Origin: Erythrobasidium yunnanense
Lineage: Eukaryota; Basidiomycota; Cystobasidiomycetes; Erythrobasidiales; Erythrobasidiaceae
Length of the DNA stretch: 64,000 bases
Direction: 5' to 3'
Assembly (NCBI GenBank): GCA_001600175.1
Contig: BCJC01000001.1
Coordinates: forward strand, 4,077,652-4,141,651
Shown: piece after piece, positions 1 to 64,000 of the stretch
Numbering within the stretch: the first letter of the stretch is position 1
Layout of the letters: each line of letters begins with the position of its first letter
Made by a program: the position numbers and the translations under genes
The notes under the pieces: model-generated
What the model was told of the DNA's origin: nothing
The model's database searches: none
What the model saw: the letters and a program-made list of their open reading frames with translations, nothing else

Positions 1-584
1 TTCAGAGCATGAAACATCCACCGACGATGCCATACGTTCATGCGTACCCCACCACCCTCACTGAACTATCAAGCTCGTCCACTACTTGCCTGCCCCAGCT
101 CATGCAAAAGGACGAGGTCTTCAACCTGACCAAACGCTTTCGATTGCCGCACGATAGGGAGACTCGGCAGACGACGAATCCCTTAAGCCAGACTGGCATA
201 CGAATGTCGCACAAGCTTGTGTTTTCCGTGCAATATCGAGGAGTTTCGGATTCAGAGGTATCACCGCGGAAGTTTACGCTCACTTTCCCCTGTCGTCTAT
301 CATCTTGTGATTGCACGCTGGAACAGCTACAGTGCGTACATACTACGACGTACATTGGCATCCCTAATTCTGAGCCTATACTTGTGTGCAGACTGCCCGA
401 GTTCAGCGAGCTTGATCCCCTTGCCCTAGAAGCTGAAAACAGCAAACGCCGTGAGAACAAGGAATGTCTATGTCGATGGGAGCCAGATGTTATAGAAGCG
501 ATATACGGTGACTTCACGCGTGTACAGGGCACGCATCATGCGACGGAAGCGCCTGCTTGGGCTGATAAAGGTCTTCACGAGTGA
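1..584 (+). CDS. 3' end of an arrestin-like (alpha-arrestin) protein, partial
   Basis: The frame is open from the window start to a TGA at 582-584, so only the C-terminal ~190 residues are present and the true start lies outside. A segment around residues 68-110 (SHKLVFSVQY, then a beta-rich stretch ending LSSCDCTLEQL) resembles the C-terminal arrestin domain of fungal alpha-arrestins, where a 'SH.L.v.v.y' strand leads to a 'v.i.SC.c.pe.L' strand. Alpha-arrestins are adaptors that bring ubiquitin ligases to plasma-membrane transporters. The tail is charged and low in hydrophobic residues. An open frame also exists on the other strand (38-532) but shows no motif. The gene ends 29 bp before the stop of the convergent rhomboid gene. 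The family call is weak. Confidence 0.4.
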   Translation, partial: QSMKHPPTMPYVHAYPTTLTELSSSSTTCLPQLMQKDEVFNLTKRFRLPHDRETRQTTNPLSQTGIRMSHKLVFSVQYRGVSDSEVSPRKFTLTFPCRLSSCDCTLEQLQCVHTTTYIGIPNSEPILVCRLPEFSELDPLALEAENSKRRENKECLCRWEPDVIEAIYGDFTRVQGTHHATEAPAWADKGLHE

Positions 585-613
585 TCGCATTCGCTATATG
601 CGTGAAGATCACG

Positions 614-1806
614 CTAGAATCCTAGACGTCCCATCCTGGCGAGTCTAAGGTAGTAGAGCACGCCGGTCCCGGCACCACCTGGCACGTCGAAGAAGGAGTC
701 AGTCGAGCCAGAACTGGGAGACGCATTGCGGACATACCTAGATGTGCAGCAGCTGCAACCCCTCCGTTCTGCAAGGGCGTCAAGGGCGGTCTATCAGTTC
801 ACGGAAACAGCATCACGGGAAAGGAAGCCACTCACGGGATGTTTGAGCGCGATATACATATCGTAGCACACCAACCCCGACACCGCAATCCACGCAGGGA
901 CCGGTACGACAGCAAAGAGCAATATCGTACTTTTCGGAAACGCCATCCCTACAAAAGCTAGGAAGCCATTGATAGCGCCTGATGCGCCGACTGCAAATCG
1001 GGGTGGACCACCGGCGTCTCGTTGAACGAGGTTCGCGATGAGCTGTACAGCGTTGCCTGCTAGACCTGCGACGATATATAGGCCTGCTGCTTGGGATGTC
1101 GTTAGGATAGCTAGAGCGGCAGGGGCTGCAAGACAACAAACGTTTTAGCATTCAGTATTAGGATGGGATGTTTGTAGGTGGGAAGCTTACCCATAAAATA
1201 GAAAGTGAGGAGATTCGCAAAGATATGGGAGAAGTCTTTTTGCGAGAAACAGCTCGTGAGAAGCGTCCATGGTCTGAGGATGTTGACCCAAGACGCCGCA
1301 AAGTTCTTGTACATGAACGACAGTGGACCAAAATCTCTGAATCTGCACATCCCAACAAACATGCTCAGTATTGCTCACCTTTCTTTAGGTTAAGAGCCAG
1401 CTTACCGCCTCGCTACGTCTTCAGCATACACCCAAGCTGCAAAGACCAACCCGTTTGCAGCTATTATGCCATAGAGTAACCATTCCCTAGGTATTTTCCT
1501 GTCTATCCAGAATTGCACCCTCTTTAAAGGTGATGATCGGATAGCTTGGATAGGCCGGTCTTGATACCACTGCGGCCGTGCAGCGCGTAGTATGGAAGAA
1601 GTGGATAGGAATCTAGAGGTGAAAGAATGCCTGGAACTTTTCGTGGAAAGTCGACAGAGCAGCTTGACATGCATCGGACTGGCGTGACTTTGAAAAGGAC
1701 GGGTGGAAGAGAAGAAGTGGTCCAATCTTGCATTATGTCGTAAGGAAGATGTCTTTGATGTCGAAGCGCCAGCTTGGATTAGAGATGATGACCAGGCACG
1801 CTGCAT
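614..1806 (-). CDS. mitochondrial rhomboid-type intramembrane serine protease (PARL/Pcp1-like)
   Basis: Five exons read by eye: 1806-1406, 1342-1191, 1125-836, 768-738 and 678-614, giving 312 residues ending RMGRLGF. The first ~100 residues are rich in Ser and Arg with few acids, as in a mitochondrial presequence. Then come membrane segments and the rhomboid signatures: WTLLTSCFSQKDFSHIFAN (the conserved region holding the HxxxN-type segment), GASGAINGF with the catalytic Ser, and, after splicing, AHLGGAGTGVLYY with the catalytic His. All frame joins are clean. Mitochondrial rhomboids cut inner-membrane proteins such as cytochrome c peroxidase and Mgm1/OPA1 in other fungi. The sequence shows an intact Ser-His dyad. 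A targeting signal is inferred only from composition. Convergent with the arrestin-like gene. Confidence 0.9.
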
Positions 1807-2206
1807 CGTCTTGCGAGTCTGATGATGGAGCTTTTGTTGGAGAAGAAGCTAGATAACGATACGTCCTGCTATCGTGTGTCTTCCAGCGCTCGTAAGTATG
1901 GTCTGAAGAGTTGGTTTTAGTCAGTCAGAATGGTCTGGAGAGCAAGCCGTGATCGCATTGATCAGAGGTGTTCGACAGCAAAGTGAGCAAACGCATTGTA
2001 AGTTGATATAGCTAGTCGCTAATAGGTGAAGTATACTGTCTATACATGCACTGATGAAAAGCAGAAGCTTGGATACATGGGCATGATTCGAGATGCTAAG
2101 CGCTAAGCGGGCTGTTAGGCTGTGATGGGTTGACTGTATGAAGTGGATGGCGATAAAGAAGGATTCCGACTGATGGACTCCTTAAGCGTGCTTCAGAGAG
2201 AATCGT
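1807..2206. other. intergenic, nothing recognised
   Basis: A 400-bp stretch between the start of the rhomboid gene and the stop of the PY-motif gene, both on the minus strand. It should hold the rhomboid promoter and the terminator of the next gene. I see no gene, repeat or strong box in it. Confidence 0.5.
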
Positions 2207-2969
2207 CTAAACCCTGTACCCAGCGTCGTTGTTGGCCTGATTGGGAGGAGGGCCAGCTGGAGGAGCAAATGATTGCTGGACTCCTCCTTCGTTCCCGTTC
2301 TTGCTATCAGGAGGAGCCACATAAGCAGGCGGAGGAGCATGCCAAGTTGATGCATCTGGTCCGTAGCTGTAGCTGTTCTGAGGGGGCTGATAGTACTGCG
2401 CTGATGCGTTCTGGCCATTGTTTCCGCCTTGCGAAGTAGGCATGTATCCGTATCCTTGCTGGACCTGAGGCATACCTCCTGAAGGTACTTGACCGCCGTT
2501 CTGAGTGCCGTACTGCGCTCTGTAGCGTGCCATCCTGCGTCGCTTGGCAAAGACGAAAGCGAGGAGCCCGACGACGACTAGGATGATGATAGCTGCTGCG
2601 ATACCGACTCTGTGCAATGCAGAAGGCGGTCAGTCGTGCTTTTCCCCGCGTCTCAAGGGAATCCGTTGCCCTACCTTGTTCCGTAGTTCATGCCATCGCA
2701 GACGTAGTTGCCTGCTAGCTGGAGGCAGAGAGAGTATACAATATCAGCTGAGAACTCAAGGAAGGTGTACATAGGCGGGATGAGCTGGGTTTTCTGCATG
2801 GCCGAACTGATGACGATGCCGTTCTTTCGCCTCGCCAGGCCAGCAGGGAAACCAGCACATCGAAGGAATGGGCAGTGTCACTAACATCATAGTAGCATCC
2901 ATAGGCCTGACTGCGGCCCACGAGAGAGAAGCCAGCGAGAAGGAGGAGCTGTTGACGCTGTAGAGGCAT
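2207..2969 (-). CDS. single-pass membrane protein with cytosolic PY motif (RCR-like architecture)
   Basis: The start at 2969 gives a hydrophobic N-terminus (MPLQRQQLLLLAGFSLVG) that looks like a signal peptide, followed by a short lumenal part with several Cys. After two introns (one near 2900-2840, one near 2674-2612) comes a clear membrane helix, VGIAAAIIILVVVGLLAFVF, then the basic stop-transfer AKRRRMARYR and a tail rich in Gln, Gly, Pro and Tyr. The tail carries PPPAYV, a PPxY motif that binds WW domains of Rsp5/NEDD4 ubiquitin ligases. Signal peptide, one helix and PPxY tail resemble yeast Rcr1/Rcr2 and many basidiomycete membrane adaptors, but no family signature beyond this was found. 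The first intron needs an AAAG acceptor and is less certain. Confidence 0.6.
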
Positions 2970-3403
2970 GATGTGATGGCTGTTCCTGCGGGCGAAGCGT
3001 TAGCATTTGAGCAGGCTTTGAATGTCATTGTACTTTGCTGTTGACTACTGTATATCTGGTCTGTTCGGTTTAAAGACAACCCTTTTAAATCAGCAACAAG
3101 CAAAGACACAGCCCGCCAAGAAAGAAGAGAGAGAGAAAGAAAGAGCTCGAAGATTAGCCCAGCTCTTACACCCAGCTCAACATGAAAGTAAAGCAGATTA
3201 ATGCAAGCTGTACACTATCGTCAACAAGTCTTATGCAATCCCCTTATATGCCATACCATGCCCAACATTCATGCCAGTTCCAACGGCCAGTCCGCGACTC
3301 ATAGGGGCCGAGCGAGCAAATCGTCCGAGTTCTCTGGCTTCAGCTGATACTAATACTAACAATGAGGAAACGGTGACGCTGAGAATCTAGTATTACGCCA
3401 GCC
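2970..3403. promoter_or_regulatory. divergent promoter region
   Basis: This 434-bp gap lies between two divergent start codons and should serve both genes. It holds a purine-rich run at about 3117-3147 made of AG, GAAA and GAGA steps, a common feature of fungal promoters. No specific factor site is claimed. Confidence 0.4.
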
Positions 3404-6400
3404 ATGCCTCCCAAACAGCCTGAGAAGGTCGCAAACCTGGTTCGGCTGTTCGAAGACCGTAACCCTGGGCCGGCATCGCCGTCAAGTCCTACGCAGCCCA
3501 GTCGACATGTTCCAGGCAGAAGAGTGTCCCTGCCTGCCCCGGCGCCAGCAGAACCAAGCCAGAGTCCGCCGCGTAAAGTGGTGGTCCCGAGGTCGTCCAG
3601 CCTCAACACGGTCGTAGAATGCTCAACCAGCACGGCACCTCAAGCAAACGCACCGCAAGCAGTACAAAATATACCTAGTACCCCTAAAACAGCATGGAAA
3701 CCGCAGACTCTCAAACCGCTTCGGCCTCAAGCGTCACCGCTACATGCGACCAACGTCAAGAGCGCCGACGCTGCACAGGCTATTGCGAACAAGCTGGACA
3801 GTACGCGCCCTGCTAGTGCGAACGAAGGACAGCGCCCAGCACCTATTCGCGAACGCTTCAAGCACGTGCCAAACAATGTCAGGACTGTAAGATCATCACC
3901 GCCAGCCGAATGTATGGCAGCTCTAGCTTCTCATTCGAGTTTATGACTGAAATGCGAATGTACAGACGCCCAGCACAGCTTCAGCTCGCAGAAGACGCTT
4001 GTCAACTCGCCTGTCCCGACAAAGGAGATCAACGACAAATACGATGGAGACGTCAGCCTGACACCATCAAGCGATGATCTAGATTGCGATGAGAAGGCCA
4101 TTTCAACTTCAGACACCCGGCCATCAATGCCAGCTTCCAACAGCTTCGGTGCCATAAGCGCAATGACGACCGACATTCCAGCATACAACGTCTTCCTTCC
4201 CACAGCGAAGCCACTACAGCTTCCTCTACTGGACAAATATATCGAAGACCTGCCTAAAGTTAGCTTTGCGGAACCTGAGACTGTTCTTGGCAAAGAAGAG
4301 AGGTTGGGGTGGGAGGAATGGTTGCGCGAAGCAGATGAATCCGAAGTAGGCTTCTTTACGAGATTGAAGAGGTGGCTTGGAGGTAGTAAAGGCAGATACG
4401 CAGCTACTGCGACTGATACCGAGGGGAAAGAGCAGCAAGGAAATACACCGTCGAAGCACAGCATAAAGAGGACCGAAAGAAGCTTGATCTTCCCGCCTAT
4501 GCATCGCATACCACCACAATTGACAGTGACGGATCTCAAGGAGAATCGCTCTCGCAAAGCTCCCATCATCAGTCTCAACAGCCTACTGAGTACAGGCATC
4601 AATGCCGTTCTCGGAGCAGAAGGGTCCTCTGCCGCTGCATCACTCATCAAGGTCGAAGCTTTCAGAGACCTTATGCAAATCATCGGGATGGGCGTTGGCT
4701 ACGCTTTGCCAGGAGCTACTCGGACGACTTCCACCGCCCAGCTGTTACCCGACAGCCCAGAGCAGCATACAACGGCTAAGAAAGTTATACTGGCTCTTAT
4801 ACCCAGTATACTAGGCTTGGACTTCGTCTCTGCTTTTGGAAAAGCTATTCTATGGCTATGGCTCTTCACTTTCGTCGCTCTGATCGCATGCTGGGAGTTC
4901 AAGCTCATGGCCGGCGGGATCGGGCTCAATCGCCGTTCTCGTACGAAACAAGACGAGAAAGGCGAAGGGCTCGATATCGAAGAGATCTATAAACAGAAAC
5001 AACTTGGCCTACCTATGCGCATACGAAGATCCAGAGCATATCGCATATCTCTCATTTTCTTGATCAGTTCCCTCTATGTCCCGCTCTCGAAGATTAGCAT
5101 AGGAGCGCTCGTCTGGACGAGCGACTATTGGGCTGTAGAGAACTACTATTTGACAACCGATAATCCTACACCCTCTCCGTTTGGCACTAATAGAGACCAA
5201 TTCCACGACCCTCTAAATTTCTGCTACAAGACCACTATGCGGAAAGCGGGCTTTAATTGGGCTATCCCGATACTTATGGTCGCCGGTCTTACTTTTATTA
5301 TCGTGACGGTTTGGTTCCCGATAAGGCTGTGGAAAGTCGTCAAGGAGGAAGTACCGAGAGTAGACCCGTACACGGAATTGGGTGAGAAGCGTAAAGACCT
5401 GAAGGCGGAATATAAACGATTGCTGGAAAAGGATAGATCGCCCTTTGCTTTCGTCTACAACGGTAAGTGACCAATTCTACCAAGATCATTCCGTGCCAAT
5501 ACTGACAAATTGAAACTCGTAGAATACAGACGCGAATGGGCTGGCTTCAAGAGTGCTTATATGGCTCTCAAACTCGTCAATGTGCTAGCCGTGACGCTCC
5601 TTACCAAGGTATGTATATTCGTCATTACGTTCCACGCTTGACAGCATAGCTGATAACACGCAACAGGACAATTGTCTGTTTCGATCAAAGTCGCGCTCCA
5701 GCTTGGACGTCATCAGACAATCGACTCTGGTAAGCGAATAGCAGCACACTGTAGCTATGTTGGCTGATGTCTTGTCGTACAGCTTGGCTTCATGTTTTGC
5801 TGGATGGTTCTGCAAGTTTACGCACGTCCTTTCGCAGATAGAATGTCGAACAACTCCGGTACGCAGGCCCATTTGCGCTTCTACCATCGTCATAGCTGAT
5901 ATAGGATGTACAGACTGGTGTTCCCGCATAGCTTACGTCGTCATCGCCGTCCTTGGTCTAGCAGCGGCACTGAAGCTGCCTGGAAAAGAAGCATACTCCG
6001 GCTGGCTCCTCGTCTCCCTCACCGCCCTGTCATTCATCGCAAATGGCTACTTTGCTCTCATAAACACCGACTATGCTCAAAAGCTAGTCAAGAAGTGGCA
6101 GAAGAGGCTAGACTTTTCCATCGATATCTTCTCTCCCAACCTGGATATAGCGAAACATATCGCTCGAAGAATACAGCAGGAGACTATCAGTACTCTCTTT
6201 CTTGCAGAACCTGAGTATCGCATCAAGTCGAAAGACCCGCTCTACTTTGGCACGGCTGCTGTGTCAAATCCCGAGGGCGAAGACGAAGGTCCGCCGTATC
6301 TTCTAGCCTTTCAGGGTACTCAAGGTGAAAGACATGTTGAGAACCTGAAGATCTTGCGCGAAGTCGGACTACAGCGATATGTAGCTGCTGCCGATCAGCA

Positions 6401-8038
6401 AAAACGGAATCATGTGGAGAAGTCTTCGCACATCCAGTATGTACAGCAGCGTATACTGCAGGAGTTCCATGGACCAGACTGCTACTGGCGACCTGTATCT
6501 GACCATTCGACCGCGCTGGAAAGCTACTTCGGTCGAGCGACTGTCCTGCCCTTTCCATTTACCGTCGTCTTCCGCTATGACGTGACGAATAGGACAGTCA
6601 TTCTCTCGAACGAGAGCGACATGGTCGAGTACCTGAATCAGAACGAACTGATGGAGGTCAGGAATGCCAGACGAGTACGATTAGCTCTGCGGGCTCTGGA
6701 AGGCAAGCGCTGCGAATGGCCGTATCAGGCGACCCAAGACGTAGGAAAAGCTTGGAAGGATCTCTTCTCGAGACGTACAGCCATCGATGCGCCAATCATA
6801 CATCAATCAGGTGTGCTTGTGATCGAGCGCAATTCGGACTTTACTTGGCGAGGCTACAAGTAAGTTGGCGTTGAGTTCCGTATTACTGAAGCTGAGCATA
6901 TTACTCTCAGCTACAACTCGGGCTTCAATGGGTACCTAGAATACCAGGACGGTCGTCAGATGAGGCCGGATGGAACTCGGAAACAAGGCATTCGCCTTCG
7001 ACTGCCAGGAAACGAACTTGGCATCACACCCGATTTCCAGCTCACAAACACGCTCGCCAAGTTCTTTCAGCTCAACCGATCTACTCTGGAAATGTCGACA
7101 GAGCAGGTCAAAGACACTCTCGAAGCGCATCGATCCCACTTCGCAAACGAAGCGGCACTCAAGGTCGACACCCTGTCTTATAACTTTTTGGTCGATATTT
7201 ACGGGAATGATATGCTCGACGACAACGCATTGAGTATAGCCCTAGCAGAAGAGACTGCGCCTAGCTTGCGCAGCATGCTGTCGAACCATCCCGCTGGGCT
7301 ACATTATATGCAAGAGCGCATGCGAGCCGTCAACCGGGAAAGATTATGTCAATGGTGGTATGTCTTGATGGACGACATCTGGCGGAGGAACCATGACTCT
7401 ATAGCGGAGCTCGACAGATACCCTTCCGACTTCTCGCCAGCATACAGGTCTAGCATCTGCTATCGGCCAGTGCCACGGGTGGAGTTCCAAGATTTCTTGA
7501 ATCAAAGAGGGCTGTGGAAGGACAACGGCAGGAAGGGGTTCTTCACGCATGGCGTCTTGAAGTAAGGGAGATAAAACCTTGAGCGGGGTGTCGAGCTGAT
7601 CGATCTATCTACAGCCGCATCTACTTCTACCTTGATGAGATGATCTTTGAAGGCACTCGTGGAGGCATTCCAGTGAAAGTCGGCAGTCACAGACACGATG
7701 TCGATTTTCACGAGCTGGGCACATTGAAAGCGTTCGATCCGCAAGACTCATTCGGCCGGAACACAGTAGTGACATACGACAGTGGTCCCGGAACGGATCA
7801 TGACGAAAGTCTCGTTCGAAGTCGGCAGCACTTCCTGTTTGAGGAGATCTACGATGAGAAGCAGACGTTGAGGGGACAGGCAGGTGGGAAGGCTGTCGAG
7901 TTGGCTCTGTCGAGAGCGAGTGAGGGTGTGAAAGCGTGGTTTGGTCTGCGTCCACTCCAGAAGCGCCATCATCCGCCAGGGTTATACTTCAGTTTACGGG
8001 AGAATAGCGATGTCTACAAGGCGCCTCGGGGACTCTGA
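3404..8038 (+). CDS. large polytopic membrane protein of unknown function
   Basis: One gene joined from at least seven exons; splice joins near 3911/3964, 5464/5522, 5609/5668, 5729/5783, 5853/5905, 6860/6911 and 7560/7614 all keep frame. The product is about 1,390 residues. The first ~250 are polar and Pro/Ser-rich. Hydrophobic helices follow near genomic 4780-4920, 5040-5100, 5260-5320, 5780-5830 and 5925-6070. The remaining ~650 residues are a soluble region with no domain I know; it includes FTWRGYNYNSGFNGYLEYQ and, further on, LPGNELGITPDFQLT. The layout (acidic N-terminus, paired helices, large cytosolic C-terminus) suggests a conserved fungal membrane protein, but I recognise no transporter, channel or enzyme motif and give no function. 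Confidence 0.75.
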
Positions 8039-8050
8039 GGTAGTAGTAAT

Positions 8051-8102
8051 ACGTAGTAATTAATACGTAGTAATTAATACGTAGTAATTAATACGTAGTA
8101 AT
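8051..8102. repeat. 14-bp tandem repeat, 3.7 copies
   Basis: The unit ACGTAGTAATTAAT starts at 8051, 8065, 8079 and 8093 (the last copy is cut after 10 bases). Copies are identical, so the array is young or kept uniform. It lies 13 bp after the stop codon of the polytopic protein gene, probably in its 3' untranslated region or terminator. The unit is AT-rich and contains the small palindromes TACGTA and ATTAAT. Confidence 0.95.
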
Positions 8103-8213
8103 AAGTATCACAATGTTGTTGCTACATTATTCTTGCTGTTGAGTATGGTAATCAGCTACCTCGATCGGGACTGCTTCTCAAGGAGCGGGATTTACTTACC
8201 AGTAGACGGGCTC

Positions 8214-8438
8214 CTACAAGCTGTGTACGTTCTCGTAGGCGTTCTTCTGCTCTCTATCCTCGATACCGGGCTCTGAAACGATTCCAGCGGTTGTATCGGA
8301 TGAGCTTGCAGCTTTGGCGATCCCTGACTGAGGTGCATTTGGCATCTGATCCGTCAATCCAGCATTGGGCCCCTCAGGATGCTTCCACTCTCTGTCTGGG
8401 TTTGCGCTCTGCTCCTCTGCGTGTTTGGTAGATGACAT
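8214..8438 (-). CDS. small hydrophilic protein, hypothetical
   Basis: A 74-residue frame starting MSSTKHAEEQSANPDREWKH and rich in Glu, Ala, Pro and Ser. It has no hydrophobic segment and no recognised motif. It sits alone between the polytopic-protein gene and the heat shock factor gene. Small acidic proteins of this kind exist in fungi, and the amino-acid make-up is more protein-like than the other frames nearby, but nothing else supports it. It may be chance. Confidence 0.3.
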   Translation of the reverse strand: MSSTKHAEEQSANPDREWKHPEGPNAGLTDQMPNAPQSGIAKAASSSDTTAGIVSEPGIEDREQKNAYENVHSL

Positions 8439-8829
8439 TATGACCTAATGACGTGCGTCCGACACGAACTGTCAGCTTTGCTGGACATATTCAGAAAGGC
8501 CGATGACCTACTATTATTGAGTGATGTGCTGATATGCTTGACTGGAAAGCAAAGTGCGATTGCTGTATGTGGGGTGAAGACGAGCCGCGATCTACGGACT
8601 TCGGACGCGAATTCAATAGAGTATGTTCTCGCAGCTTCTCAACGGATAAGTCAGTTGCAGAGTGCAGACAGCTTTGATCCTGCGTTGCACAGCGGTGGAC
8701 TCTCCCAGCCTTCTAAATGCTACATAGCTCTTGGCTACTAATGCTTACAACAAGCACAATGGTCTACAATCAGATTAGTATTTACTGTATAGTTCGAGTT
8801 GTACAGCCTCTTTACGTGCCCAGCCGAGC
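8439..8829. other. intergenic, nothing recognised
   Basis: About 390 bp upstream of the small frame and downstream of the heat shock factor stop. Short open frames on the plus strand here have no protein character. I see nothing else. Confidence 0.4.
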
Positions 8830-11112
8830 TCAAGTGGATCTTCTGCCTGTCCCAGCTCCGTTGGCAGGACTGTCGGAAAGATTATCATTCGGCCGTTTCT
8901 GGCCTCGCCCTCCGGGGGCCTTCATTGGCTGCTTCCCTGCTGTCTTTCTAGCATTGATAGGCTTGACTGCCTCATTTGTCGGTTCTTCTTTGACTAGGAA
9001 CGATTCAGGCGCTGCGGCGCCGCTTGCTTGGTAAAGATTAAGCTGAGGTTGCTTTTCTTTGGCGAACATTGACGGCGGACTGGGCCCAGAACTCGTTTCA
9101 GCTGTGCCGGCACCCGTCAAAGCAGGATCCATGTAGGCTGCAAGAGGATCTGGCAGATCCTGCGAATTATCGAACGTATACCCACCGTCGGCTTCACTGG
9201 AGTCATTGAGGTTATCCACTGTGAATACCCACATTAGACAGATGTCGAAAAAGCAGGTCCGACGTTACTTACAATACTGCGAAAAGTCGAAATCGTCTGC
9301 ATTGTCATTGCTGACGTTGTTCCCATTCTGTTGAGCATTGGACTGCTGCAAGTTGCTGAAGTCGAAGCTCGGAGGTAGTTGCGCAACCAGCTTGTCCAGG
9401 TGTTGGCCGAGGTTGTCTATCCGGTTCTGAAGATGCTGTTCATGCTGTGAAGTAGGAGGAAGAGAATTCGATGAAGATGAAAGAGCCGCTCCGCCGTTGT
9501 ATCTTGTCAGAGCTTGACTGTCGATGATAGCTTGGGCATTCGCTATCGTGTTCGGCGAAAACAGGGGAACGTTCGAAGAAGAGGGACCGGGTTGTGAAGG
9601 CAAGTTGTTGGAGAAGGAATTATAGAATGAAGGATTGCTGAAATCATAGGGATTGTGGGTATTGATGTTGCTACCGCTAGCATCGTTATTTGCACCGCTA
9701 AACAAGGCAGTCATAGCTGGCCAATCGATGTCTGAAAAGTCGTCTGCAGGTAATGTTGACGGTTGTGAGGTTGTTGGGGCTTGACGCTGCTGTTCTTGCG
9801 GGTTGATAGCGCCAAATGAGGATAGAGAAGGTTGAGCAGGTGAGTTTTCTGCAGACTGAGTCCCAGTTGAGCCATTCAACTCTTCGAACACCGGAATGTC
9901 CTCATCAGACACTATCTCTTCGAATTGGCTTGATACTGCCGGCTGTGCAGAATTTGTTTTGGTTGACTGGCTTGTACCCGATTTATTCGGAGATTCCAGT
10001 AATAACCTCCTTCTCTTCCTAGGAACGTTGACCATAGCATATGAGTCTGATGGTGATGCACTCTGCTCTTGCACTTTGCCGCTCGAGTTATCTTGTTGCC
10101 GGTTCTGCCCTATATTCGTTGCATTCTGTCCATAGCTATTTAGGCCTAGTCCGCTCATAGAGTCTGCCGCTGCGATATTCCCACTGGTAAAGCCTGTTCC
10201 TTCGTTCAGTGCTCTTCCTCCGAAGACCCCAGCCAAGAACTTCAAGATCTTGTCGATCATCTCTTGATTCCTGTCATGCTTTGCCTTATGTTGCAGATTC
10301 TCCTGCCATAGTTGCCTATTCGAGTTCTGCAGGTCCCGTAGCTCTGTAGATAGAAGGGTCTGATGGCGCTTAATAGCTGCGACTTCGTTCATGAGCTGGG
10401 TTACATCGCCTTGATACTTGCTCAGAGACTGATTCTTGCTCGTGCTAGCGACTGCTGAAGATCCTGGAGCTTTGCCTTCCGCTGGTCCTTCTGAATCCTC
10501 ACGTGGCTGTCCAGCCGCTGCTGAGCCCTTCTTCCGTTGGATAAGGTAGAGCAAGTCCGGCGAGTCTCTTTGAAAGTCTACATTTAACAGAAGTACGTCA
10601 GGAAAATAGGACATTCAGCAGAAAGCCATAACCTTACAGTCATTGCGGAACTCAAGGATCTCGGCTTTCTCCTTTTCGCCCTCATCATGCTTCAAGACTC
10701 CTTGCTGTAGATGCGGAACCTTGTGAAAGCCGTACATATTCAGCTGGCGAACAAAAGATCCAAAGTTTGAATGCTTGAAGAAGCGAGGGAGCATTTCTTT
10801 GCCAAACTTTTCGGAAGATGGTACGGTGAATGATGTACCGTCTTCTGTCCATCTGATCATGTCGTCTGTAGAAGGGTCGTTGACCATGCTGTTTTGAGAG
10901 GCAAGCAGAACCTTGGATCAGCGATTGATGATGGTCGGTTTATCGTTGGACGCCCACTTGAAAAGCTTGTTGAGGAAGGCAGGTACATTGCGCATCGCTG
11001 CAGCTGATGCATTGCTGGGTCCTGCACCGGTATTTGCTGTAGTTTGAGCCAGCTGGTACGCCGAAGGATCACCACGCCCTTTTACAAGCGACAGCGCTTG
11101 AGAGTCGTCCAT
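8830..11112 (-). CDS. HSF1: heat shock transcription factor (HSF1-like)
   Basis: The HSF DNA-binding domain begins ~40 residues in. After splicing it reads FLNKLFNMVNDPSTDDMIRW (the intron near 10950-10892 restores the motif), then FKHSNFGSFVRQLNMYGFHK, which is the recognition-helix region, and FQRDSPDLLYLIQRKKG after a second intron near 10633-10579. A coiled coil follows (about LMNEVAAIKRHQTLLSTEL to NQEMIDKILKFL), matching the HR-A/B trimerisation region. The rest is Gln, Ser and Asn-rich, as in fungal activation domains, with a last intron near 9284-9222. HSF trimers bind nGAAn arrays and drive chaperone genes. I chose the start at 11112 (MDDSQALSL); an upstream in-frame Met at 11148 is possible. 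Unusually little sequence precedes the DNA-binding domain. Confidence 0.95.
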
Positions 11113-12052
11113 GTTACGAAAATAGAGAGATGTAGTGAGGTGAGTCAAGGCAATCGCCAGGCAGCCAGATTTGCTTTGGATAAGACCGATGTCCTGTTTC
11201 GGCGACGTCGAAAAAGGGCACCAGAATACAAGCTTGCGCTACGTTGATGTCCAGTGTCGATAGTCTTGTTGGTAGCTGTCTTGTTCAATATTTGTGTATG
11301 CTAAGCTCGCTTGACAGCTTGTCTTCGGTTTCACTTATGCCATCATTGCATAAAGATGTCAAGAGGCAAGCATGCGCTTGCAGCGACAAGAAAGCTTTGT
11401 CTGAACAACAGGCTTCGAGTATATGTACATATTCGTACAAGAAAGTGGGCTAAGATTGCCAGACGACCTCTGTTCTTGCTTGGTCGGAGCAGCTCTACCC
11501 TAAAACAAATCGCAGGACATCGCCGTCCGCTTTACATACCTTATATCTCTGTGAGGCGTAAAGAGCGGAACCTCTCTGCAATACGGAGGCGTATGCAGCT
11601 ATTCCCCTCGACGTCGACAGGTTGCACAGCTGCCGATTGCAGCTATTGCCTGTAGGCTCGTTCTCGACCAGCATCTCCAATTGTAACACGTAGATAATTT
11701 GAGGGGTGGCTGCACTGTCCTACATGTTTTGGAACCTCCTCCTCTCGAAATACTCTGGAAGATCGACCAAGTAGACCGGCCTTGAGCGCGTCGGCTGAAG
11801 ACCATACTTGATAATCCCAGAGGATGTTGAGTTTATGCTACTAAGATGGGTAGGGTAGGTCGAAGCCACAGCTTGGGGTGAGCCTCATGTCTGCACCATA
11901 TGTACGCGAAATCCGCCTAGCGAGGCTCGATGGCAGCTTCTGGACGTAGGGCCGCATAAAGAGCGTTACTACAGCATATTCGAGCACATTTGAGGGTGTC
12001 TGACTTCCTATCTTGTGGCTTGTCATCATAGGTTGCATTGCAGCGGAGCGCT
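11113..12052. other. long intergenic region upstream of HSF1
   Basis: A 940-bp gap, among the longest here. It must hold the HSF1 promoter and the terminator of the holo-ACP synthase. Short minus-strand frames at 11599-11805 and 11841-12038 lie close together and carry basic stretches, but I could not join them into a convincing protein. No clear heat shock element was found by eye. Confidence 0.4.
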
Positions 12053-12517
12053 TCAGTCGATCTGCTCCGCCAGAACGACACTGGCGATGTATTCACCATC
12101 GTGAGAAACGCTGAGATGCATCTTGACGTTCTCAGCTTGCGGGAATAGACCTCGAAGCTCGGGCTTCCTGTCGGAGTTGGGTTTCAGGACCTGCAGGTCT
12201 TTCCACGTAGTCTTGTAGGCAGGATACAGAGCCTTGTAGGCAGCTTCCTTTGCCGTCCATCTGTGTACGCGTATCAGATTCCCTGCATTTCTGTATGTTG
12301 CTTGCAACCAGACCCACCTCAAGGCGAGGTACTTGACCAGCTTGGCTTCTGCTCCATCTGTCTTCGCCAGTTCCGCGTATTCATCAAGTTCTTGCTTTGC
12401 GAGGATTCTGGCTGCCAATCTGTCGAGGCCTCTTCGCCGTCTCTGGCCTATCTGTCCCAGCAGTCTCGTCGACTGAAGAATATCGATCCCGATTCCGAGG
12501 ATTGCCATATCATTCAA
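12053..12517 (-). CDS. 4'-phosphopantetheinyl transferase, AcpS type (holo-ACP synthase)
   Basis: The product has the three AcpS signatures in order: GIGIDI with the metal-binding Asp near the N-terminus, then RILAKQELDEY, then after splicing LRWTAKEAAYKAL, the W..KEA..KA motif with the metal-binding Glu, and finally LSVSHDGEYIASVVLAEQ. A 57-nt intron (GTGGGT...ACACAG, about 12317-12261) lies between LR and WTAKEA. It is a multiple of three with no stop, so an unspliced reading gives a false 19-residue insert inside the active-site motif. The enzyme moves phosphopantetheine from CoA to acyl carrier protein. The small single-domain form matches mitochondrial Ppt2-like enzymes, though no presequence is seen. 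Start at 12517 or 12508; only 25 bp separate it from the divergent OCA1 start. Confidence 0.9.
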   Translation of the reverse strand: MNDMAILGIGIDILQSTRLLGQIGQRRRRGLDRLAARILAKQELDEYAELAKTDGAEAKLVKYLALRWVWLQATYRNAGNLIRVHRWTAKEAAYKALYPAYKTTWKDLQVLKPNSDRKPELRGLFPQAENVKMHLSVSHDGEYIASVVLAEQID

Positions 12518-12542
12518 GCTAGGCTACTGACAGCAGAAAGTA

Positions 12543-13555
12543 ATGGCTGGATGGTCCGGCTTGGAGGGAAGCAGCAGCGGGACCGGCAGTCTCGATAGGC
12601 GAAACGACAACGAAGGGCAAGACCTCGACCTTCCTGATGTACCGCGCGCAAGCTCAGGCAAGAAGTACCATGTCAATGGCAAGAAGTCAGAGTCAGACGT
12701 GGAAGGCGAAGGAACACAAGACGAAGGTGCAGCTGCCTTACTGGACTCAAGGCGGCAGAGCCAACTTCAGAAACAAAGTAGATTCACGAAAGCACACGTA
12801 ATCATACCACCGGAGAATTTTGCCATAGTCGAAGATGGTCTTTACAGATCTGTCAGTACTGACATGTCGCGAAAATGCCGGGCCGAAAGTCACTGACTTT
12901 CGAGATATGTATATCTTCAGGGCCAACCTTCGTCGATGAACTACCCTTTCCTTCAGAGGTTGGACTTGCGGACTCTCCTTTGGCTGGCGCCTGAACCGCC
13001 GGAACCCGAATTGTAAAGCTGTTGCCAGGCTTGTCCCAATTCGATTCTGACGCTAGCTCTTTTCCAAGTCGATCTTTCCTGGATGAGCAATCTATCGCGT
13101 TGCAACATCTGGGGTTTCCGCAAGCGTCGAATGCTTGGGATCCGGTAGCAGAGGAGATTGTGCTGAAATCCTTGTAAGCGTACATTGAAGTACGCAAGGC
13201 AAGTCTGACTGTTCTGATGACATGTAGAGAGCTGCTGTTACGGCCAGAAGTCTACCCGCTCATGGTGATGTGCAACTTGGGGCGGCACAGGACAGGGACC
13301 GTGATCGGTTGTCTTCGCAAGCTGCAACGATGGAACCTTGCAAGTATCTTTGAAGAGTATCGGCGGCATGCTGGATCCCGAGTCCGGCTCGCGAACGAAC
13401 AGGTCAGCTGGAATTTGCCTTCATCTTATTCGCACAAGGCTAAAAATTTCTCTCAGTTCATTGAGCTCTTCGATACAGACCTTGTGACAATACCTCTACC
13501 ATCCAAGGCTAAAGAAGAGTTGGAAAGCGGCGTTACAGACGATCTAAGCGGTTAA
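12543..13555 (+). CDS. OCA1: OCA1/SIW14-type dual-specificity (inositol pyrophosphate) phosphatase
   Basis: Five exons: 12543-~12852, ~12921-13012, ~13060-13171, ~13228-13401 and ~13456-13555. The N-terminal 85 residues are polar and Ser-rich. Then [20 protein letters not shown] gives the usual 'lYRs..P...n..fl' entry to this family. The catalytic CX5R loop is in [20 protein letters not shown], followed by EEYRRHAG and, after the last intron, FIELFD. These are strong signatures of Oca1. Family members act with Oca2, Siw14 and others in oxidant-induced arrest, and Siw14 removes the 5-beta phosphate of inositol pyrophosphates; which substrate this one uses is not visible. The last intron (54 nt, starting GTCAGC) can be read through without a stop. 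Confidence 0.9.
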
Positions 13556-14060
13556 TTCGCACAGCTTGCTAGCCAGAAGTATTGATTCATGTATAATTGG
13601 GTATGTACGACAGAAGTTTCTTGTTGCTCTCATCGCATATGTAGCCATCACAAGTACTATAGAACGTTGTTAAAGCGACCACTCGCGGACACCTCATTCC
13701 ACTGGCTTCGATGCCATCATTCCGTTCTAGTCTTGCGTGCTGACCTATGTGCGCGTGTCACAACGATTATCAGCTGTCTGTGTACTTCGTTGCATGTGAG
13801 AACCGGGGTTGAGGGTGTGAAGAATCTACGCCCCGTATCTGTCGTGGCACTCCATGATACTTGGGGAGGCACGTCAATAGAAGGGCGAGCAGGAGTGTAG
13901 CGGAAGGTGCAGTCAAGGAAAGAGACAAGGCTCCTGACTTACAGGCTTACAGCGACTATGCTGGCCGGACGGGCCTGTTTTGGTCATAGCCAGACGAGCG
14001 GGATTCGTACAGCGATTGGGGACCAACTGTGAAGATTCATACCAGAGCTAGTGGCAGGTA
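13556..14060. other. intergenic, nothing recognised
   Basis: About 500 bp between the convergent stops of OCA1 and TRAPPC2L. It should hold both terminators. No gene, RNA or repeat was recognised. Confidence 0.5.
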
Positions 14061-14779
14061 TTACTCGACATTCTGAGCTTGCGCTATGTCTTCCAGCTTC
14101 TTCTCGAACTTGACGCTGCGTATCGGAGGCGCGACGTAGTCGGGCTGCTCATTCACAGCTTTACAGAATGGATTCGCGAGGTAGCCAATGTAGGCATTGT
14201 GTATAGCCCGGAAGATCTGGTTTCAGGTCATCGCGTATCAACATGCTTGGCCGGTCTGGCAAAAGCAGTGTTGAGCATACCGTCTTGATATCGTTATCCT
14301 TGACAGACTCTTCCGTAAGACTTAAGATGAGCACAAACTTCGTTCGAGTGCTACTTTGATATCCGTAGCTGTCGGTTATGACCACCTTCAGATCTTGACC
14401 TTCTCGCACAAACCGACTGACGACGTACACTGCATAGTCGTCCATTACTTGCAGCAGTCCAGCATAGTGTTCATTCTGCTTGACGCCGGCAGCTTCTGCG
14501 CAGGTCATGCCCGAAACATCAGCTCCATTCGAAAGCGGTGGAAGCCAGCTCCTTGTTGCCGAGCACCTCGTTTCTCAAACACGTCCAAGCTGGTATGCGC
14601 AGCGAAATGCCATTTGAGCTCTTCTTCGGCTGTGAGACGCGGTGTCGAGTACGACCGTACGAAGAGCGGTTGATTGTGCCGGCCTGCAAAGGAATAGGCA
14701 GATCTCGTCAAGACTACTTCCCATGCCCTTCCAGTAGCAGTCATATGCTACCTATCAAGGCTATCGCTAGTATCTTCAT
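14061..14779 (-). CDS. TRAPP complex subunit 2-like (TRAPPC2L/sedlin family)
   Basis: Five short exons had to be joined. The start at 14779 reads MKILAIALIG, splicing to RHNQPLFVRSY, then ELKWHFAAHTSLDVFEKRE, then NEHYAGLLQVMDDYAVYGYQ, then TKFVLILSLTEESVKDNDIK, then FRAIHNAYIGYLANPF, ending EDIAQAQNVE with stop at 14061-14063. Each join restores known TRAPPC2L sequence: 'HTSLDV', 'GLL...DY.VYGY', 'KFV.v', 'F..lH..Y.....NPF'. The protein is a small longin-fold subunit of the TRAPP tethering complex at the Golgi/ER. About 150 residues, the normal size. All four introns are 50-90 bp. Left unspliced, the locus looks like two unrelated frames. Confidence 0.85.
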
Positions 14780-15022
14780 TTGGGCGAAAGGCAATGGCAA
14801 GCATACAAGCTCGGTTCTGTCTACTCTGCTGCAAGTCAGCTTTCAACGCAGTGGGCAAACGATCATACCATCTATGTGAAGTCTGCTGGCTGCAAGTCAG
14901 GACGCGACTCATGCCAGGCAGTCTCGGCTCTTCAGCACATGCAAGAAAGTCGCGAACGAAAAGACTTGCATGCTAGACGACTAGCACTATTTTGAGGATG
15001 ACTGCTACATGCCTACTAAACG

Positions 15023-15622
15023 CTACTCATCGTCGTAGCGGCGATCCTCTCTAAGCTTCTCCTTGGCGAATCTCCAAGGATGAAGATAGGTGTCCCACCT
15101 GTCTGCAGTCTTCTGTGACATGATTTTGCTGCGGTTTAATCTATCGATTGATGCGTCACCAATGCATGGTGTGCAGAACATGAAGCTGACTGGTTTTGAG
15201 ACCTTTTTTACGCCATACAGGCCAGAGGCTGTAGCGAAGCGCTTCTGCTCGCTCAATGGTTCGCAACTGATCAATCCGCACGTCACACCAGCGATAGCAC
15301 CGAGGCCACCGGCCACGACGGCTACGGGCTCTGTAGCGGCTGTAGCTGCTACGGTCGAATACGCCGAACCGCATTTGGCGCAATTATCTTTGGCGATAGC
15401 TCCAATTGTCCTTCGGGGTCGAGATGCTTTGGCTTTCTTGGGCACAGCTATCCTCTTGGCCTTTGGATCAGCGGGCAGGTTTCTGACAGGGCGAGCTCCA
15501 TCGGACTGATCAGTGTTTACGTTCGCTGCAGAGGGTGGGCAGCGATGAGCAGCGCGGACACTGTTCATCGAGACACTTCTGATGCTGCCAGGGCGCTGGC
15601 TGGTCTGAGGTGCTGCTGCCAT
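15023..15622 (-). CDS. unknown protein with a hydrophobic segment and two CxxC pairs
   Basis: From the Met at 15622 the frame gives 199 residues; an upstream in-frame Met at 15787 would add 55. The N-terminal half is basic (KKAKASRPRRT). Then come CAKC, a 30-residue Ala/Val/Gly-rich hydrophobic stretch (AVVAGGLGAIAGVTCGLI), a second CTPC pair, and a charged C-terminus ending REDRRYDDE. Two CxxC pairs flanking a possible membrane segment could bind metal or form disulfides, but I recognise no family. No intron is needed. It lies upstream of, and divergent from, the thiolase gene. Confidence 0.45.
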   Translation of the reverse strand: MAAAPQTSQRPGSIRSVSMNSVRAAHRCPPSAANVNTDQSDGARPVRNLPADPKAKRIAVPKKAKASRPRRTIGAIAKDNCAKCGSAYSTVAATAATEPVAVVAGGLGAIAGVTCGLISCEPLSEQKRFATASGLYGVKKVSKPVSFMFCTPCIGDASIDRLNRSKIMSQKTADRWDTYLHPWRFAKEKLREDRRYDDE

Positions 15623-16154
15623 GTTATGCTGATGCTTCGAATGCTTTAGGCGGATACTCGGCTGGTCAAGGGATCCTGGAGCGTTGAGAGGAGAGACAAG
15701 GTGTAGCGACTGCTCTTTTCGAAAAATGTGAGTCGTATCCTCAACCAGACAAAAAGCACAGCCAACAACGTTGGAGGGACACATCAAGAAAGGGGCCTAT
15801 CACGCGGAAGCAGAGGAGCCTGGTTCTTTCTCTCAGGTGGGACGGGAGTTGTATTTGTAGCTATCCAGGCGGTCAGTCGATACGTTGATGGGCGACTTGA
15901 CCCGTTCAGGGTATGTTGCGCGTCCGGCTAGCCTCTACTATGGACGACTCTCATGTTGATGGAGAGATGTCATACGTGTAATGCAACTCTGCGTTGGCAT
16001 TTCGACTCGCTTTCGCCCACCGGGATGTGGTGTTGCCGGGCTTTCCGAGCTGCTGATTTGAGGCAAAGATCAAATTGATTTGAAGCAACACTTATACTTC
16101 AAACACCTACTTGTGATCAAGCAAGCTCTGGCAGACTCGACGTCTGATCCTTCC
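15623..16154. promoter_or_regulatory. divergent promoter region of the CxxC protein and thiolase
   Basis: A 530-bp gap between divergent starts. No clear regulatory box was identified. The upstream in-frame extension of the minus-strand gene falls here. Confidence 0.35.
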
Positions 16155-17951
<1,797 letters not shown>

Positions 17952-18092
17952 TCACTTCAGCAAGAGCTATCTTCCGCATTCAGTTCGGGCTTTTTGGATA
18001 TTAGGCCATCAAAGCGATTCAGTTGGGCTGTCCGGCATAACGCAATAGATCCACATCCAGTCGTTTACAAGGACAGGACATATGGCTGATGA

Positions 18093-19362
18093 TCAAAGGT
18101 GGTCTCGCAGCACGCTGAACAGCTCCTTCGGATTGTCGATCTGCATGCTATGCGACGCTTTTGGCAGCTTCAGCAGAGTGACTTTGGCCGAATTGGATAG
18201 GCTTGCTGGCAGCGGTGTTGCCCAGTCCTGTCCACCTCTGACTATCACTATACCGCCGGATATGTCTGGGTACAGCGTGAGTTCTAGGGGTTCTGAAATT
18301 GCATCTCCCCTTGCATCTGTGTGCAAAGTCGTCAGGCCGCGCAATGGTTGATATGCTTGAGTGACCCACGTATACAGAGCGGCATCAGATACTCCATCGA
18401 GCTCTTGACTTTGACGAGAGAACAGATGTATCTACAAAGGGGTTTCCGGGTGCCACGGTCGACACTTGCGAACAGGTCAGTCTTTTCAACGAATGTCTTG
18501 ATGACAAGAGGTAAGAGACCCGGACCAGCTCCTCTCACTAAAGCCAGCGGCGTGACCTGCCATTTGCACCACATGTAGCTAATCATGGCGTCGGCGAGTG
18601 CTGCACCATCCTTGTTGTCTGGCCGTGCGGTTGTCGGCTTTGTCAGACCTACTGGGGATAACAAGATTAGCTTAGATAGCCGATCGGGATGAAACTTTGC
18701 GAATTGTGCGGAGATGTAAGCCCCTGATGAGACGTCTCAGCTGAGGGCCAGCAGGTAAAGCAGCTCGATGTGGTTTACCGAAGGAATGACCAATAAGGAT
18801 GACTTTCTGTAGAGTGACTTCCTCAAGCCAGCTTGACAGTGCCGATGTATAGTACGTTGTGGCCTGCTCGATGTAAGATTAGAATCAGGATCGGTTTTCC
18901 CCCTGTCCCACGAGCACGCACCTTCGCAGACTGATCACTATGGCTACGGCCACGAAAGCTACGCAAGGTTGCCTGATCGATTTGACTGCTGAAACCTACT
19001 CCAGGTAGGTCGAGTGCGTACACATCTCTTCCGGACGATGCCAGGTAAGGAAGAAGCTGGAACCACATGCCCATTCCCGCTGCAAAGCCATGAACGAGGA
19101 CGATAGGCGGCTTGCTATGCGCTTCTTTAGACATTGACTCCCTCGCGAGCGACGTTCTGCTGCTCATCTGGAATGTGTGTATACTTCTTCCGTCTGAGAG
19201 CTTGACATGGTAGAAGTCTGTGTCCAGCTTGTATCCCTGTACATGAGTAGGTAGTCCGCTAACCAGCAGCTCTCGCAGAGGGTTCCTTTGGACATGACCG
19301 GGCCTGGTCTTATTGAGCATACGCATAACAGCTGCGTATGATGGATATAAAAGAGCAGTCAC
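18093..19362 (-). CDS. alpha/beta hydrolase of the CGI-58/ABHD4-ABHD5/CLD1 group
   Basis: The start at 19362 gives a short N-terminus, then PPIVLVHGFAAGMGMWFQL (oxyanion region), DVYALDLPGVGFSS, and, across an intron near 18780-18722, VILIGHSFGAYISAQFAKFH with the nucleophile Ser, then LSKLILLSPVGLTKP. The C-terminus has LPKASHSMQIDNPKEL, holding the catalytic His and the H-X4-D motif typical of this group. Yeast Cld1 is a cardiolipin phospholipase, plant and animal relatives act in lipid-droplet and N-acyl-phospholipid turnover. Human ABHD5 has lost the Ser; here it is kept, so the enzyme is likely active. The exact substrate is not decidable. Several introns, at least four. Confidence 0.85.
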
Positions 19363-19579
19363 TGCTTATGCGTTAACTTATGCCAGATCAGGCTGCCTAT
19401 CTGGTCCCCTTCGCAGATTCCGGCAAGCAGGCGCCTGGTCCATGAGTATTGCCATGTAGCAGTGAAGAAGTATCAGTTTGAGTGGTAGAACGGGATTGGC
19501 TTTGGCGAAGCTGCCGGTCCCCAAGCATACATAATCACGGCTTTCGTCTTGACTCTTCGGATCTTTAGGGCCGGCTACC

Positions 19580-21230
19580 ATGACATTATGGCCTATTCGC
19601 TCGCGCAGCAGTTCCAGCGTAGCAGATACGGCGTCTGAGCCATCCACACCTGTGTCCCAGTCGAAAAGGCGGTCCCAAACAATGCCGGCAGCAGGCGGAC
19701 CAGGAGTTTCAGCCTCGACACGCGTGAACCAGCTTGCACGTCCTCCGAGTCCAACCAGAAGTACGAGAAGTGCCATGACCAGCGCCAGCAATACGACCCG
19801 AGCCAGCAGAGTCGATGGAGGACCGTCTGTCATAATCACGCGCGCAGACCTCCGGGGGTCGCTAGAAACATACGAAAGGCTGCTAGTGACTGCGAAGGCG
19901 TATCGAAATGCAATGCTCGCGCTGGCGAGCGCTACCAGCAACTTTGCAAGCGCTCTCGAGGATTGTGCAAGACAGAAAGGCGCAGCTCACGCGCCGACTT
20001 CATCAAGCAATGCGGCTGCTGGACTATCTCACACCACTGCCTCTAGAGCAAACGGTCTTGGCAATGCGGAAGAGGATCAGGAGGAAGATGACGGCGACGG
20101 GCTGCAAGGTCAACAAGCCGACTTGACCTTGAACGAGAATCATTATGCAAATAGCGCAGCTGGAGAGAGACTTATGGCAGCAGCTGGACTCCATCATGTC
20201 ATGAGTAATCAGCAGCAACTTCTGGTGAGCCGGTAGTAGCCTTTTTCCCCCAAGCAACGTGCTCAGAGCGGAACAGTCCGATACGTTCTACAAATCGTTC
20301 GAGATTCCGTTACTGGAGAACTTTGATAATTACAAGAGCGAAGTTCAAGATCGCTCGTTGATGTACGAGAAGGAGACCGAAGAAAAGAGCAAGAAAATCC
20401 GGGATACGGAAGCAGAAAACATGCGGCACGGTCGTAAGAAGCAGAGAGGTACATGACGCATATCATGTTCCACCCGTGCATTCGCTGATGAACTCCCTAT
20501 ACTAGATCTGGCGGCATTCCGGCGAGCTCTGCAGACGCTGCAGAGTCAGGTTGACGATTTGGACAGAGTGAAAGGCGACTAGTAAGTAATGGCATATGCC
20601 ACAACTTCATGAGCGATATCTGACAATAGTGCTACCAGCTATCACGAAGTGCTTGCTGGCGAGCAGGAAACTTGGGATCTGGTGTCTACCAAAGTTGCCC
20701 TGGTTGTGCGATCGCAAATAGACTCTGCAGACCGGATCGTGACCAAAGCTTCGTCAGACTCCATGATAGAGAGTATGGTGCAAACTATTCTTGACCCATT
20801 CAACGTGTATGGTCCGCCGAAGGGTCAAGAAGAAGGGCAGATCTTCTCCGTATTAGCACCCCTATCTATAGCTTCACCAGCTTCGTCTGGTGGCTCAAAT
20901 CATCCTGCCCACTCCTTGGCTAGATCTCGGACGAACTTGTCGACCAGCACGGTCGTTCTGAGCGGGATCAATAACGGGACAGACGATAGTCCTGCTAACA
21001 CAGCGCGCTGGGCAGAAGAGCAGAAGAGGCGGTCTTTAGGTAGTCAAGGAGATCTTGAAGAAACGCCTGGACGTCGCAGTAGAAAGGAGCTCAGCTGGAT
21101 ACAGGAAAACGAGGATGATACAGAGGATACTGGCCGTAAGACAGACACGGACGGAGACGATTCGCGTGAGAAAGACAATCGGAACGAGCATATTAGTATG
21201 CTGGATGAAGCGATACCGCATTGGCAGTGA
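19580..21230 (+). CDS. IVY1-like BAR-domain lipid-binding protein
   Basis: Four exons; joins near 20225/20277, 20449/20505 and 20582/20638 are confirmed by frame. The N-terminal ~90 residues are Ser/Pro-rich. The coiled-coil domain follows: VIITRADLRGSLETYERLLV, YRNAMLALASATSNFASALE, then QQLLSDTFYKSFEIPLLENF, ETEEKSKKIRDTEAENMRHG and VDDLDRVKGDYYHEVLAGEQ. This is the pattern of the Ivy1 inverse-BAR proteins, which bind phospholipids and Ypt7 at the vacuole and affect TORC1/EGO signalling in yeast. The C-terminal third is acidic and disordered (EENEDDTEDTGRK-like). The start at 19580 is the first in-frame Met; a later Met (19685 region) is possible. Confidence 0.8.
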
Positions 21231-23006
21231 AGTCAGCGTGGGTAATCTGTTGTTGACCAAACACACGAAATATTGGGCAGAATCGTTTGCAGGAAATACA
21301 GGCTACCTTGTCAGCGTGTCTTTATCTCCCAATTGTATTGCCTTCGTCATTCTTGAGTACACAAATGGTCGCAAAATTTCTATGACCTCGCGCACCGACC
21401 GCGTCGCTCCTTTCTTTCCTACCAACTCGAGGCTCAGCCTCGAGTCTGCAGCACCTTCACGGGCTGTATCTTACCAGAAAAAAGCAACATAAGCTCTTGA
21501 CGGTTCCAGCCAGACGCAAGTCTCGGTTTCAGCCAGACGTATGTCTTGGTTCGCCTACAGTCGCAGACTGAATGGCTTTCGGACGGCAAGCTCGACACCG
21601 TTATTCGGATACGGAGAAGCTGCATGAATGAGTCACCAAAGGACCGCATTTATATTGCGGATCCCACGGAAAATCTGAGACGAACTCCCGCTATGGATCT
21701 ATCATAATGACGAACATACGCGCGCGAGAAAGGCAGCCTATAAAGTGCACGTAGACTTTTATGGTACGGCTCACTGGCAACTGGCTCGTTCTATGCTGTT
21801 CGACAACTTCGAACGGTGTGCCTCGAGACAGTATAAACTATCGACCATCGGGAGAAGACCGCGATGAGCATCCTCACACACAGCATAGGTGCACCATGCT
21901 TTCTTTGGATGCGGGAAGGTCCGAGTGTATTCTTCGTTAGCACGTCCTTGCGGGACAAGAGGGCAATCCCCTCTGCGGGCATCACCAGACATGGTACACT
22001 CTACACGCGAAGGAACGTCCTTACACGCTCGACAAGACGCAAGTCGCCCTACATATCGTTCATTCCCATCTTTCAGGAAAACTGCATTTCTTCGTAAGAA
22101 GTCTCGCCGTTCAGACCAGTGGGCCGCATAGCCTGGTCAGGTCGCTTCCGTGAGTAGCCAGGATTACCAAGCCAAAGCGGACGGCAGTGCAACAATGCTC
22201 CAAGACGTCTCTTCATCGAGATCGAGAGCATTATGGGGGATATGTAGGGAGCGCGAGTCGTAAGCTGGTTTCCTAGCAATCAAGAGTTTGAGAAGATGTC
22301 AAGAAGATGTGCTGGAAGGCGAGCTCGAGCAGCTACGGCTTAGCGGCTAGCGCTGCTCGCTTCATGCTTTTCAGCTTCAGTGCAATACGCGGTGCGTCAC
22401 TTCTAGTCTTTGCGGATTGGGCAAAGAGCAGCCGCTGTTTCAATAGCTTGACAAAACTGTTTCCCTTCGATGTGGAGCAGGAGTAGTCACGTTTTGCGCC
22501 CTCATCGCACCTTGTGTGCGGAGAGTACAGTCGCATACGTGTAAGGCTTCCTGACACGGTTCGCGCTAGCTCTTATCGCACGGACTTCTAGTGTTCGTAA
22601 CTCAATTCGGACTACTCTTTCCCGATGGTCCTCCTATTCTACCCCTCCATTTTTTCACTTCCGTGATGACGAGGCGCGCACAAGTCTGTAGCATTGCTCC
22701 CTTTGGCTTACCAGAAGGGCACGCTGTACGACTGCGCGCCAGTCTGATCTCTTTCGTGCTTTCCCCTTCTTTCATCATGTTCCTCATGTATAGTAGGGTT
22801 AGTAGTTTGCGTCCCGACCTGTATCCATTCTGCAAATGCTTTGAGGATCAATCCTTTCATGGTTTGATCTTTGCGATCTCTGCTCCTATACAGACGCGAC
22901 ACCTGTTTACGCGCGGTCTTGGATGATCATCATATGACGTGCCGCTCGTGAAGATGCGCCAGAAAGGACTGCGCAAGTCAGCTCTTGACACCCATACTTT
23001 TTCGCG
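21231..23006. other. 1.8-kb stretch without a convincing gene
   Basis: The longest gap in the window without repeats. Frames here are short (under ~112 residues) on both strands and lack motifs. The best are minus-strand 22333-22557 (basic, ending KSMKRAALAAKP) and minus-strand 22602-22902, which contains a perfect CTACTAAC branch-like box. A small repeat, CAGCCAGACG plus about 10 further similar bases, occurs twice near 21508 and 21531. No tRNA, snRNA or transposon signature was recognised. A small intron-rich gene or non-coding RNA could be hidden. Confidence 0.4.
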
Positions 23007-23981
23007 ATGGCTGCAGAACTCATTGTATCAAAGACTGCAACTCTAAGCCTTGGAGGAGAATATGTGCCTGATTTGCGGCTGCATTATCGCGAGTCCAAGC
23101 CAGCAGGAGGAGGCAACGGGAAGGGCAAGTACTCACATCCGATACTGTACAATGTCTAATACTTGACTCTAGGTGTCATCGTCCTTATTCATGGCTTTCC
23201 GGAGACCTCATATCAATTCAAGAAAGTGATCCCTCTGTTCGCGCAAGCAGGCTATCGAGTAATAGCACCAGATACTCGAGGAGCAGGAGACTCTTCCAAA
23301 CCGCTTTCAGGTCACTATCCTGGCGAAAACTACAGGAAGTCTGTCATTGCAGAAGATATACACAGACTACTGCATGAAGAGCTCGGCATCAAGGAGAAGA
23401 TCCACCTGATTGGACACGACATAGGCGGGATGATCACCCCTGCATATGCTTTCCTGTATCCAGAAGATCTGAAATCAGTCATCTGGGGAGAATGCCCGCT
23501 GCCTGGATCTTCATCTTACGAAAAGAACAAAGGCTCTGTAGAGCTCTTCCACTTTGTTTTCCACTCCATCCACGATCTTCCAGAGGCATTAGTGCAAGGG
23601 AAGGAGCGGATCTACCTTGAGCACTTCTACAGAAAGCTCGGATACAACCAGGCCGCCTTCAGCAAAGAGGACATAGACGAGTACGAGCGTGCCTTCTCCC
23701 AGCCTGGAGCTCTGAGAGCTGGATTCGATCTATATCGAGCCTTCGAGGCAGATGCAGCAGAGAACAAGAAGTGGAGGGAGGAGAAAGGGAAATGTAAAGT
23801 CCCGTCTCTGTGCTTGATGGGAAAGCAGTCCTTCTTACAGTACATGTCGGAAGATATGACATCAGAGTTTTTCGAAGGTGGGAAGTGTGATACTGTCGAA
23901 AATGCAGGCCATTGGATAGCCGAGGAGAATCCACAAGGTTTGGTTGATGCCGTTCTGTCATTCATCAGTCAGCACTCATAG
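23007..23981 (+). CDS. epoxide-hydrolase-like alpha/beta hydrolase
   Basis: Two exons, 23007-23124 and 23173-23981, giving 308 residues. The intron starts GCAAGT and ends CTCTAG; only this GC donor keeps the frame and yields GNGKGVIVLIHGFPETSY. HGFPE is the oxyanion motif of epoxide hydrolases and dehalogenases. GHDIGGM places an Asp, not a Ser, at the nucleophile elbow, as expected for these enzymes. VENAGHWIAEENP holds the catalytic His. Cap-domain Tyr residues (for example in the YLEHFYRKLGY region) could polarise the epoxide. Likely roles are detoxification or xenobiotic breakdown; a fluoroacetate-dehalogenase-type reaction cannot be excluded. It lies next to arylamine N-acetyltransferase, another detoxification enzyme, but on the opposite strand. 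Confidence 0.88.
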
Positions 23982-24066
23982 TCAAAGCTACTAAGACTGC
24001 TTCTATTGTAGCTATTCTATTACTCTGTAGAGTCTAAAAGTCCAATTACGGTACTTCGTTACAATA

Positions 24067-25071
24067 CTACCACTTCTTGTTCGAAAAGTCCTCCCTCATG
24101 GGTAGTTCTGTCTGGAAGCCCTTGATACCATCAATCTGCTCCTGCGTCAGGGTGATTCCAAAATGCTTCTCTAGGATATCTATTCGTTCTGCCTCGGTTT
24201 GCGCGACTTGCAGAGTTTCGGTCTTACCTCCTCTATTGATCTTCAGAGTTCCATCAACCAGCATGAGCTTGCCATATATCTTGGTCTCGTCTTCTTTCTT
24301 CAGGAACTTGATCACAAGAATCCTGTAGCGCTGGAAACTGTCTGGATGTTGGCTGACGGAAAAGTTGAGTCCTTCAAAATCTATTGGGAAGAACTCGTAT
24401 TCCCCGAAGATATAGAAAGGCAGCCAAGGTTTCTCTGGACCGTTCCTATACTGATATATCCATAGTTTCTGGTGCGGTAATCTGGATGTCTGCTCGTCGA
24501 CAAAGTCGTGCTTGAGCTGGACCTCCTGGGTGCCGATATTTGCGATCGTATATCCGTCTTCCAATAGAAGAGGCTGCGTGGGTCCATCTCCCCCGAAGGA
24601 GACGTCACAAGCGTATGTGCTGCCGTCGTCCAGCGTGACTATTATGACTAGATGCCGCCTATCATACAGAAGGACGTCAGTGATGCATCCGAGATGAAGA
24701 GCTGCTACTTACCATCCAATGTAGCCTCCCACCGGAGCACCACCTGGTCTAGCTCTTATCCTCACTCCGCTTAAATAGCATCTGAAGCCAAGTCCTAGCA
24801 AGATATTCCAGAAGAAGACCGCGTTTTCCATACAGTAACCACCTCTACCACGCTTCTGAGTCACCATCTTGTCAAAGAGGACTTGCGGATCTATGCTATT
24901 ATCGTGTCGCGGATTGTAGTGCAAGGCCAGATTCTCGTATGGGAAGCTTGCGAGCTGATGTACGAACAGCGCATTGAGATACTTGAAGTCGTGTACGGCT
25001 GAGCGGTCTCCAGGGAAATTGACATGCTCGAGGTATTGCGTGATCTGGTCGGCCGAGTATGCAGAAGTCAT
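24067..25071 (-). CDS. arylamine N-acetyltransferase (NAT)
   Basis: Two exons joined across a GTAAGT...GATAG intron (about 24713-24660). The product opens MTSAYSADQITQYLEHVNFP and has HQLASFPYENLALHYN, then RGRGGYCMENAVFFWNILLG with the catalytic Cys in its usual RGGYC context. After the splice YIGWRHLVIIVTLDDG supplies the His and TYACDVSFGGDGPTQPL the Asp, completing the Cys-His-Asp triad. About 316 residues, normal for fungal NATs. The enzyme transfers acetyl from acetyl-CoA to arylamines and hydrazines; in plant-associated fungi it removes aminophenols from plant defence compounds. Start at 25071 chosen because family members begin shortly before this helix; an in-frame Met at 25140 exists. 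Confidence 0.93.
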
Positions 25072-25234
25072 GGCTTTCTCTGGAGAGTTTGGCAACAAAC
25101 AGGATAGTGGACGAGAGGAGGGAGTTGGTGTCAAAAGCACAAGATGGCCAGCTTCTGACTGTCAAAGGTTCCCAAGAAAGTGTTGACTTGGACTGCACGT
25201 GCTATGGCGCTCTTGCGGCAGACGACTCGAGAGG

Positions 25235-27881
25235 ATGCGTTCGCAGCTGGACGCGCTGTTAGGACCACTTGAAGACGAGGATAAGCAGAGTGTAAGCGAC
25301 CTTTGAATCGGATTTCAACACTCTTTAAGGGTCGAGTGAGGGAGAGGTCAAGGACTGATAACCTCAGTCATCCGTACAGCTGGCTGCAAAAGGTAGAAAT
25401 GATAGAACGAAAGCGCACCGTTACGATACTGAGTCATTTGGCGACCCAGACTTCATCGATGTCGCCGGCGAAGCAGCTGCTCTGGGAGACATACGGCAAG
25501 CTAGAGCCGATGCAGCCAAAGTCAAGGACGAAGAGGACCGCCGAGAAGATGCTCAACGTGAAGAAGCTCGTCTATGGATCCATCGTACGCTGACGAGGAT
25601 GTCTACCAGGCGCGACAAAAGCCAAAGAGTACAAGGAACTGCATGACCAGCTGGACGTAGGTGTCGCATCTCCTGGTCGACGACGCGCTATAACACTCCA
25701 TCATGTCTGTACAGTCAAGCCTAACCCTCCTTACATCGCTCGAAGCGTTCATATCCACCTTCCAGACCGACCTTTCTGCCGTCTCTGGACATATCTCGGA
25801 CTTGCAAGGCAGGAGTAAAATAATAGAGGCAAGACTAGAGAATAGGAAGGCGAGTGTACCTTGCATCGTACTGCGAACCAAGCTGACCTCTCAGGCAGGC
25901 CGTGCGGGATGGACTCTCACCTCTTCTCGGCAGTATAGTCGTATCACCCGCTCTGATCGATACTCTGATGCAGACGGAACCTTCCGCAGCATGGCTTCAG
26001 CCGGTAGCAGACCTGGAGAAGATCCTGGTTGCCGTGAGAGGTGGACCGAGAGTGGATGTGCGGAAAGATTTAGATGAGGTGGTGGAGAAACTGCGAATAA
26101 GGGTGAGTCTCATTCGAGCGCACCTGCGGTTCGTTCTAGTGATTGACGAGGGAACAACGAGGTCACCTCGGCGTTGCGAGCATATCTCGTCAACTTATTC
26201 ACGCCTTATCGAACATCGATCACACCAAATCTGGCTATGCTACAATCGTCTATCCTGACCAAGTACCGCTCTTTCTTCGCTTTCCTTCAACGCCATGCAG
26301 CTCGCTCTGCACACGAAGTTCAGAAAGCATACATCTCTACAGCCCAGTGGTACTATGAGACTGGCTTTAGACGCTATGTCAGGGCCCTCGAGCGTATCAG
26401 AGCCAAGTCTTACTATAGGGAAGAGCCGATAGGCTCTGCTACGCACCAGGAGAACCCCTTAAGTATGGCTTGAATGGCATAACTACCGGCCAAGGTGTCG
26501 CTGAATCACCCCATCTTCGCACACAGCTCTTCTTTCACGCCGCAATATGGCGAGCCTCCCCTCAGACACACCTCGACCGTCTATGGACACCAACGCTGCA
26601 CCTACAGCCAGTGAACAAGATCCAGGTATCGTGTTGGCTTACATGGCAGATGACCCAGCTTATGTACGTAGCCGAAACGCATATCAAGCCAAGCTAGGCT
26701 AACAATCTGAAGCAGAAAGCACCGCCTGAAATGCTCTTCCGCTCAATATCGCTCGTCCTGGCCGACAATGCGCGAACAGAATATGCGTTCATCTCTTCTT
26801 TCTTCGGTCGTCCAAATGATCTGGAGCATTCTTTAATGCAGGACAAGATGAACCTAACCTTCATGCGCAAGCTAAGTGCAGATAGGAACAGCCCGGATGC
26901 GTCGTCCAGCCAGATGTCCAGTGTGCATGACGATGATAGCGTCAGTGTGATTTCTGGCGAAACTAGCTTTGCCGGGTCGTCAGCAGGGCAAAGCAGAAGT
27001 GGCAAATCGAAGCAGAATGCAGTCGATGTCATTTGGCAGCAAGTGTTCGAGCCGAGTCTAGAATACGCCAGGGTGAGCTCCAATCCCATTTCCTATGCAA
27101 GGCATCCGCTTACTGGCCTCGCAGAACTTCGTCAATACCGTCCTCACGCAAAGCACCCCGAGTCCGCTTTCCATTCTCAGCATGATTAGATTGAACGATA
27201 CCTTGATGCTGCAACTCATTGGCGACAACAATACTGGCAACCGTCCCACGCAAAGTATGGAAACCTACCTCATCGGTTTGCGCCTGCTTTTGTGGCCTAT
27301 CTTCCAGAAAGAGATAGGCAACCATGTCGATAGCGTCAAGAAGCTATCAGACGGCTCGTCTGGGGGTATGGCTGGCATGCTGGGTGTAGGGAGGGCGCAG
27401 GTGAAGGACAGCGTAGTATCCGCTGTAAGCAGTCCATTACTGCAAATGAAGGGTGTAAAGCTGATCTACCTGACAGGTCATCAAGCGTTACGCGAACTTC
27501 TTTGCGAGTGTCGTCGCGCTCAGCGTGGATCAGGAAGATGACATGGTCTTCAACTCGTAAGCATATGCGGGCCGCAATGATAAGTTTCGAGCCGGCTGAG
27601 CGTTTTTGCAGTCTGCTGCGTCTGAGGACCGAGACGCAACGTCTGATCACCACACAGGCTGCACGCCTGAACGATACGACCAAGACGCAAGCATACGCTA
27701 AGAACCAGTACGGGCAAATTCTAGCAACGCTGAAGGTGAGTAACATCTGATAAGCGTAGATGCAAGGGACATGAATACTGATCGGATCGTCTAATTCCAA
27801 CAGGCTGCCCCGACAAGTCATCCTAGAAGTCAGGGCGAGATCGCCTACTGGAAAGAAGCTCTACGCAAGGCAGAACGGTAA
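25235..27881 (+). CDS. VPS52: VPS52, subunit of the GARP/EARP tethering complex
   Basis: About ten exons. The start gives MRSQLDALLGPLEDEDKQS, then an acidic linker, then KAKEYKELHDQLDSSLTLL and ISTFQTDLSAVSGHISDLQG, the hallmark Vps52 coiled coil. Later parts fit too: YLVNLFTPYRTSITPNLAML, FFAFLQRHAARSAHEVQKAY, GIVLAYMADDPAYKAPPEML, WQQVFEPSLEYARNF, ETYLIGLRLLLWPIFQKEI, ending EIAYWKEALRKAER. GARP tethers endosome-derived vesicles at the trans-Golgi with Vps51, Vps53 and Vps54. Frame joins near 25558/25611, 26104/26162, 26454/26522, 26654/26713 and 27074/27123 were needed, as was a 52-nt intron (GTGAAG...ACCAG) with a CTGAC branch. Divergent from NAT. Confidence 0.92.
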
Positions 27882-27969
27882 CAAGAGCGCGAGTCCCCAA
27901 TCTCTACTGCGACTCAACGAGAAGCTCACTCGACAAAGCGAACATGACGGGAAGAGCGCCGAATCGGGG

Positions 27970-28287
27970 ATGCTCTACCTCAAAGCTGCCCTTCAAGGCC
28001 GCACCGCGGTTCTCGTAGAAGCGAACCTGCAGAGCTTCGGGTCAACCACAAGTGGCTATAATTCAAGATTGGCATGGACCTACGTTGGCCGGCTTGGAAG
28101 TATCGAAGACCAGCTCGCAGCCAGCCGACTTGCACTGCGCCAGCGTCAGGAGATCGGCCTCTGGCGGGATCATGCAAGATATCTCACCTCTTCGATCAGG
28201 CGCTCGAACAACCTCGTTCCGATGCCCGTTCCCCGACAGTCCTGTCGAACGACTAGATGGAATAGATGGAGATTGTCGCGCTTGTAA
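27970..28287 (+). CDS. open frame with coding character after VPS52, unknown
   Basis: A 105-residue frame starting MLYLKAALQGRTAVLVEANL that stays open upstream to inside the last VPS52 exon, in another frame. The stretch up to about residue 75 looks helical and protein-like (LGSIEDQLAASRLALRQRQE), while the end is Arg-rich and looks like read-through past an exon. It could be a small gene with introns whose start I cannot place, or an alternative end of VPS52. No family recognised. Confidence 0.3.
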   Translation: MLYLKAALQGRTAVLVEANLQSFGSTTSGYNSRLAWTYVGRLGSIEDQLAASRLALRQRQEIGLWRDHARYLTSSIRRSNNLVPMPVPRQSCRTTRWNRWRLSRL

Positions 28288-28362
28288 GTTGCTGGATAGC
28301 TGTCGGCATATAGCTGCGTCTGCTTCCGTGTAAACTATCCGTACTAGTCAGTAATCTGCTGG

Positions 28363-28965
28363 CTAGCGTTTAAGTGGCGAAAGAAGCAGATCCCCTACAT
28401 CAGCTCTGAACTCCTTCTGCGACGACGACAGAGAATCTTCCACTCCTTTCAGCTCGTCTCCATTGGGTAAATCACCCATATCATTTCCAGGCGAGAAGGC
28501 GACAGCTAGGCCAACTAATTCGCCTGGGGCTGTGTGGGCCGCGAAAATCCTGCCAATCTTTGATGCCTTCCTTACATCTTCGGTATGCGTGATATCCCAA
28601 GCTGCAGTATCTTCTGCATATTCCGTTCCCATCCAGAATCGCACAATCGGATCTGAGGCGCCTTCAGCAGGTTCTCTCGCAAGGTCGTGCGCTTTCATAC
28701 CATTTGTATAAGCCTTGGCTACAAAGCGGCCTAGCTGCAGTATTTGGGTTTCTGGGTACAGATGTCAATCAACGCTTTCACGTCGAAGACCGATCGAGGC
28801 GTGAGCTTTACCTTCCGCAGCTGTAATTTCAGTCACGGAAGTCATATGAGGGTGTTGCAAAGTCAAGAGAGAAGCAAGCCGATCCGAATGTACGCAAAAT
28901 TCTGCCCTTTCTGGCCGTTCGACAGTCCGGCAGTCTTCCAGACGAGCGGTCTTGCGGACAAACAT
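28363..28965 (-). CDS. unknown protein, exon structure uncertain
   Basis: The 3' part (28363 to ~28723) is a good open frame beginning LGRFVAKAYTNGMKAHDLAR after a CTGCAG acceptor and running through RFWMGTEYAEDTAAWDITHT and GRIFAAHTAPGELVGLAVAF to the stop. A 5' exon starting MFVRKTARLEDCRTVERPE can be joined in frame if a 9-nt exon (near 28820-28812) is used, but that join is speculative. Short size, an N-terminal 'FVRKT..' strand and the beta-strand 'ELVGLAVAF' faintly recall GNAT acetyltransferases, without an acetyl-CoA loop that I can see. I give no function. Convergent with the weak frame at 27970-28287. Confidence 0.4.
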
Positions 28966-29313
28966 TGTCTGATCGCATGCTCATGCACGTCCGTCACGTT
29001 GGTAGATCGCTGCTGACGAGCAGGCTGAACATTTCTGCTGATCCCGTAAATGAAAGGCTTGGAAACAGTCTTTTGGTCTGCCCTCAAAAGTATCGAGAAA
29101 CTGTACAGATAGCAAAGTAAAGATGGATACAAAGCGCGAGAGAAGCTTCATTAGACGCATTACTTAGAGACTTCTGCAGGTTGGGCCAGTCCAACGGTGT
29201 GCATCGTGGGTATGAGCCGAGATTCAGCAAAATATTCATGGTCTTAGTGTGACTGTGCGTCGACTCTTCGGTTGATGGATCCCAGCAGGCTTTGCCTGCG
29301 CACCAGTTAGACG
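28966..29313. other. intergenic, nothing recognised
   Basis: About 350 bp between two minus-strand genes. It should hold the promoter of the downstream unknown gene and the terminator of the vWA gene. No feature seen. Confidence 0.4.
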
Positions 29314-30630
29314 TCAGCGACGGTTGTCTCTACACTTTCTGAATCTGGGAGTCGAGGCGTACATGATGAAGTCCGCGTGGAGGCTGCCTTTGTAGACTAC
29401 GGTATCGACCATATCCCTCACTGAATGTTCAGCTTTCAGATCATCGTCCAATTCTCGTAGAAAGGCGGTAGCATCTGGGTCTGAGCCAATCTGAAGGAAT
29501 CTGGCGACACATGCGATCGGACTCGGCATTTCGTGTAGGATAGCCCAAAAGTATGACTAGACTCACTGGATACCGAGCTGGAAGGGAGGCAACCTTGCTA
29601 CATCCAGTCTGCCGGCCATCTCAATGATCCTTGATGTCAAAGCACAAGTCAGGCTGAATGCTCATCGAAACGACATTGAGAGAATGGCACACACACATCT
29701 TTCAGCGTATCTGGATCATCGGCTCGTCCGTCGGTGATGACGATGACTACCTGGCGAGGGCATAAGCTGCTTCAGCCCAGACTTCACGGCTGTGTGCGAA
29801 TAATCCATGCTCACCAAAGGCTTAGGTAGGGCTGATCTAGCGGTCTTAGCATCTTCGACCTTATCGAGATATGGTCTCAAGATCTCGTCCAGTCGTACAG
29901 CGGTGGGTGTGCTTCCTCTTGGCCTGACATCACCAAACAGGCGCTCGACAGCTTGTGTGCTCGTACATCCTTCTAGTGTTCGTTCCGAGTTCAGGAAGAA
30001 GATGTCGATGCCGTCTTTATCGTAGAGTATCGATTTACCAACTATGCCGATCAAAGCATTGCGCGCTTCTTGCCATAATGATCTCATACTCCCAGAGCTG
30101 CGATAAGCAATCGGTCAGAATCTTCCGGTGATTTGCCATTGCTTTTACGTACTCATCGATCAAATAGACTACGTCGTAGCGTGCCAAGGCGCGCAGAGGG
30201 TTTCTGAATAGCAGTATGTATGTAAGCAAGGGACAAGCCTCTCTCAGAGCTGTATCAACACATACTCGACCTGTTGATCATCGCGAACGTCTGATGACAG
30301 ACGCGCTCTCGTTGCGGATGGTATGCTTGCGCGGTATGAGCCGGTAGGCGACATTGACTGAGGTTCTTCATGAACAGTCATAGCCTGGTAAGGAGGTGGA
30401 CTTGTAGCAGGAAGAGCATCTGCGCCAGTGCTCTCATTGCGGGGCCGGCTGCCGCTTGCACTGCTCGACTGAGCCTGGTACGGATCCGTATTGTGTATTG
30501 CACGAGAGCTTACGCTTGTTGTGCTCGAGAACGGGTCGACTGAAGCAGTCGGAGACCGTGTATCAGATACCCGTCCAGTTTCAGAGGCCTGGCTGTCTCG
30601 TCTCTTGAGCAGGCTTGACAGTCGTCGCAT
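29314..30630 (-). CDS. von Willebrand factor A (vWA) domain protein
   Basis: The N-terminal ~130 residues are Ser/Pro-rich with a SPPPYQ motif that could bind WW domains. Then ARYDVVYLIDD is followed, across a GTACGT...TCGCAG intron, by SGSMRSLWQEARNALIGIV. Splicing thus builds the metal-ion-dependent adhesion site DDSGS; without it the motif is broken. Further on are GIDIFFLNSERTLEGC, a GSTPTAV segment with the MIDAS Thr, and, after another intron, VVIVITDGRADDPDTLKD with the third MIDAS Asp. The end reads QIGSDPDATAFLRELDDDLK. Cytosolic fungal proteins of this layout are common in basidiomycetes; their role is not known. At least five exons. Confidence 0.85.
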
Positions 30631-31041
30631 GCTCGTCTCAGCTTGTCGAAGTGTGAGCAGTTAGTCAGTAGGTCAGAGCCTCGAGAGCGAGACAGATTTC
30701 GACAGCTTGTTTCGATTCTTGTTTGGCGTTGGACGTTAGAGGCGGTGAGACGAGTTTCGGCTAGCAAGTGCCGGAAGCATGCTGAAATCGCAGTCAGGTT
30801 CATAATGTCTATTCATCTTGTAGCTTCGTTGACTTCTGCCTGCGTTGGGTCTCGATAGCATGCCGGTTGCTCAGGGGTCATTTTATGTAGCTTTTTCGCT
30901 CGCATCTTCTCAGCAGTAACAGGACTGTTCGTGTAGATATCGCTGTTCATCATTGGAGCAAGAGCTTGGGAGATTCAGTTGGTTTCCATCAAAAAGTTAC
31001 GGCCGGCCTTTCTTGCTTATATCATCATAAAAAGAACGAGC
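30631..31041. promoter_or_regulatory. divergent promoter region, vWA gene and riboflavin kinase
   Basis: About 410 bp between divergent starts. A second in-frame Met for the riboflavin kinase (30979) lies here. No specific box was recognised. Confidence 0.35.
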
Positions 31042-31739
31042 ATGGCCGCAGCGCCGCCGACAGCGCTTCAGCATGATCCACGAGCTGAGAGACCGCTCGT
31101 CTGCGGGCCAGAAAAAGTCGCAGCTCCATACCCAATCTACATGAAAGGCGAGGTCCAGCACGGCTTCAAGCGTGGCAGCAAAGATCTCGGATGTCCAACA
31201 GGTGCTTTTCACAGATTCCAACTATCCTATCACCCTGGTCTTGCCGTCACGATTCGTCAAAGAACCATGCTGACTGTCCTCGGCCTCGTCCGTCCTGAAA
31301 TACAGCTAACCTCCCGGAAGAAGCTATCGCACCTCACGTAGAGGCACTCGAGACAGGCGTACACTTTGGATACGCGCGTGTATGCCTAGGCTCGGAAGCT
31401 GGGAAAGCAGATCAAGTCCTTCCTATGGTCATGAGCATCGGATGGAACCCTTACTATAAGAACGAGAAGCGCACGGCTGTCAGTGGATTTATCTCTTCTT
31501 CTCGATCCATGCTGATGTGTGGCTCTATTTCTCAGGAAGTCCACGTTTTGCACAACTTCCATGACGACTTCTACGGCAAGGAGCTTCGGATAGCAATGCT
31601 CGGCTACATTCGTCCAGAGTACAACTACACCTCTCTTGAAGCACTCATAAATGATATCGAAACGGACAAGGCGGTAACGCTCAAAAGTCTAGATAGGCCG
31701 GGCTATCAGTCGTTCCTACAGGATCCTTTCTTCGCATGA
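31042..31739 (+). CDS. FMN1: riboflavin kinase
   Basis: Three exons. [20 protein letters not shown] and [12 protein letters not shown] run to a splice that adds ANLPEEAI, rebuilding the PTANLP motif that binds Mg-ATP. Then [32 protein letters not shown], and after a second intron [20 protein letters not shown], with the conserved Glu-Val-His-Leu-like catalytic region (E in 'AEVH'), and [19 protein letters not shown]. The enzyme makes FMN from riboflavin and ATP. About 180 residues as expected for a monofunctional eukaryotic enzyme. Start at 31042 has a good context (GAGCATGG); an in-frame Met at 30979 would add 21 residues of hydrophobic character, possibly a targeting form. Confidence 0.93.
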
Positions 31740-32040
31740 TCGGTTGCGCTAGAGATGACGGACTAGATATGGACAGTAGGAGAAGGAGTAGAAGGATGCT
31801 CCAGTCATACTCCCGAGACGTACACGTTGTTGTAGCAATTAGCCGCTTTCGCAATTCGAGACCCACACTCTTGTCATAAGAATTGGCTGGCTGTTGCTCC
31901 ATCGCGATGTCTGTAGCTGTGCCGTGAGTAGTCCGCCTATTAGAACGGGCAGCTGATCTTGGCCGCTTCGGTGTTCAATTATGATTATAGCCCTATTAGG
32001 TACAACAAGCAGTGTAGCCCAGACAGGGCGCAGGCATCGA
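31740..32040. other. intergenic between convergent FMN1 and EBP2
   Basis: About 300 bp holding two terminators. Frames across it on the minus strand continue from antisense of neighbouring genes and were not accepted. Confidence 0.4.
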
Positions 32041-33476
32041 CTAGCTTCTTCTGCTTTTACCAAGTCTCTTTCCTCCTCTACTACCTCCTCTGCCTCCTCC
32101 TCTCCCACCGCCTCTGCCTCCTCCTCTGCCAGACATAGCCGCTCTCCCACCTCTTCCAGCCGCGCCAGAGATGTTATTGGCAGACTCTCTATCGTTCTCC
32201 TTCGGACGCCTGCTTGTCTTCGGTCGTCCAAACTTGGCATCGCGCTGTTCTCGTGTCTTAGATGGTCGACCCCTGCCGCTTTCTCCGTAGGAAGCGTTAC
32301 GAGCTCGCTTGTGTGCACGTGTAGATGACATTTCGTTAACTGCTTCAATATCGAAGTCATCTCTGTCATCGGCACCAGGGGCATCCTTACGTTCTGCGGA
32401 ATCATTTCGATTAGTCTACAATCCTCTAAGATCGTTCGGAGAAGTCAGCTCACTCTTCTTGAACTCCTTGACTCTGTCATTAAGGTCCTTCTTCGACTTC
32501 TCCCTCTCTTTGAGCTTCTCGACCTGTACTTGCTTTCCAAACTTCTTGAGATGTCGCTGTTTCTTCGCATTCTCAGACGCTTTGATACTTGCGCTCTCAT
32601 CTAGCAATTTCTGGCGAATGCGCTCCATGTGATCATCTGATTTTAGCATCTCTGCGTAATAGTCTGCTGGGCGGGTGAAGGGAGCAGAGGCTGCTTTGAA
32701 TAGCTTGTAGGCATGTTGCGCTGCCCAGAGAGATTGCTTGTAGCTGTGGAGAAGGAAGGCAACGTCAGGCCAAGGTTGATAGAAATATGGCGTTGGCACG
32801 CACAACTGCAACTCTCGCTGCAGATCGTCTTGAGCGTTAGGGATCTCAAGCTCCGCGGGGTAGGTAAGTGTTTGCGTCTCAAAGAAGGGTACATCAATCT
32901 TGAAGCGCGCTAGAATCTTGTCAAGGATGTCCTGTAAGTATCGCATCCTTGGTCAGTGAACTTCGCTGCCGGATTATGAACATTGAGACGCACATCTTGC
33001 TTCTTCGTCGCAGCAGACTTGGAGACAGTGGATTGAGGCTGTTCGACCTCTTCTCCCTCAGATTCTAGTAATTCTTCATCATCGTCTTCATCCGAGTTTT
33101 CTGAATCTTCGCTCTCTTCGCCATCCTCTTCAAGACCATTCGCATCAGAGGTAACATCCTGCACGAGAGATTCGTCCTCTTCTCCATCGCCTTGCGGGCC
33201 ATCGACATTTTGGCCATCTAATTCTTCGTCGTCTTCTTCGAGCCCTAGCTCAGCGGGGTCCACGTCGCCTAGCAATTTCATGAGTTTGTCCATTGCTTCT
33301 TCATCGACTCCTTCATCGTCGCTGTCATCTTCGTCACTCCCGCTGCCAGATTGCGATGTTTCTGCCTCGTTTTCGCTGTCGTTTTGCGCCAGCTCCTCGT
33401 CATTGGTCTGTACCGGCTCGCTGACTGCCTCCTTTACGCTGATATCTACTGCTCTGCTCTTTCCTTTCTTTGCCAT
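32041..33476 (-). CDS. EBP2: EBP2, 60S ribosome biogenesis factor
   Basis: Three exons. The N-terminal ~150 residues are very acidic (runs of Glu/Asp/Ser). Splicing from KKQD to DILDKILARFKIDVPF uses a GTGCGT...TTACAG intron with a CACTGAC branch. The Ebp2 core follows: NAQDDLQRELQL, FTRPADYYAEMLKSDDHMER, KKQRHLKKFGKQVQVEKLKE, and after a second intron DDRDDFDIEAV. The C-terminus is basic and ends in RGG/GRGG repeats, typical of nucleolar RNA-binding tails. Ebp2 acts in the nucleolus in 27S pre-rRNA processing with Rrs1 and Brx1. It shares a 134-bp head-to-head promoter with another predicted nucleolar protein gene. Confidence 0.95.
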
Positions 33477-33610
33477 TTTAACGAATTCGCGTGAGTCGAA
33501 AAAGGTGTAAAATTCTGTTCTTGACCTTCAAGCGATTTCAAGGGTTGGATTGAAGGAAGATATAGGACTTGGATATTACAGACATCTACACAGTCTTCAG
33601 GGATAATACT

Positions 33611-34270
33611 ATGGCCAAATCACTACGCTCAAAGAGCAAGCGCGCCTTTCGAAAAGTGAAGCGAGAAAATCCCAAATCAGACTACAACATTCGGGACAAG
33701 ATACGCACACAGCGCTTGTCAGAGAAGCTCAAGGAGCTCAAAGCTGTAGAGAAGAGCGACGACGAAGAAACGGTAGAAGATGGCGACGATGCTGGAAATA
33801 TGACTCTGGACGAGCCTTCCACGAGCAAGGTCGCAGCTGGAAAGAAGCCAGAAGGTACATTTACATCTCATGATAATAAGCTGGCGCAGCTGCTATGGAT
33901 CCTCGGTCTCCTGGATCAGGACCGCCTGACCTTCTGCCACCACAATGACTCCCAAACCTCCATTACTTCATCATCATCATCGGCCAGCGTTATAGAGCTT
34001 CTACAGAGCCTCAGTATAGCTTGCTGACATGTTCAACTTTCTCATTCCTCTCACTTAGCTGTCGATACTACGGCCGAAGTTACGATAGAGGAGGACGGCA
34101 AACCCGTTTCGACATCAGGGCCCCGTAAATCATCGAGGATGGAATGGAGGAAGCGACAAGGAATGCAGCCAGGCAGGCAACGTACGGCAAAGAATTCGAC
34201 TACGTTCGCAAAGCCAAAGAGCTTCAAGAGTACAGCAAAGGCTGGAAGGAAGACGAGGAGGAAGGTTTAG
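33611..34270 (+). CDS. small basic nucleolar protein, DUF2423/YBL028C-like
   Basis: Starts MAKSLRSKSKRAFRKVKREN, the near-invariant opening of the DUF2423 family (yeast Ybl028c, animal LLPH), small nucleolar proteins linked to 60S assembly. An acidic middle leads to an intron of about 200 bp (GTACAT...CTTAG, ~33856-34059), long for this window. Exon 2 gives EVTIEEDGKPVSTSG and a basic tail ending KAGRKTRRKV. A Met 14 codons upstream in the same frame (33569) is less likely because the family begins at MAKSLRSK. Paired head-to-head with EBP2. Confidence 0.88.
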
Positions 34271-34792
34271 GACATCTATATAAACACATTTGGCTACCGG
34301 TATGGTGATTACTCTTTATGCGAAGCTGTTGTCAACAAGGCTGCTTAATATTCAGTTGTTGTAGGTTTACGCTATCTTATTATCGCAACGAGCAGGTCAT
34401 TACAATCTGGATGGTTATGATCCCATCACCTTTCCTCGTGCTAGAGCTTTCAGGCTGACAGCATTTCCGCTCAGGACAGACCAGCCCTTCTCAGACCATG
34501 CTTGCACGGACGTATGTCTCGCCAAGATATGGCCTTCACACGTCTCATGGAAGCCCGCTGACCATCCGATTCCTGCAAGCGCTCTTGAAAGGGCACAAGG
34601 GCGAGGTCCCAAGAAAGGGCTAATTCGCTCGATGGCAGGGCCCAGTCAGCTGGCAGATGCTCCTCTCTTCTGCTTCAAACAATCGTCTCTGTGAGAGGAT
34701 CAAACAGAAAGTAAGCCGGCCAGTCTCGCTCCGTGACTGGTCAAATCGAGCTGATCCCCCTTTGAACCGGACAGGATAGACAATCAACAGCC
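34271..34792. other. intergenic, nothing recognised
   Basis: About 520 bp between two plus-strand genes. A minus-strand frame at 34415-34612 has some protein-like make-up but no motif or partner exons and was not accepted. Confidence 0.4.
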
Positions 34793-36707
34793 ATGGCTCA
34801 TCAACGTACCTCTTCAGTGTCCTCACATCGCTCCTCCAACGGAGGCGTACTGACGCCTTCGCCGACCCCCGCACCTGTCCGGCGCACTTCCAGCTCTGGT
34901 AGCTCGTCCGCCATCGTCCTTGCCTCCCAGGCGTCCCGCAGAACCTCTCTGACGAGTTCAGGAGAGGGTAGCACGTACCTTATGCCAGACAACATGCTCA
35001 ATCTACCCTACACAGAAGGCCGCACCAAGCAGCATTCCAACCGAAACCGACGTTCTGATGGTCGCGCCAGAGAGTCCCGCAAAGTTCCTACCATACCCCG
35101 CTATCTGCTCCGATCTCCTTTCAGGCATAATGAAGAGCTCCTGCGAAGTGTCCTTCCCACAGGGCAAGGCCTTGGCCAGCCGCTTACTACACAGGAAAAG
35201 CACGTCCTATATGAACTGAGGCAAGCTGCGAAGAAATTCCGAGTCAACAATAAGCGTATACCGATCATTCTGTTCACGGACATTGGTAAGCTCCGGTCTA
35301 GGATCTCAAAGGATTGCATGGACTCTGACGCTTCACTGCAGGAAAAGACAGAGATGACATCCTCGCCTTGATGGCCCTCTCAGTCCTACATAGGGCCGGC
35401 GTCTTCGAGCTCATGCTCGTCGTTGTCAACATCTATCCAGTCAGTCTGCGGGCCGCTTTCACCAGGGGTCTACTGGATACCCTCGGACTATACCATGTCC
35501 CGGTGGCCGTTGGGAGTGACAAACCTTTGGAAAACGTTAACAACGTCAAATACTATTATGAAGACAAGTATGAGCGGATGCCGAACTCGGGATTCCAGTA
35601 TCCTTTAGCGAGCCGGGCAGTGCCCGAAGTACTACGCGCTCTCGAAGCAGCTCGCAGGAAGGCGCGAATCATCACTATTGGTAGCCTGCGAGATGTCTCC
35701 AACATAGCTGATCACGCGGAGGATCTCTTCAAAAGGGTTGTCGAGCAGGTGCATGCACAGGGCGGGCATAAGTGGATCACCAAAGAAAGTCTCAATCGAT
35801 GGATGATTGCCACTAAACAAACTCTACCTGGCAAAATGCCTTCACTGCCTTCTGTGCCTTCTGTGCCGCATAAAAGCGGACAGTACACAGAGCTGGTGCC
35901 ATCGGAAGACGCTACAAACAATATGAATGATTGGAAGGCCGCAACGAACTGGCACAAATTCTTGCAGGGCAGCAGAATGCCATTCGCAAGCTACACCAAG
36001 ATCAGCACGTTCTCGTCACCACCACCACAGAGCATTTTTGATGACTTACCAAGAAATGAACTTGCTTTAACCCGCTACCTCCGATACCTGAACGTGGAGC
36101 AGGTAAATCGTTGAATCTTACCAGCCCTTGCCAACAGCTAACCTCTTTCCCCCCAATTTAGTCGTGGACGTTCTACTGGTGCACACTGTACGAGTCACGT
36201 CGAATCCGACCGACCTTCGACGAAATTTTCTATTTCGCGAATTTGACTACCTGGCCTCGGAAAGTCGTGGAGGAGAACGGGAAGAAGGTTCTGTACTGGA
36301 TGCAGGAAGATGGCAACGAAGACCAGAGCACTTGGAAGAAGACCCCTCCTCGTCTCATTAAAGAAGCTACTCGACCAGACGATTTCCCGCCAAACAAGTA
36401 CGAGCCTTGCAAGCCTGCTCCCCCCTCCTTCATGAAATTCTTCGCTCCCATCATGAAGATGACGGCCTACGATGTCATCGCTGTTTGTGGAGCCGCTGGT
36501 CCAGAGGTCGCCAACATTCTTGGTGTCTGCAGTCCGAAGCCATCTCAGCTCCCAGATCACGCTGGAATAGTGGGAGAGAAGTTCGCCAGCCAAGAAGACG
36601 ACAGGCCTACTCGCTTCGCTAAGACTGGCACGGATAATATCACTCATCCCATAGCCCTTTCGGCGCTGCTCAAGCAGGCTTTGATCAACTGTCCCAAACA
36701 GCGATGA
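34793..36707 (+). CDS. inosine-uridine nucleoside hydrolase-like protein, diverged
   Basis: Three exons. After ~165 mostly polar, Ser-rich residues, IPIILFTDIG splices to KDRDDILALMALSVLHRAG, then ELMLVVVNIYPVSLRAAFTR and GLLDTLGLYHVPVAVGSD. This is the core of the IU nucleoside hydrolase fold: strand, calcium-binding Asp cluster, then the 'vvtn..p...ra..~r..Ld.lG..~vPv..G' segment. The usual D-x-D-x-x-x-D-D cluster reads D-x-G-x-D-x-D-D, so one calcium ligand is changed. ARIITIGSLRDVSNIADHAE matches the later 'v.iGplTnla' part. The C-terminal ~200 residues after the last intron (SWTFYWCTLYESRR) have no known domain. Hydrolysis of nucleosides is uncertain. Confidence 0.75.
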
Positions 36708-36795
36708 TCATCGACCGCTCTATGCACGCGTCTGAACTCTTTAGAAGTACTCGTTGTGACAACCCTCAATGTTGTAGCGAGTCTTCCGCTCTTGA

Positions 36796-37356
36796 CTATG
36801 TCTGTAACGATCGAAGCGATACCCCATCGATGGTGAACGAGGGTTGAACCGTAGGGTTGCCCTTGATGTGGTGCTTCCAATGCACACCGAAGCTATTCTG
36901 TAGCGCTTCCTCGAAAGCTCGGTTTGGCAGAGCGCCATGACATCTGTATCCAGATTCCGAGCCCAACTCCCCTTCGAGCATCTCCAGGTGCAAAAGCAGC
37001 ATCGCAATGTTGCTAGCCTTCGCACGATTGATGGAAGCCGGTGTAAAGCCTGAGCTAGCAAGCAGGAGAGCCAGGACAGGTTTTGGGTTGGTTTCGCCAG
37101 CCAGACCATAGATGGATGCAGTTCCCTCGAGTTCGCGGAGTACAGACGGTCCGACCTTCTTGGAGTAATGCTTGCACTGCGCGATGACTGGGTACGGTCC
37201 AGCTTGCAAAGGCCGCCAGCTTCCAGCGAGGTCAATGCCAGCATCATTGGCTCCTCCGCGCAAGGTAAGGGACATCGCGAGCTCCTTGGCCAGAAACCTT
37301 GCGCAAGTTGCTTCGTAGGCTTTCCCAAGCGCGACGATCGACCGCTGAACGCTCAT
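36796..37356 (-). CDS. RRG7-like protein with restriction-endonuclease-like fold (DUF2034)
   Basis: A 186-residue frame: VALGKAYEATCARFLAKELA, then DAGIDLAGSW, then PYPVIAQCKHYSKKVGPSVL and RELEGTASIYG. The pattern E...D....QCK is the PD-(D/E)xK nuclease core: Glu in the first helix, Asp in GIDL and Lys in QCK. In fungi this arrangement with KKVGP..RELEG marks the DUF2034 family, including yeast Rrg7, a mitochondrial protein needed for respiratory growth. No clear presequence precedes the Met at 37356, so a first exon may be missing. The stop at 36796 could also be bypassed by a last intron. Confidence 0.7.
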   Translation of the reverse strand: MSVQRSIVALGKAYEATCARFLAKELAMSLTLRGGANDAGIDLAGSWRPLQAGPYPVIAQCKHYSKKVGPSVLRELEGTASIYGLAGETNPKPVLALLLASSGFTPASINRAKASNIAMLLLHLEMLEGELGSESGYRCHGALPNRAFEEALQNSFGVHWKHHIKGNPTVQPSFTIDGVSLRSLQT

Positions 37357-37677
37357 GACGAATTCGGCTGTAGTGATGTTTCAACGGGGCCGAAAGGACT
37401 CTACGCGAGCTTTGCAAGAGAACCGCAGCGGGGAAATGCGAGTGAGGTGAGGCGCCTGCAGTGGAGGTCAGTTTAGGGTTTGGATTGCCATAAAACGAGT
37501 GAATGAAATAAAGGTCGATGAAGGTCGACTGGGCTATAGTCGGAATAATATAGACAACGAAAGTACTGAGAAGTACGAGAATACCAGCTAACAGATTTTG
37601 CGGACTGCGACCTTTAAAAGAACGATACAAATGTCTGGTGAAACGACAAGAACAGAGATTGTGGATGGGGCATCTGA

Positions 37678-39567
37678 CTAGAGCATGCCTAAGCCTGGAT
37701 TCGCGTTGGAGAATGCTGATTGCTGACTGCGACGCTTGAGTGCGCGCTGAGTGAGCTCTGCGCCGAAGTCGGCAAAGCTGCCGCTTCCAAGAGGAGGACT
37801 GACGATGCTGGAAGAGAGTGGAGGACTGGTTGCGTGACGCATGTGCGAGTCGAATGCAGATTGGCCAAATGTAGCGACCACAGGTGATGCGACCGGGCTA
37901 ATGCGTCCACCATTGGAGGCTGCGACTCGCAGAGCGCCTACAGCCTTGCGGCGAATCATGCCAGCAAAGTTCTTCGAGCTCAGTTCGGCCTCTTTGGCTG
38001 GTCCACGTGGCTGTCGAATGACTGTGATGCCGTTGGAAGCTGTAGGTGTGCCAAAGCCTGAGGATGTCCCGGTCGAGGGAGGCGGAGCTGAGAAAAGACG
38101 CATTGGAGGTGGTGTTGCTACGGGTGTAGCGGTGGCGCTTGATTGCAGCGAAAGTGACGACGGATATCGGCCGTTGATTGCAGTCTTGGCAGCTAAGCCA
38201 GCTGGCGAAAACGCAGCAGCAGCTGGATTGAGTATCGGAGTTTGGATAGCCTTCGCAGGCACCGTAAAGTTGCGAGTCTTGCTGTTCTCCGCGGAAGGTG
38301 ATGCGGTGTCCATCTTGACGAATGTGCTTGCGGTAGGACTGAGGGCAGGTAGGCTGGTCGAGGTTGTCGACACACTGCCTGCACTATCGAAGCTGGCGAT
38401 GTCACTCTTGTCTGAAGTCGGAGACGACGACTGCGAAGAGCTACAGCTGCCGGAGGATGATGAGCGAGAGTCCTTGGCAGCTGCCGCCTTCTTCGAGTCG
38501 ATAGGTGGAGGAGATACGATCCTTGGCAGGGAGCTTGTCAAGATGACAGTATGACGCTTGACTTTCTTTGGCTTTGCCGCATCAGGCTCCTCACGAGGAT
38601 CCAGAGTACCATCTTCCGAAGCTTTGCGACCAGGTTCGCCCGCCAGATTCATAGCTCGAATACTGGCATGAAGACTCGGCGATCCAGGTGTGTCCTCAGG
38701 GATAGCATCTTCCTCTTCGTCTTCGGCAAACTCGTCCTTTGGCTTGGACAAGATCAGAGCGGGTCCCTGGTTTGGCGAGTAAAGCGATCCTGCATCTGAC
38801 AGAGCCGCACTCTGTGCTGAGGCGGCCGATGCCAGAGAGGAAGTCTTCCTGTGATGCTGGGTGACGATTTTGGACGGTACATTGGAAGCGCCTTCAGAGT
38901 GCTGGACGGCTCCGTCAGTGCCAATTTGAGGAGGCCCGTTCACGCCGCTACCGCTAGATAGCTCCGGAAGCTTCGGAGGGGAAGAAGATAGAGGTGCTTT
39001 GTCGGCTGGAGGAGGCGACGCAAAGCGCATGCGCTCTGCTTGCCAGTCGAGGTTTGAGGATGAGCTGCTGGAAACGTCTCGCTGTTTGCGCGCTGCAGGC
39101 AAATTGCGTAGAGCGCTGCGCCTTGCTTGCTGTGAGTCGTCCAAGTTGTCTCTGGAAGCTTGATGCTGGAGACTTCGGTAGCTGCCCGACGTGATGTTGG
39201 ATGATCCTGTCTGTGCGGCAGCCTGAGCAACTTGTTGCTGCTGGTGCTGGAGCAGAATCTGTTCTTGGAGAGCGAGGTTCGCCATCTGCATCTGCTGAAG
39301 CTGCAACTCCAGCTGCGACTGCTGAAGCGCAATCAGCTGCGCTTGCGAAGGCGCCTGGTGCATCTGAGTTTGGTTCTGGGCGTAGAATTGCATTTGTTGC
39401 TGTTGTAGCAGCATCTGTAATTGCTGCTGGTGCTGCTGTTGTTGTAATTGATGTTGCTGCTGTTCTGGGTTGGTCGCTCGGGCGCTCCTGAGGCCAGCCA
39501 GGAGGTCCATCCTGTTTCCATTTCCAAAGCTCATTCTGACTGCTGAGCGAGCTGCATAGATACACAA
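37678..39567 (-). CDS. glutamine-rich, low-complexity protein of unknown function
   Basis: One long exon of 629 residues. The first 110 are mainly Gln runs mixed with Leu and Met, coded by CAG/CAA, which could form a coiled coil or prion-like domain. The rest is Ser, Ala and Pro-rich with an acidic patch (DEFAEDEEEDAIPEDTPGS), a KPKKVKRHTVIL basic motif and a C-terminal segment ELSSKNFAGMIRRKAVGALR that looks ordered and amphipathic and is the likeliest conserved part. No enzymatic motif. Start may be at MSFGNGNRMDLL (39534) or in an upstream exon, since an acceptor-like CAG lies just before it. Confidence 0.6.
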   Translation of the reverse strand: MCIYAARSAVRMSFGNGNRMDLLAGLRSARATNPEQQQHQLQQQQHQQQLQMLLQQQQMQFYAQNQTQMHQAPSQAQLIALQQSQLELQLQQMQMANLALQEQILLQHQQQQVAQAAAQTGSSNITSGSYRSLQHQASRDNLDDSQQARRSALRNLPAARKQRDVSSSSSSNLDWQAERMRFASPPPADKAPLSSSPPKLPELSSGSGVNGPPQIGTDGAVQHSEGASNVPSKIVTQHHRKTSSLASAASAQSAALSDAGSLYSPNQGPALILSKPKDEFAEDEEEDAIPEDTPGSPSLHASIRAMNLAGEPGRKASEDGTLDPREEPDAAKPKKVKRHTVILTSSLPRIVSPPPIDSKKAAAAKDSRSSSSGSCSSSQSSSPTSDKSDIASFDSAGSVSTTSTSLPALSPTASTFVKMDTASPSAENSKTRNFTVPAKAIQTPILNPAAAAFSPAGLAAKTAINGRYPSSLSLQSSATATPVATPPPMRLFSAPPPSTGTSSGFGTPTASNGITVIRQPRGPAKEAELSSKNFAGMIRRKAVGALRVAASNGGRISPVASPVVATFGQSAFDSHMRHATSPPLSSSIVSPPLGSGSFADFGAELTQRALKRRSQQSAFSNANPGLGML

Positions 39568-40203
39568 TCAGTAGGTGTATATACTGTGCAGCTCTGAAGT
39601 GCTGCCTTACGGTTCTTGTAGGCCTTTTCTTGTCTATAAAAAGGGCAAATCGATAGGCGGTTTTCGCTTGTGGACTAGCCAGCTGCGAGTTCGACGACGA
39701 CGAGATGATTTGAGTAGGTGTGAGAGTAGTCTTGCGTGCTACCAGGCACTGCTGCGACCGTAAAAACTGATGGAGATGCGATAAGGGTTTGGATGCGCGT
39801 AAAGCGAACCCGGAGGGCGATAGGTAATAGGTATTGGAGCTGCTTGAGGGACTGATGGATTAATGCAGTTGGAATGAGACAAGAACAGGGTATGAAAAGC
39901 AGAACGAGTCTGAGAAAACAGTGTGAGTGAAAGAGAGAGAGGGAAGCGATTCAAGGGGGAGTAGCAAAGATCCAAAGAATGCAGGCAAAGCTGCCGGAAA
40001 GTATGCTTAAACCAGATGAAGGGTATATTGCTATCATCGCGTACAACAACCTACTTCACAGATAGCGACTTTAAAACATCCCCGCAAGACTACAAAGACC
40101 TAATTAAGCCGGAAAAGCGTAGAGCTTTCCTTGATCCTGCTATTACTACGACTCTTCCTTCCCATTCATTACCGTCGAGATCCTGTTCTGTGTGCCGAAG
40201 GCC
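39568..40203. other. intergenic, purine-rich
   Basis: About 640 bp holding the promoter of the Gln-rich gene and the terminator of the amylosucrase gene. There is a purine-rich run at about 39928-39950 (AAAGAGAGAGAGGGAAGC). No gene was accepted. Confidence 0.4.
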
Positions 40204-42791
40204 CTAGTATCGCAACCAAACGAACTGATGTGGCTTCAGCTCGAGCCCCGCTGATCGTACTTCGGTATCGAAGCCAGAAACTAGATCGAAGGCGCTCTCT
40301 GGCAGACCAGTGAACTTCTCTTTGCCAACCCGCTGCGGCATATCATGGAAATTGGCCAGGCATAGCAAACGCGACCGCCTTCCGAAGCGTTGATACCCCA
40401 AGACGTGAGGATTGTCTGTATGGAAGCCTACCAGACGCCCTCCAGCTGCAGTGACAAGCGCAGATTAGCGCGAGTCAAGAGAGCTTAGAGCGGAATGCCA
40501 TTTACCGAGTTCTTCAGTACCTTTCCGCAAGCTGATCAGATTCCTCACGCCTGCATACACTTTACCAGCTAGAGTCGTGGGATCTTGACGATTCTTATAG
40601 TTGTCTGCTGGGTAGGCCGGTCTGTGGACCCAGCGAGTATCGTTGGCCTTAAGGAACACAATAGAAGTCAGATTGGCTCTTCAGCCAGGATTGAGGCACT
40701 TCCCCACCTTATCAGGCTGAGCAAGCACGCCATAGGTATTGAGCTGCCCCACTTCGTCTCCGAGATATAGCAAAGCTATACCACCAGTCGAAAAGGCCAG
40801 TGAGTACAGCAAAAGCAGGCGTTCGACTCCATGCTCTTCTCCTGATTCGAGACCAGCGAGACTACCAGCCGTACCAGCAATGCGACAGTCACCTGTCCGA
40901 GGATTATCTTGGTAAGGAACGCCCCGAGCGAACGAGCCTGGATGCCGGTTTACGTAGAACTGATTGAGGAAGCGTCGATGACTGTGGCTGTCGATACGGA
41001 GTTCCGCAGCATCTTCATCGGAGAAAACCCATTGAATATCCTGATCGTTGAGACGCAAGTTCAGCTTCGCACCTGGCGCTTGAACGAGCGTTTCACGCAC
41101 ATCATGCGATCTGACATAGTTCACCCAATGACATTTATCGGGATCTGCTAGACCATGCCACCTTTCTAGCGCTTGCTGAAGGAGGGAGACATTTCGCGTT
41201 GCAAGAGCTTCCCATCCTAGGCTCATCTGAAGAGGGTTGTATGAGAGCTGACATGAGGAAGCATCGATGTAGGTCGCAACGTCTCCGGGACGAGTCGCTG
41301 CTTCGGATTTGAAGAGTATTGACGGTGCAGCTATCCGGCATATCGCGTTAAAGGCTTTAACGAGCTTGTGTGCTTCAGGAAGATTCTCGCAATTGGTTCC
41401 CATACGTTTCTGGGTACATATAATGTCGGTCAGTGCTGATCAGCTGCGCTGCGTAGAGCTGCTTACCCAGATGTGAGCCACTGCATCAAGACGGAAAATA
41501 TCGACTCTGGCATTGACGGACTTCCAGTCAGCAATGTACTGTGTGCGATTCAGATAAAGGCCTACCCGACATTCGCCAAGAAAAGCATCTCGGCTGCCAT
41601 GGCTCGGAAGACAGCTGGATTGGAACTGTCGGAGCAAGGGTCAGCGATAGTCTTGCCAGACTATACATAGCGCACTAATTAAGGTCCCACTGGTAGTGAT
41701 GAAAGGTTGACCATATCCACCGTCCGTCTTGCAACTGGATGAAGGATCTGGGATGGCTCTCTAACACAGGCTTCAACATATGTAGAACCGCTGGAGGAAG
41801 GCTGACGCACCTGGCGTAAGAGCGCGTGTAGTCCTCTCGAATTCATTCGGTACACTTCGATCTGGGTAGATCCAGTAATATTGAGTATATTCCGCGTCTC
41901 CAGCAGCAGCCTTTTTAGCCCATTCGTGTTCGTTGGACGTATGGTTGAGCACTATACACGATTTTAGTAATGTCACAAGGATCTCTTTGTATGAAACGCC
42001 CACCGAGATCTATCACTAAACAGATGCCAGCGCTAGCTCCAAAGACGTTAGCGCGACTCCATCTCCTGGAAGACACCCGCTCACCTATGCAGCTCTTTAG
42101 CCAGAGCTCTGAGATCCCGCATAGTGCCTAAGCGCGCGTCCACGTCCCTATATGAGCTGATCGCGAATCCGCCATCCGAGTTCTTCTCCGGGCTCTTGAA
42201 TAGCGGCATCAGGTGAAGGTATGTGAGTCCAAGCTCTTTGAAGTACGGTATCCTATCTCTGATTCCGTTGACTTCGCCAGCGTAGAGGTCGACGTAGCTG
42301 TTTTCTCGTCAGACCTTCCGAGAAGTAGTCGCGCTTGTGCAACTCACCACATGCCTCCAACCTGATCAAAGCAGACTATGGATCAGCTTGTGTTACAGTG
42401 ACTGAGGATGCCGGGCTGCGAACCATATTATTACTCATGTACCATCCTGGCTTCATGAGACGTTCTTTGTCGACATGCTTGAGTTCTTCGGCTCGCTCAG
42501 TCCAAGATGCAGCAAGTGTGCGAACAAGGTCGACCAGGCTTTCAAGGCAGTCATTGCGGTATCCATACAATTCTGTCGGAGTTAGAGGGCAAGAGAAAGT
42601 AAGATCGCGCGCGTGTCGCATGAAGCCAGCAGTAACGGACCAGTATAGATGTCGTAGACTGTGAAGAAGTGGTAGTCGAGGTTGGCGAGGAAGAACGGAT
42701 CTTGAAGAAGATGCGCGTCTTCTGGGTCGGCTGCGAGCCGTGTCTTGATGTATGACAGGACAGCTGTCGACTGCTGAGTCGAAGACAGCAT
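40204..42791 (-). CDS. amylosucrase-like GH13 glucosyltransferase
   Basis: About ten exons, estimated near 640 residues, the usual amylosucrase size. Start [11 protein letters not shown], then [113 protein letters not shown] with the nucleophile Asp, [12 protein letters not shown] with the acid Glu, and NYVRSHD joined to [34 protein letters not shown] and [13 protein letters not shown] follow. These are specific to amylosucrase, which builds alpha-1,4 glucan from sucrose and releases fructose. No signal peptide, so probably cytosolic. A 60-nt intron (41041-41100) splits the catalytic HDD triplet. The family is mainly bacterial; many introns here argue that any transfer is old. Confidence 0.9.
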
Positions 42792-42960
42792 CGTCCAGGA
42801 ATATGTGCACCGTATTGATATGTTGTTGAGCCCTGATGGGAAGTAAGCACAGCGTCAGCGCAAGAGACAGTCTCCAGCATCATGCATGCCTTGCGAGACC
42901 GATCGACCCAAAACATGCGAAACATGCTCACGTGATCAGCGGCTGCCAGCGCAGACTCAA

Positions 42961-43860
42961 TCCTTGCAAGGACATTTGCTATCATTGATGGTGGAGATAT
43001 CAGACGAAAGCAAGATTTCCCTGCGGTGGTCTTTGCTATCATCGATGAATATCATCATCTGATGAGAACAAGATCTCCCTGCGGGGATTCTTGCTATCAT
43101 TTGATAATTCATCATGATAAATCCATCACGATGGAAATCATCAAAGAAAACAAGATGTTCTTGCAAGAATCTTTGCTATCATGGATCGCCTCCTATCTGG
43201 AATCAGGCACCGATCGCATATCCAAACTGGAAGGGAAAGCTGCAACATCGAAAACGGTGAAAACTTGGGGGGGAAGGGTAGGGATGGGGGGGCATCCATC
43301 ATGATGGATGTTCATCGTGGATAACAAGAATCCTTGAACAAATATCCTAGCAAGGATTCTTGTTATCATCTGATGGATGGTTCTGATGATGATCGAGCCA
43401 GGGGTACGCGCCCAACTCCTCTCACACCTCCTGAACCATCCCTGCAGGGATTTTTGTTCTCATCGATGATTTATATGATGGATGCATCTAATGATAGCAA
43501 AGTTCCTTGCAAGGATCCTTGTTTCCATCTCATGATGATGATGTTTCCATCATGATGCATCTATCAATGATAACAGATTTCCTTGCAAGGATCTTTGCTA
43601 TCATCAGATGGATGCATCTATCATGATGGATCATCAGATGCTAACAGATTTCCTTGCGGGGATATCCTGTTCCCATCTGATTGATGAGATATCTATCATG
43701 ATGGTTCATCAGATGCGAGCAAACATCCCAGCAGGGATTCTTGTTATCGTTGCTGGATGCATCATCACCATCAGATGCAAGCAAGCTCTCCCCGCAGGGA
43801 GCTTAGTTATCATTGATGAGAGATCATCCATCTGATGCAAGCAAGGATCCTTGCAAGGAT
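42961..43860. repeat. array of about 12 degenerate palindromic repeat units
   Basis: Two alternating modules. Module A is built on TCCTTGCAAGGA, itself a perfect palindrome (exact at 42961-42972, 43504-43515, 43580-43591), or variants such as TCCCTGCAGGGA (43439-43450) and CCTGCGGGGA, mostly preceded by a CAAGAT- or CAGAT-like flank and followed by TTTGCTATCAT. Module B is a spacer of 25-50 nt rich in CATGATGGAT and CATCAGATG, also palindromic; 43293-43310 is an exact 18-nt case. Core centres lie near 42966, 43021, 43081, 43164, 43350, 43444, 43509, 43585, 43656, 43732, 43794 and 43853, 55-93 bp apart with one larger gap where unrelated G-rich DNA (43200-43290) intervenes. No gene overlaps it. 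Confidence 0.9.
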
Positions 43861-43892
43861 TGGGTCTGCGCTCGCTTACAGTAATCCAAAGT

Positions 43893-46800
43893 CTAATCAT
43901 CGTCGTCCTCGTCGGGAGCCTGCAAGATGCTTGATGGGTCCACGAACCTGGGCGGCAGTTCTAAAGTCCATGGCTTGCTGACGATATCGACTCTGACAAG
44001 TCCGCAGGCCATTCCGCTTGCCAAGACGTGTGCTCGACGAAGTGACCTATGCCAGGCCACCCTGTTTACAGCAACTTCGGGTGGCCAGGATACAGAAGCC
44101 AGAGTATCTGGGTCCGCATACTCATCATCCTCATCATCATCTTCCTCCTCATCTTCCTCCTCTTCATCGACAGCCTCCTCCTGAACTTGAGTATTGTTAG
44201 CTTCAGTCATCTGATCATCGCCATCTTGGTTGGGAGCTTTGCCTTTGCTTTTAGCTTTCTTGGGTTTTGGCTTCTTCTTTTTCTTTGTAGCTTTCTTGTT
44301 GCTCTTCATACGACGCAAGATCCGCGATTCATGGTTGATGCGTGACTGCCATAGAACGTCAGCTTTCTAGCAGAAGATACCATTACAAGCTTGCTTACGT
44401 CCGGCAACATATTGTCCAGCATACGATACTCTCCAGAACGCCTGTTGAAATCCATGCGATAGACCTTGGTTAGGTAGTGGGCCTGCCAAGAATCTCGTCA
44501 ATCTTGACACGAGAGACAAAACTGTATCTGCTTACAGAATGACTACTGCGCTTCAGTCGCCTCAGAGGATTAGACAAGGCACAGCTGCCATCGGCAGAAG
44601 CTGAGGCCATGAACGGGTGATTATCGCTAGAAGCCAGGTCGAGCACGGCGCCATTGTGGGAGACTATTCGTGTGGATGCACCGAAGTCTCGAAGTCGCAA
44701 AGCAATATAGCGATTGCCAAGCTCTTGATCGCAATAGACTATCCCGCCTATAGCCGGTTGGTAGCGTGTAACAATTCGAATAGCTGTGTGAGCAGCGCAT
44801 TAGCTGATGTAGAGCGGGAGAACAAGACGATCTACCCCGCTCGTGTCCAAAGTCGATGACTGACCCCCAATCTTGCAAATCTACGACTTTCGAACTGCCA
44901 TCTAAGGCGGAAGTCGCTATGCGCGTCGGGTCGGCGTCGATGCAGCTGACACCGTCTGATGACATCGATGGCTCGCGAATGATCGAAAGCATGGTGACAG
45001 GTGTCTCGTGTACCGGCAGAATGTAAGTAGCCTCGACTGCTTATGACCATCAGTCTTCTAGGCGACCGGCTTCGAGCATCCAGAAGGCTTACCACTCGGC
45101 ACGCCAGAAGTAAGAGCTGCTTCGATGTGGAATATAGCGACATGACCTGCACCATGCGTAGAGATCAAGACTGATCAGCAACGACAGTCTGTTCACAAGT
45201 TCCACTGACGAGCCTTACCGTCTGTCGTACCGACTGCCAGCATATCGTGATTGGCCCATTCAAAGCTGCAAACAGGCATAGTACCGAGATCCAAGCGAAG
45301 CAGAGGAGATTTTGGCTTGACTATGCATAGCTTCAGCGACTCGAGCTGAGCAGTAGATAAATTTGAGGGACTTACGGAACACGAGATCATTATTGCTGAT
45401 GCCTGCCGCTTTTCTATAATTGCTAGGTACGGGAACCCCGTAGATGGCTAGTCTGCCACGAGCATCGAGAACAGCGAGCAAGCCGAGTCGAGGGATGCTA
45501 GCGTTGGTGACTCCCATAAGTAAGTCGGTTCCATTGCTGCCGCCTTGATAATCTTCTACTTGACCGCCTCGAGGACACCACGTAAGTTGGATTGCTTCGG
45601 TGTCCAGCAGGATAGCAAGCTCTAGACTCATGCCCGTCCCTTTGAGACCCGACGTAGCATCGGCCATATCGGTCCTGACAGACGTATCGAGCGACCAGAT
45701 TTGCACCAGGCCTTGACGAGGCGTTACTACCGAAGTGTCGTAAGAAACAGCAGTATGATCAGAGACAGTCGAGACTGCCAAATACTCTCGAGCTGTACAG
45801 CAGCTTTCAATAAGACAGCCATTACCGCCATTCGAGTGAATGAAACATACCAGCTGGAGTGTCATCATCCGCTTGAGGGCACCAGTCTAGTCCGAAGACG
45901 GGTCCACCTGCATTCAAGATATGCCCAGGCTTGTTCGGCATGTGGGCATCTGAACAATGTGATTAAGGTCAAATCTCAATAACAATTGACATCGGACTCA
46001 CCCAACCGGTGAGAGGTGAACCGCTCTATTTCTACCATGGTCTGGTGCGGAAGCGATGCATCTTGCATATCTGTCTCGCCGTCTACTTCACCAATCAAGC
46101 CCATTCTGAGGCGGAAGACCCCGTCATCCTCGTCGAGCGTAGATCCGGCTCGTAAATGTCCATTCGGCTGACTATTGGCGATGTCCGGCATAGTGAAAGA
46201 AAATTCTCCCATGTCATTGTCGGCTGGCACAGATGCGTTGCCATCGGTAAAGGGCGGCACCGTAGGCAGCCCGGTCATATCCCACGGCTCGTCTTCGTTT
46301 TCTTCTTCTTTCTCAGTCTTGCTGACGCAGACCAGATGCACGGGAGCAGGCTTTGCTGGATAGAGGTTGTGCGGCAGATAAGGCAAGACGTGTCTGTAAC
46401 CAGGCGATCGGACGCTTCAGTTCCTTGCTGGGCGAGCTTAAGTACAATAACGTACCCGATGTCCGATATAATGTCAAGGTCGTCCAGTTGGGTGTGAACT
46501 GTATCATACCATCCTCCCCACCGTGCCGAGCGCAAGCTGACTGTGTTGCCCGTCTCTGGCTCAACCTCTTGTATCGTCTTGCCCTTGTACCACCCTATAT
46601 CTTCGCATGCAGTATATTCTGGACCGAAAGGTAAGTATGCAGTGCGCTTGACCAGGAACAGTCGCTGCTTGTCCGTCAAAGCTTCGGCGATCTGAAGACC
46701 GTTCTCGCGGGTTGCACCAGCTTGCGCACCATTTCTAGGACAGTGACACTGATCATCAAAGTCTTTGGCCAGCAAAAAGCGCGGCGAAGGGTAATATGAC

Positions 46801-47477
46801 GGTCCAAAGCTGAGGTCGTACAGCGGTGTCCTCTTGCTCGTACCGGCAGACGTCCCAAGTTTCCTTCTAGGGTTTGTCTTCTTGTTATTAGGATGTACAT
46901 TGCCTATTACTGCAAACGGTGTTCTGCCCAGTACGCGGATAGGGGCTGCCGAGCTGGATCCTGCTGGATTGTCGAATCTCGAGGCATCTCCCACGAACGA
47001 CACGCGACCGTGCTTAAGACCTTGAGAACGTCCAGGTGCGCCAGGTGAAAGCTCACGCTCGTGAGGTAGCAAGTTCTCAGAATCTGCGATAGATATCCTA
47101 TCGTCGAGCTCAGCTTCGCCGGCTGCGCTGTCTTCATCATCGTCGTCTGGATTGGATATCGTTCCGTTCGCTTCAAACTCCATCTCTGCAGAGTCGGCAT
47201 CGCTTTCTGGCTTGGAGTCACCGTCCTTGCCTTTCGCTACGTCGGGCGCATACTCGCTTCCAGACGCAGAATCATCGTCTTCATCGTCGTCGTCGTCGCC
47301 GTCTTCATCGCCAGCACCATTCGCTGCGCCTTCAGTAGTCGTGCCATCGCCTGGTCCGGCGCCGTCTTCTGGGTCTTGATCCTGCTCTTGACTTTCTTCA
47401 TCAGAGTCGCCAGGTAGCTTCGGTATAACGAGCTGGTACGATGTCGGCACTACTGAACGTCGAGGCCGCGAAGACAT
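43893..47477 (-). CDS. WD40 protein resembling a TFIIIC subunit (TFC6/GTF3C2-like)
   Basis: Many exons. The N-terminus (MSSRPRRSVVPTSYQLVIPK) leads to ~130 acidic, disordered residues. A middle region contains RTAYLPFGPEYTACEDIGWY and a basic patch RRKLGTSAGTSKR. Then come beta-propeller repeats: HILNAGGPVFGLDWCPQADD, QGLVQIWSLDTSV, AIQLTWCPRGG, LGLLAVLDARGRLAIYGVPV, VCSFEWANHDMLAVGTTDGK and VAVNRVAWHRSLRRAHVLAS. The C-terminus has a Lys-rich and an acidic run. Propellers with 'LGLLA...G...iy.vP.P' are typical of the tau-91/TFIIIC-110 subunit that helps recruit RNA polymerase III to tRNA genes. The call rests on this pattern and could be another WD40 protein. Confidence 0.65.
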
Positions 47478-47593
47478 GGCTACCTGTCCTGCATGACCAG
47501 TGATGGAGGAATAGGAGAAGAACAGAACGCGACTTCTTTCCTCGTACTCTAATTGAAAGCTTTTACAACGACAGTCGGAAACACTGAAAACAG

Positions 47594-49492
47594 CTACTGG
47601 ATACGTCTAATTCTGTTGCTCTCACTGCTTCCTTCTACCTGCTTTTCCGGCGGAGGCACTACGGCATTATTGGGATTATAAGGTGGAGGAATAGTCTCTT
47701 CTTCTTGTGCACTATACATACTGATAGAGCTAGTGGAGGTGTCGTGGTGCTCGAGTAGAGGAGGCACAGGTATCGTTAACGGAACAGACTGAGGATCCGC
47801 CTCTATTGTCGAAGTAGATGCATGTTCAGGCTCGGCTGCAGGTGCCATTGTTGGCTCGGTAGCATCTGGAGGCAGAGGGATCGAATGCGGTTCAGACTCA
47901 GCCACCTCAAGCGACTTTCCCTTGTTTGGGCCTAGGCTGAGCCGCTTGATCTCTTCTTCGTAGTCGTAGAGCGACCTCGGCGGCGAATGCATCGGAGTCG
48001 CGCTCCTTGTAGGATTACGGAAGGTGCCATCGAAGTCTGTATCGAGATTCGGCGAATTGCATGCAGAGGCAGAAAGGCCAGGTTCAGGCGATCGCAGCGC
48101 TTTCCTGCCCTCGAGAATACTGATATCGGATGCTCGCGCTCGGTAATTCTTCGCGTGTGGATGTTTAGGAGGTGGAGGGAGTGTCTTTACGTAGGCTTTC
48201 TCCTCCTTCTCGCGCTGTATATCCTCCTCGTCCTGTATGCCTTGACCCTCGAAGACCGATAATTGCTCCGGTGTAGGTGGTAGCTTGAGCGTCTCTCCTT
48301 CTCCTAGGTCCAGCGTATACACTTCTTCTGTGTTCCACTCTAGCGCAGCACCTTGCGCGATGCCTAATTCTGCGTCGTGCAAGGCTTTGTATAGTTTATC
48401 ACTCTCTGGAGGTCTCCTCGCTTTGCCATCAAATATGTCACCAGCTTTGATGCCGGGCCAGCTGCATCAGAGTCAGCTATAGGTTTCTTGATGCAAACGA
48501 GTGCGCATGACTTACTGATAGACACGCTCGTTTTCATCGAAGCGGTCAATGAAGACCTGGCCGACGAACTCGACACCGGCATAGAAGCCTTTGCTAAGGA
48601 CATACGAGAAGATAGGTGCAGCCTTGACGCTTTTCAAACTTGTCTCTCCTGAAATTCCATATCCTAGCGGGCCAGCTGCTACTGCCATTTCTGCACCTAT
48701 GGTGAAGTGATGGGTACGGAAGCCTTTGACAGCTTCTTCCGTCCGTAGTATCAAGATTGCATTGTAGACATCGATTCCAAGCATGAAACCGACACTCAGA
48801 TTGTTGGGGCTCATGAAGCTCGGGGCGGACCAGGCTGTCGGAAAGTGCCCTCAGTTAGCAAGAGCCCAGTTGGGATCACGATAGTAACGCTTACAGCCAT
48901 CCTTCTTCCTCGCCATTACAATACCGCCTCCTCCAGCCCCAGCCAGAGGTGCTATGCCTGTTCTGTAGGCGGTAAAGATGCATATCCCCTTGGCTTCCTG
49001 CACGCAGAAACGCTTCCGTCAGCTTGTGACGAACAATACACATGCAACGTATCGCGCACCTGAATGACTTTCGGCGGGATCTTTCTGTAGACTTTCCTCT
49101 TCTTCTTAGGCGCGGTCGCTGGGTTCGCAGGATCTGTCGAGACTTCTTCCTCGACGGGAAGTCCTTCTACACAGAAAGTCCGGAGGATGCGTTCGCATTT
49201 GTCAAGCTCGGCAGCGTAATCTCCTGACGTTGGCCAGAACCCTGTAAGTTTAGCAAAGAGACAGAGATGAGGTAGTCAGTATTTCATGATTGAGGTTGAG
49301 AAGGCGGTACGCTGAACGGCGATAATGATGAATGATGGAGGTTGCATATGTGATGACGGCTTTTCCCTCACTTTCGGTCCCCATAGCAGCTCCTACTTTG
49401 TTCGCTCGCGCGCCTACATAGTCGCTGATAGCCAGACCTTTTGCAGCTCCCTTGTATGCCCATTTGCGCCAGCCTCGCTGCTCTTCAGCCAT
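47594..49492 (-). CDS. SYLF (YSC84/SH3YL1-type) lipid- and actin-binding protein, copy 1
   Basis: Exon 1 MAEEQRGWRKWAYKGAAKGL ends MGTE and splices to RFWPTSGDYAAELDKCERIL. Then EAKGICIFTAYRTGIAPLAG, GGGGIVMARKKDG, SFMSPNNLSVGFMLGIDVYN, TIGAEMAVAAGPLGYGISGE and APIFSYVLSKGFYAGVEFVG follow: the full SYLF domain. A C-terminal region of ~260 residues includes KAGDIFDGKARRPPESDKLY and then Pro/Ser-rich, disordered sequence with a PPPYNP PY motif. SYLF domains bind phosphoinositides and, in yeast Ysc84, actin patches during endocytosis. There is no SH3 domain. It is one of three copies in the window, the other two near 62 and 64 kb. Confidence 0.88.
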
Positions 49493-49759
49493 ATCGGGGG
49501 CTTGCTTTCGCGCTCTTCGGACTTAGCAGTCTTTTCAGGTCTGAAGGTGCAGCAGGGCCAGAGAGGAGTGAGAGAACAGTTAGGAAGTGGTGATGGAGTG
49601 TGTAGTGATCTGGAGGAAGTCGAAGTATTGGCGTGTGTGAAAGCGAAAGAAGCAAGTGCAGGCCGAGAAGCAACGCATGACTAATCTCGGCAAATGCTAG
49701 ACAAGGCGAAACGACAATTTTGCTGATTGCAGTGAGGTACGACAATATGAGATTGAATG

Positions 49760-51606
49760 CTACCGCTGCTCCCTCTTTATCGCAGGCACCATCGTCCCAC
49801 TTGTCGGTCTATTCGCAACTGAGAAAGCGCCTTCTGCGAACCACGAAGAGTTTGCATCTTCTATCTTCTTCTGCCTCGTAGGGTCTATAAATTCCACTCC
49901 TTGATGCGGTGTGAACGAGATGGAACTTGCAATACCCGACTGCGTACCCGACGTCGATCCCTTCAAGGCTGCTAGACGGGTCTTGTTGGATTTGGATATC
50001 TTGGCTTTACTTCTTGATTCGCCCGTCAATTGTCGGATTTTGCCACTACTGCTACCTGCCATACCCAGTCCGCGAGTCTCGTCGAAAGCAGCTGCTTCCT
50101 CCTCTTCTTTGCCAAACTCCATGCGATTCTGCAACTTCCGCAACTCCGTCATGGCATAGGCTTCTTTCGCTTTGCGTGCTCTTTTCCCACCACGTCGCTT
50201 CTTGCTTCCTTCGACTGGTACAGGTAGCGCCTTTGTGAGTTTGGCCGGAGGTGGTTCGGCCAGCTTCTCCAGCTTCTTCTCCGCATCTTCTAATAGCTTG
50301 TACCCATATGAGCCATCTTTGTTGGCTCGTGTAATGTCCATGCGAACGGCAAGCGTGCATTTCGCTCCCACTGTCCGTTGTGCTTTCAAGCGATACTCGG
50401 GAGGCATCGACTGCACAACATCGGATTGGAAGACGAAGCCAGTATGCCGAGATGCTCCAGTCCGAGCGCTGGTGGAGAAACCTATAGGTGCCTTCTTCTG
50501 TGCCCCGAGCAGCTGTCACCACAGAGTAAGCTTGTATCCGCACTCGACTCGAGGGTTTACGCACATGTATATTGGATGAAGGCATCTTGCTGAGACCGAT
50601 GAGCCCTCCAGCGATACCCAGCAACTTCGTAGCCGTTCGAGAACCGACGATAGCGCTTAAGTTGGGCGCTAAGAACTTGATCCTGCTCTCCACATATTCC
50701 AAAATGGTCCTTCTTGCACTATCTAGTTCTAGGCACATAGCGCATGCTTTCTCCACTGCTGCCCATTCACCCTGCGAGAGCTGCTTTCCTCGAGTCGTTG
50801 TCGCTTCAACTGTCACGACCATGATCACTGCTGGTACGAGAACGTTCTTGAGAGTCGCTGAAATGTTCTCGAGCTCGGGAGGATTGCCTATCGCTTGTAC
50901 AGACCGGATGTAGTCGAATGGATTGTCGACGAGTGTCTCGAGTTCTGGGAATCGTCCAGCGTAGTTATCGCGAATGAACTATAGTGCAGCATCAGAATAT
51001 GATCCGAATATATGAGGTCCTTGCCCACCTTCTGTACTATCAGGATCTCATTGTCAATCTCGACAGCCATATTGTTCGCCTGGACGATGAGCTTGTATTC
51101 AGAAGCGTCCGCAGACGACATATCTGTCGCTGGCTCTGAAGCATATTCTGATATGCGCTACATAGCACGTCAGCTGGACTGCTCTAGCCTAGAGAAAATT
51201 ATCATAAGCTCACCTGCAAAACCTCTTTGAACACCTTGCTCCCTGCGAGTTTGGCTACGCTCGATACATCCCTCACATTCTTGAGCTGCATCTTTGCTAC
51301 ATCGTCTTCGTCCAGCTCGTCTGCCGGCCTGACTCCTCCCTCTGGAATCACCATTTCCATCTCTTCGTCCTTGACCCGAATGCCGCCATCGTCGTCTTCG
51401 CTGTCGGTATCTTGGTCCATCCCATTGTCGTCGTTGTCGTTGTGCGATGCTTTGCGCTTCAGCGTCGGCGCTCTTGTGGTCAGAATATCGTCTGCTTGTT
51501 CTGTCGGATTGGCTTCATCGCCAGCTACGATATCTTCGCCCTGTTCTTGCTCGTCGTACGCATCGTCGCCCTCGAGGTCTGCCAGCAGGTCCTCTTCTAA
51601 GCCCAT
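49760..51606 (-). CDS. PRP31: PRP31, U4/U6-U5 tri-snRNP splicing factor
   Basis: The acidic N-terminus MGLEEDLLADLEGD is typical. Then KLIVQANNMAVEIDNEILIV, FPELETLVDNPFDYIRSVQA, IMVVTVEATTTRGKQLSQGE (the Nop-domain entry), LNLSAIVGSRTATKLLGIAG-like sequence, GLIGLSKMPSSNIHV, and after splicing LGAQKKAPIGFSTSARTGAS and HTGFVFQSDVVQSMPPEYRL. The C-terminus KKRRGGKRARKAKEAYAMTE and RKLQNRMEFGKEEEEA is the conserved Prp31 tail. Prp31 binds the U4 snRNA/15.5K complex and holds the tri-snRNP together. About four introns. It is divergent from the CaMK-type kinase, 117 bp between starts. Confidence 0.95.
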
Positions 51607-51723
51607 TATAATATGTTTGAATTGGTGATAGGGTTAGCCGGCCGGGATAAGCTTTGAAGTCTTGAAATGGATGCAAACCTCTGCTTAACCCTTGCTCAAT
51701 ACTTCTCTTAAGACTGCACTGTA

Positions 51724-53216
51724 ATGGGCATTAGGACGCTCTTTGAGTCGCAGGTAGGCCGTGCATACATCAAAGCTGACGGATAGGGGCTGATATCGGT
51801 CCCGCAGCCGGAGAGCGTAAGGAAACACATCAAGAAAGAGCTGATACGATAGACCGTACTGACACTGACATTTCTGATGCGAAACAGTACGCAAAGAAGA
51901 AGGCCTACAGCTTCCAGTACGGCCTGGTTCTTAAGCTTGGCTCGGCGAACCCTCTATATACTGACCCCTCCCTGCCTTTTCCCGCTAATGCAGCAAGCTT
52001 CTTGGAGAAGGTACCTTCGGCCAGGTCAAGCAAGCGACATGGAAGCATGATGACGGTTCGAAGAGAGAAGTCGCGGTCAAATGCATCGAGAAGACTCTCG
52101 TCAAATCGGATCCGTCTCAGGTGTAGGCGCTTCTTACTGATAGCAAGCAGCATGCGAACTCATATCTGCTTGCCTGTCCATCCTTCCCTCTGTTTCTTCG
52201 TTCCCATTCGGTCCCGTGACGCCATCCCCGGTATGCCGAATCTTTCATTTTCTACAGCTACGATGAGATGGACGTACTCAAGAACCTCGACAACCCTCAT
52301 ATAGTCAAGATTCTCGACTGGTTTGAGTGGGTAATACATATCTAGCTGCACCCACGTGTTGCTGATGCATCTCTTCGCATTCGCAGAAGCAAGGATAAAT
52401 ACTACTTGGTGTTTGAGCTCGCTCCAGGAGGAGAGCTCTTCGAGCGTATCGTCAAGCGGCACCATTTTAGCGAGCACGATGCCGCCGAATGCATCCAAGC
52501 CGTTCTCGATGGTGTCGCATACCTTCATAGCAAGGATATTTGTCATAGAGATCTCAAGCCTGAGAACCTCCTTCTTCGCTCGACCGACCAAACGAAGCTG
52601 GACGATATCATCATTGCGGATTTCGGAGTCGCCAAGCATAGTCCAGAAGGGATGCAGCACACCCTCGTTGGCAGTCCCGGGTACTCTGCTCCAGAACTAG
52701 TTTCCGACGAAGGCTACGATGGGAAATACGCAGATATATGGTCGATCGGCGTCATCACATATGCAATGCTTTCTGGAACAAGCCCATTCAAAGAGAAAGA
52801 TCCAGTGGATCTCATCAAGGAACAATGTACCAAGAAGATCGACTTCACGAAAGATATCTGGGCGGGTATATCGAAGGAGGCGAAGGACTTCATTCAGTCA
52901 TGCTGTGTAGTCAAGCCGGAGGACAGACCGTCGGCGAAAGAGCTCCTCCAGCATACTTGGCTCCAACATGAATGCACACGGTCGTCTCACCATATTGGTG
53001 ACGAAGTTCGCGATCAGATGTAAGTCGTTCCATCATATCAGGGTCGGAGACGTATCTGACTTATCATTGCACGTCATTAGGACAGCAAGCATACACGACG
53101 GAGGTGGCTCGTTCACAAGCCGTCCATTACAGCACCACGAGCGTGAGACCGATGGAGGACATGTTCACGAAGAAATGAAGAAATTGAAGGACAAAATGTC
53201 AGCCATCGAGATATAG
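51724..53216 (+). CDS. CaMK-type serine/threonine kinase (CMK1-like)
   Basis: Eight or so exons. Exon 1 (51724-51753) gives MGIRTLFESQ; a 9-nt exon (51808-51816) gives PES; exon 3 from 51888 gives YAKKKAYSF. The join yields QPESY, the usual opening of fungal CaMKs. Then HKLLGEGTFGQVKQATWKHD (P-loop), EVAVKCIEKTLVKSDPSQ with the Lys, VYDEMDVLKNLDNPHIVKIL, DICHRDLKPENLLL, IIADFGVAKHS, VGSPGYSAPE and YADIWSIGVITYAML. All catalytic residues are present. The C-terminal tail is short and I do not see a clear calmodulin-binding helix, so Ca control is uncertain. Fungal CMKs act in stress and cell-cycle control. Confidence 0.9.
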
Positions 53217-53690
53217 CATCCAACGTCCACGGACACTGTACAAAGGCAGTAGCAGTTCAAACACAAGAAAAAGAGTAGAGATACGACTGAATAAATAGGA
53301 TGTAGAGATTGAGATACCGCTTGGACGAAAGCAAGAAATACGCCATTAAAGGAGAGATTGTCCGACCGAAATACGAGAGTGTATTAAATCAATAGTGAGG
53401 AACAGAACATCGTTAAGTCGCGTTGTTATAGTCTGCCATATACTAGATCTGCTTTGCTAAACGATCGTCGAGAGTCACGAACGTTGACCGCCGCAACGTC
53501 TTTCGAGCGAGTGACGATGCTACATGCACCTGAACGTGTGTATCGCATGTCGAGACTTTCAGAGGTCTTGATTACTTGATAAAGAGGAAAGGGGTAGCTA
53601 TGCAGCGATATAGACAACAAGCCGCAAGACTATGTGATTAGCAGACCATGTTTACAGAAGTATATCAAATAGAGTAAGCAGTTACGGTGT
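53217..53690. other. intergenic between convergent kinase and MRC1 genes
   Basis: About 470 bp holding both terminators. AT-rich in its first half. Nothing else recognised. Confidence 0.45.
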
Positions 53691-56600
53691 CTAGGCCTTC
53701 TGCCTAGCTTTGGCGAGACGGCCCGCCCCGAACACCGATTTTGTAGATTTTGTGCTCGCCGAGCTATTACTGCGAGACAGATTCCCCGTAGACTTGGTAG
53801 TACTGACCATAGACACCGTTCGTGACATCGTGCCGTGTGTCTCTTTGCGAACCACGAAACTCGTCACGGCACTAGTCCTGCCAGGGCCGAGACCACGATC
53901 GTTCTGACTGTCTTCCTTGTCCAAGATGACTGTCTTGCGGACATGCATGCTTGTCTCTGATTGCGTGTACATCTCCTATATATCAATGTCAGCGAATGAA
54001 GTCAGATATGTAGGGCTGAAGGTGGCTCACGTCTAGATCCGCGAAATCGTCGACAACTGGACGGGCCATCTTCTTAGGCATTGCTCTCAAGCGATTGTTG
54101 ATGTCCAAGCCAAGCTCCATAGCCGGTGAGCTTTTAGCCTCCCAGATCATGCTATGGATCTCATCGTAGTCTGGTGTGGGTGTGCGAGAGGTATAGCGCT
54201 GCAAGGTAAACAGTAAGGCGAGGAACTGCCAATTAACCTCTACTTGACCTACCATCCTAGGCTTGGGTTGATGCTGCCGCGAGCGGGACTCGTCCATATC
54301 GCTCTCGTACTCATCGTCTCCAGAAGCTTCATCTTCCTCCGGCTCTTCGACCAGATACTGTGACTCGTTCGCTTCTTGTGAAGCAGTCATAGCGCTAGTC
54401 CTGTCCATGATCACATCCGCGAAGGCCTTGGTAGACTCATTCGCAGCCAGAGCTTCAGTGATCTTGCCAAACTTGCGAGGTTTCTTGACGCGGGCCTTGC
54501 GCATAACGCCCATCTCGTCGTCTTCGTAGTCTGAATCGTCGAGCAAATCTCCCTCTGCAGCTTTGCGCTTTCGATAGTCTCCCGCAACGATCTTTTCCAC
54601 TCGCTTATCGTGTCGAGCAGCATCGGCAGCAAGTTGTTCTTGATGCTTCTCCAATGCCAGCTTATCCTGCTCGGTCTGCTGCTCGGCATCCACCTTCTGA
54701 TCATCGACCAGCTCGGCAACAGAGCCATCAAGATCGCTATCGTCTCCTTCTTCATCATCTCCATCTGCTGCTTTACGCAAAGCAGCGAAAGGCGTCTCTT
54801 CTTCTGACTCTTCAGCTTGTTCAGCAAGGAACTCGTTGTTCTTCATCTTTTCCTTCTTTAGAGCAGCCTTCTCCGCTTGCTTCTTCTGTCTCAATTGCGC
54901 TTGTAGCATGACTTCGAAGGCGTCGGGAGCTTTCGTTGGTGGTGGACTGGCGCTGCTTTCTAGCTCATCGCCAGCTCGACGCAAGCGGCGCGGCTTGGAT
55001 GGCGAACCGTTCGAAGTCGCTTGAGTATCTACATCCATGTCGAGATCATCTTCGCTGTGATCAGACTCCACCAATGTCGTGGGGGAGCCGGTCAAGCTGT
55101 AGGCAGCTGCCGTGAGAGGTAGAGGTGAGACAGGTGGGAGGTCTTCCGAGACTGTGCTTCCCGGCGTTGTAGTCAGGCGGTCGCGCCTGCTGTCGATCGA
55201 ATAGTTCAGCCCGGTGTATAAGAGGATAGATAAGGAGATACGTACAATCGCTCCTGATCTTCCTCCTCGTCCTCCAATTGCTTCTTCAACTCGAGCTCGT
55301 AAGCGATTCTCGCGGCTTCATCGACTCGATCCTCTTCCCGTATTTTGATGTCGCCAGCGATGAAGGCGTTTCCAACTATATCGTCTTGCATGGGTTTGAA
55401 GACCGCTTGTCCGAACATCTGTGGACAAAGCTTGGTCAGCCGGATCCACTCTGACAGAGTTCTGTGAATCACTTTAGGTAACGCCTTTGGCGCAATGACC
55501 TGCGTCTGAGTCAAGTCAAGCTGGCTGTCGCCAAAGGTATCGTCTTCGAACATCTCGGCGAAATCCCCGCCCGTGGAGAAGAGCGCACGGTCGGCCCGCT
55601 GCTTCGGCTGGCTATCTTCTGGATTTCCGAAAGCCTGCGTAAGAGAAATGCTGCCCATCTTTTCTGGATCCACGTAGGCCGGGAAGGCAGGTGCGCCGAA
55701 TGGATTAGATTGTTCAGCATGAGAAGGAGACGCCTCCTCTTCGTCATCTGCCAGGACTTGAGGACGGCTCTTGACCTTGCTAGGCTTGCGGAACACGACG
55801 TCCTCCTCCTCTTCGCCGGATTGAGTAGATTGTGTAGCAGGCTTCGACACTACGTCGACGGCAGGGGATGATGACGCTTGACTTTGAGCTTCTGTCTCGC
55901 TGTCCGTTGCATGTTCGTCATCTTTTGCTTCAGAGTCCTGAGCTGCGGGTGCGTTCTCATCTGCACTGCCCCACTCATCCCCAGAGTCCGCTTCAGCATT
56001 ACTGTTCTGCTCTTCGTCCGAGCCGACATAATCTTCGTCATCCTCGTCATCTCCATCATCTGCATTCTTGCTCTGCGATTCTGACTTCTCTGCACCTTCT
56101 CTCATCCTATCCATGAGGTCTTTAGCTCTATCTCCTTTCTCTTGCTCCGCATCTTCTCCATTAGCCTGCTGCGCTGCCGCAGCTGCAAGGGCTTTGTCGT
56201 TGAGCGTATCGCCTCCCCGGCTCTCCCACGAGCTCTTCTTGCGCTCATTCTCTGCCCTGTTCTGTGCTGTGATCTTGGCGAGAAGATGCATGTCTTGCGC
56301 TTTCTTGGATATTCCAGATTTCGGGTTGAAGAGAGATGGCTTCTTAGGCTGCTTCGCACGCCTGTCGATCTGACTCTCGACATGTGGGTTGACGAGTGTA
56401 CGAGCTGTGCCCGAGACGAACGTCCTTCCAGCTCGCTGGAATTGGGATTCGGTAGTCACGTCTTCGGTGACTGCTCTTTCTCGCTTGGGTAGGAGAGTGC
56501 GTAGCTTGTCCTGTATAAGAGACACGTGTGCAGTCTTCTCAATCTTGGGCGACGGTGCTCGAGGGACAGTAATGACCAGATCGCCATCCGAGTCCGACGA

Positions 56601-58254
56601 GAAGTCGAATTTGGGTATCTCTGCCCGGCTCTTGCCTTTCCCTTTCACATCGTATTTGTGTGGTTCTTCGTTTGCTAGCGTCTGTTTCTTGTCGTCCTCC
56701 CTTATTCGCTGCTGAAGTAGCAGTGCAGCTTTCTTGTCGCGTAGGGTCTTGGCCTTCTTTTCCTTCTCCCGCATCTCCGTAAGATCAGGCAAATCCTCAT
56801 CTTCATCTTGTCCATCTACCACATCCTCAATAGACGAAGTAGCTTTCAGAGCTTGCTTGACAGGCTTCACATCGAAGACTTGCGAATCGTCCTGGGTCTG
56901 CGTCTGGGATTGCGACTCCAGGTAAGAGGGATCATATGAATCCTCGTCCATGGGAATATCAAAGATGGCGCTAGAGGAACCGATAAGAATGGGTGCGCTG
57001 TGACGCGGTTTCGCAGATAGCGGTCTCGCAGAGGCGGAAGGAGTAGAAGTTGGCGTAGCGCGGCTGAATTGAAGTGCAGCACTGTGTCTCCGGTTCGTGC
57101 CGGAAAAGGAGGAGGGCTTGCGCGACGAAAGAGTCTGAAATGCGGATGAGGAGGGTCTGCGATCGCATATTCAGTCAGATTTCGAGTGCTTTGTATGTAT
57201 TGATTGCGCTCACGCTTCAGTGCCTTTGAGACGAGCAGCTATCTCCGAAAGAGGTCTTGCTTTGCGAGAACGCGCTTCTATGCCGACATACTGATTGCGG
57301 ATCATGGCTTCGGACGTCTTGTGCATATCGTCTTGTTCAGCCTTTGACAGCTTCTTGACCTATTCGCAGCATCAGTATTGCGCATTAACCCACTTGACAA
57401 GTCTTGCTGCTCACCTTGGGTTCTTTGCTCTTCTTCGCCTTGCTCGACTTCTTGCCATCCTGAGACTCTCGATACTGCTCTATGTCTTCCGTCTCCTGCG
57501 TTTCTACCTCCATCTCTTCATCTGAGTCCGAAAGGATCGGCTTAGGCGCTTTCAAGGCATCCTCGACATCCGGCAGGCGTTCCTCTTCATCGTCCGAGTC
57601 GTGCATCGAGGTGGGTTTCTTGGTAGCCTCATCCACTGCTGTCACGTTTCCAGCTTCTTCTGCTTCCTCCTCTTCATCTTCGGAGTCGAGGATAGCTTTC
57701 TTGGATCTCCGCACGAGTCCTTTGGCTTTGGCAGTGTTGACGAGCTGCTCGCTTTCTTCGACATCTTCGTGCTCGTCGTTATCAAATGCTACTTGTGTAG
57801 CTTCGGAAGCAGGGAAGCGAGGTGATGTCTTATCGTTGTCGTTGTTCACAGAAGGACTGGAATCGAGCGCAGGAGAAGAGGGCTCCCTTTCGCGAGCGGG
57901 TAACGAGGGTAATGCCGGTGTCTCATCGTCTGCAGCGTTGTCGAATGCTTCATCTACATCTTTCATCATGTCTGCAATGCTTCTGCGTCCAGCGAGCTTT
58001 CCCGAGTAGCCAGAATCGTCGGCTTCGCTGCTTGGATGCGCATCATGGCGGACAGGCAGTTTGATCTTCGTGTATACCGTAGGCTCATCGCTGCTGTCGC
58101 TTCTCACGCCCGCCGTGAGCTGCGATAAATTGGTGAGTTCGCTGCCAGACGTGACGGCGCTGTCTTCAGGAATTGGTGCTGGTTTGCGGCTGCCATAAGT
58201 GCGCTTGACAGCTGGCGGCTGCTGCATCGTAGCCGTCGTCGTTTCCAGCTCCAT
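53691..58254 (-). CDS. MRC1: MRC1/claspin, mediator of the replication checkpoint
   Basis: One long gene of about 1,430 residues with few introns. The N-terminus has VKRTYGSRKP, then acidic, Ser-rich sequence and, after an intron, KKLSKAEQDDMHKTSEAMIR, the conserved 'kkLsk.e...mhk.t..~~R' element of Mrc1/claspin. A second half contains KPSLFNPKSGISKKAQDMHL and LLAKITAQNRAENERKK. SQ/TQ sites for Mec1/ATR cluster at SQSQTQTQDDSQ, STQSGEEEE, SLTQAF and DLTQTQV. The C-terminus is basic and ends RLAKARQKA, after an intron at 54032-53979. The protein travels with the replication fork (Tof1-Csm3) and passes the ATR signal to Rad53/Cds1. An MCB box lies upstream. Confidence 0.88.
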
Positions 58255-58321
58255 TCGGTTGCTGTCTGGCTACAATTCTGCAATGTTTCTTGGATTTCGA
58301 CCTTTCTTCGGGGCACGCGCG

Positions 58322-58327
58322 ACGCGT
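58322..58327. promoter_or_regulatory. MCB (MluI cell-cycle box) upstream of MRC1
   Basis: ACGCGT sits 68 bp before the MRC1 start codon, within the GC-rich run GGCACGCGCGACGCGTAC. MCB boxes are bound by MBF (Mbp1/Res-Swi6) and drive G1/S genes; MRC1 is an MBF target in fission yeast. The box is exact; its use here is inferred. Confidence 0.5.
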
Positions 58328-58584
58328 ACAGTGGAATGGCCAAAAAACAGTAAACAATGCAAAGTCATCGCGATACCGCATGCTACCGCATGACATTCAT
58401 GCGAATACAACAATAATTGATACAGACTCATCTCGCACCTCTCTGCATGTGCCGTCGCGCTCGCAGCTCGAGCTTACGCCCATGCCACCTCATCGTTCGT
58501 ATCACAGGCTCTGCAACCGACACTTTCAACCACCGCTGCTCCTCTTCCTCCGTCTGCTCGCTCTCCTCAGCTCCTATGCGTATG

Positions 58585-58830
58585 TCCTCTGCGGTTTCGA
58601 GCCAGCTGTCAAAGGCTTCATCCTTTTGCTCTCTTGACCGTTCAAGTCAGTGGGCGGATTCCATGTGAGCCTTGGGCTTTGTAAGCGCCCCCATGAACGT
58701 CTCCTCTGCTCTCTTTCCCGCACACACCTACAAAGTCAATCAAGCCAGACCAAGCTCTCAAGACCTTCGATCTGAGATCACAGTAAGCGTCCTGAAAGCA
58801 GTCCAATCAGTTAACAACTACAATCAGCTA
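58585..58830 (+). repeat. 5' region copy 1 of a tandem duplication
   Basis: This stretch, directly before the gene at 58847, matches 60285-60525 before the gene at 60532 closely: shared runs include TTTCGAGCCAGCTGTCAAAG, CACAAAGTCAATCAAGCCAG-like sequence and TTCAAGACCTTCGATCTGAG-like sequence, with few indels. It probably holds promoter and 5' leader, copied together with the gene. Confidence 0.85.
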
Positions 58831-58846
58831 TCAGCAATTGGTCAGT

Positions 58847-60025
58847 ATGAGCAACCTACCCGTTCACCGTCCTCCGGTTTCCAGGACATCCTCCAGTACA
58901 CCGCCGACAAGGAGAGCCTCCGCTAGTCAAGATCATCAGGAAGGACCTACAAGACCCGTTACAAAGCGGCAAGAATCGTATCACAACACAGCCAACCGTC
59001 CTCAGGTCACTTCTGGAGCTCCGCCGAACCGTCAGGACATTGCTACGAATAGGATGGCTGAATCGGGTCGGCGAGGCTCGACAAACAGTCAGAGCAGTGT
59101 CAGAGGTACTCGACCTGAAGCCACAGTTCCATCTGGCGTCTTATCGCGTCACAACTCAAATCTCAACAAGACGACCGCCCATGCCTCCCGCGCGCCTGCC
59201 TCAGTAAAACAGATTAGCCACCTCACCGATGTTCGATACGTGGGCATCATCACTGCGACGCATGATACTTGGGATCGTCAATTGGTGATTAGCATCGCGG
59301 CGGAGAACGATAGAGACAAGGAAGTGACTTCTGACCTTTTTTTGGCTGGCTCAACCATGCGTACAGGTCAGCACGTCTACTTGGGACGCTGCCAGCTGGA
59401 CGGATGCCTGAACATCCAGCAGTACTTCACAAGTGAACGCGAACCGGCTCAACCTGGTATCCGCAGAGGCTCGACCAGCAGTCAGAAGAGTGCCAGAGGT
59501 GCTCAAGCTGGATCGACAGTCCCACCCAGCGCCTTGCAAAATCAGAACCCTCGCTTCGAAGGTGCAAAGAAAGCCTTGGGACCATCAACTTCTGCCTCAG
59601 TAGAGGAACAGATCTCGAACCTCAAAAAGACCGGAGCTATTGGCTTCATCAGCAAAATATGTGGGAACAAGGTCAAGATCGTTTCGAGCGATGGTGCCAA
59701 ACGCACGTGGATCCTGGCGGATCGCGTTCTAGCTGGATCAGGGCTACAGGTAGGCCTGCAGGTCTGCAAGGGACTGGACGCACATTCCAAGACCAGAATC
59801 TTCACGCCCGTCGTGCCTAGCGAGGAATACGAAGGCCTTATCGTAGCACATCCGCCTATCTTCACCGGGATAGGAGTCGTGACCGTCCGCCCGCCAAGTC
59901 CCGGTCAACCTTTCAATCTTTCCTCCGACAGCTGTGAAGGTGCAACAAGGCTCGATATTGGTCTTCACGTCTATCAGAGAACGGCCAGTTGCAAGTATTT
60001 CACGCGTGCAATCGGGCCTGAGTAG
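58847..60025 (+). CDS. tandem paralogue A: unknown protein with repeated ~65-residue domain and RRxS sites
   Basis: A single exon of 392 residues from MSNLPVHRPPVSRTSSSTPP. The N-terminal third is basic and Ser/Thr-rich with repeated PKA-like sites: RRAS, KRQES, RRGS, and later IRRGS. Three copies of a beta-rich module follow. The first (YVGIITATHDTWDRQLVISI) and third (GIGVVTVRPPSPGQPFNL) end in G-Q/L-HVY...; the third closes YFTRAIGPE. The middle copy (GAIGFISKICGNKVKIVSSD) is more diverged. The pattern 'Y.G.I.a....... I.pp......S..f.gG..l..G.HVY.r....yfTRA..P' is shared with the next gene. It faintly recalls small OB/cold-shock-like barrels but matches no family I know. No signal peptide. 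Confidence 0.7.
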   Translation: MSNLPVHRPPVSRTSSSTPPTRRASASQDHQEGPTRPVTKRQESYHNTANRPQVTSGAPPNRQDIATNRMAESGRRGSTNSQSSVRGTRPEATVPSGVLSRHNSNLNKTTAHASRAPASVKQISHLTDVRYVGIITATHDTWDRQLVISIAAENDRDKEVTSDLFLAGSTMRTGQHVYLGRCQLDGCLNIQQYFTSEREPAQPGIRRGSTSSQKSARGAQAGSTVPPSALQNQNPRFEGAKKALGPSTSASVEEQISNLKKTGAIGFISKICGNKVKIVSSDGAKRTWILADRVLAGSGLQVGLQVCKGLDAHSKTRIFTPVVPSEEYEGLIVAHPPIFTGIGVVTVRPPSPGQPFNLSSDSCEGATRLDIGLHVYQRTASCKYFTRAIGPE

Positions 60026-60284
60026 CCCGGCGATGGCTACCTCCCATAAGCTCTAGGGGCATAGAGCGGCAACTACAATAGCACCAACGCGAAGTGGATA
60101 TATCGCGCTTTAGGAGTATAAGTAAGCTCGCTGATTGCATCTCCACTCCCATATTTGCTATCTTCATTTCACGTTTGCGCCCTTCTAGTTCCTAGATGAT
60201 CTAAAAAGGATTCGTATATGGCGTTTACGATCGTTGCTGCGGCTCTCCAACGAACCGCTCCCTCGCCTCAGGTTTTGCGCATGT

Positions 60285-60525
60285 GGTCTCCGCGGTTTCG
60301 AGCCAGCTGTCAAAGGCTTCTTCCTCTTTGTTTCCTTCGCCCTTCATGTCAGTGGGCCAGCTCCATGTGCGCCGTGGGCTTTAAAAGCGCCCTCCTTGAC
60401 GTCTCCTCTCCTCTCTTTCCCACACACATCTGCAAAGTCAATCAAGCCAGACCAAGCTTTCAAGACCTTCGATCTGAGATCATAACAAGCGTCCTGTTAG
60501 CAATTCAAGTTACAAATCTTATTCA
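60285..60525 (+). repeat. 5' region copy 2 of a tandem duplication
   Basis: The partner of 58585-58830, about 1.7 kb downstream. Identity by eye is high, near 85-90 percent, clearly above that of the two coding regions that follow. Confidence 0.85.
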
Positions 60526-60531
60526 GCAAAT

Positions 60532-61370
60532 ATGAGCAATTTCACCAGCCTTTCTGCATTCTCCGACGCCTGGAAGGATGCCTCTATCACTGCGCCATCG
60601 AGGAGAGCGTCTGTCACTCGATATCAGCAGAAAGGGCCTGCAAGGCCAGCAGTCAAACGACAAGACTCTCATAGGAACACGTCCAACAATGCTCAGCTGA
60701 AGCGACAGGATACCGCTGGTAGCACTACTGCTGGGCCTGGTGCCCGCAGAGGTTCGCTCACAGACAGAACAGTGTCACAGGTGCTCAAGCTGGCTCTGTG
60801 GGGCCAGCTGGCGCCTTTAAGCGTCAAGACTCTGGCCTCCGAAGGAACAGCGTCGATAAGATTTCATCTGCCCTAGCGGAATCGCAAGCGGTCGGCAGTT
60901 CCGTTGCAAGATATATTGGGGTCATCAGTGCTAAAGGAGATTTTTTTGGGGGTTTCAAGCTCAAGATCTCCCCTCCAGAACCTGACCGAGACTTCTTTGC
61001 TGAGTCCGTCGAATTCGAAGCTGGATCTACCTTCGAGATAGGTCAGCACGTATACCAGCGATTCGATTTTAGCGGCCAGTACTTCACGCGTGCCAGTCGC
61101 CCTACAGCTTCAACCGCCTTGAAGCGTCAAGAACCTGGCCTCAAGAGGACCAGCATCAGTGAGACGCCAGCTCTCACATACGTCGGCAAGATCGATGCGC
61201 AAGGCAACTTTTGGCTCGACGAGGCGTCGGTCAGCATTTGCCCCCCAGCGGGAAAGCATTTCATTCTTAAATCTGAACGGTTTGAAGGTGGAGTGAAGCT
61301 GCACATGGGTGTGCACGTCTATGAACGACCCGACGGTAAGTACGTCACGCGTGCCACAGGACCTCAGTAG
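60532..61370 (+). CDS. tandem paralogue B: same unknown family, frame break in the linker
   Basis: From 60532 (MSNFTSLSAFSDAWKDASIT) the frame gives RRAS, KRQDS, ARRGS, then leaves the family pattern after about 65 residues. A second frame (from about 60760) restores it with KRQDS, RRNS and two modules: ARYIGVISAKGDFFGGFKLK ... GQHVYQRFDFSGQYFTRASR and LTYVGKIDAQGNFWLDEASV ... GVHVYERPDGKYVTRATGPQ. Compared with paralogue A, one base is missing near 60755. It may be a real frameshift, a sequencing error, or be bypassed by a 41-nt intron (GTGCTC...TTTAAG, about 60779-60819) that keeps frame but is very short. It has one module fewer than A. Confidence 0.6.
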
Positions 61371-61621
61371 GCGCTGTCACCCTTTCTCGTCCGATTAGAG
61401 TTGTTTTCCTTAGATGTGTGTCAGCTCCTTTCTGCAATGCTCATGATTTGTCTGATATATGGACAGACTGTTGCTTAGGTGAATCGCCAGTCTTGTTAAA
61501 GCTGCATATCGATGTAGTGTTAGCAGATTACGATATCTCTCACCAATTACATGCTCGCTATGGCAGGTGGACTGAACTGCGAAAAGTCCATCACTGAGAC
61601 AGACTCCCCTCCGCGAGTACA

Positions 61622-62958
61622 TCACATCGGAGGCTTCTCAACATGCATGTCCTGATACGGCATAGCGGGCCCTTCTACAGCGTTCTGATCTTGATGAGAC
61701 GGATGGCCAACCTCTTCTCGCGTTTGCACATTGTCAGAGTCCACCTGCTCACTGGTGTACTCGAGTATCGGACCTTGCGCTGTGCCTGTCTCCGCTTCAT
61801 GCAAAGCCTGATGTAGAGCAGCTGTCCCAGGCAGAGACGTCACTCTGCCTTCAAAGATGTCAAGGGGCTTAACGTCTCTCATGCTGTCAATGAAGGTTTG
61901 CTCAGTGCGTAGAAATTGAGGTTTGCTGAGAAGGCCCACTTGTACGCTATCGCATTCTCGTCTGGGCGATGCACAAAGACCTGGCCAATGAAAGCGACGC
62001 CGCCGTAGAGACCTTTGGTCGTGATGTACGAGTATATAGGTGCTCTCTGATGCTTCCTTATACCTGATTCTGCCGACATGCCGTAGCCTAGTGGACCAGC
62101 CGCAATGGCCATCTGTATTGATGAAGGCGTTAGTCGGGGTTGCGGAATGTTGAAAGGTGCCTACCTCAGCGCCCAATGTCACTTTATGGGACATGAAGCC
62201 TTTCACTGCTGCATCTGTATTGAGGATAAGGACCGAGTTGTACACATCCAGTCCGAAACTGAAGCCGAGGGACAGATTGTTCGGGCAAATAAAGCTGGGC
62301 TGGGTCCAGGCTGCAGATTTTACAATCTGATCAGCGCTCAAATTGCTTGGAAACGAGCAGGATTGACGTACATCCATCGGACTTGCGAATAACGATGAGC
62401 CCTCCTCCACCGGAACCCCCAAGAGGGGGTTGAGCTGTTCTCATAGCTGTAAAGATAACGATGCCTTTTGCGTTCTGGCCAAAATACATCTTTTCAGCCT
62501 TGCTCCGTACAAAACGGCTAATCCAAGCGTACCTTGATGACAGACGGAGGGATCTTGCGGAACACTCTATGTTTCCGTGGCTTCTCTTTTTTGCCTGTAG
62601 TCGTACTACTGCTTGGCGCCGATTTCTCGTCTGGCTCCTCTAGAGTAGGTAGGCCTTGCGTGCAGAACAGCCTTAGAATCTTCGTACATTTCTCCAGTTC
62701 CAGCGGCCAGTCGCCCGTAACAGGCCAGAAGCCTGCAAATATGTTTCTTTAGCTCGAGAGTACGTCAAGAGTGCCAGTCATGGAAGGTATTGACACACTT
62801 TCGACACCGGCTTTGGCAGCCAGACGATTAGCATGCTTGCCAGCCCAGTCGCTAGCGACTGTTATTCTATCAATGCTCTTGTTGGCCAATCTCTTCCAGC
62901 TCCTGTCGTTCTTGAAGACATTTGAGCTCTGTATGTTTGGGTCAGTCGGGGTGGACAT
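61622..62958 (-). CDS. SYLF domain protein, copy 2
   Basis: Exon 1 MSTPTDPNIQSSNVFKNDRS ... NRLAAKAGVES splices to FWPVTGDWPLELEKCTKILR, then after VFRKIPPSVIK to AKGIVIFTAMRTAQPPLGGS, GGGGLIVIRKSDG, FICPNNLSLGFSFGLDVYNS, KVTLGAEV, AIAAGPLGYGMSAESGIR, APIYSYITTKGLYGGVAFIG and finally MRDVKPLDIFEGRVTSLPGT and a short acidic tail ending MHVEKPPM. Every block aligns with copy 1, in the same order, with introns at matching places. The C-terminal tail is much shorter than in copy 1 and has no Pro-rich PY motif. Lipid binding is inferred from the family. Confidence 0.85.
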
Positions 62959-63560
62959 AGATGGGCCTTATCGAGAGGTGGTTGAGAGTGAATCAGACGC
63001 TCAGAGGGACGAGATGGATGGTTCGTAAGAGGAAGAGAACAGATGTCAACCCGTCATCGCCTTGTGCTCTACGCTGTGCAAAGCGTATCGGCGAAGGAAG
63101 AGAAGCGGACTCGGACGTCGTGGGCACCCCGAACTTGGCAGATGACAGCCATACCAGTAGCTCCAAAGGTCTTGGTGTCCTTGCGTGCGACTGGCTTTCA
63201 TCGTTCCCTACAGGCTGAACACCAGTTCCAGACTTGCAATTCTGCACGGCGGGGCAAGATAGGTATTGTCGTAGCTGCTCAAAAGATGCTGCCTGTAGGT
63301 GGACAAGTAACAATGATGAGAACGTCCGCCTTTGCTGCTTCCTCTGTCTAACTACTCGTGGTCACGTGTTATGAAGCTGCAGACTCTGTGCCCAGTCAGT
63401 CAGGAACTATGAAGTGTCTGGCTCAAGGCTACAGCACAGAATGACGAAGACAGGAGCGGTTGCAGGGCGATCCTTGCCTGATTTCGGGGATGTTGGAGTG
63501 CTACACAGGAAGGGTTAGTGATACATAGGCATCCCGAATATAGGTATATCCTTCGGTGGA
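62959..63560. other. intergenic between SYLF copies 2 and 3
   Basis: About 600 bp. Short plus-strand frames (62961-63218, 63043-63351) show no motif. Probably the promoter of copy 2 and terminator of copy 3. Confidence 0.4.
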
Positions 63561-64000
63561 TTATATAGGCCTTTCCAACCGTACCGGAGGAGCAGGAGGG
63601 CCTGTTCCTGCAGCCTCTTGCTCCAGAGGGACAGCTGAAACTGCTTCCTGACCATGCGTTTGCGCGACTTCCGTAACCTTCTCGTCACTGTCATATTCTA
63701 ATGCAGAGCCTTGAGCCACGCCCGTTTCCGCTTCGTGCAGAGCTCGGCGAAGTGCAACCGTCCCAGGTAATGGCTGTACTCTGCCTTCAAAAATATCTGC
63801 AGGCTTGACGTCCCTCATGCTATTTATGACAGGGCATCAGTCAATATATCGAAGGCAAAGGTGCGTCTATAAGCTTACTTGTACGCTATCGCATTCTCGT
63901 CCGGCCGGTGTACGAAGAGCTGACCAACAACAGAGATGCCAGCGTATAGACCCTTTGTAGTGATGTATGAGAATATAGGCGCCCTTTCGTCCACTTTGAC
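63561..64000 (-). CDS. SYLF domain protein, copy 3, partial at window end
   Basis: Only the 3' part is inside the window. It reads APIFSYITTKGLYAGISVVG, QLFVHRPDENAIAYK, then across an intron near 63872-63819 MRDVKPADIFEGRVQPLPGT, VALRRALHEAETGVAQGSAL and a tail ending PPAPPVRLERPI. It is closest to copy 2 (HRPDENAIAYK is identical), so copies 2 and 3 come from a recent tandem duplication, while copy 1 is more distant. The SYLF core continues beyond base 64000. Confidence 0.85.

What the first reader, a model, noticed from the sequence alone, without database searches (positions are those of the whole stretch)
42961..43860. Array of alternating palindromic modules between two unrelated genes
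About a dozen units 55-93 bp apart each combine a TCCTTGCAAGGA-type palindrome with a TTTGCTATCAT half and a CATGATGGAT/CATCAGATG palindromic spacer. Copies differ at many positions, but symmetry is mostly kept: changes on one arm (CAAGG to CAGGG) are often matched on the other. That pattern suggests selection on pairing or on a symmetric protein site, and not simple slippage. It matches no repeat class I know. It could be a hairpin-forming transcript, a multi-site operator for a dimeric factor acting on the amylosucrase gene 170 bp away, or a dispersed genomic repeat.
Basis: partly seen in the sequence, partly recalled or inferred. Interest (0 to 1): 0.7.

Follow-up and report, generated by a model that had tools for sequence, protein, structure and literature searches.

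The report
Fungal foldback mobile element, conserved core
The palindrome array is one copy of a small mobile-looking DNA element scattered through a fungal genome; three unrelated kinds of palindromic array carry the same short guanine-rich core, and a faded copy of that core lies beside a Mutator-type transposase gene.

Summary
The 20.9-Mb genome, evidently fungal, shows seven such cores: three in this family (A), three in family B, one in family C. B and C have the same architecture with unrelated palindromes; cross-family matches are confined to the core. Two short A copies lack it. Copies sit beside unrelated genes, so an amylosucrase operator is not supported. Arms change together, but without an RNA strand signal; DNA-level arm correction is enough to explain it. 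The one MULE transposase gene found has a 5' flank matching family B's core region in order and orientation (score 61; 0 of 158 control pieces reach it, best 42). Best reading: non-autonomous Mutator/Foldback-type elements, closest to Tm1. Against: no target-site duplication in 8 of 8 copies tested; the MULE match is 104 of 167 columns, and families A and C do not match it significantly.

The parts
42945..43875 (+). Whole element, family A copy, written in the orientation in which the core's G-run reads forward
   Evidence: Homology to copies on C2, C7, C9 and C6
42945..42956 (+). Left end, GCCAGCGCAGAC
   Evidence: The end motif GCNAGCGCAGACNC is at 6 of 6 ends of the three long A copies
43864..43875 (-). 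Right end, inverted partner GCGAGCGCAGAC
42961..43206 (.). Left palindromic array, four TCCYNGCNRGGA units
   Evidence: 65-68% identical between long A copies
43207..43292 (+). Conserved non-palindromic core shared by families A, B and C
   Evidence: Seven copies; 45 of 89 alignment columns invariant
43267..43292 (+). G-quadruplex-type run at the end of the core
   Evidence: Only such run in the 64 kb; present in 7 of 7 cores
43293..43390 (.). Middle array piece, one TCCYNGCNRGGA unit and a CATCATGATG palindrome
43391..43416 (+). Second non-palindromic motif, GATCGAGCCAGGGGTACGCGCCCAAC; nearly unchanged in the three long A copies; a loose likeness (GATCG with C or G runs) in B and C seen by eye only
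   Evidence: alignment; likeness to B and C not tested statistically
43417..43863 (.). Right palindromic array, seven TCCYNGCNRGGA units alternating with CATCATGATG-type palindromes
   Evidence: 83-91% identical between long A copies

Best explanation
The array is a non-autonomous DNA transposon of Foldback architecture: long, internally repetitive inverted arms made of alternating palindromes around a short conserved core. Shown: it is dispersed, bounded in family A, without a recognised gene inside, and belongs to a group of seven core-bearing elements in three array families plus two short A copies. Inferred: it was spread by a Mutator-like (MULE) transposase whose one recognised gene (contig C2, L081:3377-5296, minus strand) still has a faded copy of the core region in its 5' flank. 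The palindromes would be repeated sites for transposase or a host factor, and the core a subterminal or promoter-type signal of the parent element that its shortened derivatives kept. Arm symmetry is renewed by copying between inverted arms (template switching or gene conversion), which lets a family change its whole repeat sequence while staying palindromic.
For: Dispersed copies ending at shared ends. Same architecture with unrelated repeats around one core in three families. Long inverted arms of 59-104 nt at 76-87% complementarity around the core in several copies. Family B against the MULE 5' flank: scores 61, 44, 43, each unmatched by 100 shuffles and by 158 real control comparisons, all three aligning to the same stretch L081:5800-5957. 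The core profile's best hit in that 9-kb locus falls there (E=0.0096, next 0.98). Excess of paired double changes without strand preference. Published parallels: Tm1 and Galileo.
Against: No target-site duplication in 8 of 8 copies tested (exact; imperfect 9-mers no better than random). Ends of B and C were set by eye and are less sure. Only families B matches the MULE flank: C2_A is marginal (39; 4 of 100 shuffles), W_A, C7_A and C6_C are not significant, and no element matches the 3' flank. A filtered profile search of 118 kb did not report the MULE hit. The MULE flank lacks the G-run. No element with a transposase inside intact ends was found, and no empty sites could be checked. Two of the transposase families only were searched, the first without a working control.
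Confidence: 0.62

Rival explanations
1. Working DNA sites (multi-site operator, boundary or replication element) kept by the host: proteins read the dyads and the G-quadruplex core, and the MULE gene is a domesticated factor that binds them.
For: The core is 83-92% identical within families although left arms are 65-75%; the G-run is kept in 7 of 7 cores; one uninterrupted MULE frame with a weak, sub-cut-off FAR1 match.
Against: In family A the right arm is as conserved as the core. Neutral keeping of the G-run in seven copies is not excluded (simulated 0.19 to 0.009 for 5-12% change per lineage, star tree). Neighbour genes share no theme that I can see. No expression or binding data.
Confidence: 0.15
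2. A structured or hairpin RNA, or a small-RNA source, under selection for pairing.
For: Very stable predicted folds in the seven long elements (z -18 to -38); the core strand folds lower in six of seven; paired changes in excess; palindrome mismatches G-T 39 v A-C 24.
Against: DNA palindromes fold on either strand by construction; in the larger test one-sided changes show no G-T preference (56 v 42, p=0.19); the short A copies fold weakly (z -3.7 and -1.1); the core has no covarying pair; Rfam matches in the arrays are all below gathering scores and generic microRNA hairpins.
Confidence: 0.1
3. Operator array serving the neighbouring amylosucrase gene.
For: The element starts roughly 100-200 bp upstream of the likely start of that gene (open-frame reading).
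Against: Homologous elements near unrelated genes elsewhere.
Confidence: 0.04
4. A decayed local satellite with no wider meaning.
For: Tandem-repeat scores in parts of the region.
Against: Bounded homologous copies on four other contigs and a conserved core.
Confidence: 0.02

Closest known systems
Tm1, Mutator/Foldback family of root-knot nematodes (PMC3169594; abstract, one section and passages seen)
   Same: Inverted ends made of variable numbers of short repeats, a purine-rich motif at their inner edge, short non-coding copies of about 0.5-0.9 kb, a single transposase-encoding element of Mutator type in the genome.
   Different: Tm1 repeats are about 14 bp and share one consensus within a species, with 9-bp target duplications. 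Here three families have unrelated palindromic repeats, no duplication is found, and an 86-bp core is shared.
Galileo / Foldback elements of Drosophila (PMC3688188 abstract and discussion; PMC3573991 passages)
   Same: Long, internally repetitive inverted ends, with several transposase-binding sites shown in Galileo; subfamilies; chimeric copies without matching target duplications.
   Different: P-type transposase and 7-bp duplications; about 40 bp of the termini are conserved between Galileo families, whereas here the middle is conserved and the arms are not.
REP/BIME arrays of bacteria (PMC2817692, search listing only)
   Same: Regularly spaced palindromic units in alternating orientation between genes.
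   Different: Bacterial, usually in high copy number, linked to a tyrosine transposase. Here a low-copy eukaryotic element with its own ends and core.

Membership tests
Non-autonomous TIR DNA transposon (MITE-like) | Terminal inverted repeats shared by copies | tested here: met
   GCNAGCGCAGACNC at 6 of 6 ends of the three long A copies; the two short A copies and families B and C have weaker or eye-set ends
Non-autonomous TIR DNA transposon (MITE-like) | Copies at unrelated sites | tested here: met
   Nine loci on C1, C2, C6, C7 and C9
Non-autonomous TIR DNA transposon (MITE-like) | Target-site duplication | tested here: not met
   0 of 8 copies; the ninth, short C6 copy has no right end and was not tested
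Foldback elements | Long, internally repetitive inverted arms around a middle | tested here: met
   Inverted arms; folding
Mutator (MULE) superfamily | Relation to a MULE transposase-bearing element | tested here: inconclusive
   Family B core region matches the 5' flank of the one MULE gene found; A and C not significantly; no MULE inside intact ends
Mutator (MULE) superfamily | 9-bp target-site duplication | tested here: not met
   Best imperfect 9-mers 5-7 of 9, random mean about 6.2-6.3
REP/BIME | Bacterial repeat with an associated RAYT tyrosine transposase | not tested
   Host is evidently fungal; no search for a tyrosine transposase was made
Structured RNA family | Match to a known family at its cut-off | tested here: not met
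   No match in the element at gathering score; weaker matches below cut-off
Structured RNA family | Strand-specific (G-T over A-C) keeping of pairs | tested here: not met
   56 v 42, p=0.19
Amylosucrase operator | Restricted to that gene or its pathway | tested here: not met
   Other copies near unrelated genes

The most novel reading that the evidence does not exclude
A single-copy, possibly domesticated MULE/FAR1-type protein reads a scattered set of palindromic arrays that descend from its own transposon. The arrays change their repeat sequence wholesale by template switching while keeping dyad symmetry, and the one fixed part is an 86-bp G-quadruplex core. This would be a regulatory or chromosomal network whose sites are recognised by shape and core instead of by repeat sequence.
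Probability: 0.1. Interest if true: 0.85.

Novelty: new variant of a known kind. Interest (0 to 1): 0.5.

Why it matters
Galileo-type elements keep their outer ends while families diverge. Here the palindromic arms were replaced completely between families while a short middle stayed, which makes a direct case for studying how palindromes renew themselves by copying between arms. It also shows that paired arm changes are not by themselves proof of a functional RNA. The link to a lone intact MULE frame gives a testable partner.

Tried and rejected
RNA: Rfam at gathering score over the window (its one hit lies elsewhere) and permissive scans of two arrays, consensus fold of the core, strand test: no support. 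Outside copies: viral contigs and bacterial and archaeal genomes by one exact pattern each, plasmids and phages by distant DNA search: none; no fungal collection is on hand, so conservation in relatives could not be tested. Extra A ends: the end motif has 10 exact matches, 6 of them the known ends; the four others were fetched and are not arrays. Second motif: my genome pattern had the wrong spacing and found nothing; it is no evidence either way. DDE_1 transposase: no match, but the control did not ring either, so uninformative. TA target sites for family B looked possible by eye but hold cleanly in only one of three copies. Core tree: B together at 98, window plus C7_A at 92, C2_A with C6_C at 60 only; I rest no claim of core exchange on it. 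A first unit search with loose limits took in false units and was replaced. A first core alignment held one copy in the wrong orientation and was redone. One search counted imperfect pairs as G-T 39, A-C 24; the larger count is weaker, and neither is convincing. Keeping of the G-run by chance is not excluded. A likeness between family C units and an inverted motif flanking the MULE frame (itself reached by 4 of 200 shuffles) was noted by eye, but family C scores no better than chance against that flank (25; 91 of 100 shuffles). Among the 158 control comparisons per element, the highest score of all was 49, the window element against a piece inside the MULE locus; I did not follow it up.

Full report
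What is there. The window lies on contig C1 of a 20.9-Mb, ten-contig genome. A fungal Zn2Cys6 domain beside one copy and a nuclear RNase P RNA match exactly at its cut-off indicate a fungus; no name is given. The reported array is real: twelve TCCYNGCNRGGA palindromes from 42961 to 43859, with spacings of 57-94 bp and one step of 187 bp. CATCATGATG-type palindromes alternate with them. The region is self-complementary far above the rest of the window.

Limits and core. Comparison with other copies sets the ends at GCCAGCGCAGAC (42945-42956) and its inverted partner (43864-43875). It closes with GGGGGGGAAGGGTAGGGATGGGGGGG. This is the only run of four G3+ tracts with loops of at most 4 bases in the 64 kb; in 45 kb of other fetched DNA (12 loci) the only six such runs are the six other cores. 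A neutral simulation does not exclude that seven copies keep such a run by chance (0.19 to 0.009 for 5-12% change per lineage on a star tree).

Copies. (six cores), 15, 18, 19 and 32 together show seven cores. A 26-place pattern with up to three mismatches gave seven perfect matches, none with one or two mismatches, and ten with three. A G-run pattern found six of the seven and nothing else; it misses the C2 core because of one base at its start. Three cores lie in elements of the window's family A (C1, C2, C7), three in family B (C7 twice, C1; palindrome CACCAANNNNTTGGTG, period mostly 40-42 bp) and one in family C (C6; TTCATATGCATATGAA type, period about 53 bp). Two short A copies (C9, C6) lack it. 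Searches with each family's element found the other families only through the core; the tool scores only its best candidates, so counts are lower bounds. Core identity between families is 59-70 of 81-86 positions, and 45 of 89 alignment columns are invariant.

Divergence. Within family A the right arm is 83-91% identical, the core 83-92% and the left arm 65-68%; within B they are 78-84%, 90-92% and 71-75%. So the arms change at different speeds and the core is among the slowest parts, but in family A it is not clearly slower than the right arm.

Symmetry. Within family A units the arms match better than shuffled arms (p=0.0004, 0.002, 0.001); in B and C they do not. [quoted passage not shown] Cells from three sequence pairs are counted, so they are not independent. 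With G-U allowed, kept double changes number 16-24 in four family-and-strand sets, against 0-5 in 15 of 16 slid controls and 12 in the other. Of the 46 Watson-Crick double changes, 28 join arms more than 360 alignment columns apart and 18 lie in local hairpins (my count from the list). One-sided changes are 56 G-T, 42 A-C and 63 other, so neither strand is favoured (p=0.19). The structures tested were derived from the same sequences, which favours them. This fits correction at the DNA level; template switching is a published cause of such patterns (PMC8794818, abstract and start of introduction seen). Selection for dyad protein sites is not excluded.

Mobility. The window copy lies between the likely start of an amylosucrase gene (one exon matches PDB amylosucrases, E=3.7e-76; another matches alpha-amylase) and the end of another minus-strand frame about 20 bp away. 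Elsewhere copies lie near Zn2Cys6, TauD, shikimate-kinase-type and eRF1 genes. Gene limits are my reading of open frames, not annotation. No target-site duplication was found in the eight copies with two usable ends; the short C6 copy lacks a right end and was left out. In Galileo, chimeric copies lack matching duplications (PMC3573991, passages), so absence does not exclude transposition, but the feature is unmet.

Partner. One MULE transposase domain was found (C2:1438857-1439156, E=3.8e-9; the control rang in 3 of 14 genomes), in an uninterrupted 639-codon frame, with a weak FAR1 match under its cut-off. I tested all seven long elements, both strands, against both flanks of this frame (28 comparisons). 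Family B against the 5' flank, core orientation, scored 61, 44 and 43, and 0 of 100 shuffles reached any of these. The next were C2_A at 39 (4 of 100), then W_A 33 (21), C7_A 28 (72) and C6_C 25 (91); the 3' flank gave nothing better than 5 of 100. Against 158 real comparisons (79 pieces, both strands) none reached the three B scores; the best controls were 42, 38 and 39, so the second and third B scores stand only slightly clear. All three B elements align to the same stretch, L081:5800-5957, running through an array unit, the core and the next array unit; the best has 104 identical of 167 columns (104 of 144 aligned pairs). The core profile places its best hit in that locus there (E=0.0096, next 0.98), though a filtered search of 118 kb did not report it. 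A core copy within about 600 bp of the only MULE found is unlikely by chance in 20.9 Mb (about 5 in 10,000, my estimate). I therefore read the MULE as a relative of the parent element. Families A and C are tied to it only through the core they share with B.

Comparison. Tm1 of root-knot nematodes (PMC3169594; abstract, one section and passages) is closest: arrays of short repeats in the inverted ends, a purine-rich motif at their inner edge, a single transposase-encoding element of Mutator type. Galileo (PMC3688188, abstract and discussion) shows that such repeats can be transposase sites. The difference here is the wholesale replacement of palindromic arrays around a retained core. In six searches of the paper library the listed titles and abstract beginnings showed nothing describing such a set in fungi; the library lacks most subscription journals, and each search listed only its best papers.

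Verdict. A real, low-copy, Foldback-type element family, most likely mobile and MULE-linked by inference, new in its combination of features. Function as an operator or RNA is not supported by present evidence but not excluded.

Noticed in passing
window 40684-41439 (minus) and neighbouring exons to about 42800: An amylosucrase-like gene in a fungal genome: one exon matches PDB amylosucrases best at E=3.7e-76. The solved relatives are, as far as I recall, bacterial, so horizontal origin is possible.
   Followed up: no
window 21847-22626 (plus): Nuclear RNase P RNA match exactly at the Rfam cut-off, 28 bits.
   Followed up: no
window 8047-8102: Perfect tandem array of four 14-bp units, TAATACGTAGTAAT.
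   Followed up: no
L081:3065-3345: Three tandem 92-bp units, nearly identical, just beyond the 3' end of the MULE frame; a 13-base piece of the unit recurs inverted at L081:5792-5811 in the 5' flank (4 of 200 shuffles reach its score).
   Followed up: partly
L025:68-664 and 2338-2832: Open frames on both sides of the family C element end in similar peptides (FHTHFGMNCTWIGR, FQKHFGMTCTWV), perhaps a duplicated gene.
   Followed up: no
window element against L081:4001-5004 (minus): Highest control score of all, 49, inside the MULE frame region; simple-sequence likeness is possible.
   Followed up: no
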